From assembly GCA_017383125.1 (NCBI GenBank), contig JAFNYY010000114.1, forward strand, positions 1 through 40,694: 40,694 nt of DNA, in the 5' to 3' direction. Numbering within the stretch: the stretch's first letter is position 1; every line of letters begins with the position of its first letter. This document shows, in pieces, positions 1 to 40,694 of this stretch. A model generated the notes under the pieces. The model was not told where the DNA came from. It made no database searches and was given only the letters and a program-made list of their open reading frames with translations. The translations under genes and the position numbers were made by a program. This stretch comes from Schwartzia sp. (in: firmicutes) (GTDB lineage: Bacteria; Bacillota; Negativicutes; Selenomonadales; Selenomonadaceae).

Positions 1-108
1 GTAAAGCCGAAGGAGACAAGCCCGCTGAGCATCAATCTGAATCTCACCGGCTGGTGCGGCAAGCAGAAGGGTGTACAGTTCGGTGCTGGCTTCGAGTGGG
101 GCTTCTAA
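1..108 (+). CDS. C-terminal end of an outer-membrane beta-barrel protein (partial)
   Basis: The first 35 codons of the window are open in frame 1 and end with TAA at 106-108. The peptide alternates polar and hydrophobic residues (SINLNLTG, then GVQFGAGFEWGF) and finishes with Phe. A final amphipathic strand ending in Phe is the recognition signal for the BAM assembly machinery in outer-membrane proteins. The start and most of the protein lie outside the window, so the family (porin, autotransporter barrel or other) cannot be named. A strong terminator follows 40 nt later. With the RND pump at the other end, it indicates a diderm cell envelope. The barrel-end reading is inference from a short peptide. 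Confidence 0.55.
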   Translation, partial: VKPKETSPLSINLNLTGWCGKQKGVQFGAGFEWGF

Positions 109-146
109 GGACAAAGGGAACATATCAAAGACTGGCAAGGAGCAAA

Positions 147-195
147 AAAAAGGGCTGTCGCACTAATGAAAATTAGTCGACTGCCCTTTTTGTGT
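147..195 (+). terminator. Rho-independent terminator after the barrel gene
   Basis: A long hairpin whose arms pair aaaagggc-gtcg-actaat with attagt-cga-ctgcccttttt, with one mismatch and one bulged C, closed by a GAAA loop and followed by a T tract at 187-191. It sits directly downstream of the partial gene. Confidence 0.85.
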
Positions 196-204
196 TGCCA
201 ACAA

Positions 205-375
205 ATGAAAGCCTCCCCTGAAAGGGGAGGTGCTGAGCGTAGCGAAGCGGAGGGGTTAAAATGGATATTTCATCGGTAGAACCCCTCAGTCGCCTGCGGC
301 GACAGCTCCCCTTTCAGGGGAGCCTATTAGACGGATTATAGGTTGCATTCAGTCGCCTGCGGCGACAGCTCCTTT
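205..375. repeat. Dispersed palindromic repeat plus a truncated second half-unit
   Basis: The left half (207-257) has the arm cctcccct-gaaa-ggggagg followed by gagcgtagcgaagcgg-aggggtt. The right half (281-331) has acccctcagtcgcctgcggcgacagctcccctttcagggga-type sequence. The halves are inverted relative to each other around a short A/T-rich centre, so the whole can fold into one cruciform. After the spacer gattataggttg the right half starts again at 348 (tcagtcgcctgcggcgacag) but breaks off at about 372, three bases before the zeta-toxin stop codon, giving a 63-bp period. The same family recurs at 7222, 9972, 10974, 22430 and 24005. Confidence 0.8.
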
Positions 376-936
376 TTATATCTCTACCTGCGTGAGGTTT
401 TTGATTCGTTCCTTAGTCCAATCTTCATTTGTCCAGTAAAAGTACATATCCTTCCGCTTCTTAAATATACGAAAAGGCAGCTCGGTATTGTCATAAATGT
501 GGCAGATATCACATGCTTTCAGCAATCTTGGAATAAGAGATAAGGCCTTGTGATAACGAGAAACTATCTTGTCCACAGGAACATCATGCCCTCCGGCAGC
601 AACTCTCGTCATAACGCGGGCAATATTAACAGAAGGGTTATCTGTTAATACATAAATGCAGCGGATGAAATATTCTTGAGATTTTGCATACTCGATCAGT
701 TCAAGATTTCTTGTGGTTGAAAGGACAGTTTCGAAGGTGAAGCCGATACGCTTGGAGATCGCTTCATAGCGCAGCTTTCCGGCAATCTCTGCTGCCTCAA
801 GGTTGGTACAAAGGATAGTGCGCTTTATGTCATCGGCGTTAATGTACGGTTCGATGACTTTTGCCATTTTGGTGACAGTGCTTTTTCCGCTGCCATTAGG
901 CCCGGCAAAGACTATCAATTCAGGTTTCCGCAACAT
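376..936 (-). CDS. Zeta-toxin-like P-loop kinase
   Basis: A 186-residue protein beginning MLRKPELIVFAGPNGSGKST. GPNGSGKST is a Walker A motif directly after the first strand, and NADDI, FETVLSTTRN and the RV-x5-GGHDVP segment are typical of the bacterial zeta-toxin/UDP-N-acetylglucosamine-kinase-like family. Residues GGHDVPVDKIVSRYHKAL correspond to the family's conserved Arg/His region. The start at 934-936 is preferred to the upstream ATG at 949-951 because only the former has a Shine-Dalgarno (gggagag, 6-7 nt upstream). It overlaps the 3' end of the small upstream gene by 17 nt, so the two are translationally coupled. Known zeta toxins phosphorylate UDP-sugar precursors of peptidoglycan; whether this one does so is inference. 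The pair is more A/T rich than its neighbours and may have been acquired. Confidence 0.8.
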   Translation of the reverse strand: MLRKPELIVFAGPNGSGKSTVTKMAKVIEPYINADDIKRTILCTNLEAAEIAGKLRYEAISKRIGFTFETVLSTTRNLELIEYAKSQEYFIRCIYVLTDNPSVNIARVMTRVAAGGHDVPVDKIVSRYHKALSLIPRLLKACDICHIYDNTELPFRIFKKRKDMYFYWTNEDWTKERIKNLTQVEI

Positions 937-1126
937 ACTCAACTCTCCCATTGGGATACTTTATATATGCTCGATGGGTATTTCTGTCAAATCCTGCGAT
1001 AGGCAGGCCTTTTATTTCTTTTATTTCGTTTTCGATTCGGACTGCTTCGCAAAAGCGGTGAGTCAACTCATCGTCGGATATTCCGCACATGCAGTCGAGG
1101 GTATCATCTTTTATCATTTCATCCAT
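920..1126 (-). CDS. Small protein upstream of the zeta-like kinase, probable antitoxin
   Basis: A 68-residue protein starting MDEMIKDDTLDCMCG and ending YPNGRVEYVAET. The start at 1124-1126 is set by an excellent Shine-Dalgarno (aggagg, 8 nt upstream); the longer open frame up to 1192 has no ribosome site. It contains an acidic N-terminus, a charged probable helix (CEAVRIENEIKEIKG) and a C-terminal part, PIAGFDRNTHRAYIKYPNGRVEYV, that looks like two short strands. It does not resemble the classical helical Epsilon antitoxin. Its position directly before, and overlapping, the kinase gene is what suggests an antitoxin; nothing in its own sequence proves this. Confidence 0.65.
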   Translation of the reverse strand: MDEMIKDDTLDCMCGISDDELTHRFCEAVRIENEIKEIKGLPIAGFDRNTHRAYIKYPNGRVEYVAET

Positions 1127-1251
1127 AATTATGACCTCCTGATGTGATTTTATCATAATGAAATTGAAAGGGCAACAGAGACTAAGATCCAACCTCCAGG
1201 GGTTATTCAGACAGTGAAAGATGGATTTGGGTGAAGACTGGGAATGAGCAT

Positions 1252-1285
1252 AAAAACAGCCTCGGCTTTGCCGAGGCTGTTGATA
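1252..1285 (-). terminator. Terminator of the aldolase gene
   Basis: The hairpin cagcctcggc-ttt-gccgaggctg at 1257-1280 is perfectly paired, and on the minus strand it is followed by a T tract (A tract at 1253-1256 on plus). It lies about 25 nt after the aldolase stop codon. The stretch 1127-1251 between this and the antitoxin start shows nothing else that I recognise. Confidence 0.85.
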
Positions 1286-1306
1286 TTTAAGGAGTGATGT
1301 GATTTA

Positions 1307-2272
1307 TCAGGCCTGACCGTTGCAGCCGAGGACATTGACCAGCTTGTGCTTTACAAGCTCCTTGATGTAGGCCCGGGCAGGGGAGAGGTACTCGCGGGGG
1401 TCGAAGGCAGCCGGATGAGCAGCCTGATACTCCCGGATGCCGGCGGTCATAGCGAGGCGCAGGTCGGAGTCGATGTTAATCTTGCAGACAGCGGACTTGG
1501 CAGCCTTGCGGAGCTGATCCTCGGGGATGCCGATAGCGTCGTCGAGAGCACCGCCGTTGGCGTTGATAATCTTTACATACTTGGGGATGACGGAGGACGC
1601 GCCGTGGAGAACGATGGGGAAGTTGGGGAGGCGCTTTTCAATCTCGGCGAGAATGTCGAAGCGAAGCTCGGGGGGTACGAGAACGCCCTCAGCATTGCGG
1701 GTGCACTGCTCCGGCTTGAACTTGAAGGCACCGTGGCTGGTGCCGATGGCGATGGCCAGAGAGTCAACGCCGGTGCGGGAGACGAATTCCTCGACTTCCT
1801 CCGGACGGGTGTAGCTGGCGTCGGCGGCGCTGACATTGACATCATCCTCGATGCCGGCGAGCTTGCCCAGCTCACCTTCGACTACGACGCCGTGGGCGTG
1901 AGCGTACTCGACGACCTGCTTGGTGAGGGCGATGTTGTCCTCGAAGGAATGCTTGGAGCCGTCAATCATGACGGAGGTGAAGCCGCCGTCGATGCAGGAC
2001 TTGCAGATTTCAAAGTCGGCACCGTGGTCGAGATGGAGGGCGATAGGAAGGTCCGTGTCCTGAAGGGCGGCCTCTACCAGCTTCACCAGATAGGCGTGCT
2101 TTGCATACTTGCGGGCACCGGCGCTGACCTGCAGGATGAGGGGAGCCTTCTCCTCGGCAGCGGCTTCGGTGATGCCCTGGATGATTTCCATGTTGTTGAC
2201 ATTGAAGGCGCCGATGGCGTACCCGCCTTCATAAGCTTTCTTGAACATATCGGTAGTAGTAACGAGTGGCAT
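1307..2272 (-). CDS. fba: Class II fructose-1,6-bisphosphate aldolase
   Basis: A 321-residue cytoplasmic zinc enzyme that reversibly cleaves fructose 1,6-bisphosphate into dihydroxyacetone phosphate and glyceraldehyde 3-phosphate in glycolysis and gluconeogenesis. The N-terminus MPLVTTTDMFKKAYEGGYAIGAFNVNNME is typical. The zinc and catalytic motifs are visible in order: HLDHGADFE (about residues 80-88), EGELG with the following GIEDD, GTSHGAFKF, and LHGASSV near residue 235. The start at 2270-2272 follows a perfect gaaggaggt site 6 nt upstream; the longer open frame to 2323 has none. It is a single-gene unit with its own terminator and an extended -10 promoter. It could use tagatose bisphosphate, as family members differ, but FBA is the likeliest. 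Confidence 0.95.
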   Translation of the reverse strand: MPLVTTTDMFKKAYEGGYAIGAFNVNNMEIIQGITEAAAEEKAPLILQVSAGARKYAKHAYLVKLVEAALQDTDLPIALHLDHGADFEICKSCIDGGFTSVMIDGSKHSFEDNIALTKQVVEYAHAHGVVVEGELGKLAGIEDDVNVSAADASYTRPEEVEEFVSRTGVDSLAIAIGTSHGAFKFKPEQCTRNAEGVLVPPELRFDILAEIEKRLPNFPIVLHGASSVIPKYVKIINANGGALDDAIGIPEDQLRKAAKSAVCKINIDSDLRLAMTAGIREYQAAHPAAFDPREYLSPARAYIKELVKHKLVNVLGCNGQA

Positions 2273-2309
2273 TAGTATACCTCCTTCAAATTGTATCATT
2301 TCGATGACC

Positions 2310-2318
2310 GTATTATAA
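2310..2318 (-). promoter_or_regulatory. Extended -10 promoter of fba
   Basis: On the minus strand the sequence reads TGTTATAAT, a perfect extended -10 element. No good -35 hexamer is visible 16-18 nt upstream, as is common for extended -10 promoters. The predicted transcript starts about 30 nt before the fba start codon. Confidence 0.6.
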
Positions 2319-2394
2319 CACAAACAGGGGAAAACCGATAGAGAAAAACAGAAATCATCGAGGAAAATTTTGGAAAGGTGTCTGTTGTTAAAGC

Positions 2395-2425
2395 TTTGAG
2401 AAAATAGGCGGCTTTTTTCTCGAAA
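2395..2425. promoter_or_regulatory. Inverted repeat between divergent fba and glutamine synthetase promoters
   Basis: The arms TTTGAGAAAA and TTTTCTCGAAA face each other across about 10 nt, a nearly perfect palindrome ending 15 nt before the -35 box of the glutamine synthetase promoter. It has no T tract in a terminator position for either gene and is placed like an operator. It does not match the TGTNA-N7-TNACA GlnR/TnrA consensus. The bound factor is unknown. Confidence 0.4.
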
Positions 2426-2440
2426 TTACTAAAAATTTAC

Positions 2441-2469
2441 TTTACAAAAGAAAGAATGAATGGTAATAT
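2441..2469 (+). promoter_or_regulatory. Sigma-A promoter of the glutamine synthetase gene
   Basis: TTTACA at 2441-2446, a 17-nt spacer, and TAATAT at 2464-2469. Transcription would start near 2476, leaving a leader of about 130 nt before the start codon. Confidence 0.75.
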
Positions 2470-2477
2470 ACAACCTG

Positions 2478-2576
2478 TAAAAACGCATAGCATTTTGGCA
2501 GCGTTGCCATACAGCATTCTTCACACCCCAAAGCGCGGCTCTGTGATGGATTCGGACTGTATGGTCTTTTTGTTTA
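2478..2576 (+). promoter_or_regulatory. Structured leader with competing hairpins before glutamine synthetase
   Basis: Hairpin 1 pairs tggca (2496-2500) with tgcca (2505-2509). Hairpin 2 pairs ccatacag (2507-2514) with ctgtatgg (2557-2564), extended inside by attc/ggat and tcaca (2521-2525)/tgtga (2542-2546), and is followed directly by tctttttgttt. The two share bases 2507-2509, so they exclude each other, and the second resembles an intrinsic terminator. That is the layout of an attenuator or riboswitch, but I recognise no known aptamer and no leader-peptide gene. Confidence 0.5.
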
Positions 2577-2607
2577 TCAAGAAAATTTTTCAAAGGTGGT
2601 AATGGAA

Positions 2608-4494
2608 ATGGCAGATCTTCTTTATGTGATTAAGGCGAATACTCCGAAGGAAGAAATCCTGGCGGCTCTGAAGGCTCACCCGGAAATCAAGTTCGTTTCT
2701 TTGGTAGGTATTGACTTAGCCGGTAATGATACTGATGAAAAGATTCCTATCAGCCTCTTCCTGAAGGATATTGATGAATTCTACGCCGGCACCGCAGTAC
2801 AGACCGACGGCTCCTCCGTCGTCCTCCCGGGCATCGCTACCCTGAACAACGCAAAGGTTGATATGCCGATTGACCCGACTGTAAACTGGTTTGTTGATTA
2901 CAATTACGAGCATTGCGACGAAGAGACCGGTCTTCCCATCGGCTCCCTCCGCATTCCGGCTTTCCTCATTCACGAGGGCAAGCGCATCGACTCCCGTGCC
3001 ATCCTCATGGACACTCTGGAGTTCGTAAAGGGCAAGCTCCTGGATATGTTCCAGAAGAACCCGAAGATTTCCGGTCTCGAGCATATCGACGGCCGGGATG
3101 TAGTAGACATTCAGTTCACCAGCGCTACTGAGCTTGAATTCTGGGTCAAGACTCCGCTGGAAGAAGCAGATATCGCAGAGATGAGCGCTTCTCAGGTCAT
3201 GCAGGAGCAGTACTGGCAGCGTACCCGCGGCGCTGTCCGCACCGCCCTCGAGCAGGCTGTCATCATGCTTGATGAGTACGGTCTTGGCGCTGAGATGGGT
3301 CATAAGGAGGTCGGCGGTATCAAGCCCCATATCGATGAGAACGGCCGCATAAATCATGTCTGCGAGCAGTGCGAAATCGACTGGAGATTTTCCAATGCTC
3401 TGCAGGCCGCTGATAACGAGCTGCTCGTCCGCACCATGGTAAAGGAAATCTTCCGTGAGAACGGTCTGGAGGTAAACTTCAAGGCTAAGCCGATGATCGG
3501 CCTGGCCGGCAACGGCGAGCATACCCACATCGGTATGGCTGCTGTCCTGAAGGATGGCAAGACTGTAAACCTCTTCAGCCCCACCGTCCTCAGCGAGAAC
3601 TTCCTCTCCACCATCGGTTATGCAGCTATCATGGGTCTCCTGAAGAACTATGAAGTCATCAACCCGATCGTATCCGCTACCAATGACTCCCTCAATCGTC
3701 TAAAGCCTGGCTTCGAGGCTCCGGTCTGCATCGTTACCAGCCTCGGCCACAAGCCTGAGATTCCTTCCCGTAACCGTACCATCCTCGCCGGTCTCATCCG
3801 CGATGCAAAGAACCCCTATGCAACCCGCTTCGAGCTGCGTGCCTGCAACCCGTACACCAACACCTATCTCGTTCTCGCCGCTATCTACTCCGCTATCCTC
3901 GATGGCGTAATGGGTACCGTCGGCAGGACCATGGATGAGATGCTGAAGGAAATCTCCAAGCAGGCCGGTGAGCAGGGCTTCTATCTTGAGAAGGATCGTG
4001 CTTACCGCTCCGAGGAGAATGTATTCGAGGATTACACCGACGAAGAGCGCGATCGTCTCTTCGGTGCTCCCCCCGCAACTGTTTGGGAGAATATGCAGGG
4101 CTTCAAGAACTATCCGGAGAAGCTGGCTGCTATCACCGCCGGCGGTGCCATCACCGAGCGCATCATTGAGTCCTTCACCGAGGGTGCACTGCTCCGCTGG
4201 AAGACTGAGCTAATCAGCCGCATCATCCCGGAGAACCGTGACCTCGTCATCAAGATGACCGAGATCAAGAACGAAATGACCACCGATCTGGATGCTTACA
4301 ACTGGACCAAGGTCAACAACCTCCGTACCAAGCTGGCTAAGGACAGCATCGATGAGAAGTCCATCTTCACTCTCCTGACCAACGCTCTCAACAGCGGTGA
4401 CTATCAGACTGCTTCCGGTCTGCAGGTCGAGATGTATGACAAGATGGAAGAACTGAAGGCAACCTACGACGCTTACAAGAAGAACATGATTTAA
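2608..4494 (+). CDS. glnA: Large glutamine synthetase-family protein
   Basis: A 628-residue enzyme of the glutamine synthetase superfamily, expected to make glutamine from glutamate, ammonia and ATP in the cytoplasm. Typical GlnA is about 450-470 residues. Here an N-terminal beta-grasp-like part is followed by a catalytic part with TSATELEFW (the metal-binding Glu region), EMGHKEVGGIKPH, AGNGEHTHIGMA, NRTILAGLIRD and RFELRACNPYTNTYL, matching the ATP and glutamate loops. The last 120 or so residues are an extra charged helical segment (about 505-628). ATG 2608 is preferred over GTG 2596 and ATG 2602 because aaggtgg lies 8 nt upstream of it. Long members like this occur in Clostridia and Negativicutes. 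The reaction is inferred from family; the C-terminal helical part has no function known to me. Confidence 0.85.
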   Translation: MADLLYVIKANTPKEEILAALKAHPEIKFVSLVGIDLAGNDTDEKIPISLFLKDIDEFYAGTAVQTDGSSVVLPGIATLNNAKVDMPIDPTVNWFVDYNYEHCDEETGLPIGSLRIPAFLIHEGKRIDSRAILMDTLEFVKGKLLDMFQKNPKISGLEHIDGRDVVDIQFTSATELEFWVKTPLEEADIAEMSASQVMQEQYWQRTRGAVRTALEQAVIMLDEYGLGAEMGHKEVGGIKPHIDENGRINHVCEQCEIDWRFSNALQAADNELLVRTMVKEIFRENGLEVNFKAKPMIGLAGNGEHTHIGMAAVLKDGKTVNLFSPTVLSENFLSTIGYAAIMGLLKNYEVINPIVSATNDSLNRLKPGFEAPVCIVTSLGHKPEIPSRNRTILAGLIRDAKNPYATRFELRACNPYTNTYLVLAAIYSAILDGVMGTVGRTMDEMLKEISKQAGEQGFYLEKDRAYRSEENVFEDYTDEERDRLFGAPPATVWENMQGFKNYPEKLAAITAGGAITERIIESFTEGALLRWKTELISRIIPENRDLVIKMTEIKNEMTTDLDAYNWTKVNNLRTKLAKDSIDEKSIFTLLTNALNSGDYQTASGLQVEMYDKMEELKATYDAYKKNMI

Positions 4495-4552
4495 TCAGCT
4501 TGAGTCAATAAAGCTTGCCCCCATAATCACCATACCACACCCACCTTTTGTA

Positions 4553-4583
4553 AGAGCGTCCCGGATTGTCGGGGCGCTTTTAC
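4553..4583 (+). terminator. Terminator of glutamine synthetase
   Basis: The stem agcgtcccg (4555-4563) pairs with cggggcgct (4570-4578) with one G-T pair and is followed by TTTTA. It lies about 60 nt after the stop codon. Confidence 0.8.
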
Positions 4584-4900
4584 TTTGGGAATTTATGCCT
4601 CCGCCCTGCGGTCATGTCCTGAAAATATGCCGGGTTCATCCTTCGCTGAGGGCGGATAGCAATGAGCAGCTTGCCCGGTTCATACTGAATTCACAGGCTC
4701 ATTAGGTGCTCGGACACACCCGGAGGAGAGTCTTACAAGGAGAATTATATATTGAGTAGAGAGTGTTGGGGGCTGTCAAATATGAGGTCGGGAATGCCGG
4801 CGATGGTGGCGTCATTGTATTCCTGCGTAGAGTGGAGCAGCAGCATTTCATAGTTGAAGCCGATTTGCTTTGTTAACCCGGTTGAGCAGTTCGGTATTTC
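4584..4900. other. Intergenic region without a convincing gene
   Basis: About 320 nt. On the minus strand a frame is open from roughly 4885 down to a stop at 4745 and reads like real protein (GFNYEMLLLHSTQEYNDATI, then GIPDLIFDSPQHSLL). It has no start codon with a ribosome site and runs into the opposite-strand gene, so it is at best a remnant. On plus, ccgggttcat and cccggttcat form a short direct repeat around 4630-4685. I see no RNA gene. Confidence 0.35.
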
Positions 4901-4929
4901 TTGAAATCGGGGGAGAAAACAGATAAAAT
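4901..4929 (+). promoter_or_regulatory. Promoter of the hydroxyacid dehydrogenase gene
   Basis: TTGAAA at 4901-4906, a 17-nt spacer and TAAAAT at 4924-4929. The expected start near 4936 leaves a 25-nt leader containing the gaaaggag ribosome site. Confidence 0.6.
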
Positions 4930-4960
4930 GACTGTACCTGAAATTGAAAGGAGTATCCCC

Positions 4961-5827
4961 ATGGAAAAGATAGCATTTATAGGTACAGGCGTAATGGGAA
5001 AGAGCATGGCCGGGCATCTGCTGAAGGCCGGATACGAGCTGACCGTCTACAATCGCACAAAGGAAAAGGCGGCAGAGCTTATAGCACAGGGTGCCAGGTG
5101 GGCAGATAATCCGGCAGAGGCGGCAGCCGATGCGGATGTCGTCATCTCCATCGTAGGATATCCTTCGGATGTAGAGGCTACTTATTTAGGGGAAAAGGGT
5201 GTGCTGACTGCGCTGAAAAAGGGCGGAGTAATCATCGATATGACTACATCCAGTCCTATCCTTTGGCAGAAGATAGCCAAGGCAGCTCAGGAGAAGGGCA
5301 TCGATGCAATAGATGCACCGGTTACCGGCGGAGATCTGGGGGCGAAGAACGCTACGCTGGCTATTCTCTGCGGCGGGGATGAGAAGGTATTTGAAAAGGT
5401 GAAGCCTATTCTCGCTGTGATGGGAAAGAATATTGCGCTGTTTGGTGCCGCAGGTGCCGGCCAGTACACTAAGCTTGTAAATCAGATAGCTGTGGCGGCC
5501 ACCATGCTGTCTATCACCGAGTCCCTTATCTTTGCGGAGAAGGCCGGTCTGGATACGAAGCTGGTCTATGATACTATCGGCGGCGGTGCGGCAAGCTCCT
5601 GGTCTATGGTGAACCTCCTGCCTCGGGTACTCAGAGGTGATGAGGCACCAGGCTTCATGGTGAAGCACATGGTGAAGGATCTCCGGCTGGCTTTGGAAGT
5701 AGCCCAGGAAATGAAGCTGGAGCTGCCGGGACTTGCCCTGGCAGAGAAGCTGTATGCGGAGCTGGAGGCCAAGGGCTACGCCGATAAGGGTACGCAGACG
5801 CTGATTGCTCATTACAGAAATCAGTAA
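4961..5827 (+). CDS. NAD(P)-dependent 3-hydroxyacid dehydrogenase (HIBADH/GarR family)
   Basis: A 288-residue cytoplasmic oxidoreductase of the 3-hydroxyisobutyrate/2-hydroxy-3-oxopropionate dehydrogenase family. MEKIAFIGTGVMGKSMAGHL is the Rossmann dinucleotide loop, with NRT following the second strand, which favours NADP. DAPVTGGDLGA is the substrate-binding signature, and GAGQYTKLVNQ carries the catalytic Lys (K171 by position). GGGAASSWSMVNLLPRV and FMVKHMVKDLRLA belong to the helical C-terminal domain. The start at 4961 follows gaaaggag 7 nt upstream; an upstream in-frame ATG at 4901 overlaps the promoter. The true substrate (3-hydroxyisobutyrate, tartronate semialdehyde, succinic semialdehyde or another) cannot be read from sequence. 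It is monocistronic, with its own terminator, just ahead of the 5-oxoproline cluster. Confidence 0.88.
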   Translation: MEKIAFIGTGVMGKSMAGHLLKAGYELTVYNRTKEKAAELIAQGARWADNPAEAAADADVVISIVGYPSDVEATYLGEKGVLTALKKGGVIIDMTTSSPILWQKIAKAAQEKGIDAIDAPVTGGDLGAKNATLAILCGGDEKVFEKVKPILAVMGKNIALFGAAGAGQYTKLVNQIAVAATMLSITESLIFAEKAGLDTKLVYDTIGGGAASSWSMVNLLPRVLRGDEAPGFMVKHMVKDLRLALEVAQEMKLELPGLALAEKLYAELEAKGYADKGTQTLIAHYRNQ

Positions 5828-5879
5828 CTTAAAATATTTAATATTATCTTTGAAATATTATATCAAGTTTTAAGAAAAT

Positions 5880-5920
5880 GCCGTCGAATTGTGAAATTTT
5901 CACAGCTGACGGCGTTTTTT
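5880..5920 (+). terminator. Terminator after the hydroxyacid dehydrogenase
   Basis: gccgtc (5880-5885) pairs with gacggc (5908-5913), with an inner stem ttgtgaaa/ttttcaca, followed by GTTTTTT at 5914-5920. Confidence 0.9.
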
Positions 5921-5945
5921 ACATCATATATCGCAATAATAATGT
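5918..5945 (+). promoter_or_regulatory. Possible promoter of the DUF4392 gene
   Basis: TTTACA at 5918-5923, a 16-nt spacer and TAATGT at 5940-5945. An alternative TTGACT at 5994 would start transcription inside the ribosome-binding site and is less likely. The call is weak. Confidence 0.35.
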
Positions 5946-6040
5946 ATACATCAGCGTAAGTCATTGCCAAACAGGAGAGCAGGCTTTATATTATTGACTT
6001 GTAAATCACAAAGTAAATAATCCTGAAAGGGGTATGAGCA

Positions 6041-7120
6041 ATGGCTATGACAAAAGAAGAACTTATCGAATATAATGTGGGTGAAAATCTTGATTCTCTG
6101 ATGAATCTTGATCCCCGCGGCTACGGTGTCTGCCGTATTCTTTACAAGGGCAGCCGTGATTACACCGGTGAGCCTCTTTCCATGCATTCCGCAAAAGAAC
6201 TGATGAAGGTTGTAAAGCCCGGCGATCCGGTCTTCATCTTCGTGGGCTTTATCCTTATTCCTCATAAGTGCCCTGAGACTGATGGTATGGTCAGCATCAT
6301 GATGCTTGCTCGTGCATTGGTACAGGCCTTCGGTGCAAAACCCATCATCGTTTGCCCGGAGGAGAGTGCCAGAGCTGTTGAGCAGTGTGCCGGTGTCGTC
6401 GGCCTCCACTGCTACCGTGACATCAAGACTGTCATGGAGCTGCCGCTCAGCATGGGCGTAGTTGCCTTTACCAAGATTAAGAATCAGGCTCGTCAGCAGG
6501 CAGAGCAGATTTTGTCTCAGGTTACCCCGGCTGCGGCTATCTCTGTAGAGTGCTCCGGCTCCAATGATGACGGTGTGTATCACACTGCTCTCGGCTTCGA
6601 TGTTACCGATCTGGAAGCAAAGAGCGATATGTTCTGGGAAATTCTTCGGGAGAAGGGCGTGCCTACGGTGGCTATCGGCGACCTGGGCAATGAGAACGGT
6701 ATGGCCGTAATCGCCGACCACATCAAGAAGTATGTGCCCTACACTGATAAGGAACAATGCCAGTGCGGCTGCCACGGCGGTATCCTTGCTTCAACCGGTG
6801 CAGACAACATCATTACCGCTACCTGCTCCGACTGGGGCTGCTATGCGCTGATGGCTGCTATCTCCTATCTGAAGCGTGACAAGAAGGTTATGCCGCCTGA
6901 GGAGATGCCGGCTGAGGTTATGCGCGTCCTCTGCCGTCACAACATTGTTGATATGACCGGCTCACTCCTGCCGGGTGTTGATGGCTTTGACATCCGACTG
7001 AATGTCCTCATCATGGATCTCATGCGTCAGGTCACCCGCTATGCAATCCGCTATGAGGATCCCAATGATAACTGGTTCGGTCCGGTTCTGAAGAAGGGCT
7101 TCTTCGAGAATCACAAGTAA
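6041..7120 (+). CDS. DUF4392 protein, D-glutamate-cyclase C-terminal-domain type
   Basis: A 359-residue soluble protein that I assign to the DUF4392 (glutamate cyclase-like C-terminal) family from its overall pattern: the N-terminal NVGENLDSLMNLDPRGYGVCRILY, VFIFVGFILIPHKCPETDGMVS (the glycine/proline turn typical of the family), ECSGSNDDGVYHTALGFDVT, AIGDLGNENGMA and ATCSDWGCYALMAAISYL. In mammals this domain forms the C-terminal part of a mitochondrial D-glutamate cyclase that makes 5-oxo-D-proline, while a DUF1445 domain forms the N-terminal part. Here the DUF1445 partner is encoded at 9160. A Cys-rich CQCGCH stretch (C240, C242, C244, H245) could bind metal. The start follows gaaagggg 8 nt upstream. 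The gene is followed by a hairpin and a repeat, so co-transcription with pxpB is uncertain. Confidence 0.75.
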   Translation: MAMTKEELIEYNVGENLDSLMNLDPRGYGVCRILYKGSRDYTGEPLSMHSAKELMKVVKPGDPVFIFVGFILIPHKCPETDGMVSIMMLARALVQAFGAKPIIVCPEESARAVEQCAGVVGLHCYRDIKTVMELPLSMGVVAFTKIKNQARQQAEQILSQVTPAAAISVECSGSNDDGVYHTALGFDVTDLEAKSDMFWEILREKGVPTVAIGDLGNENGMAVIADHIKKYVPYTDKEQCQCGCHGGILASTGADNIITATCSDWGCYALMAAISYLKRDKKVMPPEEMPAEVMRVLCRHNIVDMTGSLLPGVDGFDIRLNVLIMDLMRQVTRYAIRYEDPNDNWFGPVLKKGFFENHK

Positions 7121-7135
7121 TCTGAATAAAGACAA

Positions 7136-7164
7136 AAGGGCTGTGAAATTTTTTTCACAGCCCT
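7136..7164. other. Perfect hairpin after DUF4392
   Basis: agggctgtgaaa pairs with ttcacagccct around a T-rich loop (7137-7163). On plus it lacks a following T tract; on minus it is followed by TTTTGTC. It may be a weak terminator or a processing or stability hairpin between the DUF4392 gene and pxpB. Confidence 0.55.
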
Positions 7165-7221
7165 ACGTTACTTTAAGAGTTAGTGTATAATATGGTGAAG
7201 CCTTTTGCCAAAGTTTTAATG

Positions 7222-7341
7222 TATGAAAGGCTCCCCTTTAGGGGAGCTGTCAGCGAAGCTGACTGAGGGGTGAATGGATTCTTATGCAGCCTGTCACCCC
7301 TCCGCCCTTCGGGCACCTCCCCTAGAGGGGAGGCTTTCATA
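7222..7341. repeat. Dispersed palindromic repeat, full two-half copy
   Basis: The first half is gaaaggctcccctttagggg then agctgtcagcgaagctgact, ending gaggggtg. The second half, inverted, is cacccctccgcccttcgggc then acctcccctagaggggaggctttc. The outer ends gaaagg and gctttc pair, so the element can fold into one long cruciform with two side hairpins. It separates DUF4392 from pxpB. Confidence 0.8.
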
Positions 7342-7353
7342 GGCAGCGGCTAT

Positions 7354-7382
7354 TTGACTGATGAGTAGAATTCTATTCTAAT
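7354..7382 (+). promoter_or_regulatory. Possible promoter placed to give a near-leaderless pxpB transcript
   Basis: TTGACT at 7354-7359, exactly 17 nt, then TCTAAT at 7377-7382. The expected transcription start is about 7389-7390 and the pxpB GTG is at 7392, so the 5' untranslated region would be only two or three bases. Confidence 0.4.
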
Positions 7383-7391
7383 ACCTTCGAG

Positions 7392-8156
7392 GTGAGAATC
7401 ACGAATCTCAACGAAATTACTATAAAGCCGGCGGGAGACTCCGCCGTGCAGATATTCTGCGGCGAGGAAATATCCGAAGCGGTAGGCGACAAGGTATCGG
7501 CGCTGACCGCCGCCCTGCGTGACTTCTTCGCTGCGGAGAAAATTGCCGGAATAGGTGAAGTAGTACCGGCATTTTCCTCTCTGGTTGTCCGCTATGACCC
7601 GCTCGTAACCGATTATGACGAGGTTGCTTTCCGGGTGGGGCAGGTGGCAGCCGAAATCGAGATTTCCGGCGAGGGCGGAGGTCAGGGAAATATTGTGGAA
7701 ATCCCTGTCTGCTACGGCGGTGAGTTCGGTGCGGACTTGGCTGATGTAGCAGCCCACAACGGAATTACGGAGCAGGAGGTCATCGACATTCACAGCGGCG
7801 GACTCTATCGCCTTTATATGATTGGCTTCCTGCCGGGCTTTCCTTATCTTGGCGGTCTGGATAAACGCATCTGCTGTCCCCGCCTGAAATCCCCCCGGAC
7901 GAAGATTCCTACCGGTGCAGTAGGCATTGGCGGTGAGCAGACCGGCATCTACCCTATGGAGTCGCCGGGAGGCTGGCGGCTCATCGGCCGCACGCCGGTG
8001 ACGCTCTTTGACCCGGACGGCATATTGCCCCTTCCCTATAAAGCCGGAGATATGATAAAATTCGTGGCAATAGATAAAGCAGAGTATGAGAGAATTGCCG
8101 CAGCCGAGGCGGAGCGGAAGGAAAAGCTCCGCCGGGAAAAGGGGGCAGGGGTATGA
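7392..8156 (+). CDS. pxpB: 5-oxoprolinase subunit PxpB (KipI family)
   Basis: A 254-residue subunit of the ATP-dependent 5-oxoprolinase PxpABC, which opens 5-oxoproline (pyroglutamate) to glutamate. Family marks: IKPAGDSAVQIFCGEEI at the N-terminus, GLYRLYMIGFLPGFPYLGGLD near residues 135-157, then PRTKIPTGAVGIGGEQTGIYP and ESPGGWRLIGRTP. The last 25 residues are a charged helix rich in Ala, Glu and Lys. The start is a GTG with only a GAGG overlapping the codon and no separate Shine-Dalgarno; it is the only start that keeps the family N-terminus. It overlaps pxpC by 4 nt (ATGA). In Bacillus the homologue KipI also inhibits the sporulation kinase KinA, but here the metabolic role fits the neighbours. 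Confidence 0.92.
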   Translation: MRITNLNEITIKPAGDSAVQIFCGEEISEAVGDKVSALTAALRDFFAAEKIAGIGEVVPAFSSLVVRYDPLVTDYDEVAFRVGQVAAEIEISGEGGGQGNIVEIPVCYGGEFGADLADVAAHNGITEQEVIDIHSGGLYRLYMIGFLPGFPYLGGLDKRICCPRLKSPRTKIPTGAVGIGGEQTGIYPMESPGGWRLIGRTPVTLFDPDGILPLPYKAGDMIKFVAIDKAEYERIAAAEAERKEKLRREKGAGV

Positions 8157-9163
8157 TAAAGATTATTTCCCCGGGGCCTCTTACCTCGGTACAGGACGGC
8201 GGCCGTCAGGGATGTCAGTCCCAGGGCTACCGGGAATGCGGTGCGGCTGATATGTATTCGCTGGCGGCGGCCAATATTCTGGTGGGAAATGATGACCACC
8301 ATGCAGCTGTTCTGGAGCTGACCTTGGCAGGCGGTGTCATGGAATTTACCGAGGCGGCGATTTTTGCCGTCACCGGTGGTGATTTCGCCCTGACTCTTGA
8401 TGGTGAAAGGGTGCCGGTTCACGGCCCTGTTTATGCGAAAGCGGGAAGCCGACTGACAATCGGCATGGCAGCTAAAGGACTGCGAGGCTGTCTTGCCGTC
8501 TACGGTGGTATTGATGTGCCTGAGCTGCTGGGCAGCCGCTCTACCGATATGACCTGTAAGCTGGGCGGCTTCAAGGGCCGGGCATTGCAGAAGGATGATG
8601 AAATCCCCGTCGGTACTTACGCTGTGAAGGGTGAGTACGATGTGGAGAAGCGTCGGGCGTCTCTGGCAGAGAGAAATCTGCTGAACCTGGCAGCCGACAG
8701 AACGAAGCTGGTCAATCCCGGCGTGGGAAGATTCTTTCAGGGCAAGCGGCTGACGGTGCTGCGGGCAGTAAAGGGCCCGCAGGAGGAATACTTTACCGAA
8801 GCGGCTCACGGAACCCTTGAGCGGTCTGTATATACCATTACTCCCCAGTCGGACAGAATGGGATGCCGCCTGTCCGGGCCTGTGCTGGAGTCAGTAAACG
8901 GCTCAGATATTATTTCTGATGGTATTGTAGGCGGCTCCGTGCAGATTTCCTCCGACGGCCAGCCTATAGTAATGCAGGCAGACCATCAGACTACCGGCGG
9001 ATATGCGAAGATTGCCACCGTTATTTCGGCAGACCTGCCGGCATTGGCTCAGCTGCGGCCCGGTGATGAGGTAGGCTTCCGATTTGTCAGTCCCAAGGAT
9101 GCGGCGGCAGCGGCCAGAGCTATTTACGAAGGGCTTTTGAATTTGAAGGAGTGCTATAAATGA
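8153..9163 (+). CDS. pxpC: 5-oxoprolinase subunit PxpC (KipA family)
   Basis: A 336-residue partner of PxpB, starting MIKIISPGPLTSVQDGGRQG, the classic biotin-dependent-carboxyltransferase-like (CT_A_B) N-terminus in which SVQDxGR is nearly invariant. Other family segments: GAADMYSLAAANILVGND, LELTLAGG, AVTGGDFALTLDG, LAVYGGIDVPELLGSRSTD, SDRMGCRLSGP, ISDGIVGGSVQISSDGQPIVMQADHQTTGGYAKIATV. PxpB and PxpC together hold the site that works on the phosphorylated 5-oxoproline intermediate. ATGA overlaps at both ends (pxpB before, DUF1445 after) show tight translational coupling, so these three genes form one operon. Length is normal for the family. Confidence 0.93.
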   Translation: MIKIISPGPLTSVQDGGRQGCQSQGYRECGAADMYSLAAANILVGNDDHHAAVLELTLAGGVMEFTEAAIFAVTGGDFALTLDGERVPVHGPVYAKAGSRLTIGMAAKGLRGCLAVYGGIDVPELLGSRSTDMTCKLGGFKGRALQKDDEIPVGTYAVKGEYDVEKRRASLAERNLLNLAADRTKLVNPGVGRFFQGKRLTVLRAVKGPQEEYFTEAAHGTLERSVYTITPQSDRMGCRLSGPVLESVNGSDIISDGIVGGSVQISSDGQPIVMQADHQTTGGYAKIATVISADLPALAQLRPGDEVGFRFVSPKDAAAAARAIYEGLLNLKECYK

Positions 9164-9963
9164 GCAATGAAATGAATTACGCGAAGATGTCCCCGGCGGA
9201 GGTTCGTGCCCTTATTCGCAAGCAGGAGATCACCTGTCCTACGACTGGTATGTGCGACGGTTATGCTCAGGGCAATCTTGTTATTCTGCCGAAGGCTCTT
9301 GCCTGGGATTTCCTGCTTTACTGCCAGCGCAATCCCCGCCCCTGTCCGCTTCTGGAGGTAATCGATTCGGGCAGCCGTGAGTTTGCCGAGTTTGCTCCCG
9401 GCAGTGATGTAGCTACCGACCTGCCGAAGTACCGAGTCTATGAGCACGGCGAGCTTACCGGCGAATATACCGATGTATCCAGATTCTTTGAGCAGCGCAA
9501 CGATCTCGTCAGCTTCCTCATCGGCTGCAGCTTCTCCTTTGAGAGCGCTCTGCTGGAGGCGGATGTTCCTGTCCGTCAGATTGAGGAAGGCGTAAATGTT
9601 CCCATGTATGACACCAATGTTCCCTGCCGCTCGGCCGGTGTGTTCCACGGCAATATGGTGGTCAGTATGCGCCCCATCCCGTATCGTCAGGTCAGCACGG
9701 CTGTAGCCATCACCGCAGCTATGCCGAGAGTTCATGGTGCGCCGTTGCAGGTAGGCTTCCCGGAGGCCATCGGCATTACCGACATTGCTCACCCGGACTA
9801 CGGCGACCCGGTCACTATCAAGGAGGGGGAGGTACCAGTATTCTGGCCATGCGGCGTCACTCCTCAGAACGCAGTAATGCGCTCCAAGCCTGATTTCTGC
9901 ATCACTCATGCACCGGGCCACATGTTCATCAGCGATATAAAGAATGTCTCGCTGAAGTACTAA
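9160..9963 (+). CDS. DUF1445 protein, D-glutamate-cyclase N-terminal-domain type (YcsI family)
   Basis: A 267-residue protein of the DUF1445/YcsI family, often labelled putative hydro-lyase. Visible conserved blocks: CDGYAQGNLVILPKALAWDF, FLIGCSFSFESAL, NVPMYDTNVPC, VVSMRPIPYRQ, ITAAMPRVHGAPLQVGFPEAIGI, PDYGDPV, GEVPVFWPCGVTPQNAV and FCITHAPGHMFI. In Bacillus the homologue ycsI sits in the ycsF-kipIA operon, and in mammals the same domain is the N-terminal part of mitochondrial D-glutamate cyclase. It starts inside the pxpC stop (ATGA) and is cotranslated. The likely role is interconversion of D-glutamate and 5-oxo-D-proline, feeding or flanking 5-oxoprolinase; that activity is inferred from the mammalian protein. 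Confidence 0.9.
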   Translation: MSNEMNYAKMSPAEVRALIRKQEITCPTTGMCDGYAQGNLVILPKALAWDFLLYCQRNPRPCPLLEVIDSGSREFAEFAPGSDVATDLPKYRVYEHGELTGEYTDVSRFFEQRNDLVSFLIGCSFSFESALLEADVPVRQIEEGVNVPMYDTNVPCRSAGVFHGNMVVSMRPIPYRQVSTAVAITAAMPRVHGAPLQVGFPEAIGITDIAHPDYGDPVTIKEGEVPVFWPCGVTPQNAVMRSKPDFCITHAPGHMFISDIKNVSLKY

Positions 9964-9971
9964 CATCTTTT

Positions 9972-10142
9972 GCAGCCTCCCCTTTAGGGGAGGTGGCCGA
10001 GCGGTAGCGAGGTCGGAGGGGTAAACCTTCTCCGATGGAGAAGGTGGCTGAGCGGCAGCGAAGTCGGATGAGGTCATATGGATACGGCCTCATTTACCTC
10101 ATCCACCGCCTACGGCGGTCCCCCTTCCCCAGAGGGGAATGT
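9972..10142. repeat. Composite of dispersed repeats between DUF1445 and pxpA
   Basis: Two related units lie head to tail. Unit one (about 9975-10021) has cctcccctttaggggagg then gccgagcggtagcgaggtcg-gaggggt. Unit two (about 10026-10140) has accttctccgatggagaagg then ctgagcggcagcgaagtcgg-atgaggt, and its inverted right half cctcatccaccgcctacggc-ggtcccccttccccagagggg. The two units represent two subtypes of the same architecture: an apical hairpin, a GC-rich side hairpin and a terminal gaggggt or atgaggt. Confidence 0.75.
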
Positions 10143-10177
10143 ATCTTTGGTAAATAGAATGTTAAGAGGAATAAATC

Positions 10178-10933
10178 ATGGCAACTGTAGATTTGAACTG
10201 CGATTTGGGTGAGAGCTTCGGCGCGTATACCATCGGTATGGACGCCTCTCTCATGCCCTATATTACTTCCGCCAATGTGGCCTGCGGCTATCATGCCGGC
10301 GATGCCATCGTCATGGAAAAGACAGCAAGGCTCTGCAAGGAAAACAATGTAGCCATTGGCGCTCATCCCGGCTTTCCCGACCTGCAGGGCTTCGGCCGCC
10401 GCAATCTGGCGGTGACTCCTGCCGAGGCAAAGGTCTATGTCCAGTATCAGGTGGGTGCTCTGCTGGCCTTCTGCCGTGAGCAGGGTCTCACGCTTCATCA
10501 TGTGAAGCCCCATGGCGCACTCTACAACATGGCGGCCAAGGACTATGCACTGGCCGAGGGAATCTGCCTTGGCATTAAGGCGGCTGCTCCGGACACGGTG
10601 ATGCTCGGACTCTCCGGCAGCGAGATGATAAAGGCAGCAGAGGCTGTTGGTCTGAAGGCAGCCAATGAGGTTTTTGCCGACCGTGCCTATCAGCCGGACG
10701 GAACTCTTGTCCCCCGGAAGCAGCCGGGAGCAATGATTGAGGATGAGGACGAGGCAATCGCCAGAGTCATCCGCATGGTCAAAGAGGGGAAGGTCAAGGC
10801 CAACGACGGCACCGATATTTCCATCAAGGCTGATTCCATCTGCGTCCACGGCGACAACCCCAAGGCTCTTGACTTCACCAGCCGCATCCGCAAGGCATTG
10901 GAGGATGCCGGGGTAGAGGTAAAGTCCTTTTGA
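10178..10933 (+). CDS. pxpA: 5-oxoprolinase subunit PxpA (LamB/YcsF family)
   Basis: A 251-residue cytoplasmic subunit of PxpABC, thought to carry the ATP-dependent step on 5-oxoproline. It begins [20 protein letters not shown], the LamB/YcsF signature. Then [13 protein letters not shown] (His and Asp of the TIM-like active site), [48 protein letters not shown] and [13 protein letters not shown], all in the usual order. Family length is about 250. The ribosome site aagaggaa precedes the ATG by 7 nt. The gene lies 214 nt after DUF1445; the gap is filled by repeats, and no terminator of the usual kind is seen there, so read-through is plausible. Confidence 0.94.
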
Positions 10934-10973
10934 TTGTGAAGAAAAGGATATCTTTATTGTCTGCCACGATGTA

Positions 10974-11122
10974 GGCAATATAAACGCCCGTAGGGGGCGA
11001 CCGTAGTCGCCCCGATTTCCCGCAGGGCAATACTGCGAAGTAGTAAGGACCTTCTCCGGAGGAGAGGGTAAAGACCTTCTCCTATGGAGAAGGTGGTAGC
11101 CGAAGGCTGACGGATGAGGTTT
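10974..11122. repeat. Repeat cluster between pxpA and the T-box
   Basis: The first part, cgcccgtagggggcgaccgt-agtcgcccc (about 10984-11013), is a different GC-rich hairpin type. The second part has ccttctccggaggagagg, then ccttctcctatggagaaggt, then gtagccgaaggctgacggat-gaggtt (to 11122), the atgaggt subtype also seen at 10026 and 22430. There is no coding potential and no obvious T-tract terminator. Confidence 0.7.
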
Positions 11123-11146
11123 AATATTACCGCTGAATAAAAGGTA

Positions 11147-11175
11147 TTGTTTATCAGGCGGGTTTGTGTTATCAT
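11147..11175 (+). promoter_or_regulatory. Promoter of the cysE operon
   Basis: TTGTTT at 11147-11152, a 17-nt spacer and TATCAT at 11170-11175, about 30 nt before the first stem of the T-box. CATAAT at 11173-11178 is an alternative -10 with a poorer spacing. Confidence 0.5.
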
Positions 11176-11199
11176 AATCTTTGTATTTCTATAGCAACA

Positions 11200-11440
11200 G
11201 GCGTTGAACGGAAGAGTAAGCTGCGAGAAGACTGCAGAGAGACCCCGGTTGGTGAAAGGGGTTGTCAAGGCGAAGCCGAAGTGCATCCGTGAGCCGCAAA
11301 GCCGAAGTCACAGTAGGCTTTGCCGTAGGGAAGGCGTTAACTTCTTCAAGTGGATAATTCTGCAGTATTACAGGCAGTTTTATCAAGTGGAGTGGAACCG
11401 CGCAGACGCGTCTCTATATGAGATGCGTCTGTTTTTTTTA
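11200..11440 (+). promoter_or_regulatory. Cysteine T-box riboswitch with terminator
   Basis: The T-box sequence TGGAACCGCG is at 11393-11402, preceded by aagtggag. The leader base stem pairs acgga (11208-11212) with tccgt (11286-11290), with AGTA (11214-11217) and AGAGA motifs inside and acccc/ggggt as a further helix. The specifier loop reads gccgaagTGCatcc, putting codon TGC (Cys) at 11282-11284. The terminator stem cagacgcgtctc/gagatgcgtctg lies at 11403-11431 with eight T at 11432-11439. Uncharged tRNA-Cys should stabilise the antiterminator and switch on cysE, cysS and the genes behind them. Confidence 0.92.
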
Positions 11441-11457
11441 TTACTGGGGGAAAAACA

Positions 11458-12183
11458 ATGGGTTTTATAAGCCGTCTTAAAAAAGATATACGAGTCGTTT
11501 TTGAGCGTGACCCGGCCGCCCACAGCGTCTTTGAGGTAGTCCTCTGCTATCAGGGATTGCACGCTATCTGGATGCACCGGCTGTCACACTGGCTGTACAA
11601 AAAGGATCTAATCGTTGCGGCTCGAATGGTAAGTGAGCTTGGCCGCTTCTTTACCGGTATAGAGATTCATCCCGGCGCCACCATCGGTGAGGGACTGTTT
11701 ATCGACCACGGTACCGGAATCGTCATCGGCGAGACGGCTGAGATAGGGAAGAATGTCACCATCTATCAGGGGGTAACGCTGGGAGGTACCGGTAAGGAGA
11801 AGGGCAAGCGTCATCCGACGGTAGGCAACAATGTGGTTATCGCCTCCGGTGCCAAGGTACTCGGCTCCTTCAAGGTCGGTGACCATGCCAAGATTGGTGC
11901 CGGCTCGGTTGTGCTGAAGGAAGTGCCGCCTTATGCAACAGTAGTCGGTATACCCGGCCGCGTCGTCCTGCTGGACGGTGTGAAGGTAAGCTGCACCTAC
12001 GGTCCCGACGGTATAAACTGTACCCCGGTAACTGATGAGCTGGCTGAGGAACTGGATGTAGATTTGGAGCATAATGAGCTGCCGGATCCGGAAGCAGAAG
12101 CATTGGAAAAAATGAGAGCCGATATAGAGGCCCTGACAGAAGAAGTTAACAGATTACGCAAGGAGCTGGAGAAAAATGGCTGA
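11458..12183 (+). CDS. cysE: Serine O-acetyltransferase
   Basis: A 241-residue enzyme making O-acetylserine from serine and acetyl-CoA, the first step of cysteine synthesis. The N-terminus is the helical SATase part ([26 protein letters not shown]), followed by a left-handed beta helix of hexapeptide repeats: [83 protein letters not shown]. The catalytic Asp/His pair lies in FIDHGTG. The C-terminal 40 residues are an acidic probable coiled coil, longer than in many homologues. It is the first gene after the Cys T-box and overlaps cysS by 8 nt. The start follows a ggggga site. Confidence 0.94.
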
Positions 12184-13609
12184 ACAGATTAAAGTATTTA
12201 ACACAATATCCGGAACAAAGGAAGAATTCAAACCTCTGGAGGAGGGCAAGGTAGGCATTTATGTCTGCGGCGTTACTCCATACAATGACCCGCATATCGG
12301 CAATGCCCGTCCCTTCGTTGTCTGGGATACCATCCGCCGCTTTTTGGCTCATGCCGGTTATGAGGTTCGCTACATCCAGAACTTTACCGATGTGGATGAC
12401 AAGATTATCCGGGCAGCCAACGAGCAGAAGGTCACCTGGAAGGATATTTCCGACAAGTATATCGACGCTTATTTCAAGTCCATGGACGCTCTGAACATCC
12501 GTCACGCCGATGTTTATCCCCGTGTTTCCGACAATATGCCGGAGATCATCGAGATGGTACAGGGTCTGGTAGACAAGGGATACGCCTATCCGCTCGACGG
12601 CGATGTTTACTACCGGGTAGAGAAGTTTGCCGAATACGGCAAGCTCAGCGACCGCAAGCTTGAGGATATGATGGCCGGTGCCCGTGTCGAGGTAGACGAG
12701 CGCAAGGAAAACCCCATGGATTTTGCTCTGTGGAAGAGTGCAAAGCCGGGTGAACCCAGCTGGGACAGCCCCTGGGGCAAAGGCCGCCCAGGTTGGCATA
12801 TCGAGTGCTCCGTCATGTCTCTGAAGTACCTCGGCAAAAATTTCGATATTCACGGCGGCGGCAGCGACCTGATTTTCCCTCACCATGAGAATGAAATCGC
12901 CCAATCTCAGGCTTATTTGGGAGATATGAACAGCTTTGCCCGCTACTGGGTACACAATGGCTTCATCACCATCAATCAGGAGAAGATGAGCAAATCTCTC
13001 CATAACTTCTTTACCGTTACAGATATTTTGAAGGACTATCCCGGTGAGGTTATCCGCTTCTTTATCCTCGGCACTCATTACCGCAGCCCGCTGGATTTCA
13101 GTGATGCTCATCTGAAGGATGCTCAGGCCGGTCTTACTAGACTCGGCAATACCAAGTCCTGCGCCGAGGAGCTTGTCGGCAGAAAAGGGGACAGCGATAA
13201 GGCAGCCGGCCTGCTGGCTATGGCCGAGCAGATTCGCGGCGACTTTTTCCTGGCTATGGCCGACGATTTCAATACTGCTCTGGCAATCAGCCATATCTTC
13301 GAGCTGGCCAAAGAAATCAATGTATACTACAACAAGGTCATGAATGCCGGCGAGGAATTCGATGCCAAGAACTTCGCGGCGGTGAAGGCAATCTTCGACG
13401 AACTCACCGAAATTATCGGTATTCTTGAGCAGCAGCCGGAGGCTGTGGATGATGAGGAGGCAGCTGAAATTGAGAAGCTGCTGGCTGAGCGCCTTGAAGC
13501 CCGTAAGAACAAAGACTGGGCTCGTGCAGACGCAATCCGTGACGGATTGAAGGCCCGAGGCATCATCATCGAGGATTCTGCCGGCGGCTCCCGCTGGAAA
13601 AGGGCATAA
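12176..13609 (+). CDS. cysS: Cysteinyl-tRNA synthetase
   Basis: A 477-residue class Ia synthetase charging tRNA-Cys. The HIGH motif is [13 protein letters not shown] (about residues 38-50) after YVCGVTPYN with the first zinc Cys. The other zinc ligands are visible in [15 protein letters not shown] and [13 protein letters not shown]. The KMSKS motif is [12 protein letters not shown] near residue 267. The C-terminal helical domain ends [11 protein letters not shown], usual for the family. The ATG lies inside the end of cysE with aaggag about 10 nt upstream, so it is translationally coupled. It is regulated with cysE by the Cys T-box. Confidence 0.96.
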
Positions 13610-13612
13610 GCG

Positions 13613-14077
13613 ATGACCTTTGAACATTTTTCCCAGCTTGTAGACGGAATGTTCCCGACTGACGGCAGCGAGCGCTACGAAAACCTCGATGTCCGTGAGC
13701 TGAGTCCGCTGGTAACGGCCTATGTAGGTGATGCCTACTATCATCTCTTTGTCAGGACAAAGCTTCTGGCCTATGAGCAGAAGGCCGTCCGGGTGCTGAA
13801 TGAATACAGCGCAAAGCTGGTCTCCGCCAATATGCAGGCTCAGGCCTATCGGGCGATAGAGGAGCAGCTCACCGAGGAGGAGCGTGGCATCTTCCGCCGG
13901 GGACGCAACGTACACAGCCACGCACCGAGACGCTCCACCTCTGTAGCCGATTATCACGCCAGTACCGGCTTCGAGGCTATTCTGGGTAATCTTTACCTCA
14001 CCAGGCGCTTTGAGCGGCTGCAGGAGGTAGCCCAGCTGGCTTTTATGGCGTCAGTCGATATTATCAAGGCTAAATAA
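13613..14077 (+). CDS. mrnC: Mini-ribonuclease III
   Basis: A 154-residue RNase III catalytic domain without a double-stranded-RNA-binding domain. [25 protein letters not shown] is the family form of the RNase III signature with the catalytic Asp (YVGDA), and [19 protein letters not shown] carries the second acidic site. [16 protein letters not shown] is the usual basic loop. Mini-III matures 23S rRNA precursors in Firmicutes. It starts 3 nt after the cysS stop, so it is translated by coupling in the cys operon, as in many Firmicutes. Confidence 0.92.
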
Positions 14078-14087
14078 GGATAGAATC

Positions 14088-14777
14088 ATGATAAATGTAA
14101 AGCTTTTGGAATACACTCCCGACCCTGAGCGGGTAGTGACCATGGGGGCGCGCCTCTGCTATTCCGCCCGCGGTGCGGAGGAGCTGGCAGAAAGCCTCAC
14201 CGATGAAGAAATAGACCGCATGATAAAAATGCTCACGGAGATGGGGCATGCCTCGGTTTTTGAGCATGTAAGCTTCACCTTCGGCATTGAGGGAATTTCC
14301 CGGGTGCTGACTCACCAGCTGGTGCGTCACCGCATCGCTTCATTTTCCCAGCAGTCCCAGCGCTATGTGGCAGCACATGACTTCCTCTATGTCACGCCGC
14401 CGACTATCGAGGCAAATCCCGAGGCAAAGGCGAAATATGATGAACTGATGAAGCATATCCGCAGTGCTTATGATGAATTCGTAGAGGCAGGAATCCCCAA
14501 GGAGGACGCCCGCTATATTCTCACCAACGCCACGGAGACAAAAATCGTGGTGACGATGAATGCCCGCTCCCTTATGCACTTTTTCAATCTCCGCTGCTGC
14601 TATCGGGCACAGTGGGAAATCAGAGAGATGGCAAAGCTGATGCTGGCAGAGGTGAAGAAGGTAGCTCCCCGCCTCTTTAAGAACGCCGGAGCCTCCTGCG
14701 TGAACACCGGCCGCTGCCCGGAAGGGAAGATGACCTGCGGCCACTTTGCCGAGATGATAAAGCTCCGTGAAATTTGA
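14088..14777 (+). CDS. thyX: Flavin-dependent thymidylate synthase
   Basis: A 229-residue FAD enzyme that methylates dUMP to dTMP using methylenetetrahydrofolate and NADPH. The ThyX signature RHRxxSxxxxSxR appears as [13 protein letters not shown] at about residues 83-95. [20 protein letters not shown] precedes it, and [22 protein letters not shown] follows with the conserved Arg and nucleotide-binding residues. The C-terminal ENCAGASCV-like part here is [20 protein letters not shown], with a Cys pair that is common in Firmicute members. It lies 10 nt behind mrnC and is part of the same operon. Confidence 0.95.
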
Positions 14778-14792
14778 AACAATAGGTAAGCA

Positions 14793-15698
14793 ATGAATTT
14801 TAAGGATAAGAAAAAAGAAAAGACACAGAGTGACCGACAGAAGAAGGAAAGACCGGCAAAACCGCCGAGACCGGTAAAGAACGACAGACCGGCGAAGCCG
14901 CCAAGACCGGAGAAACCGGTGAGAGATACAGAGCCGGCGCAGCTTCCGGATGATATCCTCATCGGCCGCAATGCGGTCACCGAAGCATTGAAAAATACAA
15001 TGCGGGTCAATCGCCTCCTCATCGCCGAGGGAGCGCAGACAAAGAACGGTGACGGCTCAATCCCGGAGATAATTGCTCTGGCGAAGGAGAAAAAGGTTAA
15101 GTTTGAAACTGTTCCCCGGGAGACTATCGAGGGGATAGCCTGCGGCCACCGCCATCAGGGCGTGCTGGCCTATGTTGCTCCGGTGGAGTATGCCGACCTT
15201 GACAAGGTTATCAACGAGGCAGCGGCGAAGGAAAACCCGCTGCTGATACTCCTGGATGGCATTGAAGACCCTCATAATCTGGGGGCGATTCTCCGTACTG
15301 CCGACGCAGTAGGGGCAGATGGAGTCCTGCTGCCCCGGCATCACAGCGTACCGCTGAATGCCACGGTAGCCAAGACCTCGGCAGGAGCTATTGAGTATGT
15401 GCCGGTTGCCCGAATAGGGAATATAGCGCAGACTCTGAAGGAACTGAAGGACAAAGGCTTCTGGGTCTATGGGGCGGACATGGACGGCGACTGTGATTAC
15501 GACAAGGCCAACTTCACCGGACCGGTAGTGCTGATAATCGGCAGCGAGGGTCACGGCATTGCCCGCCTGACCCGCGAGAACTGTGATACTATCGTCAGCC
15601 TGCCTATGGTAGGAAGGATAAACTCCCTCAATGCCTCGGTGGCAGGGGCAATCCTCATGTATGAGGTCAGCCGCCAGCGGAGAAACAGCAGCAAGTAA
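14793..15698 (+). CDS. rlmB: 23S rRNA 2'-O-ribose methyltransferase (TrmH/SpoU family, RlmB-like)
   Basis: A 301-residue SpoU-family methyltransferase using S-adenosylmethionine. The first 50 residues are a lysine/proline/arginine-rich tail with RPAKPPRP present twice, probably disordered and RNA-binding. The substrate-binding domain starts near ILIGRNAVTEALKN. The knotted SPOUT domain has the three usual motifs: DPHNLGAILRTADAVGADGV, VLIIGSEGHGIARLTRENCD and LPMVGRINSLNASVAGAILMYEVSRQR. Members at this locus methylate G2251 of 23S rRNA; target identity is by family and context. The ribosome site (taggta) is weak, so translation probably depends on coupling to thyX, 15 nt upstream. Confidence 0.9.
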   Translation: MNFKDKKKEKTQSDRQKKERPAKPPRPVKNDRPAKPPRPEKPVRDTEPAQLPDDILIGRNAVTEALKNTMRVNRLLIAEGAQTKNGDGSIPEIIALAKEKKVKFETVPRETIEGIACGHRHQGVLAYVAPVEYADLDKVINEAAAKENPLLILLDGIEDPHNLGAILRTADAVGADGVLLPRHHSVPLNATVAKTSAGAIEYVPVARIGNIAQTLKELKDKGFWVYGADMDGDCDYDKANFTGPVVLIIGSEGHGIARLTRENCDTIVSLPMVGRINSLNASVAGAILMYEVSRQRRNSSK

Positions 15699-15710
15699 AA
15701 GGAGCAAATC

Positions 15711-16241
15711 ATGGCAAAGCCTGAGACACACTACCTTATCGACGGCTACAATGTTATACACTCCTGGCCGAATCTGAAGAATAAAACCGGCGACCTGGCA
15801 GAGGTCAGGGATAAGCTGGTGGATATTCTTACGGAGTACGGTGCATACGAGCATTACCGGGTGACGGTGGTGTTTGATGCGCTCTTTACTGCTGATGTGG
15901 AGCATATAGAAAATCCTACTGCACTGGTGACGGTAGTATATACCGGTGCAGGAGAAACGGCAGACAGCTACATAGAGAGGCGAGCCTACGAGCTGGCTCA
16001 CGGAGGACACGAGGTGTTCGTTGTCACCAGTGACGGCGCAGAGCAGTCGGTGATACTGGGAGCCGGTGGCTATCGTATACCGTCACCGGAGCTGTACCGC
16101 CGCGTGAAGGCTGTGAAGGAACGGCTCCGCTCACGCTATCTTGGAAAGGTTTCCTTACCCTATACCCGCAATGATGTAGCGGGAAGACTGGACAGCGAGA
16201 CGGCTGCAAAGCTGGACAAGCTACGCCGGGAGCTTGAGTAA
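15711..16241 (+). CDS. rae1: NYN-domain endoribonuclease, YacP/Rae1 family
   Basis: A 176-residue NYN (PIN-like) nuclease. HYLIDGYNVIHSWPNLK at the N-terminus carries the first catalytic Asp. VTVVFDALFT, TVVYTGAGETADSYIERRAYEL and VFVVTSDGAEQSVILGAGGYRI carry the remaining acidic residues (GETAD and TSDGAEQ). The C-terminal 45 residues are basic and helical. In Bacillus this protein, Rae1, is recruited to the ribosomal A site and cuts certain mRNAs. Its place between rlmB and sigH is the conserved Firmicute order. The start follows aaaggagc 5 nt upstream. Confidence 0.88.
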   Translation: MAKPETHYLIDGYNVIHSWPNLKNKTGDLAEVRDKLVDILTEYGAYEHYRVTVVFDALFTADVEHIENPTALVTVVYTGAGETADSYIERRAYELAHGGHEVFVVTSDGAEQSVILGAGGYRIPSPELYRRVKAVKERLRSRYLGKVSLPYTRNDVAGRLDSETAAKLDKLRRELE

Positions 16242-16269
16242 TCTTGTGAAATGTGCAGGGGGTGCAGCA

Positions 16270-17355
16270 GTGGCAAAAGCCAGAAAAAAAGAAATCCTGC
16301 AAAAAGCATACGAAAACCCCGTAAATGAAACCCCTGAGGCGATGGAGGATGATTTCGACACATTGTCGAGTCCTGATAAGCTTGCTGACCTTCGACGGCT
16401 GCAGCGAATCGGAGCCTGTGACAGTATAGAGCAGATTCGCCAGCTGGAAGAATTGGCCGATGAAGGCGATGACGATGATGATTGTTTCGGCAGTATCAGG
16501 GATCGCCGCCAGCCGCGGGAAATTCCCCCGGAGGAAGTGGAGATAGTTTCTCCGGACAGTGATTTTGAGGAGCAAAAGGCTGAGGAGGAAGCTGCCTGGA
16601 CAGGTGAAGATTCCCGATTTGCCAATATGACCGATGAGGAGATTATTATTGCCAGTCAGGAAAATAATGACTCCGAGGCTCAGGATTACATCATAAACAA
16701 ATACCGGAACTTTGTCCGGGTTAAGGCCCGCTCCTACTTTCTCATCGGTGCCGACCGGGAGGATATTATACAGGAGGGAATGATTGGACTGTTCAAGGCG
16801 ATACGGGATTATCGCCGGGAAAAGCTGTCCTCCTTCCACGCCTTCGCCGAGCTGTGCGTCACCCGTCAGATAATCACGGCAATCAAGACGGCAACAAGGC
16901 AGAAGCATATACCCTTAAACTCTTATATTTCTATCAACAAGCCCATCTACGACGAAGACAGCGACAGAACGCTGCTGGATGTGCTGCCGGGGGGGAAGGT
17001 TTCCGACCCGGAGGAAATGGTCATCAGTCAGGAGGAATACTCCTCAATCGCCGCCATGATGGAAGCAATCCTCAGCGAACTGGAATGGCGGGTGCTGATA
17101 TCCTATCTGGATGGTCGTTCCTATCAGGAGATAGCCGAAGACCTGAACCGTCATGTGAAGTCAATAGACAATGCCCTCCAACGGGTGAAACGCAAGCTGG
17201 AGAAGTACATGGGCGGCTATATGCGTGATGTTGACCTCACGACGATTTATCACGGAATCACCACCATAAACAGGGAACTTCACGATGTGGATATTCATCG
17301 CGAGCCGCCGGTGGACGGAGTCCGTCGTCATAAGATAAGAAAAAAGAAAAAGTGA
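16270..17355 (+). CDS. sigH: SigH-like sigma-70 factor with a long acidic N-terminal extension
   Basis: A 361-residue sigma factor; SigH of Bacillus is about 220. Residues 1-120 are an extension not present in SigH, with an acidic run (EELADEGDDDDDCFGS, then PEEVEIVSPDSDFEEQKAEEEAA). The sigma core begins at FANMTDEEIIIASQENNDSEAQDYIINKYRNFV (region 2.1), followed by GADREDIIQEGMIGLFKAIRDYR (2.2), the promoter-melting segment FHAFAELCVTRQIITAIKTATRQKHIPLNS, and region 4.2 DGRSYQEIAEDLNRHVKSIDNALQRVKRKLEKYM. A 35-residue basic tail follows. The GTG at 16270 is chosen because agggggtg lies 5 nt upstream; a TTG at 16234 has no site. In sporulating relatives SigH drives early sporulation and competence. 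The target regulon here is unknown. Confidence 0.87.
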   Translation: MAKARKKEILQKAYENPVNETPEAMEDDFDTLSSPDKLADLRRLQRIGACDSIEQIRQLEELADEGDDDDDCFGSIRDRRQPREIPPEEVEIVSPDSDFEEQKAEEEAAWTGEDSRFANMTDEEIIIASQENNDSEAQDYIINKYRNFVRVKARSYFLIGADREDIIQEGMIGLFKAIRDYRREKLSSFHAFAELCVTRQIITAIKTATRQKHIPLNSYISINKPIYDEDSDRTLLDVLPGGKVSDPEEMVISQEEYSSIAAMMEAILSELEWRVLISYLDGRSYQEIAEDLNRHVKSIDNALQRVKRKLEKYMGGYMRDVDLTTIYHGITTINRELHDVDIHREPPVDGVRRHKIRKKKK

Positions 17356-17372
17356 AGGGGAGAGTTTTTTAG

Positions 17373-18746
17373 ATGAACAGAGAGAAGCTTGGTTCACGCC
17401 TCGGCTTTATTCTTGTTTCTGCCGGATGCGCTATCGGCCTCGGTAATGTCTGGAAATTTCCTTATATTGCGGGCAAGGGCGGCGGCGGCGCTTTCGTACT
17501 CATCTACCTGCTGTTTTTGACGATTCTTGCCCTGCCGATTCTCCTGATGGAATTTTCAATCGGCCGAGCCAGTGCGAAGAGTCCGGTAAAGGCATATCAG
17601 GCGCTGGAAAAGCCGGGGAGCAAATGGCACTGGCATGGTATCGCCTCGCTTATCGGCTGCTATCTGCTGATGATGTTTTATACACCGGTTGCGGGATGGA
17701 TGCTCTACTATTTCTACCTGACAGCCAAGGGGACATTTGCCAATATGACCCCGCCGGAGGTAGTGAAGGTATTCACCGGTATGCTGGGTGAGCCGTGGCT
17801 TATGGCCGGATGGATGCTTGCCGTGGTGGTCATGGCTATCATCGTCTGCTCGGCAGGACTGCAGAAGGGCGTTGAGCGGGTCACTAAGGTGCTGATGCTA
17901 ATGCTCCTGTCTGTCATGGTGGCGTTGGCCGTTTATGCGGGAACTCTGCCCAAGGCGGCGGAGGGACTGGCATTCTATCTCGTCCCTGATTTTGGACGGA
18001 TGATGCAGGTCGGCCTGCCGGGAACGATGGCAGCGGCTATGTCTCACGCATTCTTTACTCTGGGCCTCGGCGTTGGCTCGATGCTCATTTTCGGCAGCTA
18101 TTTCGGTCGGGAGCGTTCCCTGCTGGGTGAGTCGGTAAACATCACAATCCTTGACACCTTCGTTGCCATCACCTCCGGTCTGATAATTTTCCCAGTGTGC
18201 TTCAGCTACGGGATAGACCAGACTGCCGGACCGGGTCTGATTCTCATTGCTCTGCCGATGGTCTTCGGCTCCATGCCCTATGGTCAGCTCTTCGGCAGCA
18301 CATTCTTCCTCTTCATTTCCTTCGCGGCAATGTCCACGGTAATTGCTGTCTACGAAAATCTCATCAGCTGCGACATGGAGCTGATGAACTGGAGCCGTGC
18401 AAAATCATCCCTGTTCAATCTTCTGGCGATGCCCATACTGAGCATGCCCTGTATCCTCGGCTTTAATGAGTGGGCATGGCCGTGGCTGAAGCCTCTCGGC
18501 GGAACGATTCTCGATTTGGAAGACTTCTTCCTGAGTTACCTGCTTCTGCCGATCGGCGGCCTTGTCTATATCTTCTTTTGTACCCGACGCTATGGCTGGG
18601 GCTGGGAAAACTTCATTGCTGAGGTAAATACCGGAGAGGGAAGCAAGCTGGGTGAATGGACACGAGGATATATAACCTATGTCCTGCCGGTGATTGTACT
18701 GTTTGTCTTCTTCTTCGGACTTTATGACAAATTCATGGCCGGATAA
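17373..18746 (+). CDS. Sodium-dependent transporter, NSS/SNF family
   Basis: A 457-residue inner-membrane symporter of the LeuT/MhsT/TnaT type that imports an amino acid or amine with Na+. KLGSRLGFILVSAGCAIGLGNVWKFPYIAGKGGGGAFVLIYLL is the family signature in the first helix pair, with the unwound GLGNVW segment binding sodium. About 11-12 hydrophobic helices follow, including AMSHAFFTLGLGVGSMLIFGSYF (helix 6, second unwound site) and FAAMSTVIAVYENLIS (helix 8). The start follows ggggagag 8 nt upstream and lies 17 nt after the sigma gene, so it is probably the last gene of the same operon. In many Firmicutes rpmG, secE and nusG follow sigH at this point instead. The substrate cannot be read. 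Confidence 0.92.
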   Translation: MNREKLGSRLGFILVSAGCAIGLGNVWKFPYIAGKGGGGAFVLIYLLFLTILALPILLMEFSIGRASAKSPVKAYQALEKPGSKWHWHGIASLIGCYLLMMFYTPVAGWMLYYFYLTAKGTFANMTPPEVVKVFTGMLGEPWLMAGWMLAVVVMAIIVCSAGLQKGVERVTKVLMLMLLSVMVALAVYAGTLPKAAEGLAFYLVPDFGRMMQVGLPGTMAAAMSHAFFTLGLGVGSMLIFGSYFGRERSLLGESVNITILDTFVAITSGLIIFPVCFSYGIDQTAGPGLILIALPMVFGSMPYGQLFGSTFFLFISFAAMSTVIAVYENLISCDMELMNWSRAKSSLFNLLAMPILSMPCILGFNEWAWPWLKPLGGTILDLEDFFLSYLLLPIGGLVYIFFCTRRYGWGWENFIAEVNTGEGSKLGEWTRGYITYVLPVIVLFVFFFGLYDKFMAG

Positions 18747-18749
18747 ATA

Positions 18750-18788
18750 AAAGGCTGCTGCACAGATTACCTGTGCAGCAGCCTTTGT
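18750..18788 (+). terminator. Terminator of the cysE-to-NSS operon
   Basis: A perfect 16-bp stem pairs aaaggctgctgcacag (18750-18765) with ctgtgcagcagccttt (18771-18786) around ATTAC. The T tract is short (TTTG), but the stem is very strong. From here to 18943 the sequence is A/T rich, with no gene and no promoter that I can place with confidence. Confidence 0.8.
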
Positions 18789-18943
18789 GCTTGCAGAATT
18801 AAATTTCGCGATTTCTTTCTTATTTGTTCAATTTCATTTTACAATCTACCAAAATTTACTGACTATTTTCATATTTACATGACAGAATAAATGCAGAGCT
18901 AGCTCCTAATTGTTTTTATTCTTGAGAATGGAGGGATTTAGAC

Positions 18944-19318
18944 ATGGATCAAAAGTTTTTTATCTGTAAGACCTGCGGAAATATTATCGCAATGGTCAAG
19001 GAGTCCGGAGTACCGGTCGAATGCTGTGGCGAGCCAATGCAGGAGCTTGTGCCGGGAACAGTAGACGCTTCCAGAGAAAAGCATGTGCCTGTATATGAAG
19101 TGGAAGGCTGCAAGGTCTGCGTTCAGGTTGGAGCAGAAGAACATCCCATGGCAGAGAACCATTATATCGAGTGGATTTCCCTTCAGACGAATAAGGGAAT
19201 CCAGTGCAAGCATCTGTGTCCAGGAGAGAAGCCCTGTGCTTCGTTCTGTATCTGTGAGGATGAGCAGGTAGAGGCTGTATACGCCTACTGCAATCTCCAC
19301 GGACTCTGGAAGAAGTAA
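18944..19318 (+). CDS. dfx: Desulfoferrodoxin (superoxide reductase)
   Basis: A 124-residue two-iron protein that reduces superoxide to hydrogen peroxide without releasing oxygen, a typical defence of anaerobes. The N-terminal desulforedoxin module has C8-x2-C11 and C27-C28 for the FeCys4 centre. The active-site module has E45-K46-H47, H67 in EEHPM, H73 in NHYIEWI, and C116 and H119 in CNLHG as ligands of the FeHis4Cys centre; E45/K46 are the catalytic residues of the family. Length is exactly that of class I desulfoferrodoxins. The ribosome site ggaggg is 7 nt before the ATG. It is monocistronic. Confidence 0.95.
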   Translation: MDQKFFICKTCGNIIAMVKESGVPVECCGEPMQELVPGTVDASREKHVPVYEVEGCKVCVQVGAEEHPMAENHYIEWISLQTNKGIQCKHLCPGEKPCASFCICEDEQVEAVYAYCNLHGLWKK

Positions 19319-19392
19319 GGGCTAGGTGTTCCGTCGGCCGAAGGAACCGATTTTCTGAGCAGATGATATTGTTCAGAGGGAATGTATAGTTG

Positions 19393-19426
19393 ACGCCTCA
19401 CTGCAGGAATGCGGTGAGGCGTTTTG
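19393..19426 (+). terminator. Terminator after desulfoferrodoxin
   Basis: acgcctcac (19393-19401) pairs with gtgaggcgt (19414-19422), followed by TTTTG. It lies 75 nt after the stop codon. Confidence 0.75.
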
Positions 19427-19473
19427 CGTGGGAGAATGGCGGATTGGCTACGGTCAAAGCAGATTGTTCGATA

Positions 19474-19501
19474 TTGACATGAGCTTTAAGTGTAGTATAA
19501 T
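19474..19501 (+). promoter_or_regulatory. Strong sigma-A promoter of the ECF S-component gene
   Basis: Both hexamers are consensus, TTGACA at 19474-19479 and TATAAT at 19496-19501, with a 16-nt spacer. The leader is about 45 nt, too short for a typical vitamin riboswitch. Confidence 0.85.
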
Positions 19502-19553
19502 TTCGGGGTAAATCTTTTGGTCACTTTAATGGATGACAGAAGCGGGGAGAAGA

Positions 19554-20048
19554 ATGACAGGAAATAATGCACGGACAATTTGTTTATCGGCTGTTTTTAT
19601 GGCTATAATCTGCGTGGCAACCATGGCGGTACAGATTCCGATTCCGCTTGGCTATGCACATCTAGGAGATTGCATGGTGTTGCTGGCAGCAGTATTCCTT
19701 GACAGTAAATACGCGGTGATAGCTGCGGCTGTCGGCTCTATGCTGGCTGACTTTGTTACCGGCTTTTTAATCTGGTGCGTGCCGACTTTTATCATAAAAG
19801 GGGCAATGGTTTTGATTTATGTTTGTACCTTTAGAAGAACCGGCAATACTATTACATCATCGGCCCTTGCTTTGCTTTTCATGGTGGCGGGATACACTGT
19901 TACCGGCGGAATGCTGTACGGAGGTTTGCTGGTGGGTCTTGCATCGGCACCGGGTCTGCTCCTTAAGGCAGCACTGAACATGGTGCTGTTCCTGTTTCTG
20001 GCAAAATATCTCGCACCGATTGTAAGGAAAATCGATGGGAGAAGATAA
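19554..20048 (+). CDS. ECF transporter S component (DUF1393-type)
   Basis: A 164-residue membrane protein with five or six hydrophobic helices. AVFMAIICVATMAVQIPIP followed by LGYAHLGDCMVLLAAVFL, then GSMLADFVTGFLIWCVPTFIIKGAMVLIY, is the usual pattern of the S-component family to which several vitamin-precursor binders belong (GYxHLGD and LxDxxxGxxxWxxPTxxIK). S components bind one substrate and share an energising module (EcfA, EcfA', EcfT) encoded elsewhere; no such genes are in the window. The substrate is unknown. The ATG at 19554 is preferred to 19533 because ggggag is 5-6 nt upstream. Confidence 0.82.
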   Translation: MTGNNARTICLSAVFMAIICVATMAVQIPIPLGYAHLGDCMVLLAAVFLDSKYAVIAAAVGSMLADFVTGFLIWCVPTFIIKGAMVLIYVCTFRRTGNTITSSALALLFMVAGYTVTGGMLYGGLLVGLASAPGLLLKAALNMVLFLFLAKYLAPIVRKIDGRR

Positions 20049-20052
20049 AGAA

Positions 20053-20112
20053 AAAATAATCGGCTGATTTTATGTTTGACATAGAATCAGCCGATTGTTT
20101 TTCGTTTTTATC
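20053..20112. terminator. Bidirectional terminator between convergent genes
   Basis: aatcggctgattttatg pairs with catagaatcagccgatt (20057-20096), followed on plus by GTTTTTCGTTTTT and on minus by ATTTTTTCTTT. It ends both the ECF gene and the minus-strand small membrane protein gene. Confidence 0.9.
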
Positions 20113-20121
20113 TTTGAAGGA

Positions 20122-20508
20122 TTACGGTTTCCTGTTGTTGTATTCCTCAGCTCGCTGCTTCGCTTCCTGCGCTCTGTCAAGTTCAGCCTGATCCGGGATA
20201 TAAAAGCAGGAAAAGCTTCTGCTCATAAGGGACTTCAGCGTAGAGTACCAGTTGCTGTTCCATTGGTACCATCTGTATGCCGCATTATGATCTGCAAGGG
20301 TTCGGATAAAAAGATAGGGTATCAGGAAAGCAATTTTCATAATGGCAAAGACGATTCCCATCAGTAGAAATATAAAGGGCATCATCAGCATAGCGTAGGT
20401 ATAGCCGTACCAGTCCCGCTCGGCTGCCGGTTCCTCCAGCACTACATAGGCGCCTGCGGCGGCAATCATGAGCCAGGTGAGGAAAAAAGTCATTTTATCT
20501 ATGGGCAT
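20122..20508 (-). CDS. Small membrane protein of unknown function
   Basis: A 128-residue protein with two clear membrane helices, FFLTWLMIAAAGAYVVL (residues 8-24) and a long LMMPFIFLLMGIVFAIMKIAFLIPYLFI (about 41-68) that may be one bent helix or two. A polar C-terminal part contains WYQWNSNWYSTLKSLMSRSF and ends in a charged helix (DQAELDRAQEAKQRAEEYN). I recognise no family. The start has a perfect aggagg 7 nt upstream. It is 26 nt downstream of the DUF4127 gene on the same strand and probably co-transcribed with it. Confidence 0.75.
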   Translation of the reverse strand: MPIDKMTFFLTWLMIAAAGAYVVLEEPAAERDWYGYTYAMLMMPFIFLLMGIVFAIMKIAFLIPYLFIRTLADHNAAYRWYQWNSNWYSTLKSLMSRSFSCFYIPDQAELDRAQEAKQRAEEYNNRKP

Positions 20509-20534
20509 TGGAATTCCTCCTTGTTATTTTGCAG

Positions 20535-22226
20535 TCAGTTTGTGCTTGTATTTACTTCAAAGGTTCTCGGCCAGGGGAAGTATTGCCGGATGGTTTTTCG
20601 CTTTGGATAAATTGCTTCACCATCAATGATATACGGTTTTCTCCATGCCGCGGTCTCCATAAGACGGCGGCTTCTTTCTTTCAGTGCGTAGTCATTGAGG
20701 ATGATGAGCCACTGATAGTCCCGGCCCAGATCAAGGTCACCGGTATTGAAGAAGCCTCTACGATAAAATTCATCGTGTATTCTGTCGATGGAGTCTTTAA
20801 GGTATATACTGTCCTCGGCAAAGTGGGCGTCTAGTATTTCTGTGGCCAGTGCGGAGTGCTGTTGACGGATCTGCGGCCGGTCGACATATCTCTGCCTGCC
20901 GATATGGGAGAGAACCGCTTCACAGAGGGCGGTTCCGATTGAATTTGAGGCGGTGTTCCAGCCGCCGTAGGAGGTGAGCAGATGAAGGGGGATGCCCTTG
21001 CGGATCAGGAGCGGCAGCAGTGTTTCCTCTGCGGTGAAGCTGCGGCTCAGGTCAACCAGAGCGATGTCGGTATCATTTTTGGAGAGCATGCCACTGAGCC
21101 GTGGGACTGCTTTTCTCCGTGCCGTTAACGCCTCCGGGGTTTTGTCGCCGGCGTGGATGAAGAGTGTTATGTCGGCGGATTCTCCTGCGGTCTTTTTTAT
21201 TCCGAGCAGAGAGATTTCCTCGGCAGCGGTGTCGGCGAGATTGGCGGCCATGTAGGGGAAGAAGTCCTGCCCTTCATTATCCAGAGAGTAGGCCGTTGCC
21301 ACAGTAAGGGAATTATTTGAGCGGCGGACAGCTAAGCGGGTGATGATGGAGAGAGCCAGCTCATCGGCACCTCGTACAAGGTGGAGCCGGTCAGAATTGC
21401 CGAAGTGTTCTATCAGGTGACGACGCTCCCGATTGCCGGGGCCGTACTTTTCTCCGTCGTCCTGACCGATGAACAGTTCCATTACTACCCCTTCCCGGGT
21501 CAGGTCGGCGAGAGCAATGGCAGTTTTTTCGTGGGTGGGATGGATGGCCTGATAGCGTTTCAGATTTTGAGGCTTTATGTAGTTGTTCGGGTCGTTGAAG
21601 TCAAGGAGTTCTTTCAGCTGCAGCTGTTCGTCCTCGGTGGCTTCGCCTCGTTCCGCCTTTTCTTCCAGTCGGGCGTATTTCGTTATGGCCAGCCGTTCTT
21701 CGTAGAGGGTTATCTCCGGTGGGGGCAGCAGGCGGGGGAGAATGCTGAACACATAGACCGGAATATTGGGATTTTCCCGATGAAGCTGACGAAGGAAGTT
21801 TATGGCGCTCTGTCTTTCCTCCTGCGTTATAAGCTTGTCCCGGGAGGCGAGAAGTCCGCCGGCCATGAGCTGGTCGGCGGAAATGATGATGGCGTCAGGC
21901 TTTTTTTCTGCGGCAAGGGATAGCAGAGTCTTTCTCATCTCTGAGTACTGACCGGGCTGGGTGTAGTAGTCCATCAGCTCTCTTGGGGGAAGGATGACTT
22001 CAATACCGGCCAGCCGGGAGTCTCTGACCACATAATCGGAGCAGGGGGGACGACTGTCCAGAGGGAGCAGAAGGATACGGAGCAGGCTGTCCGCTTTTTC
22101 TGCAACGGGGGCAGGCGGAGATGGTTGGGGGGATGGGAAGCGATTGGTGATGATGGGGTAGCAGAGAGCGGCAATAATGACAAACAAAAAGATGATGATA
22201 CGACCGGCACGATTGCTCTTTGTCAT
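20535..22226 (-). CDS. DUF4127 family protein with N-terminal membrane anchor
   Basis: A 563-residue protein. Residues 9-27 (RIIIFLFVIIAALCYPIIT) form one membrane anchor or uncleaved signal, followed by a Pro/Ser-rich linker, so the rest faces outside the cytoplasm. The family marks are ILLLPLDSRPPCSDYV, PPRELMDYYTQPG, DAIIISADQLMAGGLLASR, PVYVFSILPRLLPPP, GQDDGEKYGP and LLTSYGGWNTASNSIGTALCEAV. DUF4127 proteins have no established function that I know of; the DDSRP-like and GGWNT motifs suggest a hydrolase-like fold, but that is a guess. The start has aggag 7 nt upstream. The region between it and gltX holds the structured element at 22272 and a repeat. Confidence 0.85.
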   Translation of the reverse strand: MTKSNRAGRIIIFLFVIIAALCYPIITNRFPSPQPSPPAPVAEKADSLLRILLLPLDSRPPCSDYVVRDSRLAGIEVILPPRELMDYYTQPGQYSEMRKTLLSLAAEKKPDAIIISADQLMAGGLLASRDKLITQEERQSAINFLRQLHRENPNIPVYVFSILPRLLPPPEITLYEERLAITKYARLEEKAERGEATEDEQLQLKELLDFNDPNNYIKPQNLKRYQAIHPTHEKTAIALADLTREGVVMELFIGQDDGEKYGPGNRERRHLIEHFGNSDRLHLVRGADELALSIITRLAVRRSNNSLTVATAYSLDNEGQDFFPYMAANLADTAAEEISLLGIKKTAGESADITLFIHAGDKTPEALTARRKAVPRLSGMLSKNDTDIALVDLSRSFTAEETLLPLLIRKGIPLHLLTSYGGWNTASNSIGTALCEAVLSHIGRQRYVDRPQIRQQHSALATEILDAHFAEDSIYLKDSIDRIHDEFYRRGFFNTGDLDLGRDYQWLIILNDYALKERSRRLMETAAWRKPYIIDGEAIYPKRKTIRQYFPWPRTFEVNTSTN

Positions 22227-22271
22227 ATCATCATCTCCTAGACTTTGCTATGTTGTTTTCGGATTAGACTA

Positions 22272-22416
22272 TACCGCCGAATATGATTAGACGAAAACAC
22301 ATTTGCATTCGGTTATCCACGCAACGGTACTAAGCTCCTGTTGCACAAGCCTATTTGCAGGTCGCTGAGTACCGGCGTGGATAAACGGTTTTCTTACTAA
22401 TCATATTATGGCGGAA
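22272..22416. ncRNA. Structured element, copy A (candidate noncoding RNA or folded DNA site)
   Basis: Outer stem: ccgccgaatatgattag (22274-22290) with ctaatcatattatggcgg (22397-22414). Next stem: gaaaac (22293-22298) with gttttc (22389-22394). Then a 13-nt one-sided bulge, a 10-bp stem ttatccacgc (22313-22322) with gcgtggataa (22375-22384), and cggtact with agtaccg. The apex has a hairpin aagct-cctgttgcaca-agcct whose loop cctg can pair with downstream cagg (22358-22361), a possible pseudoknot. The core is shared with 30405-30550. It lies between gltX and the DUF4127 gene. The transcribed strand is unknown. I do not recognise a known family. Confidence 0.6.
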
Positions 22417-22429
22417 CATACATTAAGGA

Positions 22430-22478
22430 ATCCTTCCCCTTTGGGGAAGGGGGACCGCCGAAGGCGGTGGATGAGGTT
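22430..22478. repeat. Dispersed repeat, atgaggt subtype
   Basis: ccttcccctttggggaagg, then gaccgccgaaggcggtgg, then atgaggttg, ending 4 nt before the gltX stop codon. Same subtype as the right part of the copy at 10026-10140 (inverted). Confidence 0.75.
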
Positions 22479-22481
22479 GTG

Positions 22482-23975
22482 TTATGCCAGCTTCGCAATG
22501 CCTGCATTGAGGCGGGCGATGGATTCATCCTTGCCCAGCAGGTAGAGCAGCTCCGTTACGCCGCCGGGGGTAACACGGCAGCCGGAGAGGGCAATGCGCA
22601 GAGGCCACATGATAGTACCCATCTTCTTGCCGGAGGCTTCGATATAAGCGTGGAGAGCTTCGTTGATTTTGTCCGGATTCCAGTCAGCAGGATCAACGGC
22701 AGCAAGGGCTGCAGTAGCTGCCGGAATGATTTCACCGGCCAGCTCCAAAGTAACCTTGTTCTTCTTATTGAGGAAGTCCTCGGAGGTGTACTCATGAGGA
22801 GTCGGGAGGAAGTCAATCTTTTCAGGTATTTCACCGAGACGGGAAACGCGGGTCTTGAGCAGAGCAGCGAGATATACCCACTTGTCGCCGAGGCTGTCGG
22901 CGATTTCCCTTGCATAGGGACGAGCGAGGGCGGCGAAGTCGTCGTCGCTCATAGCCTTCAGGTATTCGCTGTTGAACCAGTCCAGCTTGGCGTAGTCAAA
23001 TACGGCCGGAGACTTGGAGAGTCCTTCCAAAGTAAAGGCGGCCTGCATCTCCTCCATGGAGAAGACTTCCTGAGTGGACTTGGGACTCCAGCCAAGAAGG
23101 GCCACATAATTGGTGATAGCCTCCGGGAGATAGCCAAGGTCCACAAGCTCGGAGAAACCGGTGGAGCCGTGGCGCTTGGAGAGCTTGGAAACGGAGCCGT
23201 CTTCATTCTTGCCCATTACCGGCGGCAGATGAATGAAAGCAGGAGGTGTCCAGCCGAGGAAATCATAGAGAAGCACATGTTTCGGGGTGGAGGTGATAAA
23301 CTCGACACCGCGGATGATGTGGCTTACATCCATGAGATGGTCATCGATGACATTGGCGAAGTTGTAGGTGGGGAGGCCGTCACGCTTGATGAGAACCTGA
23401 TCCTCCAGCTCGCTGGCATCAATAGAGATATTGCCGTGAACGATATCATAGAAGGTCACCGGGCCGGAGGGAGGCATAAGCTGACGGATAACGAAGGGTA
23501 CTCCGGCAGCAGCCTTGGCATCGGATTCTTCTTTGGAGAGAGCGCGGCAGATTTCGCAGTGGCCTGGCTTTTTCTTATATTTATCAGCTTCATCGGCCGG
23601 TGCCGGCTCAGCCTCGTCGGCAGCGGAGCTGTCGCAGAAGCAGCGATAGGCATGACCGGAGGCGATGAGCTCATCAGCGTATTTCTGATAGATTTCCTTG
23701 CGCTCACTCTGGACATAAGGGCCGTATTCACCACCGATATCGGGGCCTTCGTCGGCAGTGATATGAGCGGCAGCGAGAGTGCGCTTGATGAAGTCGACTG
23801 CATCGGCGACAAAGCGCTTCTGGTCGGTATCTTCAATGCGGAGGATGAAGTCGCCCTGTTCCTTCTTGGCATAGAGATATGCGTAGAGAGCAGTGCGGAG
23901 ATTGCCAATGTGCATATAGCCTGTGGGGCTGGGGGCAAAGCGGGTACGAACCCGCTGCTTAAGATTGTCGGACAT
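22482..23975 (-). CDS. gltX: Glutamyl-tRNA synthetase
   Basis: A 497-residue class Ib synthetase charging tRNA-Glu. The HIGH motif is FAPSPTGYMHIGNLRTALYAYLYA, FILRIEDTDQKRF follows, and KLSKRHGSTGF is the KMSKS motif. Between them are YRCFCDSS and GHCEICRAL, a Cys set that could bind zinc, and GLPTYNFANVIDDHLMDVSHIIRG. Many Firmicutes charge both tRNA-Glu and tRNA-Gln with this enzyme and then amidate; whether that holds here cannot be seen. In Firmicutes gltX often precedes cysE; here it is on the other strand 10 kb away. The start follows agaggaac. No T-tract terminator is seen; the repeat at 22430 lies directly after the stop. Confidence 0.95.
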   Translation of the reverse strand: MSDNLKQRVRTRFAPSPTGYMHIGNLRTALYAYLYAKKEQGDFILRIEDTDQKRFVADAVDFIKRTLAAAHITADEGPDIGGEYGPYVQSERKEIYQKYADELIASGHAYRCFCDSSAADEAEPAPADEADKYKKKPGHCEICRALSKEESDAKAAAGVPFVIRQLMPPSGPVTFYDIVHGNISIDASELEDQVLIKRDGLPTYNFANVIDDHLMDVSHIIRGVEFITSTPKHVLLYDFLGWTPPAFIHLPPVMGKNEDGSVSKLSKRHGSTGFSELVDLGYLPEAITNYVALLGWSPKSTQEVFSMEEMQAAFTLEGLSKSPAVFDYAKLDWFNSEYLKAMSDDDFAALARPYAREIADSLGDKWVYLAALLKTRVSRLGEIPEKIDFLPTPHEYTSEDFLNKKNKVTLELAGEIIPAATAALAAVDPADWNPDKINEALHAYIEASGKKMGTIMWPLRIALSGCRVTPGGVTELLYLLGKDESIARLNAGIAKLA

Positions 23976-24004
23976 ATTGTTCCTCTTTCTGATGTTTAAG
24001 AAAG

Positions 24005-24182
24005 TTTTTTTGAAAGCCTTCCCTTTTTCGACTCACTAAACTCATACATCGCTTCGCTCGTATTCATTAAGTGAGTTAGCCAAACGGGAGGTGGCACGAA
24101 GTGCCGGAGGGGTAACTGCTAAGCGGTATGGAGGCCTCCCCTGCAAGGGGAGGTGTCCGAGCAAAGCGAGGACGGAGGGGTT
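24005..24182. repeat. Nested repeat copies upstream of gltX
   Basis: A first palindromic copy (24013-24112) opens with aaagccttccc and closes with gggaggtggcacgaagtgcc-ggaggggt, and carries an inserted inverted repeat, gactcactaa ... ttaagtgagtt, around tcgcttcgctcg. A second left-half copy (24131-24182) follows: ggcctcccctgcaaggggag-gtgtccgagcaaagcgagga-cggaggggtt. There is no gene in 23976-24388; gltX transcripts must start inside or just after this block, but I cannot place a clear promoter. Confidence 0.7.
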
Positions 24183-24207
24183 AAGAATTCCTTTGAGCTG
24201 ATAACCC

Positions 24208-24393
24208 CTCAGTCAGCTTCGCTGACAGCTCCCCTTTCAGGGGAGCCTTTGAGATTGATTAAAAGTTACCTCAGTCAGCTTCGCTGACAGCTCCCCTTTC
24301 AGGGGAGCCTATGAGATTGATTAAAAGTTACCTCAGTCTGCTTCGTAGACAGCTCCCATGGAGGGGAGCCTATGAGACCGGTTATAGGTTACA
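24208..24393. repeat. Tandem array of three 62-bp repeat units
   Basis: Units begin with ctcagtc at 24208, 24270 and 24332, an exact 62-bp period. Each has tcagcttcgctga, then agctcccctttcaggggagc, then a tail tatgagattgattaaaagtt. Units one and two are almost identical. Unit three has diverged in a compensatory way (tctgcttcgtaga keeps its stem) and has the tail gagaccggttataggtt, like the copy near 332-346. The array ends on the dapL stop codon at 24389-24391. Confidence 0.85.
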
Positions 24394-25621
24394 GCTTAAG
24401 ATTCTTGAAACGCTCAACGGCCCGGAGCGTGTTCTCACGGTCACCGAAGGCGGTAAGACGGAAGTAGCCTTCGCCACAGGAGCCGAATCCGGCGCCGGGG
24501 GTACCGACGATGTTTGCCTCGGAGAGGAGCTTGTTGAAGAAATCCCAGCTGGGCATATTGTTGGGAGTCTGGAGCCAGATGTACGGAGCGTTGACACCGC
24601 CGAAGCAGGTGAGACCGGCAGAAGTAAGACCCTCGCGGATGATGCGGGCGTTCTCCATGTAGTAGCCAACGAGCTCCTTTATCTGAGCCTGACCTTCCTT
24701 AGTATAGATGGCAGCGGCACCGCGCTGGATGATGTAGGGAGTGCCGTTGAACTTGGTGGTGTGGCGACGGTTCCAAAGGGAACGGAGGTCGCGGGCTTCG
24801 CCGTTCTTGGTGTAGGCCATCAGCTCCTTGGGGACTACGGTGTAGCCGCAACGGGTACCGGTGAAGCCGGCGGTCTTACTGAAGGAACGGAACTCGATGG
24901 CTACCTCTCTGGCACCTTCGATTTCGTAGATGGAGCGGGGAACATTGTCCTCGGTGATGTATGCAGCATAAGCGCTGTCGTAGAGGATGACAGCCTTTTC
25001 CTTGCGGGCGTAGGCTACCCATGCCTCAAGCTGCTCCCTGGAGAGAGTGGTACCGGTAGGATTGTTGGGGGAGCAGAGGTAAATCATGTCTACATGACCC
25101 TCAGGCATGGAGGGGGCGAAGCCGCTTTCGGCGGTGCAGGGGAGATAGGAAACGCCGGCGAAGTGACCGTCGGCACCAAGCTCGCCGGTACGACCTGCCA
25201 TAACATTAGTATCGAGATAAACCGGGTAAACCGGATCGGGGATAGCTACAACATTGTCAAGACCGAAAATTTCCTGAATGTTGGCACAGTCGCTCTTGGA
25301 GCCATCGCTGACGAAGATTTCGTCGCTGTCTACTTTGAGACCGCGGCTGGTGTAGTTGGCCTCGCGGATTGCCTCGATGAGGAAATCATAGCCCTGCTCC
25401 GGGCCGTAGCCACGGAAGGTTTCCTTTACAGCCATTTCGTCGACAGCCTTGTGCATGGCCTCGATGGAGACCTGCGGGAGGGGAAGGGTGACATCTCCGA
25501 TGCCCAGACGGATAACGTCTGCGGAGGGATTTACTTCCTTAAAAGCATTTACGCGGCGGGCAATTTCCGCAAAGAGATAGCTGCCGGGGAGCTTCAGATA
25601 GTTTTCGTTGATAAAAGCCAT
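24389..25621 (-). CDS. dapL: LL-diaminopimelate aminotransferase
   Basis: A 410-residue PLP enzyme that converts tetrahydrodipicolinate directly to LL-diaminopimelate in lysine and cell-wall synthesis, bypassing the succinylase or acetylase routes. Marks: [24 protein letters not shown], the family start; [79 protein letters not shown]; and [22 protein letters not shown] with the PLP Lys. [20 protein letters not shown] and [10 protein letters not shown] close the active site. The start at 25619-25621 has aaaggag 8 nt upstream; an ATG further upstream at 25646 has none. Confidence 0.95.
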
Positions 25622-25676
25622 TGTAAATTCTCCTTTATATATTTTCATTCCTTATTATCTAAAGGCACACTAAAGA

Positions 25677-25706
25677 ATAATATCACAAATGCCCTGTCTG
25701 CCGCAA
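25677..25706 (-). promoter_or_regulatory. Promoter of dapL
   Basis: On the minus strand TTGCGG (25701-25706), an 18-nt spacer and TATTAT (25677-25682), giving a leader of about 50 nt. Confidence 0.5.
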
Positions 25707-25788
25707 TACTTGGGGCTAAAGATTTGCAGCAGTACAAGTAACAGAAAAATGTATACATACATACTTAACGAAGTTGTTGTTTTTCTTC

Positions 25789-25817
25789 TTGCATATTAAA
25801 TAAAACTGTAATATAAT
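25789..25817 (+). promoter_or_regulatory. Promoter of the Dcu carrier gene
   Basis: TTGCAT at 25789-25794, a 17-nt spacer and TATAAT at 25812-25817. The leader of about 70 nt shows no obvious strong structure. Confidence 0.75.
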
Positions 25818-25894
25818 ACCAACATTCAGCATTTTGGGTAAACCGCTCAAAATTAAGCAATTATTTTTCTGCGTTTCAGTAAGGAGGAAACATC

Positions 25895-27235
25895 GTGTCT
25901 CTAGTAGTAGGTTTCTTGATCCTGCTGGCCTGCCTCGTTATCGGCGTTCGTCACGGCGGTATCGGTCTGGCTGTCATCAGTGCCATCGGTTTGGTCATCT
26001 ATGTGTTCGGCTTCCATTATAAGCCGGGTTCTCCCCCGGTAGGCGTTATGCTTACCATTCTTGCAGTTATCACCTGTGGTGGTTTCCTGCAGGCTGGCGG
26101 CGGTCTTACCGTAATGCTTCAGTACGCTGAGCGTTTTCTGCGTGCTAATCCGCGCTACATCACCGTACTTGCTCCTATTACTACCTGGTTCCTCACCGTT
26201 CTTTGCGGTACCGGCCATGTAGTATACACCATGTTCCCGATTATCTATGATATCGCTATCAAGCAGAATATCCGTCCTGAGCGCCCGATGGCTGCTGCCT
26301 CCGTTGCTTCCCAGATGGGTATCGTTGCTTCCCCAGCTTCCGTTGCCGTTGTATCTCTGGTAGGCTTCCTTGCTGCCGGCGGCTGCGAGATTTCTGTTGC
26401 CAAGGTTCTCACCATTTCCATCGTTGCTACTCTCTCCGGCGTTATCGCCTGCGGTCTCATCAGCTTGAACCGCGGCATGGATCTGGATAAGGATCCTGAG
26501 TTCCAGGCTCTTATCGCTGACCCTGAGCAGAAGGCTTATGTATATGGCAACAACGAGAGCCTCCAGAATGTTGTTCTGCCGGCTTCCTACTTCCGCTGCA
26601 TGTACATCTTCTTCATAGCTATCGCTTTCATCGCTGTGTTCGGTTCCTTCCCTGAGCTTCTCCCGCACTTCAAGAACGCTAAGGGTGTAATGAAGCCGAT
26701 TTCCATGACCAATGTTATCCAGATGGTCATGCTGGTTGCTTCCGCTGTTATGCTCTTCCTCTGCAATATCAAGGCAAAGGAAGTAGGTAAGACTCAGGTA
26801 TTCTCCTCCGGTGTTGTCGCTCTCGTATCCGTATACGGCGTTGCCTGGATGGCTGATACCTTCTTCGGCGCTCACATGGGCATGCTGAAGTCCTTCCTCG
26901 GTACCACCGTTAAGGCTTACCCCTGGGCTTACGCTGTGATTGCATTCTTCACCTCTAAGCTGGTTAACTCTCAGGGTGCTGCAATCGCCATCGTTGTTCC
27001 GCTGGCTCTCACCGTTGGCGTTGAGCCGGTTATCATCCTGTCCTTCATCTCCGCTGCATACGGTTACTTCTTCCTGCCGACCTATCCTTCCGATCTGGCC
27101 TGCATTGGTTTCGACCGTAGCGGTACCACCAAGATTGGTAAGTTCCTGCTGAACCACAGCTTCATGCTCCCGGGTGCTACCGGCGTTATCGTTGGTTGCT
27201 GCGTTGGTTATGTAATGGCTCACGCTGTTCTGTAA
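25895..27235 (+). CDS. Anaerobic C4-dicarboxylate transporter, DcuA/DcuB family
   Basis: A 446-residue inner-membrane carrier with 10-12 hydrophobic helices that exchanges fumarate, malate or aspartate for succinate in anaerobes. Marks: LLACLVIGVRHGGIGLAVISAIGLVIYVF, CGGFLQAGGGLTVMLQYAERFLRANPRYIT, CGTGHVVYTMFPIIYDIAI, NIRPERPMAAASVASQMGIVASPASVAVVS, KLVNSQGAAIAIVVPLAL and YGYFFLPTYPSDLACIGFDRSGTTKIGKFLLNHSFMLPG, all typical of DcuA/DcuB. The start is GTG with a perfect aaggagg 8 nt upstream. The codon choice is strongly biased, like that of glutamine synthetase and alaS, suggesting high expression. DcuA and DcuB cannot be told apart safely. Confidence 0.93.
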   Translation: MSLVVGFLILLACLVIGVRHGGIGLAVISAIGLVIYVFGFHYKPGSPPVGVMLTILAVITCGGFLQAGGGLTVMLQYAERFLRANPRYITVLAPITTWFLTVLCGTGHVVYTMFPIIYDIAIKQNIRPERPMAAASVASQMGIVASPASVAVVSLVGFLAAGGCEISVAKVLTISIVATLSGVIACGLISLNRGMDLDKDPEFQALIADPEQKAYVYGNNESLQNVVLPASYFRCMYIFFIAIAFIAVFGSFPELLPHFKNAKGVMKPISMTNVIQMVMLVASAVMLFLCNIKAKEVGKTQVFSSGVVALVSVYGVAWMADTFFGAHMGMLKSFLGTTVKAYPWAYAVIAFFTSKLVNSQGAAIAIVVPLALTVGVEPVIILSFISAAYGYFFLPTYPSDLACIGFDRSGTTKIGKFLLNHSFMLPGATGVIVGCCVGYVMAHAVL

Positions 27236-27263
27236 TCAATAGGGAAATGAAAGAGTAATACGA

Positions 27264-27294
27264 AAGCGCCTTGGCTTGCCGAGGCGCTTTTTAT
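27264..27294 (+). terminator. Terminator of the Dcu carrier gene
   Basis: aagcgcctt-ggcttgcc-gaggcgctt at 27264-27288 is followed by TTTTAT. Confidence 0.88.
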
Positions 27295-27329
27295 GTGTCT
27301 TTATTGGATTGGTTTATATCTTATTTGAA

Positions 27330-27470
27330 TCAGCGGTCTAGGTTTTTGACATACAGGAACAGGCTCTGATTGTCACCGCTGTAGTCTCCGGCCGGAATGA
27401 TTTCCATCATTACCTGCTTGTAGACCGCATCGTATTTTCTTCTGTAAAATATATGGGTAGAAGATGCCGC
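27330..27470 (-). pseudogene. Decayed C-terminal gene fragment
   Basis: On the minus strand a frame of 46 codons ends in TGA at 27330-27332 and reads FYRRKYDAVYKQVMMEI then IPAGDYSGDNQSLFLYVKNLDR. This resembles the end of an extracellular or PAS-like sensor segment seen in GGDEF and histidine-kinase proteins of gut Firmicutes (typically MEIIPTxDYSEDNQxVFLYVKDID). There is no start codon with a ribosome site and the sequence before about 27470 does not continue in frame, so it looks like the leftover of a deleted gene. The family link is from memory of similar sequences and needs a search. Confidence 0.45.
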
Positions 27471-27560
27471 AGAGGGTGCCAAGGACAGAATAGTATACTT
27501 TTATGCAATAAATACTAAAAGAATATTTCCTTAAATAATGGCGAATACGGAAAATTTGCG

Positions 27561-27590
27561 TTGCAATTTTCAGAAGGATAGCGTTATAAT
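27561..27590 (+). promoter_or_regulatory. Promoter of alaS
   Basis: TTGCAA at 27561-27566, an 18-nt spacer and TATAAT at 27585-27590. The leader of about 80 nt contains gtgtc...ggcac and ccgg...ccgg pairings but no T-box sequence and no T-tract terminator. Confidence 0.7.
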
Positions 27591-27676
27591 ATTCAAGTTA
27601 GAGTGTCAGCATATATCCGGCACTCGGCATTGCTTTGTCGGTACCGGCGTTATATTTCTTGTTGGGGGTAGATTTT

Positions 27677-30304
27677 TTGAAGAACTTATCGGGTAATGAG
27701 CTTCGCGAAGCCTATTTGAAATTTTTTGCTGAGAAGAAGGGACATCTTCGTCTGGACAGCGCCTCGCTGATTCCGGAGAATGACCCCACTCTTCTCATGA
27801 TTGGTGCCGGCATGGCTCCCTTCAAGCCGTTCTTTACCGGCAAGATGAAGCCGCCTCGCACTCGTATCACCACAAGCCAGCGCTGCGTTCGCACCGGCGA
27901 TATTGAGAATGTCGGCCGCACCGCTCGCCATCAGACTTTCTTTGAAATGCTGGGCAACTTCTCCTTTGGCGATTACTTCAAGGCTGAGGCTATTCCCTGG
28001 GCATGGGAGTTCCTTACTGAAGTACTGGAGATGCCGAAGGATAAGCTCTATGCTACCGTATATCCGAAGGATGACGAGGCTGTAGAAATCTGGAAGCAGC
28101 AGCCCGGCTTCTATCAGGACCATATCGTAAAGCTGGAAGACAATTTCTGGGAAATCGGCCCCGGCCCCTGCGGTCCGGACTCCGAAATCTACATCGACCT
28201 CGGTGCAGATCGCGGCTGCGGTCAGCCCACCTGCGGTGTAGGCTGCGACTGCGACCGTTATTTGGAAATCTGGAACCTTGTATTCACTCAGTTTGACCGT
28301 ACCGAGGACGGCGAGTATCTGCCGCTGGCCAAGAAGAACATCGATACCGGTGCCGGCCTCGAGCGACTTGCTTCCGTACTTCAGGGCAAGCGCTCCAACT
28401 TTGAAACCGACCTTCTTTTCCCGATCATTGAATACACCGCCAAGACCTGCGGCAAGGAATATGGTGCAAATCCTCAGGATGATATCTCCATGAAGGTTAT
28501 TGCCGACCATGCCCGCAGCATGAGCGTTATGATTATGGATGGCATCCTCCCCTCCAATGAGGGCCGCGGTTATGTCCTCCGTCGTATTCTTCGCCGTGCA
28601 GTCCGCCATGGCCGTATGCTGGGTATCACCGGCAGTTTCCTGGCCGGTGCTGTTGAGGCTGTTATCAAGATTTATGAAGGCGCAGCCGGCTTTGAAGCTC
28701 TTACTGCCCGTCAGGACTACATCAAGAAGGTTATCAGCCTTGAGGAAGAGCGTTTCCATGAGACTCTCAATCAGGGTATCGAAATTCTCGATGGCTACAT
28801 TGCTGATATGAAGGCTGCCGGCAAGCAGGCTCTTGACGGTGAGCTTGGCTTCAAGCTCTATGATACCTTCGGCTTCCCCTGGGAGCTTACCGCTGAAATC
28901 CTTGAGGATAACGGTCTGACTTTGGACAAGGATGGCTTCGATGCCGCCATGAACGCCCAGCGTACCCGCGCCCGTGAGGCTCGTCAGGAGAACCAGCGCG
29001 TAGCTGTTCCTGACCTTACCGGTATTGATATTTCCGCACTTCGCCGCGATGAAAATGCCACCGAGGCAAAAGTTGTCGCCATCTGGAAGGACGGCGTTCT
29101 CGTCAACGAGCTTACCGACGGCGAGGAAGCCGGCGTTATCCTCGATGTTACCCCCTTCTATGCAGAGGGCGGCGGACAGGTTGGCGATGTGGGTTTCCTG
29201 AAGAGTGAGCTTGGCCGTCTTGAGGTAGCCAATGCCAAGAAGCTGCCGGATGGTACCGTATATCACATTGCCTATGTTGCCGAGGGTCAGATTAGGGTCG
29301 GCGACAAGGTTGAAATTGAAATCGACAAGAAGCTGAAGCTTGCTTCGGCCCGCAATCATACCGCAACCCATCTCCTTCAGGCTGCACTGAAGAAGGTTGT
29401 CGGAAATCAGGTAAATCAGGCAGGCTCCCTTGTAACTTCGGAGCGCCTGCGCTTTGACTTCTCCAACTTCGAGCCGGTTACTGAACAGCAGCTGGCTGAT
29501 GTTGAGGAACTGGTAAATGAAGAAATCCTCAAGGGAATCGATGTAGAGATTGAGGAGATGGCTCAGGCTGCTGCCCGTGAGAAGGGTGCAATGGCTCTCT
29601 TCGGTGAGAAGTACGGTGATATCGTTCGCGTCGTTACCGTTCCGGGATTCTCCATGGAGCTCTGCGGTGGTTCTCATGTAAAGAATATCGGGCAGATTGG
29701 TCTCTTCAAGATTGTCAGCGAGTCCGGTGTTGCTGCCGGTGTTCGCCGCATTGAGGCTATCACCGGTGCGGCTGCTCTCGAGTATGCTCGCCGTCAGGAG
29801 GCAGCCGTCAAGGAGGCTGCTGCCATCCTCAAGACCCGTCCGGCTGATGTCGTTGCCAAGCTGAACGCTCTCGTAGCCGAGCATAAGGAAATGGCTCAGG
29901 AGATTGCTGCTGTCAACGCTGCCCGTGAGAAAATGGATGCACAGAACCTCGTCATGGGCATGAAGAAGTACGGTGAAACTCCAGTAGCTATGGGCAAGGT
30001 AAATGCTGAGTCCATCGATGATATTCGCCGCATGGCTGACCTGGTACTTGAGCAGCTGGCCGGTGGTCTTGTCATTTTGGCTGCTGTAGCCGATGACAAG
30101 GTTACCTTCGTTGCCAAGGTTTCCAAGGAAGCTGTCAAGGCTGGTTTCCATGCCGGCAAGCTTGTCAAAGAGGCTGCTCAGGTTGTGGGCGGCAACGGCG
30201 GCGGCCGTCCGGATATGGCACAGGCTGGCGGCAAGAACCCCGAGAAGCTGCAGGATGCCTTTGATAAGGTTACTGAGGTTATCAAGGCTACTCTTGGTCT
30301 GTAA
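27677..30304 (+). CDS. alaS: Alanyl-tRNA synthetase
   Basis: An 875-residue class II synthetase charging tRNA-Ala and editing mischarged Ser/Gly. Domains in order: the catalytic core (NELREAYLKFFAEKKGHLRLDSASLIPENDPTLLMIGAGMAPFKPFF; RTGDIENVGRTARHQTFFEMLGNFSFGDYFK; GAGLERLASVLQG), the tRNA-binding helical part (GRGYVLRRILRRAVRHGR), the editing domain with HTATHLLQAAL and the second zinc-site half CGGSHVKNIGQ, and the C-terminal C-Ala domain ending GGNGGGRPDMAQAGGKNPEKLQDAF. The start is taken as TTG 27677 because gggggt lies 7 nt upstream and the family begins at this point (xKNLSGNELREAYL); the TTG at 27635 has no ribosome site. Confidence 0.96.
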   Translation: MKNLSGNELREAYLKFFAEKKGHLRLDSASLIPENDPTLLMIGAGMAPFKPFFTGKMKPPRTRITTSQRCVRTGDIENVGRTARHQTFFEMLGNFSFGDYFKAEAIPWAWEFLTEVLEMPKDKLYATVYPKDDEAVEIWKQQPGFYQDHIVKLEDNFWEIGPGPCGPDSEIYIDLGADRGCGQPTCGVGCDCDRYLEIWNLVFTQFDRTEDGEYLPLAKKNIDTGAGLERLASVLQGKRSNFETDLLFPIIEYTAKTCGKEYGANPQDDISMKVIADHARSMSVMIMDGILPSNEGRGYVLRRILRRAVRHGRMLGITGSFLAGAVEAVIKIYEGAAGFEALTARQDYIKKVISLEEERFHETLNQGIEILDGYIADMKAAGKQALDGELGFKLYDTFGFPWELTAEILEDNGLTLDKDGFDAAMNAQRTRAREARQENQRVAVPDLTGIDISALRRDENATEAKVVAIWKDGVLVNELTDGEEAGVILDVTPFYAEGGGQVGDVGFLKSELGRLEVANAKKLPDGTVYHIAYVAEGQIRVGDKVEIEIDKKLKLASARNHTATHLLQAALKKVVGNQVNQAGSLVTSERLRFDFSNFEPVTEQQLADVEELVNEEILKGIDVEIEEMAQAAAREKGAMALFGEKYGDIVRVVTVPGFSMELCGGSHVKNIGQIGLFKIVSESGVAAGVRRIEAITGAAALEYARRQEAAVKEAAAILKTRPADVVAKLNALVAEHKEMAQEIAAVNAAREKMDAQNLVMGMKKYGETPVAMGKVNAESIDDIRRMADLVLEQLAGGLVILAAVADDKVTFVAKVSKEAVKAGFHAGKLVKEAAQVVGGNGGGRPDMAQAGGKNPEKLQDAFDKVTEVIKATLGL

Positions 30305-30324
30305 TTGTTAAAGAAGATATTAAA

Positions 30325-30354
30325 AGAGCGAGGGCTTTGGCCCTCGCTTTTTCT
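30325..30354 (+). terminator. Terminator of alaS
   Basis: agcgagggc-tttg-gccctcgct at 30327-30348 is followed by TTTTCT. Confidence 0.9.
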
Positions 30355-30404
30355 ATCCCAAATTTAACTGAAAAACAAATAAAGAAACAGACTAATAATT
30401 AAAG

Positions 30405-30550
30405 CACCATCATATTGCACCCAACAGAAACACGATTTCTCTCGATAATCAATGCAGCGGTACCAGGCTCCTGCTTCACAAGCCTGATTCGCAGATAGCC
30501 AAGTACCGGCATTGATTAACGGTTTCTTTATGGGTGCTATATTGATGGTT
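30405..30550. ncRNA. Structured element, copy B (candidate noncoding RNA or folded DNA site)
   Basis: Same architecture as 22272-22416. The outer stem accatcatattgcaccca (30406-30423) pairs with tgggtgctatattgatggt (30531-30549) although its sequence is unrelated to that of copy A. agaaac (30426-30431) pairs with gtttct (30522-30527). The 13-nt bulge is acgatttctctcg. The stem taatcaatgc (30446-30455) pairs with gcattgatta (30509-30518), with three base pairs changed on both sides relative to copy A. Then cggtac with gtaccg, a hairpin caggct-cctgcttcaca-agcctg, and loop cctgc able to pair with gcag. It lies between the alaS terminator and the terminator of the convergent minus gene, so it belongs to neither transcript. 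Confidence 0.6.
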
Positions 30551-30576
30551 TTATATTAAGGAAGGTGATGCCTTTA

Positions 30577-30612
30577 ATAAAAAAGGTCTGCCAGCTGATG
30601 CTGACAGACCCT
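30577..30612 (-). terminator. Terminator of the secreted-protein gene
   Basis: On the minus strand ggtctgtcagc-atca-gctggcagacc is followed by TTTTTTAT. On plus this is the A tract at 30577-30584 and the stem at 30585-30610. Confidence 0.88.
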
Positions 30613-30629
30613 AATAGCTTTGTTCATTA

Positions 30630-31214
30630 TTACCGTTTGTGCTGTGCGGTCTTTATGCGGGCAAAACGGTGGGCAAATTTTGCAGAGGTAATGAAGTAGC
30701 TTTTGAGGACTCGGGCGAAATCCTCAGAGGTGGTGTTGCTCATTGCGATGGCAAAGGCGAAGTTGCCGCGAACCCAACGGGCGGCATAGCTGCCATGGTC
30801 GGTGGAGCAGATATCTACAGTAACCAGATCAGAGGAAAGGAGCTGAGTGGTAGCCCATTCATATCCTACAAAACCGCTGATGTCATCGAGACCGCTGTCA
30901 GTACGGAGAGCGGTACGAACCATCAGCTCGCTGCCGTCAATCTGATTGACGAAGCGGAGGTCGCTGACGCGGCCGGCGATAGCAGAAATGATTACAGCCG
31001 GGTCATAGGCTCGATATATGTCACCGGGGAGATAGAGTACAGGGAAGCCAAGAGCATTCTGGAGAGACGGGATATCTTCATAGGTGCTGATGGGATTAGC
31101 GTCTGTGGCAGCGGCTTCGGTGGCAGGAGCTTCCTCAGCGAAAGCAGGAGCAGCGAAGGAGAAAGCAGCAACAGCGGCTACGGCCAAAGTTTTTTTCAGA
31201 CTGGCAAGTTTCAT
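30630..31214 (-). CDS. Secreted protein of unknown function
   Basis: A 194-residue protein with a clear signal peptide: KLASLKK, then the hydrophobic TLAVAAVAAFSFAA and cleavage after AFA (about residue 26). The mature part begins with an Ala/Glu/Thr-rich linker, then YEDIPSLQNALGFPVLYLPGDIY, AIAGRVSDLRFVNQIDGSELMVRTAL, DSGLDDISGFVGYEWATTQ and VRGNFAFAIAMSNTTSEDFARVL. This order (a KALGF-like segment, an IxGxxAEIRF-like strand, then RxAxGxxDISG) recurs in secreted proteins of gut Firmicutes, none of known function to me. The start follows ggaggaa 7 nt upstream. It is monocistronic with its own promoter and terminator. It may sit in the periplasm of a diderm cell. Confidence 0.82.
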   Translation of the reverse strand: MKLASLKKTLAVAAVAAFSFAAPAFAEEAPATEAAATDANPISTYEDIPSLQNALGFPVLYLPGDIYRAYDPAVIISAIAGRVSDLRFVNQIDGSELMVRTALRTDSGLDDISGFVGYEWATTQLLSSDLVTVDICSTDHGSYAARWVRGNFAFAIAMSNTTSEDFARVLKSYFITSAKFAHRFARIKTAQHKR

Positions 31215-31257
31215 TATTATTTCCTCCGATGTATCTTTGTTAAAACAATACCGTTAC

Positions 31258-31287
31258 ATTATAACGCAGTTATTCATAAAAATGCAA
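31258..31287 (-). promoter_or_regulatory. Promoter of the secreted-protein gene
   Basis: On the minus strand TTGCAT (31282-31287), an 18-nt spacer and TATAAT (31258-31263). Confidence 0.7.
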
Positions 31288-31356
31288 TGTAATTATTACC
31301 ATTCTGTATCTTACTTCATCGTATACCTGCAGCAGCAGGTAAGGTTTATAAATAGC

Positions 31357-31408
31357 GTCAACCAATCTTGTTAACCTGGTTGACAATATGGGTTGACGGT
31401 CTTATTAT
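31357..31408 (+). promoter_or_regulatory. BirA-type operator overlapping the bioDA promoter
   Basis: The inverted repeat GTCAACC (31357-31363), 14 nt, GGTTGAC (31378-31384) has the spacing of biotin-repressor operators. The promoter TTGACA (31380-31385), 17 nt, TATTAT (31403-31408) uses the right half-site as its -35 box, so a bound repressor would block it. Extra half-sites GTTAACC (31370-31376) and GGTTGAC (31391-31397) are nearby. Confidence 0.75.
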
Positions 31409-31439
31409 AGAGTAAGAATTATTATTCAGGAGGCCTATT

Positions 31440-32126
31440 ATGGGTAAGGGAATATTTATTACCGGAACAGGAACCGATGTTGGGAAAACATTTGTCACAG
31501 CTCTCATCGTTAAGAAGCTTAGAGATGCCGGAAAGAATGCCGGGTATTATAAGGCTGCAATCTCAGGAGCCGAGAAGGCAGAGGATGGGACTCTCCTGCC
31601 GGGGGATGCTCTCTATGTGAATAAGGTAGCCGGTATCGGTGAATCCGTAGAGAACCTCGTAAGCTATTCGTATTATGAAGCTGTGTCTCCGCATCTAGCA
31701 GCAAGAATAAATAATCAGCAGATTGATTTCTACAAAATTCGTGCCGATTATCAGCGGGCATTGGAAAAGTATGAGCTGCTGACAGTGGAAGGCTCCGGCG
31801 GCATCATTTGCCCCCTTCGCTGGGATGATAAGCAGCATGTGATAATAGATGACATGGTTTCTCAGCTGAAGCTGGGTGCCATCGTTATTGCCGATGCAGG
31901 TCTGGGAACGATAAACAGCGCCGTGCTGACACTTGAGCATCTTTATATCCGTCACATTCCCTGTCGGGGTGTCATCCTGAACAACTGGCATCCGGGCAAT
32001 CTCATGGAGGAGGACAACCTCCGGATGATTGAGGAGCTGACCGGAGTGAAGGTTATTGCCAAGGTCGAGCCGGGAGCCACCGAGCTGGACATCGATCCGG
32101 AGTTCCTGGCTTCGCTGTATGCCTGA
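31440..32126 (+). CDS. bioD: Dethiobiotin synthetase
   Basis: A 228-residue ATP-dependent enzyme closing the ureido ring of dethiobiotin from 7,8-diaminopelargonate and CO2. Marks: GKGIFITGTGTDVGKTFVTALIVKKL (P-loop), YYKAAISGA with the carbamate Lys, VSYSYYEAVSPHLAARIN, LLTVEGSGGIICPL with the catalytic Glu-Gly-Ser-Gly-Gly, and VIVIADAGLGTINSAVLTLEHL. The site for substrate binding reads KAAISGA rather than the KPVxTG common in enterobacteria, a form also seen in other Firmicutes. It is the first gene of the bio operon, with aggaggcc before the ATG, and is probably repressed by BirA. bioB and bioF are not in the window. Confidence 0.95.
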   Translation: MGKGIFITGTGTDVGKTFVTALIVKKLRDAGKNAGYYKAAISGAEKAEDGTLLPGDALYVNKVAGIGESVENLVSYSYYEAVSPHLAARINNQQIDFYKIRADYQRALEKYELLTVEGSGGIICPLRWDDKQHVIIDDMVSQLKLGAIVIADAGLGTINSAVLTLEHLYIRHIPCRGVILNNWHPGNLMEEDNLRMIEELTGVKVIAKVEPGATELDIDPEFLASLYA

Positions 32127-32159
32127 GAATAAATGAAACTGTAATAGGGAGAGATAGAA

Positions 32160-33521
32160 ATGATGAAAATTGACGAGCACTGGGAAGAACGGGACCTTGC
32201 CCATATCTGGCATCCCTGCTCCCAGATGAAGGACTACGAGACGCTGCCCCCGATGGTCATCGACCATGCCAAGGGTGTATGGCTCTACGATGTTCACGGC
32301 AACAAGTATCTGGACATTGTCGGCTCCTGGTGGTGCAATCTGCTGGGTCACTGCAACCCCACCATCAACGAGTTCGTAAAAAATCAGATTGACAAACTGG
32401 AGCATGTAATTTTCGCCAACTTCTCCCATGAGTCGGCCATCCGCCTCACCGAGGAGCTGCTTCAAATCGTGCCGCCGGGACTTACCAGGTTCCATTACAA
32501 CGACAACGGCTCTGCCGCTGTTGAGTGTGCGCTGAAGATTTCCTTCCAGTATATGTATCAGACCGGCCGCAGTGAGAAGAAGCGGTTTATGTGCCTCACC
32601 GAGAGCTATCACGGCGAAACAATCGGCGCACTGTCCGTAGGCAGCATGGACCTTTTTGCCAAGATGTATCAGCCGATGATGATGGACAATATCCATGTAG
32701 AGGCACCGGACTGCTATCGCTGCCCTTACGGCTGCAACCGTGATACCTGCGACTGTCCCTGCTTTGAGCATGCAGAGAAATCCTTTGCCGAGCATGCACA
32801 TGAGACGGCAGCAATGATTGTTGAGCCGCTGCTTCAGGGTTGTGCCGGTATGCGGATTTATCCTACCAGGTATCTGCAGAAGCTCCGCAAGCTCTGCGAT
32901 GAGTACGATGTACTCCTCATCGCAGATGAAATTGCTACCGGCTTCGGCCGTACCGGCGAAATGTTTGCCTGCGGCAAGGCCGGAATCACCCCGGACATTA
33001 TGTGCATATCCAAGGGCCTTACCGGCGGATATCTCCCCATGTCCGTAATGGTAACTACCGACAAGATATACGATGCCTTCTATGCTGAGTACAATGAGCA
33101 TAAGGCATTCATGCACAGCCATACCTATGCCGGCAATCCGCTGGGCTGTGCCACCGCTCTGGCTGTACAGCATATTTTCCGCACCCAGCCAATCTTCTCC
33201 AACATGACTGTGAATGCAAAGTGGCTCACCAGCCGACTGAACAGCGCACTTGGTGATCATCCGAATGTAGGTGAAATTCGCCACATCGGTCTGATTCATG
33301 CCATCGAGTTTGTAGCAGACAAGGCAAACAAGACACCATTTGACAGCAAGAAGCGTCTCGGCTATGAAATCTATAAGTACGGTCTGAAGCGGGGAATCGT
33401 CCTGCGTCCGCTGGGCGATATCATCTACTTCAACCCGGCCCTCAATATAACTCAGCTGGAGCTGGAAGAGGCTGTGAAGCTGACGGTAGAATCCATCGAG
33501 GCAATTCTCCCCAGGAAATAA
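32160..33521 (+). CDS. bioA: Adenosylmethionine-8-amino-7-oxononanoate aminotransferase
   Basis: A 453-residue class III PLP aminotransferase making 7,8-diaminopelargonate with S-adenosylmethionine as amino donor, the step before BioD. Marks: DLAHIWHPCSQMKDYETLPPMVI, the BioA-specific N-terminus; YLDIVGSWWCNLLGHCNP; FANFSHESAIRLTEELL; YNDNGSAAVECALKISFQY; TESYHGETIGALSVG; LLIADEIATGFGRTGEMFACGKAGITPDIMCISKGLTGGYLPMSV with the PLP Lys; and HSHTYAGNPLGCATALAVQ. A Cys-rich stretch CYRCPYGCNRDTCDCPC near residues 181-197 is not part of the enterobacterial enzyme and is found in related Firmicutes. The start ATG 32160 follows gggagag; a second ATG follows directly. Confidence 0.95.
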   Translation: MMKIDEHWEERDLAHIWHPCSQMKDYETLPPMVIDHAKGVWLYDVHGNKYLDIVGSWWCNLLGHCNPTINEFVKNQIDKLEHVIFANFSHESAIRLTEELLQIVPPGLTRFHYNDNGSAAVECALKISFQYMYQTGRSEKKRFMCLTESYHGETIGALSVGSMDLFAKMYQPMMMDNIHVEAPDCYRCPYGCNRDTCDCPCFEHAEKSFAEHAHETAAMIVEPLLQGCAGMRIYPTRYLQKLRKLCDEYDVLLIADEIATGFGRTGEMFACGKAGITPDIMCISKGLTGGYLPMSVMVTTDKIYDAFYAEYNEHKAFMHSHTYAGNPLGCATALAVQHIFRTQPIFSNMTVNAKWLTSRLNSALGDHPNVGEIRHIGLIHAIEFVADKANKTPFDSKKRLGYEIYKYGLKRGIVLRPLGDIIYFNPALNITQLELEEAVKLTVESIEAILPRK

Positions 33522-33536
33522 ATGTTCCTGTAATGC

Positions 33537-33576
33537 AAACCAACGGTAAGCATCATGTTTGCCGTTGGTTTTTGTA
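33537..33576 (+). terminator. Terminator of bioDA
   Basis: aaccaacggtaag pairs with ttgccgttggtt and is followed by TTTTTG. Confidence 0.85.
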
Positions 33577-33582
33577 TTTATA

Positions 33583-33611
33583 TTGTATGATTGTCGGTTT
33601 TATGGTATTGT
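33583..33611 (+). promoter_or_regulatory. Possible promoter of scpB-glpK-glpF
   Basis: TTGTAT at 33583-33588, a 17-nt spacer and TATTGT at 33606-33611. Moderate match. Confidence 0.4.
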
Positions 33612-33662
33612 AAGAGGGTTGGATTTAGAGATTGATAAGACAGAAAGATGCGGAGGTATCCA

Positions 33663-34238
33663 ATGACCTGTGAAGAGCTGATAGCTCCTCTGACAGCAGT
33701 GCTGTTTGCTGCCGGGGAACCGCAGACCGTTGAAAGACTGACCGAAATTTTTGATTGCGGACAGGATATGATGAAGGCAGCCCTTGTCCGGCTGGAGCGC
33801 AAGCTGGAGTCGGAGGACAGCGGGTTGATTCTTCAGTCTTTGGCGGGCGGCTACCGCCTGGCGACCAGACAGGAATACTATCATTATGTAGAAAAGCTCA
33901 ATCAGCTGAAGCCGAAGAAGCTGTCGGCGGCGCTGATGGAGACGCTGGCAATCATCGCCTTCCGGCAGCCGGTGACACGGCAGGAAATAGAGGCTATCCG
34001 CGGAGTCAGCGCGGACAATGCGGTCGGGCGTCTGCTGGAGATGGAACTGATAAAGGAAGCAGGGCGAAAGGATGTCATCGGACATCCGATACTTTTCCGT
34101 ACCACGGAAAACTTTCTGGCGACCTTTGGACTGGAGGATTTGTCCTGCCTGCCTGAACTGCCTGAGCTGCAGCTGCCTCCGGAGCAGGGAGAAGATTTTG
34201 TCCAGCTCAGTTTGTTGAATGATGAAGTAAATAATTAA
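33663..34238 (+). CDS. scpB: Segregation and condensation protein B
   Basis: A 191-residue subunit of the SMC-ScpAB condensin complex that organises and segregates the chromosome. It has two winged-helix domains: LIAPLTAVLFAAGEPQTVERLTEIF with the following RLERKLESEDSGLILQSLAGGYRLATRQEYYHYVE, then LSAALMETLAIIAFRQPVTRQEIEAIRGVSADNAVGRLLEMELIKEAGRKDVIGHPILFRTTENFLATFGL, the most conserved part. The start at 33663 follows ggaggt 6 nt upstream; an ATG at 33648 overlaps that site and is rejected. scpA, normally the upstream neighbour, is absent here. glpK starts 18 nt after the stop. Confidence 0.92.
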   Translation: MTCEELIAPLTAVLFAAGEPQTVERLTEIFDCGQDMMKAALVRLERKLESEDSGLILQSLAGGYRLATRQEYYHYVEKLNQLKPKKLSAALMETLAIIAFRQPVTRQEIEAIRGVSADNAVGRLLEMELIKEAGRKDVIGHPILFRTTENFLATFGLEDLSCLPELPELQLPPEQGEDFVQLSLLNDEVNN

Positions 34239-35759
<1,521 letters not shown>

Positions 35760-35777
35760 TTTCAAAGGGGAATCTTA

Positions 35778-36503
35778 ATGGATAATCTTGTGGGTGAATT
35801 TGTCGGCACTACCGTTCTGCTTGCCTTCGGCTGCGGCGTCAATGCAAATCTTTCTCTGAAAAAAACCTTCGCCAACGGCGGTGGATGGATTTGCACCGCT
35901 TGGGGCTGGGGTCTCGCAGTACTTCTCGGCGTCTATACGGCAGTGGCTCTCGGAGCGCCGCAGGCTGACCTGAATCCGTCTGTTACGCTGGCGAAGACTC
36001 TGGCCGGGGTGTATACTGTACCGCAGTGTTTGGCCACTATGGCGGCTGAGCTGGCTGGCGGTGTTGCCGGTGCTGCTGTAGTGTGGCTTGCTTATCTTCC
36101 GCACTGGGAGGAGACTGACGACCAGGGGACGAAGCTTGGCGTATTTGCTACCGGTCCGGCTGTAGACAAGCCGGCCTGCAACTTCATCTCCGAAGTCATC
36201 GCTACCTTCATGCTGATGTTCCTTATCTGGATGGTGTTTGCCGTACCAAACGGTCCTCTGCCTCCCGGCTTTGGCCCCTACTGTGTAGCTCTTATCATAG
36301 TGGCTATCGGTCTTTCCTTTGGCGGTACTACCGGCTACTCCATGAATATGGCTCGTGACCTTGGACCTCGCATTGCTCATGCCATCCTGCCGATTGCCGG
36401 CAAGGGAGATTCCAATTGGGGCTATGCCTGGATTCCTTCTTTGGCTCCTATGGCCGGCGCCGTCCTCGCCTATGCAGCGGCAAAGGCACTCGGTGTCCTT
36501 TGA
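35778..36503 (+). CDS. glpF: Glycerol facilitator (aquaglyceroporin)
   Basis: A 241-residue MIP-family channel with six membrane helices, passing glycerol through the inner membrane to GlpK. LVGEFVGTTVLLAFGCGVNANLSLKKT is the N-terminal helix. The first half-helix motif is ADLNPSVTLAKTL (NPS instead of NPA). The second is GYSMNMARDLGPRIAHAI (NMA instead of NPA), keeping the selectivity-filter Arg. Both changes leave the pore Asn in place. EEFIATFMLMFLIW-like ISEVIATFMLMFLIWMVFAV is the fourth helix. It is 18 nt behind glpK and clearly in the same operon; the start follows aaagggga. Confidence 0.92.
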   Translation: MDNLVGEFVGTTVLLAFGCGVNANLSLKKTFANGGGWICTAWGWGLAVLLGVYTAVALGAPQADLNPSVTLAKTLAGVYTVPQCLATMAAELAGGVAGAAVVWLAYLPHWEETDDQGTKLGVFATGPAVDKPACNFISEVIATFMLMFLIWMVFAVPNGPLPPGFGPYCVALIIVAIGLSFGGTTGYSMNMARDLGPRIAHAILPIAGKGDSNWGYAWIPSLAPMAGAVLAYAAAKALGVL

Positions 36504-36541
36504 AAATAAAAGATAAATAGGGGACGCAGACCCCTCGCTGG

Positions 36542-36585
36542 CAAGACCGCTGACGGATTTTCCCGCGGCGGTCTTGTCTGTTTTG
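36542..36585 (+). terminator. Terminator of the glp operon
   Basis: aagaccgc (36543-36550) pairs with gcggtctt (36568-36575), closed by an inner cgg/ccg region and followed by GTCTGTTTT. Confidence 0.7.
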
Positions 36586-36618
36586 CAGGATAATTGTAGA
36601 AAGAAGTTTTTAGATAAC

Positions 36619-37959
36619 ATGAGACTTTCGAGTGTAATAAAAAATACAATGGTGGCACTGCTTACCGGTACAGTCTGTCTCGGCGGAAGTCTGCCGGCAG
36701 AGGCAGCAGATATCACCGGACTGACTGTGAGCAGCGTATCGAAGCCGGTATCGCTGTCTCCGCTGCTCCGCTGGGATCGGTATGCAGACGCAGTCTGCTT
36801 TGAACTGGAGCTTTTTGATGAGAGACCGGGGCAGCTGAATAAGAATGGAAAAAGTCCGGTGGCTATATGGTGCAATGAGTATGTATTCAATAATGCCTGT
36901 AATGTTCCGCTGTACAGGATAGTAGGAGAGGACTTTTCCGGTTATCTCTGGTGGCGGGTGAGACCGCTGAATTTTGACCATGAGCCAATCGGTGAATTCA
37001 GCAGTCCGGCAGAAATATTCGTCAGCGATGGGGAAGCGAGGATGAATGCTCCCGAGCCGATGTGTGATGATGCGCCGAAGCTTTTGTATCCGGTGTATAG
37101 CTGGGTAGGGCAGCATGATGCCGATAAGTACAGGGTAGAAATATACTCCGGAAATCCGGCGAAATCGGGAGGAGCAATTCTCCTTGGCACACTGGATGCA
37201 GACCTTTCGGAGAAGTATGACGATGTGCCGCGGCAGGATAGTCCGGATGTGTACTGGCGGGTACATGCCTACGATAAGGACGGAGAGCCTCTTGGCCAAT
37301 GGTCTGCTCCAAAGAAACTGAAAAGGCTTAAGGGAAGACAGCATATCGCCGTGTACGGTGACAGCATCAGCCATGGCGGCGGTCGTATGTCATACAGTCC
37401 GGACATACCGGAATACAGCTATCTGACCTACCTGAATTTTCGGGCTGGCAATCTGGCCTGCAGCGGCCGGACTACTGCGGACATGGTGGAGAATTTCCGG
37501 TCGGATGTGCTGCCGTTCAGACCACGGTATCTGCTCATCCTTGGCGGTTCTAATGACCTGCGGGCAGAATGGGGCGACCCCAAAGAGTCAATAAACAACA
37601 TTCGCCAGCTGTCCGAGCTGTGCGTTGACAGTGGGATACGACCGATATTTCTGACGCTGCCGCCGATCAATCCCCAGCAGATAGCCAAAGCCTTTGGGGA
37701 TAAGAGTGCCGATGACTGGCGCGCTAAATTCGATGCGCTGAATGAGTACATCAGGACGCTTCCTCACATAGATGCTGCAGCTCCCTTTGAAAAGCTGTCC
37801 GAAGGAAGGGGAATGCCGGCGGAGCTTGCGGTAGACGGTCTCCATGGAGATGTTAAAGCGAAGCAGATGATGGCGGAGTCGATAAATAAAAATTGGGCGG
37901 CAGCAAAGAAATCCGCTGACAGGTGGTACAAAGCAAAAATAAAGGAGAGAAAGTCCTGA
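36619..37959 (+). CDS. Secreted SGNH/GDSL hydrolase with N-terminal Fn3-like repeats
   Basis: A 446-residue protein. The signal peptide covers about residues 1-29 (RLSSVIKNTMVALLTGTVCLGG, cleavage after AEA). Two related segments follow: SLSPLLRWDRYADAVCFELEL ... YLWWRVRPLNFDHEPIGEFSSP and LLYPVYSWVGQHDADKYRVEI ... VYWRVHAYDKDGEPLGQWSAP, which look like fibronectin III-like domains. The SGNH domain starts at IAVYGDSISHGGG (nucleophile Ser in GDS), then NLACSGRTTADM (block II Gly), LILGGSNDLR (block III Asn) and VDGLHGDVKA (block V Asp and His). It probably removes acyl groups from a surface or periplasmic glycan or lipid; the substrate is unknown. No good ribosome site precedes the ATG, but later starts would cut the signal peptide. 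Confidence 0.85.
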   Translation: MRLSSVIKNTMVALLTGTVCLGGSLPAEAADITGLTVSSVSKPVSLSPLLRWDRYADAVCFELELFDERPGQLNKNGKSPVAIWCNEYVFNNACNVPLYRIVGEDFSGYLWWRVRPLNFDHEPIGEFSSPAEIFVSDGEARMNAPEPMCDDAPKLLYPVYSWVGQHDADKYRVEIYSGNPAKSGGAILLGTLDADLSEKYDDVPRQDSPDVYWRVHAYDKDGEPLGQWSAPKKLKRLKGRQHIAVYGDSISHGGGRMSYSPDIPEYSYLTYLNFRAGNLACSGRTTADMVENFRSDVLPFRPRYLLILGGSNDLRAEWGDPKESINNIRQLSELCVDSGIRPIFLTLPPINPQQIAKAFGDKSADDWRAKFDALNEYIRTLPHIDAAAPFEKLSEGRGMPAELAVDGLHGDVKAKQMMAESINKNWAAAKKSADRWYKAKIKERKS

Positions 37960-38066
37960 TTTTTCGTAAGTATCTAATGAAATTTTAATTATTTCCTGCT
38001 ATACTCGATCGTGGGTTAATGTAACAGAATCCTTCTAAATTTTTCATAGATAAAGAGGTCATCGGA

Positions 38067-39401
38067 ATGAAGCTGGTTGAGAAGGCCCAGGCAAAACTAG
38101 AAGAACTGAAGCAGAAATACAACGGACTGGACAGACGAAAAAAATGTATCGTGGTGGGCATCGGCTGCCTGCTCTGCTGCGTAATCATGTATGTCTGGTT
38201 TGGGATAAAGACCGACAAGGGGACGCGGCCGAAGCAGCGGGGCGGCGCACCGCTGGTGGCTGTTTACAAGGCTGAACGCAGGGATATGGGTCGTCGGGTG
38301 ACTCTCGCCGGACAGACTGTATCCGACGCAAGCATTGACCTGATACCAAAGTACGACGGACGAATCAGTGATGTACGCGTTGACCTTGGTACCGTGGTCA
38401 AGAAGGGCGATATCCTCATGGTGCAGGATACGGAAAACCTTGATATCTCAATCAGGCAGAATACCGCTTCCACCCGGCAGGCTGAGGCGGCTGCTGCCGA
38501 AGCGGAGGCTATCTACAACGCCAACTTTATAAAAGCTGAGGCTGACTTTGCAGTAGAGTCCAATCGCTACGAGCGAAATCTTCACCTCTATGAAATCGGA
38601 GCAATCTCGAAGGATCAGCTGGATGTACTCCACCAGAAATATCTTGTGAGCAAGGCTGCCTATGAGCTGCTTGCTAATCAGCATGCGGAGGGTGTCGCCT
38701 CTGCCGCTATAGAGGCGAAGCGTCAGGCAGCACTGAAGGAAGCCTACGGCACCGATGCTCTGAAGAAGCAGCGAGATGACCTCATCATGCGTGCTCCCCG
38801 CGACGGCGTTATTTCTTACCGCAATGCGGAAGTCGGCGGAATGGCCAAGACAAATCAGAAGGTATTTACCCTTGTCGATAACAGCCACATGTATGTGGAC
38901 TGTTCCCTGTCGGAATCGGATGCAGCTGTTCTGGAGCCGGGTGTCCGGCTCGATGTAAAGGTGGAGTCCAAGGGAATTACCCTGCCGGGACGGCTGATTT
39001 TTGTCAGCCCGGCTATGGAGGACGGCTCCCGTACCTACAAGGCACGAATCGAGCTGGACAAGGGCGAGGGCTGGGAGAAGGCAAACCTTCGGGCCGGACT
39101 GTTTGCCCGGGCTTACGCCAATATCGTCCAGCGCAGTAAGGCAATCTTCGTTCCCAAGGAAGCTGTTATCAAGCGTAACGGCAAGACCAGCATCTTCATC
39201 GTCCGTGATGACCTGACAGTAGAACGCCGCAGTGTCCGGGTCGGTCTTATCAATGATCAGATGGAGGAAATTCTGGAGGGCGTCAACGAGGGCGAGACCG
39301 TTGCTGTCACCAATCAGGACAAGCTGGCCGACGGCGTAAAAATCAAGGTGGATGAGGACTACCATGACCCCAGCCACGGAGAGCAGGGGATTAAATCATG
39401 A
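38067..39401 (+). CDS. RND efflux membrane fusion protein (HlyD/AcrA family)
   Basis: A 444-residue periplasmic adaptor. One N-terminal membrane anchor (CIVVGIGCLLCCVIMYVWFGI, about 27-47) lies after a charged 25-residue helix in the cytoplasm. RVTLAGQTVSDASIDLIPKYDGRISDVRVDLGTVVKKGDILMVQD is the first lipoyl half, then a coiled-coil hairpin rich in Ala and Glu (ASTRQAEAAAAEAEAIYNAN to about 215), the second lipoyl half DLIMRAPRDGVISYRNAEVGGMAKTNQKVFTLVD, a beta-barrel domain and the membrane-proximal end. Unlike AcrA it is not a lipoprotein; there is no lipobox. The stop overlaps the start of the pump gene by 4 nt (ATGA). The outer-membrane channel gene is not in the window. Transported compounds are unknown. 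Confidence 0.93.
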   Translation: MKLVEKAQAKLEELKQKYNGLDRRKKCIVVGIGCLLCCVIMYVWFGIKTDKGTRPKQRGGAPLVAVYKAERRDMGRRVTLAGQTVSDASIDLIPKYDGRISDVRVDLGTVVKKGDILMVQDTENLDISIRQNTASTRQAEAAAAEAEAIYNANFIKAEADFAVESNRYERNLHLYEIGAISKDQLDVLHQKYLVSKAAYELLANQHAEGVASAAIEAKRQAALKEAYGTDALKKQRDDLIMRAPRDGVISYRNAEVGGMAKTNQKVFTLVDNSHMYVDCSLSESDAAVLEPGVRLDVKVESKGITLPGRLIFVSPAMEDGSRTYKARIELDKGEGWEKANLRAGLFARAYANIVQRSKAIFVPKEAVIKRNGKTSIFIVRDDLTVERRSVRVGLINDQMEEILEGVNEGETVAVTNQDKLADGVKIKVDEDYHDPSHGEQGIKS

Positions 39402-40694
39402 ACCTGACTCGCTATTCCATCAAGAGACCAATCGGCATATCCATGATAGTATCCTTCTTCGTGGTGCTAGGTCTCTACAGCTATTATCTTATCGGCGTAG
39501 AGCTGCTGCCGGCTCTGAATACCCCCTTCGTCTCAATTTCGGTAAAGTACCCGGGTGCTAATGCCGAATCTATTGAGCAGCAGGTCATAAAGCCAATCGA
39601 GGATGCTCTGTCGGCGGTATCGGATGTCAAAAAAATGACATCAATAGCCAGCTATGAGCGCGCTCGTATAATGTTGGAGCTGGAGTTTTATGCCAATGCG
39701 GACTCGGCGGCCATTGACGCTACGAAAAAGGTAAACGCTATCCGCGGCAATCTGCCGGACGAGGTGGAGGAGCCTGTCGTCATCAAGCGAGACTTGAACG
39801 CCACACCTATCGTCGAGCTTGCAGTCACCTCAGACAGACCGCTGGCAGACATTTACTCCAAGACGGATAACACCTTTCAGGATATCATTCAGCAGGCCTC
39901 CGGCGTATCGGAGATAGAGCTGTACGGCGGTCGTGACAAGGAAATCGCCATCGAAGTCGATAAGGACAAGATGGCAGCCTACAAGCTCACCATGGCGGAT
40001 ATTGTCACCGCCCTGAAAAATGAAAACCAGCTGCTGCCCTCCGGCAGTATCTACACCGATACGAAGCAGTCCGATGTCCGTGTCATTGCCCAATACCTGA
40101 AGGCAAGGGATATCGAGGATATCGTGGTAAAGAACAGCGATGGCATCAGGATACCCTTTACCGCCTTTGCTACCGCCACGGAGAAGGAGGCTCGCGTTGC
40201 CCGCTATGCCCGCTTCAATGGGCAGGACACCGTTGCTCTCCGAATTTATAAGAACAGTGATGCCAACATCGTCGAGACGGCAAACAACATCGTAAAGCAG
40301 GTAGAGAAGCTCCGCCGTGAGTACAAGGACTACAACTTTACCATCATCCGAAACGATGCTGACTATGTAAACCGCTCCCTGCACAGCACCATCGGTACAC
40401 TTATTGAGGGTCTTATTACTACCGGTCTTACCCTCTTTGTTTTCCTCCGGGGCTGGCAGTCCACGGCAGCGGTTATGATTGCTATACCGACTTCCATCAT
40501 ATCCACATTCCTCATCATGTACATGGCCGGATTTACTTTCAACATGATGTCCCTGATGGGTATGACTCTCTGCATCGGTATTCTGGTAGATGACTCAATA
40601 GTTGTACTGGAAAATATCATCCGCCATCTGGAGATGGGGGAAAAGCCGGAGGAGGCAGCAGAGAACGGCCGAAACGAAATCGGCATGGCGGCTA
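39398..40694 (+). CDS. RND efflux pump, inner-membrane permease (partial)
   Basis: The first 432 codons of an AcrB/MexB-type pump, cut by the window end. MNLTRYSIKRPIGISMIVSFFVVLGLYSYYLI is the first membrane helix, and VELLPALNTPFVSISVKYPGANAESIEQQVIKPIEDALSAVSDVKKM is the family start of the pore domain. ASGVSEIELYGGRDKEIAIEVD, YKLTMADIVTALKNEN and RYARFNGQDTVALRIYKNSDANIVETANNI follow. After about residue 340 come the second helix group, TLIEGLITTGLTLFVFLRGWQST, MIAIPTSIISTFLIMYMAGFTFNMMSLMGMTLCIGILVDDSIVVLENI with the paired Asp of the proton relay. It is driven by proton uptake and coupled by ATGA to the fusion protein. Confidence 0.95.
   Translation, partial: MNLTRYSIKRPIGISMIVSFFVVLGLYSYYLIGVELLPALNTPFVSISVKYPGANAESIEQQVIKPIEDALSAVSDVKKMTSIASYERARIMLELEFYANADSAAIDATKKVNAIRGNLPDEVEEPVVIKRDLNATPIVELAVTSDRPLADIYSKTDNTFQDIIQQASGVSEIELYGGRDKEIAIEVDKDKMAAYKLTMADIVTALKNENQLLPSGSIYTDTKQSDVRVIAQYLKARDIEDIVVKNSDGIRIPFTAFATATEKEARVARYARFNGQDTVALRIYKNSDANIVETANNIVKQVEKLRREYKDYNFTIIRNDADYVNRSLHSTIGTLIEGLITTGLTLFVFLRGWQSTAAVMIAIPTSIISTFLIMYMAGFTFNMMSLMGMTLCIGILVDDSIVVLENIIRHLEMGEKPEEAAENGRNEIGMAA

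Follow-up and report, generated by a model that had tools for sequence, protein, structure and literature searches.

The window, a stretch of 40,694 nucleotides from a Schwartzia sp. genome (contig JAFNYY010000114.1), harbors two copies of a structured element, which we refer to as copy A and copy B. Their positions and parts are as follows; for the copies, the strand that probably folds is given.

22272-22416, minus strand: copy A, a long hairpin or three-way-junction element
22274-22291, no strand assigned: 5' arm of the outer stem P1 of copy A, pairing with about 22396-22414
22396-22414, no strand assigned: 3' arm of the outer stem P1 of copy A, placed by fold and covariation
22299-22309, minus strand: 5'-side bulge of copy A, forming a small hairpin capped by a GNRA tetraloop (GCAA in this copy)
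22324-22373, minus strand: core hairpin of copy A, reading CGGTACTAAGCTC ... CGCTGAGTACCG on the plus strand, its minus strand containing a GA/GAN internal loop
22417-22430, plus strand: 3' linker of copy A, CATACATTAAGGAA (family consensus TTTACATTAAGGWAG)
22430-22477, no strand assigned: palindromes following copy A, a CCTTCCCC-type repeat of the CCTCATCC/GGATGAGG family
30405-30550, minus strand: copy B, between an alaS-like gene, which ends at 30304, and a convergent gene
30551-30565, plus strand: 3' linker of copy B, TTATATTAAGGAAGG

None of 200 shuffles folded as well as copy A or copy B on either strand, with z-scores ranging from -7.5 to -9.1 (-8.3 and -7.7 for the two strands of copy A, -9.1 and -7.5 for those of copy B), and the covariance model R1 matched copy A at 22269-22435 with 158 bits and copy B at 30402-30568 with 157 bits. 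A first-pass annotation of the window had described structured, non-coding elements at 22272-22416 and 30405-30550; these coordinates are right, neither copy is an ORF, and the proposed shared core is present in both. The 13-nt bulge that it had noted is conserved as well, with a length of around 11 to 13 nt and a position on the 5' side. The annotation matched this core to no riboswitch or ribozyme and suggested searching Rfam; a covariance-model search of Rfam 15 yielded no family at or above the gathering threshold for copy A or copy B, and the matches obtained for them at permissive thresholds were discarded, being at chance level only.

The element comprises about 165 bases, and its consensus is built from a long outer stem of free sequence, a GAAAAC/GTTTTC-type stem, the 5'-side bulge, an inner stem, a 2-nt bulge and the core. 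Complementarity of the two arms of P1 is retained between copies although their sequence differs. The stem of the bulge hairpin covaries between G-C and A-T, and the GNRA motif is also found in a distant family. The core hairpin, with the consensus CGGTACTAAGCTC...CGCTAAGTACCG, is the most widely conserved portion of the element, as captured by the core model R3, and terminates in a small covarying hairpin. A pseudoknot between the apical loop and a downstream strand, suggested as possible in the annotation, is not supported: the loop makes its own covarying hairpin of 3 bp, and the best loop-strand pairings sit in near-invariant columns, which are already paired elsewhere and display no covariation. 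In the aligned copies of the genus, conservation extends from about TTAACTGAC on the left to TTTACATTAAGGWAG on the right, and the conserved flanks of the element are TTAACTGAC (5') and TTTACATTAAGG (3'). In other copies, the position occupied by the CCTCATCC/GGATGAGG-family palindromes after copy A is taken by a small hairpin. This second palindromic repeat (CCTCATCC...GGATGAGG) is located at 10096-10148 and 22425-22477 of the window and replaces the core of several element copies in the genome of a sister species.

The fold is maintained despite considerable drift of the sequence, the median pairwise identity between copies being 62%. In a covariation alignment of 47 copies with a consensus of 50 pairs, 93.8% of the paired cells pair, compared to 30-41% when the partners are slid by 1-3 columns; double-sided changes are present at 43 of the 50 pairs, and the observed covariation score was reached by none of 500 shuffles. 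Stems of three true orthologues, however, did not change significantly more slowly than unpaired positions (18/318 versus 12/150, p 0.42), which indicates that the covariation mostly reflects how spreading lineages differ from each other and does not prove selection at individual sites. Neutral correction of one arm by the other may be the sole source of the covariation; however, such a process would leave the unpaired motifs unmaintained.

A GNRA loop on a 2-bp stem is present on the minus strand in 99 of 113 scorable copies, six of the eight possible variants of the loop are seen, and a U.U mismatch is also located on the minus strand. Among 126 distinct copies, 176 cells of the G.T type are non-Watson-Crick pairs on the minus strand versus 88 on the plus strand; as the copies are related, a p-value can only serve as a guide here. 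The first-pass annotation had read the plus strand; however, since the GNRA tetraloop and the GA-rich internal loop are found on the minus strand, where G.T pairs are twice as frequent, it is probably this reverse complement that folds, and its active form could be either RNA or single-stranded DNA. A GNRA loop would be equally compatible with an RNA that has its own function, and the copies could be functional structured RNAs of the minus strand, produced from many loci, for instance as a protein-binding or mRNA-end element, with old duplicates held by selection. This would be in accordance with a structure that stays intact at about 62% pairwise identity, with an architecture shared across distant families and with the minus-strand location of the GNRA variants and their covarying stem, the GA/GAN loop, the U.U mismatch and the two-fold G.T excess. 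We nevertheless consider it unlikely: G.T pairs account for just 2.9% of the cells, compared to 5.9% in five tRNAs from the same loci (a very small control), the stems of the true orthologues are not significantly slower, no promoter was found near copy A, promoter-like matches near copy B were at chance level only, and neither the neighboring gene nor the orientation of the copies is consistent.

The annotation had also suggested a covariance-model search for homologs, which revealed many copies with conserved pairing within and beyond the genus. Copies A and B are not a pair but two of about 59 copies extracted from the genome of the window (1.76 Mb in 134 contigs, 84% complete), in which BLAST detected at least 45 copies. 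Of the structured RNA-like element originally proposed, the structure, the homologs, the conserved pairing and the absence from Rfam have been retained, whereas a two-copy RNA with a pseudoknot has not. The genome of the sister species (G001, 100% complete) contains at least 60 copies, with 72 matches of the full model in 360 kb, a few of which overlap on opposite strands. Almost every sampled member of a second genus is matched by the full model as well, with weak matches in others, and the 49-nt core model R3 has matches in 51 of 379 genomes from the class and in five genomes outside of it. Outside the class, a distant Bacillota family possesses the full architecture (76 bits, E-values down to 1e-17, all 166 positions covered), and another Bacillota family carries a short form of the core in tandem arrays with a period of 86-89 nt. 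In these arrays (L390, L391, L392, L394, L395), the short core hairpin alternates with another hairpin. Rfam gave no match for the arrays and long copies of the distant families, nor for the repeat units of genome G054 described below, and in viral contigs and phage and plasmid collections, neither specific patterns nor the sequence of copy A produced a match; a short exact pattern is unspecific when scanned against a genome collection.

The copies are found in all gene contexts, with 31 between convergent genes, 28 between two plus-strand and 23 between two minus-strand genes, and 16 between divergent genes. A cis-regulatory element was ruled out, as there is no consistent gene or orientation. 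Among 52 copies, 37 have their plus strand on the G-rich strand (GC skew, p 0.003), and this bias may only mirror gene direction. Furthermore, a hairpin is located downstream of the element in 71 of 112 copies and upstream in 17; only 23 of the 112 copies have a downstream hairpin with the look of a complete terminator, and since no T-run directly follows the element, its identification as a terminator was rejected. Intergenic location, palindromic structure, frequent inverted pairs, tandem arrays, the preference for downstream hairpins and the location on the G-rich strand would suit REP- or BIME-like DNA sites, which bind nucleoid or topology proteins or end transcription and have spread mainly via recombination. 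However, conserved unpaired positions such as the GNRA loop and the bulges are unexpected in a simple duplex-binding palindrome, and with few complete terminators and a strand bias that might derive from gene direction, this explanation appears improbable.

Comparison with the sister species revealed a high turnover. Only 3 of 13 reciprocal best pairs share their site, with matching flanks on either side, counts that are a lower bound from a comparison with part of the sister genome's copies, and several sites common to both species carry copies that are only about 60% identical. At the site of copy A, the sister species has an interrupted remnant, replaced by another palindromic repeat, and at that of copy B a different copy in the opposite orientation with different flanks; an in-place inversion of copy B was rejected, since the two copies do not agree in their outer stems and flanks. 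One site, occupied by two convergent copies in the genome of the window, contains none in the sister species. With most copies lying off shared sites, the sister comparison further argues against functional RNAs. In head-to-head pairs of copies (L026 and L271; L021 and L282), the members seem to have switched places or orientation within one site between the sister species. Distinct copies in the genome of the window share at most 88% identity, which gives no sign of recent activity in this genome. Genome G054 contains near-identical copies (97-99%) within non-coding units of 580-815 bp, which are bounded by 17-bp inverted repeats, AAATTCTGATTTGCCGA, with 54 end matches in this genome and no clear target-site duplications. 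The G054 repeats are found at loci L304, L306-L308, L312, L313, L366-L368 and L373; no transposase-sized pair of AAATTCTGATTTGCCGA ends is evident among them, and L366 contains one candidate pairing of 1316 bp. Such units would be in line with the element being a relic or a structural component of some larger transposon, hitch-hiking without being recognized itself. However, the AAATTCTGATTTGCCGA repeats were sought and seen in G054 only, clear inverted repeats surround only its larger units and do not bound the copies in the genus of the window, and conservation of the flanks in this genus ends at the short linkers, which makes this origin very improbable.

Bacterial repeats with a complex shape and a drifting sequence are rare and usually imply an enzyme that reads structure. 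Considering the copy number, the covariation, the inconsistent gene context, the low site orthology, the G054 units, the tandem arrays, the architecture in a distant family and the minus-strand bias of GNRA loops and G.T pairs, we think it likely that the element is a small (around 165 bp), dispersed and probably non-autonomous mobile element, whose spread depends on folding. We infer transposition as the cause of its dispersal, with recognition in trans and a single-stranded intermediate of RNA or DNA. Such an element would spread only when one strand forms the long hairpin and the side hairpin, resulting in a three-way-junction shape. A putative trans-acting enzyme would then read the constant features, namely the side hairpin with its GNRA loop, the bulge of 2 nt and the CTAAGCTC/TCGCTAAG core together with the GA/GAN internal loop, leaving the stem sequence free to vary provided that pairing holds. 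Copies would insert into intergenic spaces, often at sites that formerly held another copy, and might bring along the linker (TTTACATTAAGGWAG) as well as a small hairpin resembling a terminator. The interpretation as a mobile element is weakened by the lack of signs of recent activity in the genome of the window and by the search for a mobilizer: no recurrent neighboring gene or mobilizing gene was found beside the copies; no Y1 transposase (PF01797) is present in G001, the complete genome of the sister species, and G000 has one weak match of 126 amino acids; reverse transcriptase (PF00078) is present in neither genome of the genus (G000 and G001), and the integron integrase (TIGR02249) was above the cut-off in none of eight genomes. 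All three were discarded as mobilizers, being absent or uncorrelated with the element.

Small dispersed palindromic repeats are a known kind of element; the architecture and breadth described here were not found in the literature searched, with most subscription journals outside its scope. REP sequences, BIMEs and REPINs, which are associated with TnpA-REP/RAYT proteins (PMC3116915, PMC3733652, PMC6006769, PMC8266576), are likewise high-copy, non-autonomous and structure-dependent intergenic palindromes that occur in inverted pairs and arrays. However, REP hairpins measure 20-65 nt each compared to 165 nt for the element, which additionally has a GNRA side hairpin and a large variable outer stem and occurs in a complete sister genome without a Y1 transposase; the GTAG or CGTC tetranucleotide at the foot of REP/REPIN hairpins was not seen, the element being flanked by TTAACTGAC and TTTACATTAAGG instead. 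MITE-like repeats such as the enterobacterial RU repeats (PMC2229807, PMC2759123) are also intergenic, non-autonomous and about 100-170 bp long, whereas the outer arms of the element are conserved in complementarity only, and no terminal repeats or target duplications were established in the genus of the window. Integron attC sites (PMC2727003, PMC3053210) share the folded single strand, the variable stems, the conserved unpaired positions and the preference for one strand; in contrast to these sites, the element is not part of gene-cassette arrays, and the attC core boxes RYYYAAC and GTTRRRY were not visible by eye at the foot of the aligned copies. Motifs listed as mobile or repeat sequence candidates in surveys of bacterial non-coding RNAs (PMC11109978) are similarly structured, with many copies per genome and inconsistent gene orientation; however, they are often located near transposases or integrases, and no such neighbor was found for the element. 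The copies might tentatively be assigned to an undescribed superfamily of mobile elements in several Bacillota families, in which the active form would be a single strand folded into RNA-type motifs (a GNRA hairpin, a GA-rich internal loop and a free outer stem) and the enzyme mobilizing it in trans would be neither a Y1 transposase nor a reverse transcriptase or integron integrase.

The element, which is both abundant and widespread, is missing from Rfam and lacks a visible mobilizer; such an enzyme together with its RNA or single-stranded DNA substrate, once found, would constitute a new mode of dispersal for small elements. In genome annotations, the element can be mistaken for a regulatory RNA or a terminator, and the family is easily detected with covariance models. 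The window itself contains a third family of palindromic repeats, AGGGGAGC-TGTCAGC...GCTGAC-TGAGGGGT, located at 284-345, 7221-7271 and 24195-24378 and locally arranged in tandem with a period of 62, and a T-box leader (126.8 bits) at 11195-11418, which lies upstream of a pair of cysE-like and cysS-like genes.

Follow-up and report, generated by a model that had tools for sequence, protein, structure and literature searches.

The window analysed here, a contig of 40,694 nucleotides (C96), belongs to a fragmented genome (G000; 1.76 Mb in 134 contigs, 84% complete) from an uncultured genus of the Selenomonadaceae, labelled g1, in which a second genome, G001, represents a sister species. Two copies of an imperfect hairpin lie in this window, and their stems differ in sequence while remaining paired, raising the question of what keeps them paired. 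The sequence-only reading of the locus preferred selection for structure to the drift of a decayed palindrome, and suggested either an independent RNA gene or a mobile folded DNA site. The features concerned are as follows.

22273 to 22415, plus strand: copy A, the second element copy in the window (138.9 bits, E 1.8e-29)
22420 to 22428, plus strand: 3' tail of copy A, acattaagg
22432 to 22450, no strand assigned: hairpin CCTTCCCC..GGGGAAGG just past the copy A tail, belonging to another short repeat family
30327 to 30348, no strand assigned: terminator-like hairpin 3' of alaS (27635 to 30304), from sequence
30406 to 30549, plus strand: copy B, imperfect hairpin element of about 143 nt without coding content (covariance-model match, 137.8 bits, E 3.3e-29)
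30424 to 30425, plus strand: AC, the first conserved unpaired dinucleotide, at the foot of the second helix of copy B (model positions 19-20)
30446 to 30455, plus strand: 5' arm of the copy B inner stem, taatcaatgc, pairing with 30509 to 30518 (from sequence)
30456 to 30457, plus strand: AG, two-base bulge of copy B on the 5' arm only (model positions 51-52)
30509 to 30518, plus strand: 3' arm of the copy B inner stem, gcattgatta (from sequence)
30550 to 30561, plus strand: 3' tail of copy B, tttatattaagg, the genus-g1 tail with consensus TTTACATTAAGG (from sequence)
30583 to 30612, minus strand: terminator-like hairpin of the convergent gene at 30630 to 31214 (minus)

Copy A has the inner stem ttatccacgc (22313-22322) with gcgtggataa (22375-22384), so that three pairs are changed on both sides relative to copy B with pairing kept, as originally described. 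The outer stems of the two copies likewise differ in sequence, both pair, and enclose nearly identical loops, although each stem is a subfamily version and not unique: that of copy A, CCGAATATGATTA, is similar to L048 and L036, and that of copy B, CCATCATAT..GCACCC, to two L002 copies. Copy B folds far better than its dinucleotide shuffles (z of -8.0 and -8.5 on its two strands) and is flanked by the alaS-side hairpin and the terminator-like hairpin of the convergent gene. The neighbours of copy A, a DUF4127 gene (20535-22226) and gltX (22482-23975), are both on the minus strand, and the copy, lying between them, is antisense to each. Elsewhere the window carries several short GC-rich palindromic repeat families (205-377, 7240-7335, 9974-10148, 11049-11096, 22425-22477 and 24128-24393), one of them arranged in 62-bp tandem units, and similar-looking GC-rich repeats in G001 fill gaps that hold the element in G000. 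A T-box leader (11195-11418; Rfam RF00230, 126.8 bits) precedes a gene pair that we take to encode a serine acetyltransferase and cysteinyl-tRNA synthetase.

DNA searches of the source genome returned 44 matches with copy B as the query and 46 with copy A, and a profile run over the collected loci identified 82 different copies or fragments. From 67 copies a covariance model was then made, which at E values up to 0.01 had 106 matches in G000, 78 in G001 and 9 in G021; since a few of the low-scoring matches are antisense readings of the same palindrome, roughly 100 copies in G000 is a fair figure. Model matches occur in 19 of the 380 genomes of the class and in 3 of its 102 genera, or 19 of the 189 genomes in the family. 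The carriers are both g1 genomes, 16 genomes of a second genus, g21, with between 2 and at least 16 matches each, and one g3 genome with a weak match. Among the matches listed for G001, at least 16 copies are clustered on contig C6 (89 kb) and at least 7 on C9 (778 kb). In Rfam no family reached its gathering score for the element, and a sub-threshold scan of copy B gave a single match at chance level. No match was found in viral contigs searched with one pattern, nor in phage and plasmid records, and carriage by phage, plasmid or virus was rejected for want of matches in those collections. The literature searched, mostly outside subscription journals, contained no published account of this repeat; the family appears to be undescribed.

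The consensus folds into one extended imperfect hairpin. Its outermost part is a stem of variable sequence (14 model pairs), followed inward by AC opposite TTA, a GAAAAC/GTTTTC helix and a one-sided bulge with CGCT..CGCT. Towards the apex come a long helix, which the AG bulge interrupts on one side, then an internal loop containing A.A, loops of TC/TC and TTC/TT, and finally a small hairpin at the tip. It is the unpaired positions that are conserved. At A51, all 124 g1 copies and 24 of 25 g21 copies have A, with the TA, TC and AA loop positions nearly as constant in both genera, and at model positions 19-20 the A and C are present in 115 and 117 of 124 g1 copies and in 19 and 20 of 25 g21 copies, respectively (gaps not shown). 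Bulges and internal loops hardly vary between the two genera, whereas the stem sequence is rewritten. The outer stem pairs, yet its sequence differs among subfamilies and genera, leaving no conserved terminal inverted repeat, and with its arms varying the consensus shows no GTAG or CGTC tag conserved at the ends. A smaller hairpin module, CTAARNTC-stem-TYRYTAAG, resembles the apical part of the element and occurs in other repeats and as extra hairpins in the 5' bulge of the element (window 24036-24090, L055, L044, L101, L217, L268, L103 and L124); of the 47 instances that do not belong to the plain element pattern, a few are probably chance matches or diverged element copies.

Covariation was assessed by counting the pairs of the structure and by parsimony. 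The first alignment omitted 8 of the 82 first-pass copies as cut or partial, the 67-row alignment a further 7 (cut copies and rows more than 90% alike position by position), and from a 149-row set the cut, antisense and duplicate rows were removed beforehand. Among the 67 copies of G000, both partners change in 44 of the 49 pairs, with a covariation score of 0.480 against 0.201 after shuffling, a value reached in 0 of 500 shuffles. For 26 copies of g21 the corresponding figures are 41 of 49 pairs and 0.634 against 0.182, which no shuffle in 500 reached, and structures slid along the alignment score far lower than the true one. Two copies could not have excluded chance or drift; 67 to 149 copies can, and the initial proposal that paired structure is maintained as sequence changes holds for the larger set.

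Gene context was taken from a codon-usage gene caller, used in place of a longest-ORF table that had miscalled strands. No copy in the resulting table lies inside a gene. Copies occur singly or paired between genes, including inverted pairs, and are dispersed rather than arranged in a cassette array. Divergent gaps, which hold two outward-facing promoters, rarely contain the element (3 of 61 in G000, 2 of 51 in G001 and 2 of 20 in g21), and in tandem gaps its orientation is about equally sense (19, 18 and 9) and antisense (22, 21 and 7), many sense-oriented copies beginning within 30 nt past the stop codon. An ACATTA/CATTAAGG-like tail is present on 75 of 124 g1 copies and on 0 of 24 g21 copies. 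In g1 a strict hairpin lies 2-28 nt beyond the 3' tail at 64 of 121 copies, compared with 7 of 121 on the 5' side and 1 of 121 after shuffling, and 41 of these 64 hairpins have a T-rich stretch behind them. No such enrichment was found in g21 (3 of 24 on the 3' side versus 1 of 24 on the 5' side). At a few loci the outer-stem arms looked like the neighbouring terminator, and templating of the outer stem by that terminator was considered and set aside.

Element sites turn over between species. In the G001 gap that corresponds to that of copy A the element is absent and other short repeats are present; where G000 has copy B, G001 has an oppositely oriented copy from another subfamily, whose tail faces an alaS terminator unlike that of G000. 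Of 76 G000 rows, compared with roughly two thirds of the G001 copies, 27 are matched by a G001 copy at the corresponding gap and 49 are not; these 76 rows, used for context and site counts, still include two antisense duplicates, L016 and L018 (plus strand). Because about a third of G000 copies share their gap with a G001 copy, many element sites are old. Of the 49 unmatched sites 14 were looked up in G001 and 12 located: two have a full copy (C7:58030-58168, L312; C5:54481-54624) and two an internally deleted copy (L305 and L306), short remnants are left at three, other repeats lie at two, and the remaining three have neither element nor repeats. The deleted copies (L305:528-610, L306:507-601) have lost the apical hairpin and kept the outer stem, as expected for palindrome deletion. 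The sequence-only reading had proposed a test for target-site duplications and for empty sites in related strains. An empty site is indeed seen at L064/L308, where stop codon and terminator hairpin are present in both species and the element lies between them only in G000, while no target-site duplication was recognised at L064/L308, L063/L310 or L020/L193, with the element ends only roughly placed. The idea, drawn from L020/L193, that the element supplies its own terminator is weakened, as at L064/L308 and L063/L310 the two species share the terminator but the element is confined to one of them.

Copies may also be reversed in place. Of the same-site copies that are closest or near-closest relatives, five are in the same orientation and four in opposite orientations. 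For two of these four the gap contains paired copies, which could have rearranged with each other, and the other two (L020/L193 and L074/L224) are single copies. In the tyrS-yebC gap of g21, G063 and G076 carry the element in one orientation and G021 in the opposite one, the inner sequence being nearly the same and the outer arms rewritten. G062 and G064 carry it 3' of tyrS in the G063/G076 orientation, with yebC outside the gene-called stretch, and the G062 element has one arm of each version. A g1 copy, L023, is also located 3' of tyrS.

Whether the paired state is kept in RNA or in DNA can be judged from the way pairs change. In RNA stems the usual intermediate between A-U and G-C is G.U. 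On a FastTree tree of 149 copies, parsimony gives 638 two-sided changes from one Watson-Crick pair to another, 78 changes from Watson-Crick to G.T, 136 to A.C and 127 to other combinations, and the element has G.T in 114 pair cells (1.6%) and A.C in 194 (2.7%), whereas 38 tRNAs from loci of the same family have G.T in 34 (7.5%) and A.C in 3 of 456 cells. G.T does not exceed A.C, unlike in the tRNAs, so it is not as RNA that the top strand is maintained. Read on the bottom strand, the excess of A.C becomes an excess of wobble pairs (136:78; p 9e-5 on the assumption of independent events), a hint that folding takes place on that strand. A structured RNA, either a small RNA or a 3'-UTR element selected at the RNA level, would account for this excess if transcribed from the bottom strand, as well as for the complex fold with invariant loops and for the many sense copies starting close behind stop codons at gene ends. 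However, G.U is rare on either strand by the standard of tRNA, orientation relative to genes is even, no Rfam family matches at gathering score, and single copies lose pairs freely. Promoters at copies A and B do not rise above shuffle level, with two promoter-like matches at copy B against 1.0 (sd 1.0) in shuffles and none at copy A. On the wobble, orientation and promoter evidence the independent RNA gene was rejected as the main reading; the element appears to be kept paired as DNA, an RNA gene is unlikely, and we give RNA-level selection in general only a small chance. Of the pair-breaking one-sided steps, 290 fall on terminal and 51 on internal branches, and of the two-sided steps 296 and 342, a contrast exaggerated by the parsimony resolution, which favours paired states at ties. 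This pattern is that of copies decaying after insertion and descended from lineages in which pairing mattered. The original opposition of selection to decay was hence too sharp: multicopy lineages do keep pairing, while individual copies decay, mostly on terminal branches.

Template switching at inverted repeats is a further source of apparently compensatory change, absent from the earlier reasoning. As the whole explanation, it would make the element an ancient palindrome in which template switching by DNA polymerase keeps the arms alike and flips the spacer, with neither selection for structure nor a dedicated enzyme. Such switching reportedly homogenises arms and inverts spacers (PMC8604942) and produces multi-base compensatory changes without a G-U step (PMC8794818). 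The Watson-Crick-only changes and the reversals fit this process, as do the orthologous copies, in which nine site pairs show 15 two-sided Watson-Crick changes versus 33 one-sided changes. Copying of arm from arm should nevertheless erase the bulges, the A.A mismatch and other one-sided features that are nearly invariant across two genera, and it leaves about 100 dispersed copies, their placing at gene 3' ends and the tail facing terminators unaccounted for. At L020/L193 the terminator side switched together with the element, although it lies outside the arms. Template switching probably contributes to the paired changes and to some reversals, but is improbable as a full account. A REP-like or IS200/IS605-type element moved by a known host Y1 HUH transposase is very unlikely, somewhat more so than an RNA. 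One PF01797 protein is present in G000 (C41) and one RAYT in G001, and placement 3' of genes with close pairs in opposite orientation resembles that of REPs, described as mostly 3' of genes and often adjacent in opposite orientation (PMC3733652). The two proteins differ, however, and 5 of 12 element-bearing genomes compared (G021, G063, G066, G071 and G032) have no PF01797 match. The RAYT, present in 1 of 39 genomes, was rejected as the mobiliser, since it is flanked by its own GTAGGGG repeats and not by the element. This gene (L267:2560-3950, G001 C9) lies behind about four tandem units of about 180 bp of GTAGGGG-type REP hairpins, and the different Y1-transposase-like protein of G000 (L268:3791-4162, C41) is cut by the contig end. 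A linked RAYT flanked by element copies was not found in the 84% complete G000 sequence. Neither G000 nor G001 has a match to RVT_1 (reverse transcriptase), and retro-mobility or derivation from a group II intron was rejected on that ground.

The reading we favour, with somewhat better than even confidence, is that of a small mobile DNA element, non-autonomous and some 143 bp long (plus a 12-nt 3' tail in g1), whose folded single strand is the conserved substrate; the mobile folded site of the original proposal fits the larger copy set. Copy number, covariation, Watson-Crick-only pairing, invariant bulges, turnover, reversal and placement all argue for a mobile DNA element, while no transposase or recombinase is tied to it, which counts against this reading. 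Also against it stand the absence of a recognised terminal inverted repeat or target-site duplication at the sites compared, the age of many sites, and the lack of the tail and of the hairpin association in g21. When single-stranded, one strand of the DNA (probably the bottom one as written) would fold, and a putative trans-acting enzyme, for which we infer the folded strand to be the substrate, would read the protruding AC, the CGCT..CGCT bulge, AG, TA/AA, TC and TTC/TT and insert the element beside an extruded terminator hairpin. Each round of propagation would select for pairing, probably aided by template-switch copying of arm from arm, and the inserted copy would then be free to decay. 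It is possible, though doubtful, that the element represents a new class of mobile DNA in which a large folded strand is recognised through protruding bases without a fixed end sequence, and is placed beside intrinsic terminators by an undescribed recombinase able to reverse it in place.

The family provides a natural test of covariation as proof of RNA structure, for covariation is overwhelming here and the shortage of wobble pairs points to DNA. Such families are easily filed as new non-coding RNAs by motif-discovery pipelines, and comparison of G.U with A.C is a cheap guard. The element could also lead to an enzyme that reads folded single-stranded DNA, and two species with about 180 model matches constitute a system for tracing the remodelling of gene 3' ends.

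Judged from sequence, the element is best read as a mobile DNA hairpin akin to REP/BIME, BOX and MITE repeats without their defining ends. With MITEs it shares a non-coding, multicopy nature and insertion polymorphism between species, but not conserved terminal inverted repeats. It differs from structured RNAs of the Rfam type in having no curated-model match and in not tolerating G.U in its covarying stems. In the Bacillus cereus group, bcr1 is an intergenic structured repeat of about 150 bp confined to that one group, for which target-site duplication has been reported; it is like the element in size, intergenic location and group restriction, and no target-site duplication was recognised in the element sites compared. 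In integron attC sites the stem sequence varies freely and the conserved bases protrude from one strand of folded single-stranded DNA. The element resembles them in its free stem and protruding bases, but its copies are scattered 3' of housekeeping genes and form no cassette array. Palindromes shaped by template switching (PMC8604942, PMC8794818) share with it one-step paired changes and inversion between arms, whereas the element has conserved asymmetric bulges and dispersed copies. The pneumococcal BOX, RUP and SPRITE repeats (PMC3049150) are likewise interspersed structured repeats 3' of genes that need no ORF of their own, and over-representation between convergent genes is a further likeness. 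Unlike them, no terminal inverted repeat common to the element and an IS was found, its covariation is Watson-Crick only across two genera, and its tail faces terminator-like hairpins. REP/BIME repeats (PMC3733652) are 20-40 bp long with a GTAG/CGTC end tag and are paired with a RAYT, whereas the element spans 143 nt, lacks the tag in its consensus and has carriers that share no associated RAYT. Both nonetheless are imperfect hairpins in many copies at gene 3' ends and in inverted pairs, and the folded single strand, which in REP/BIME is the substrate of a transposase, is proposed to play the same role in the element.
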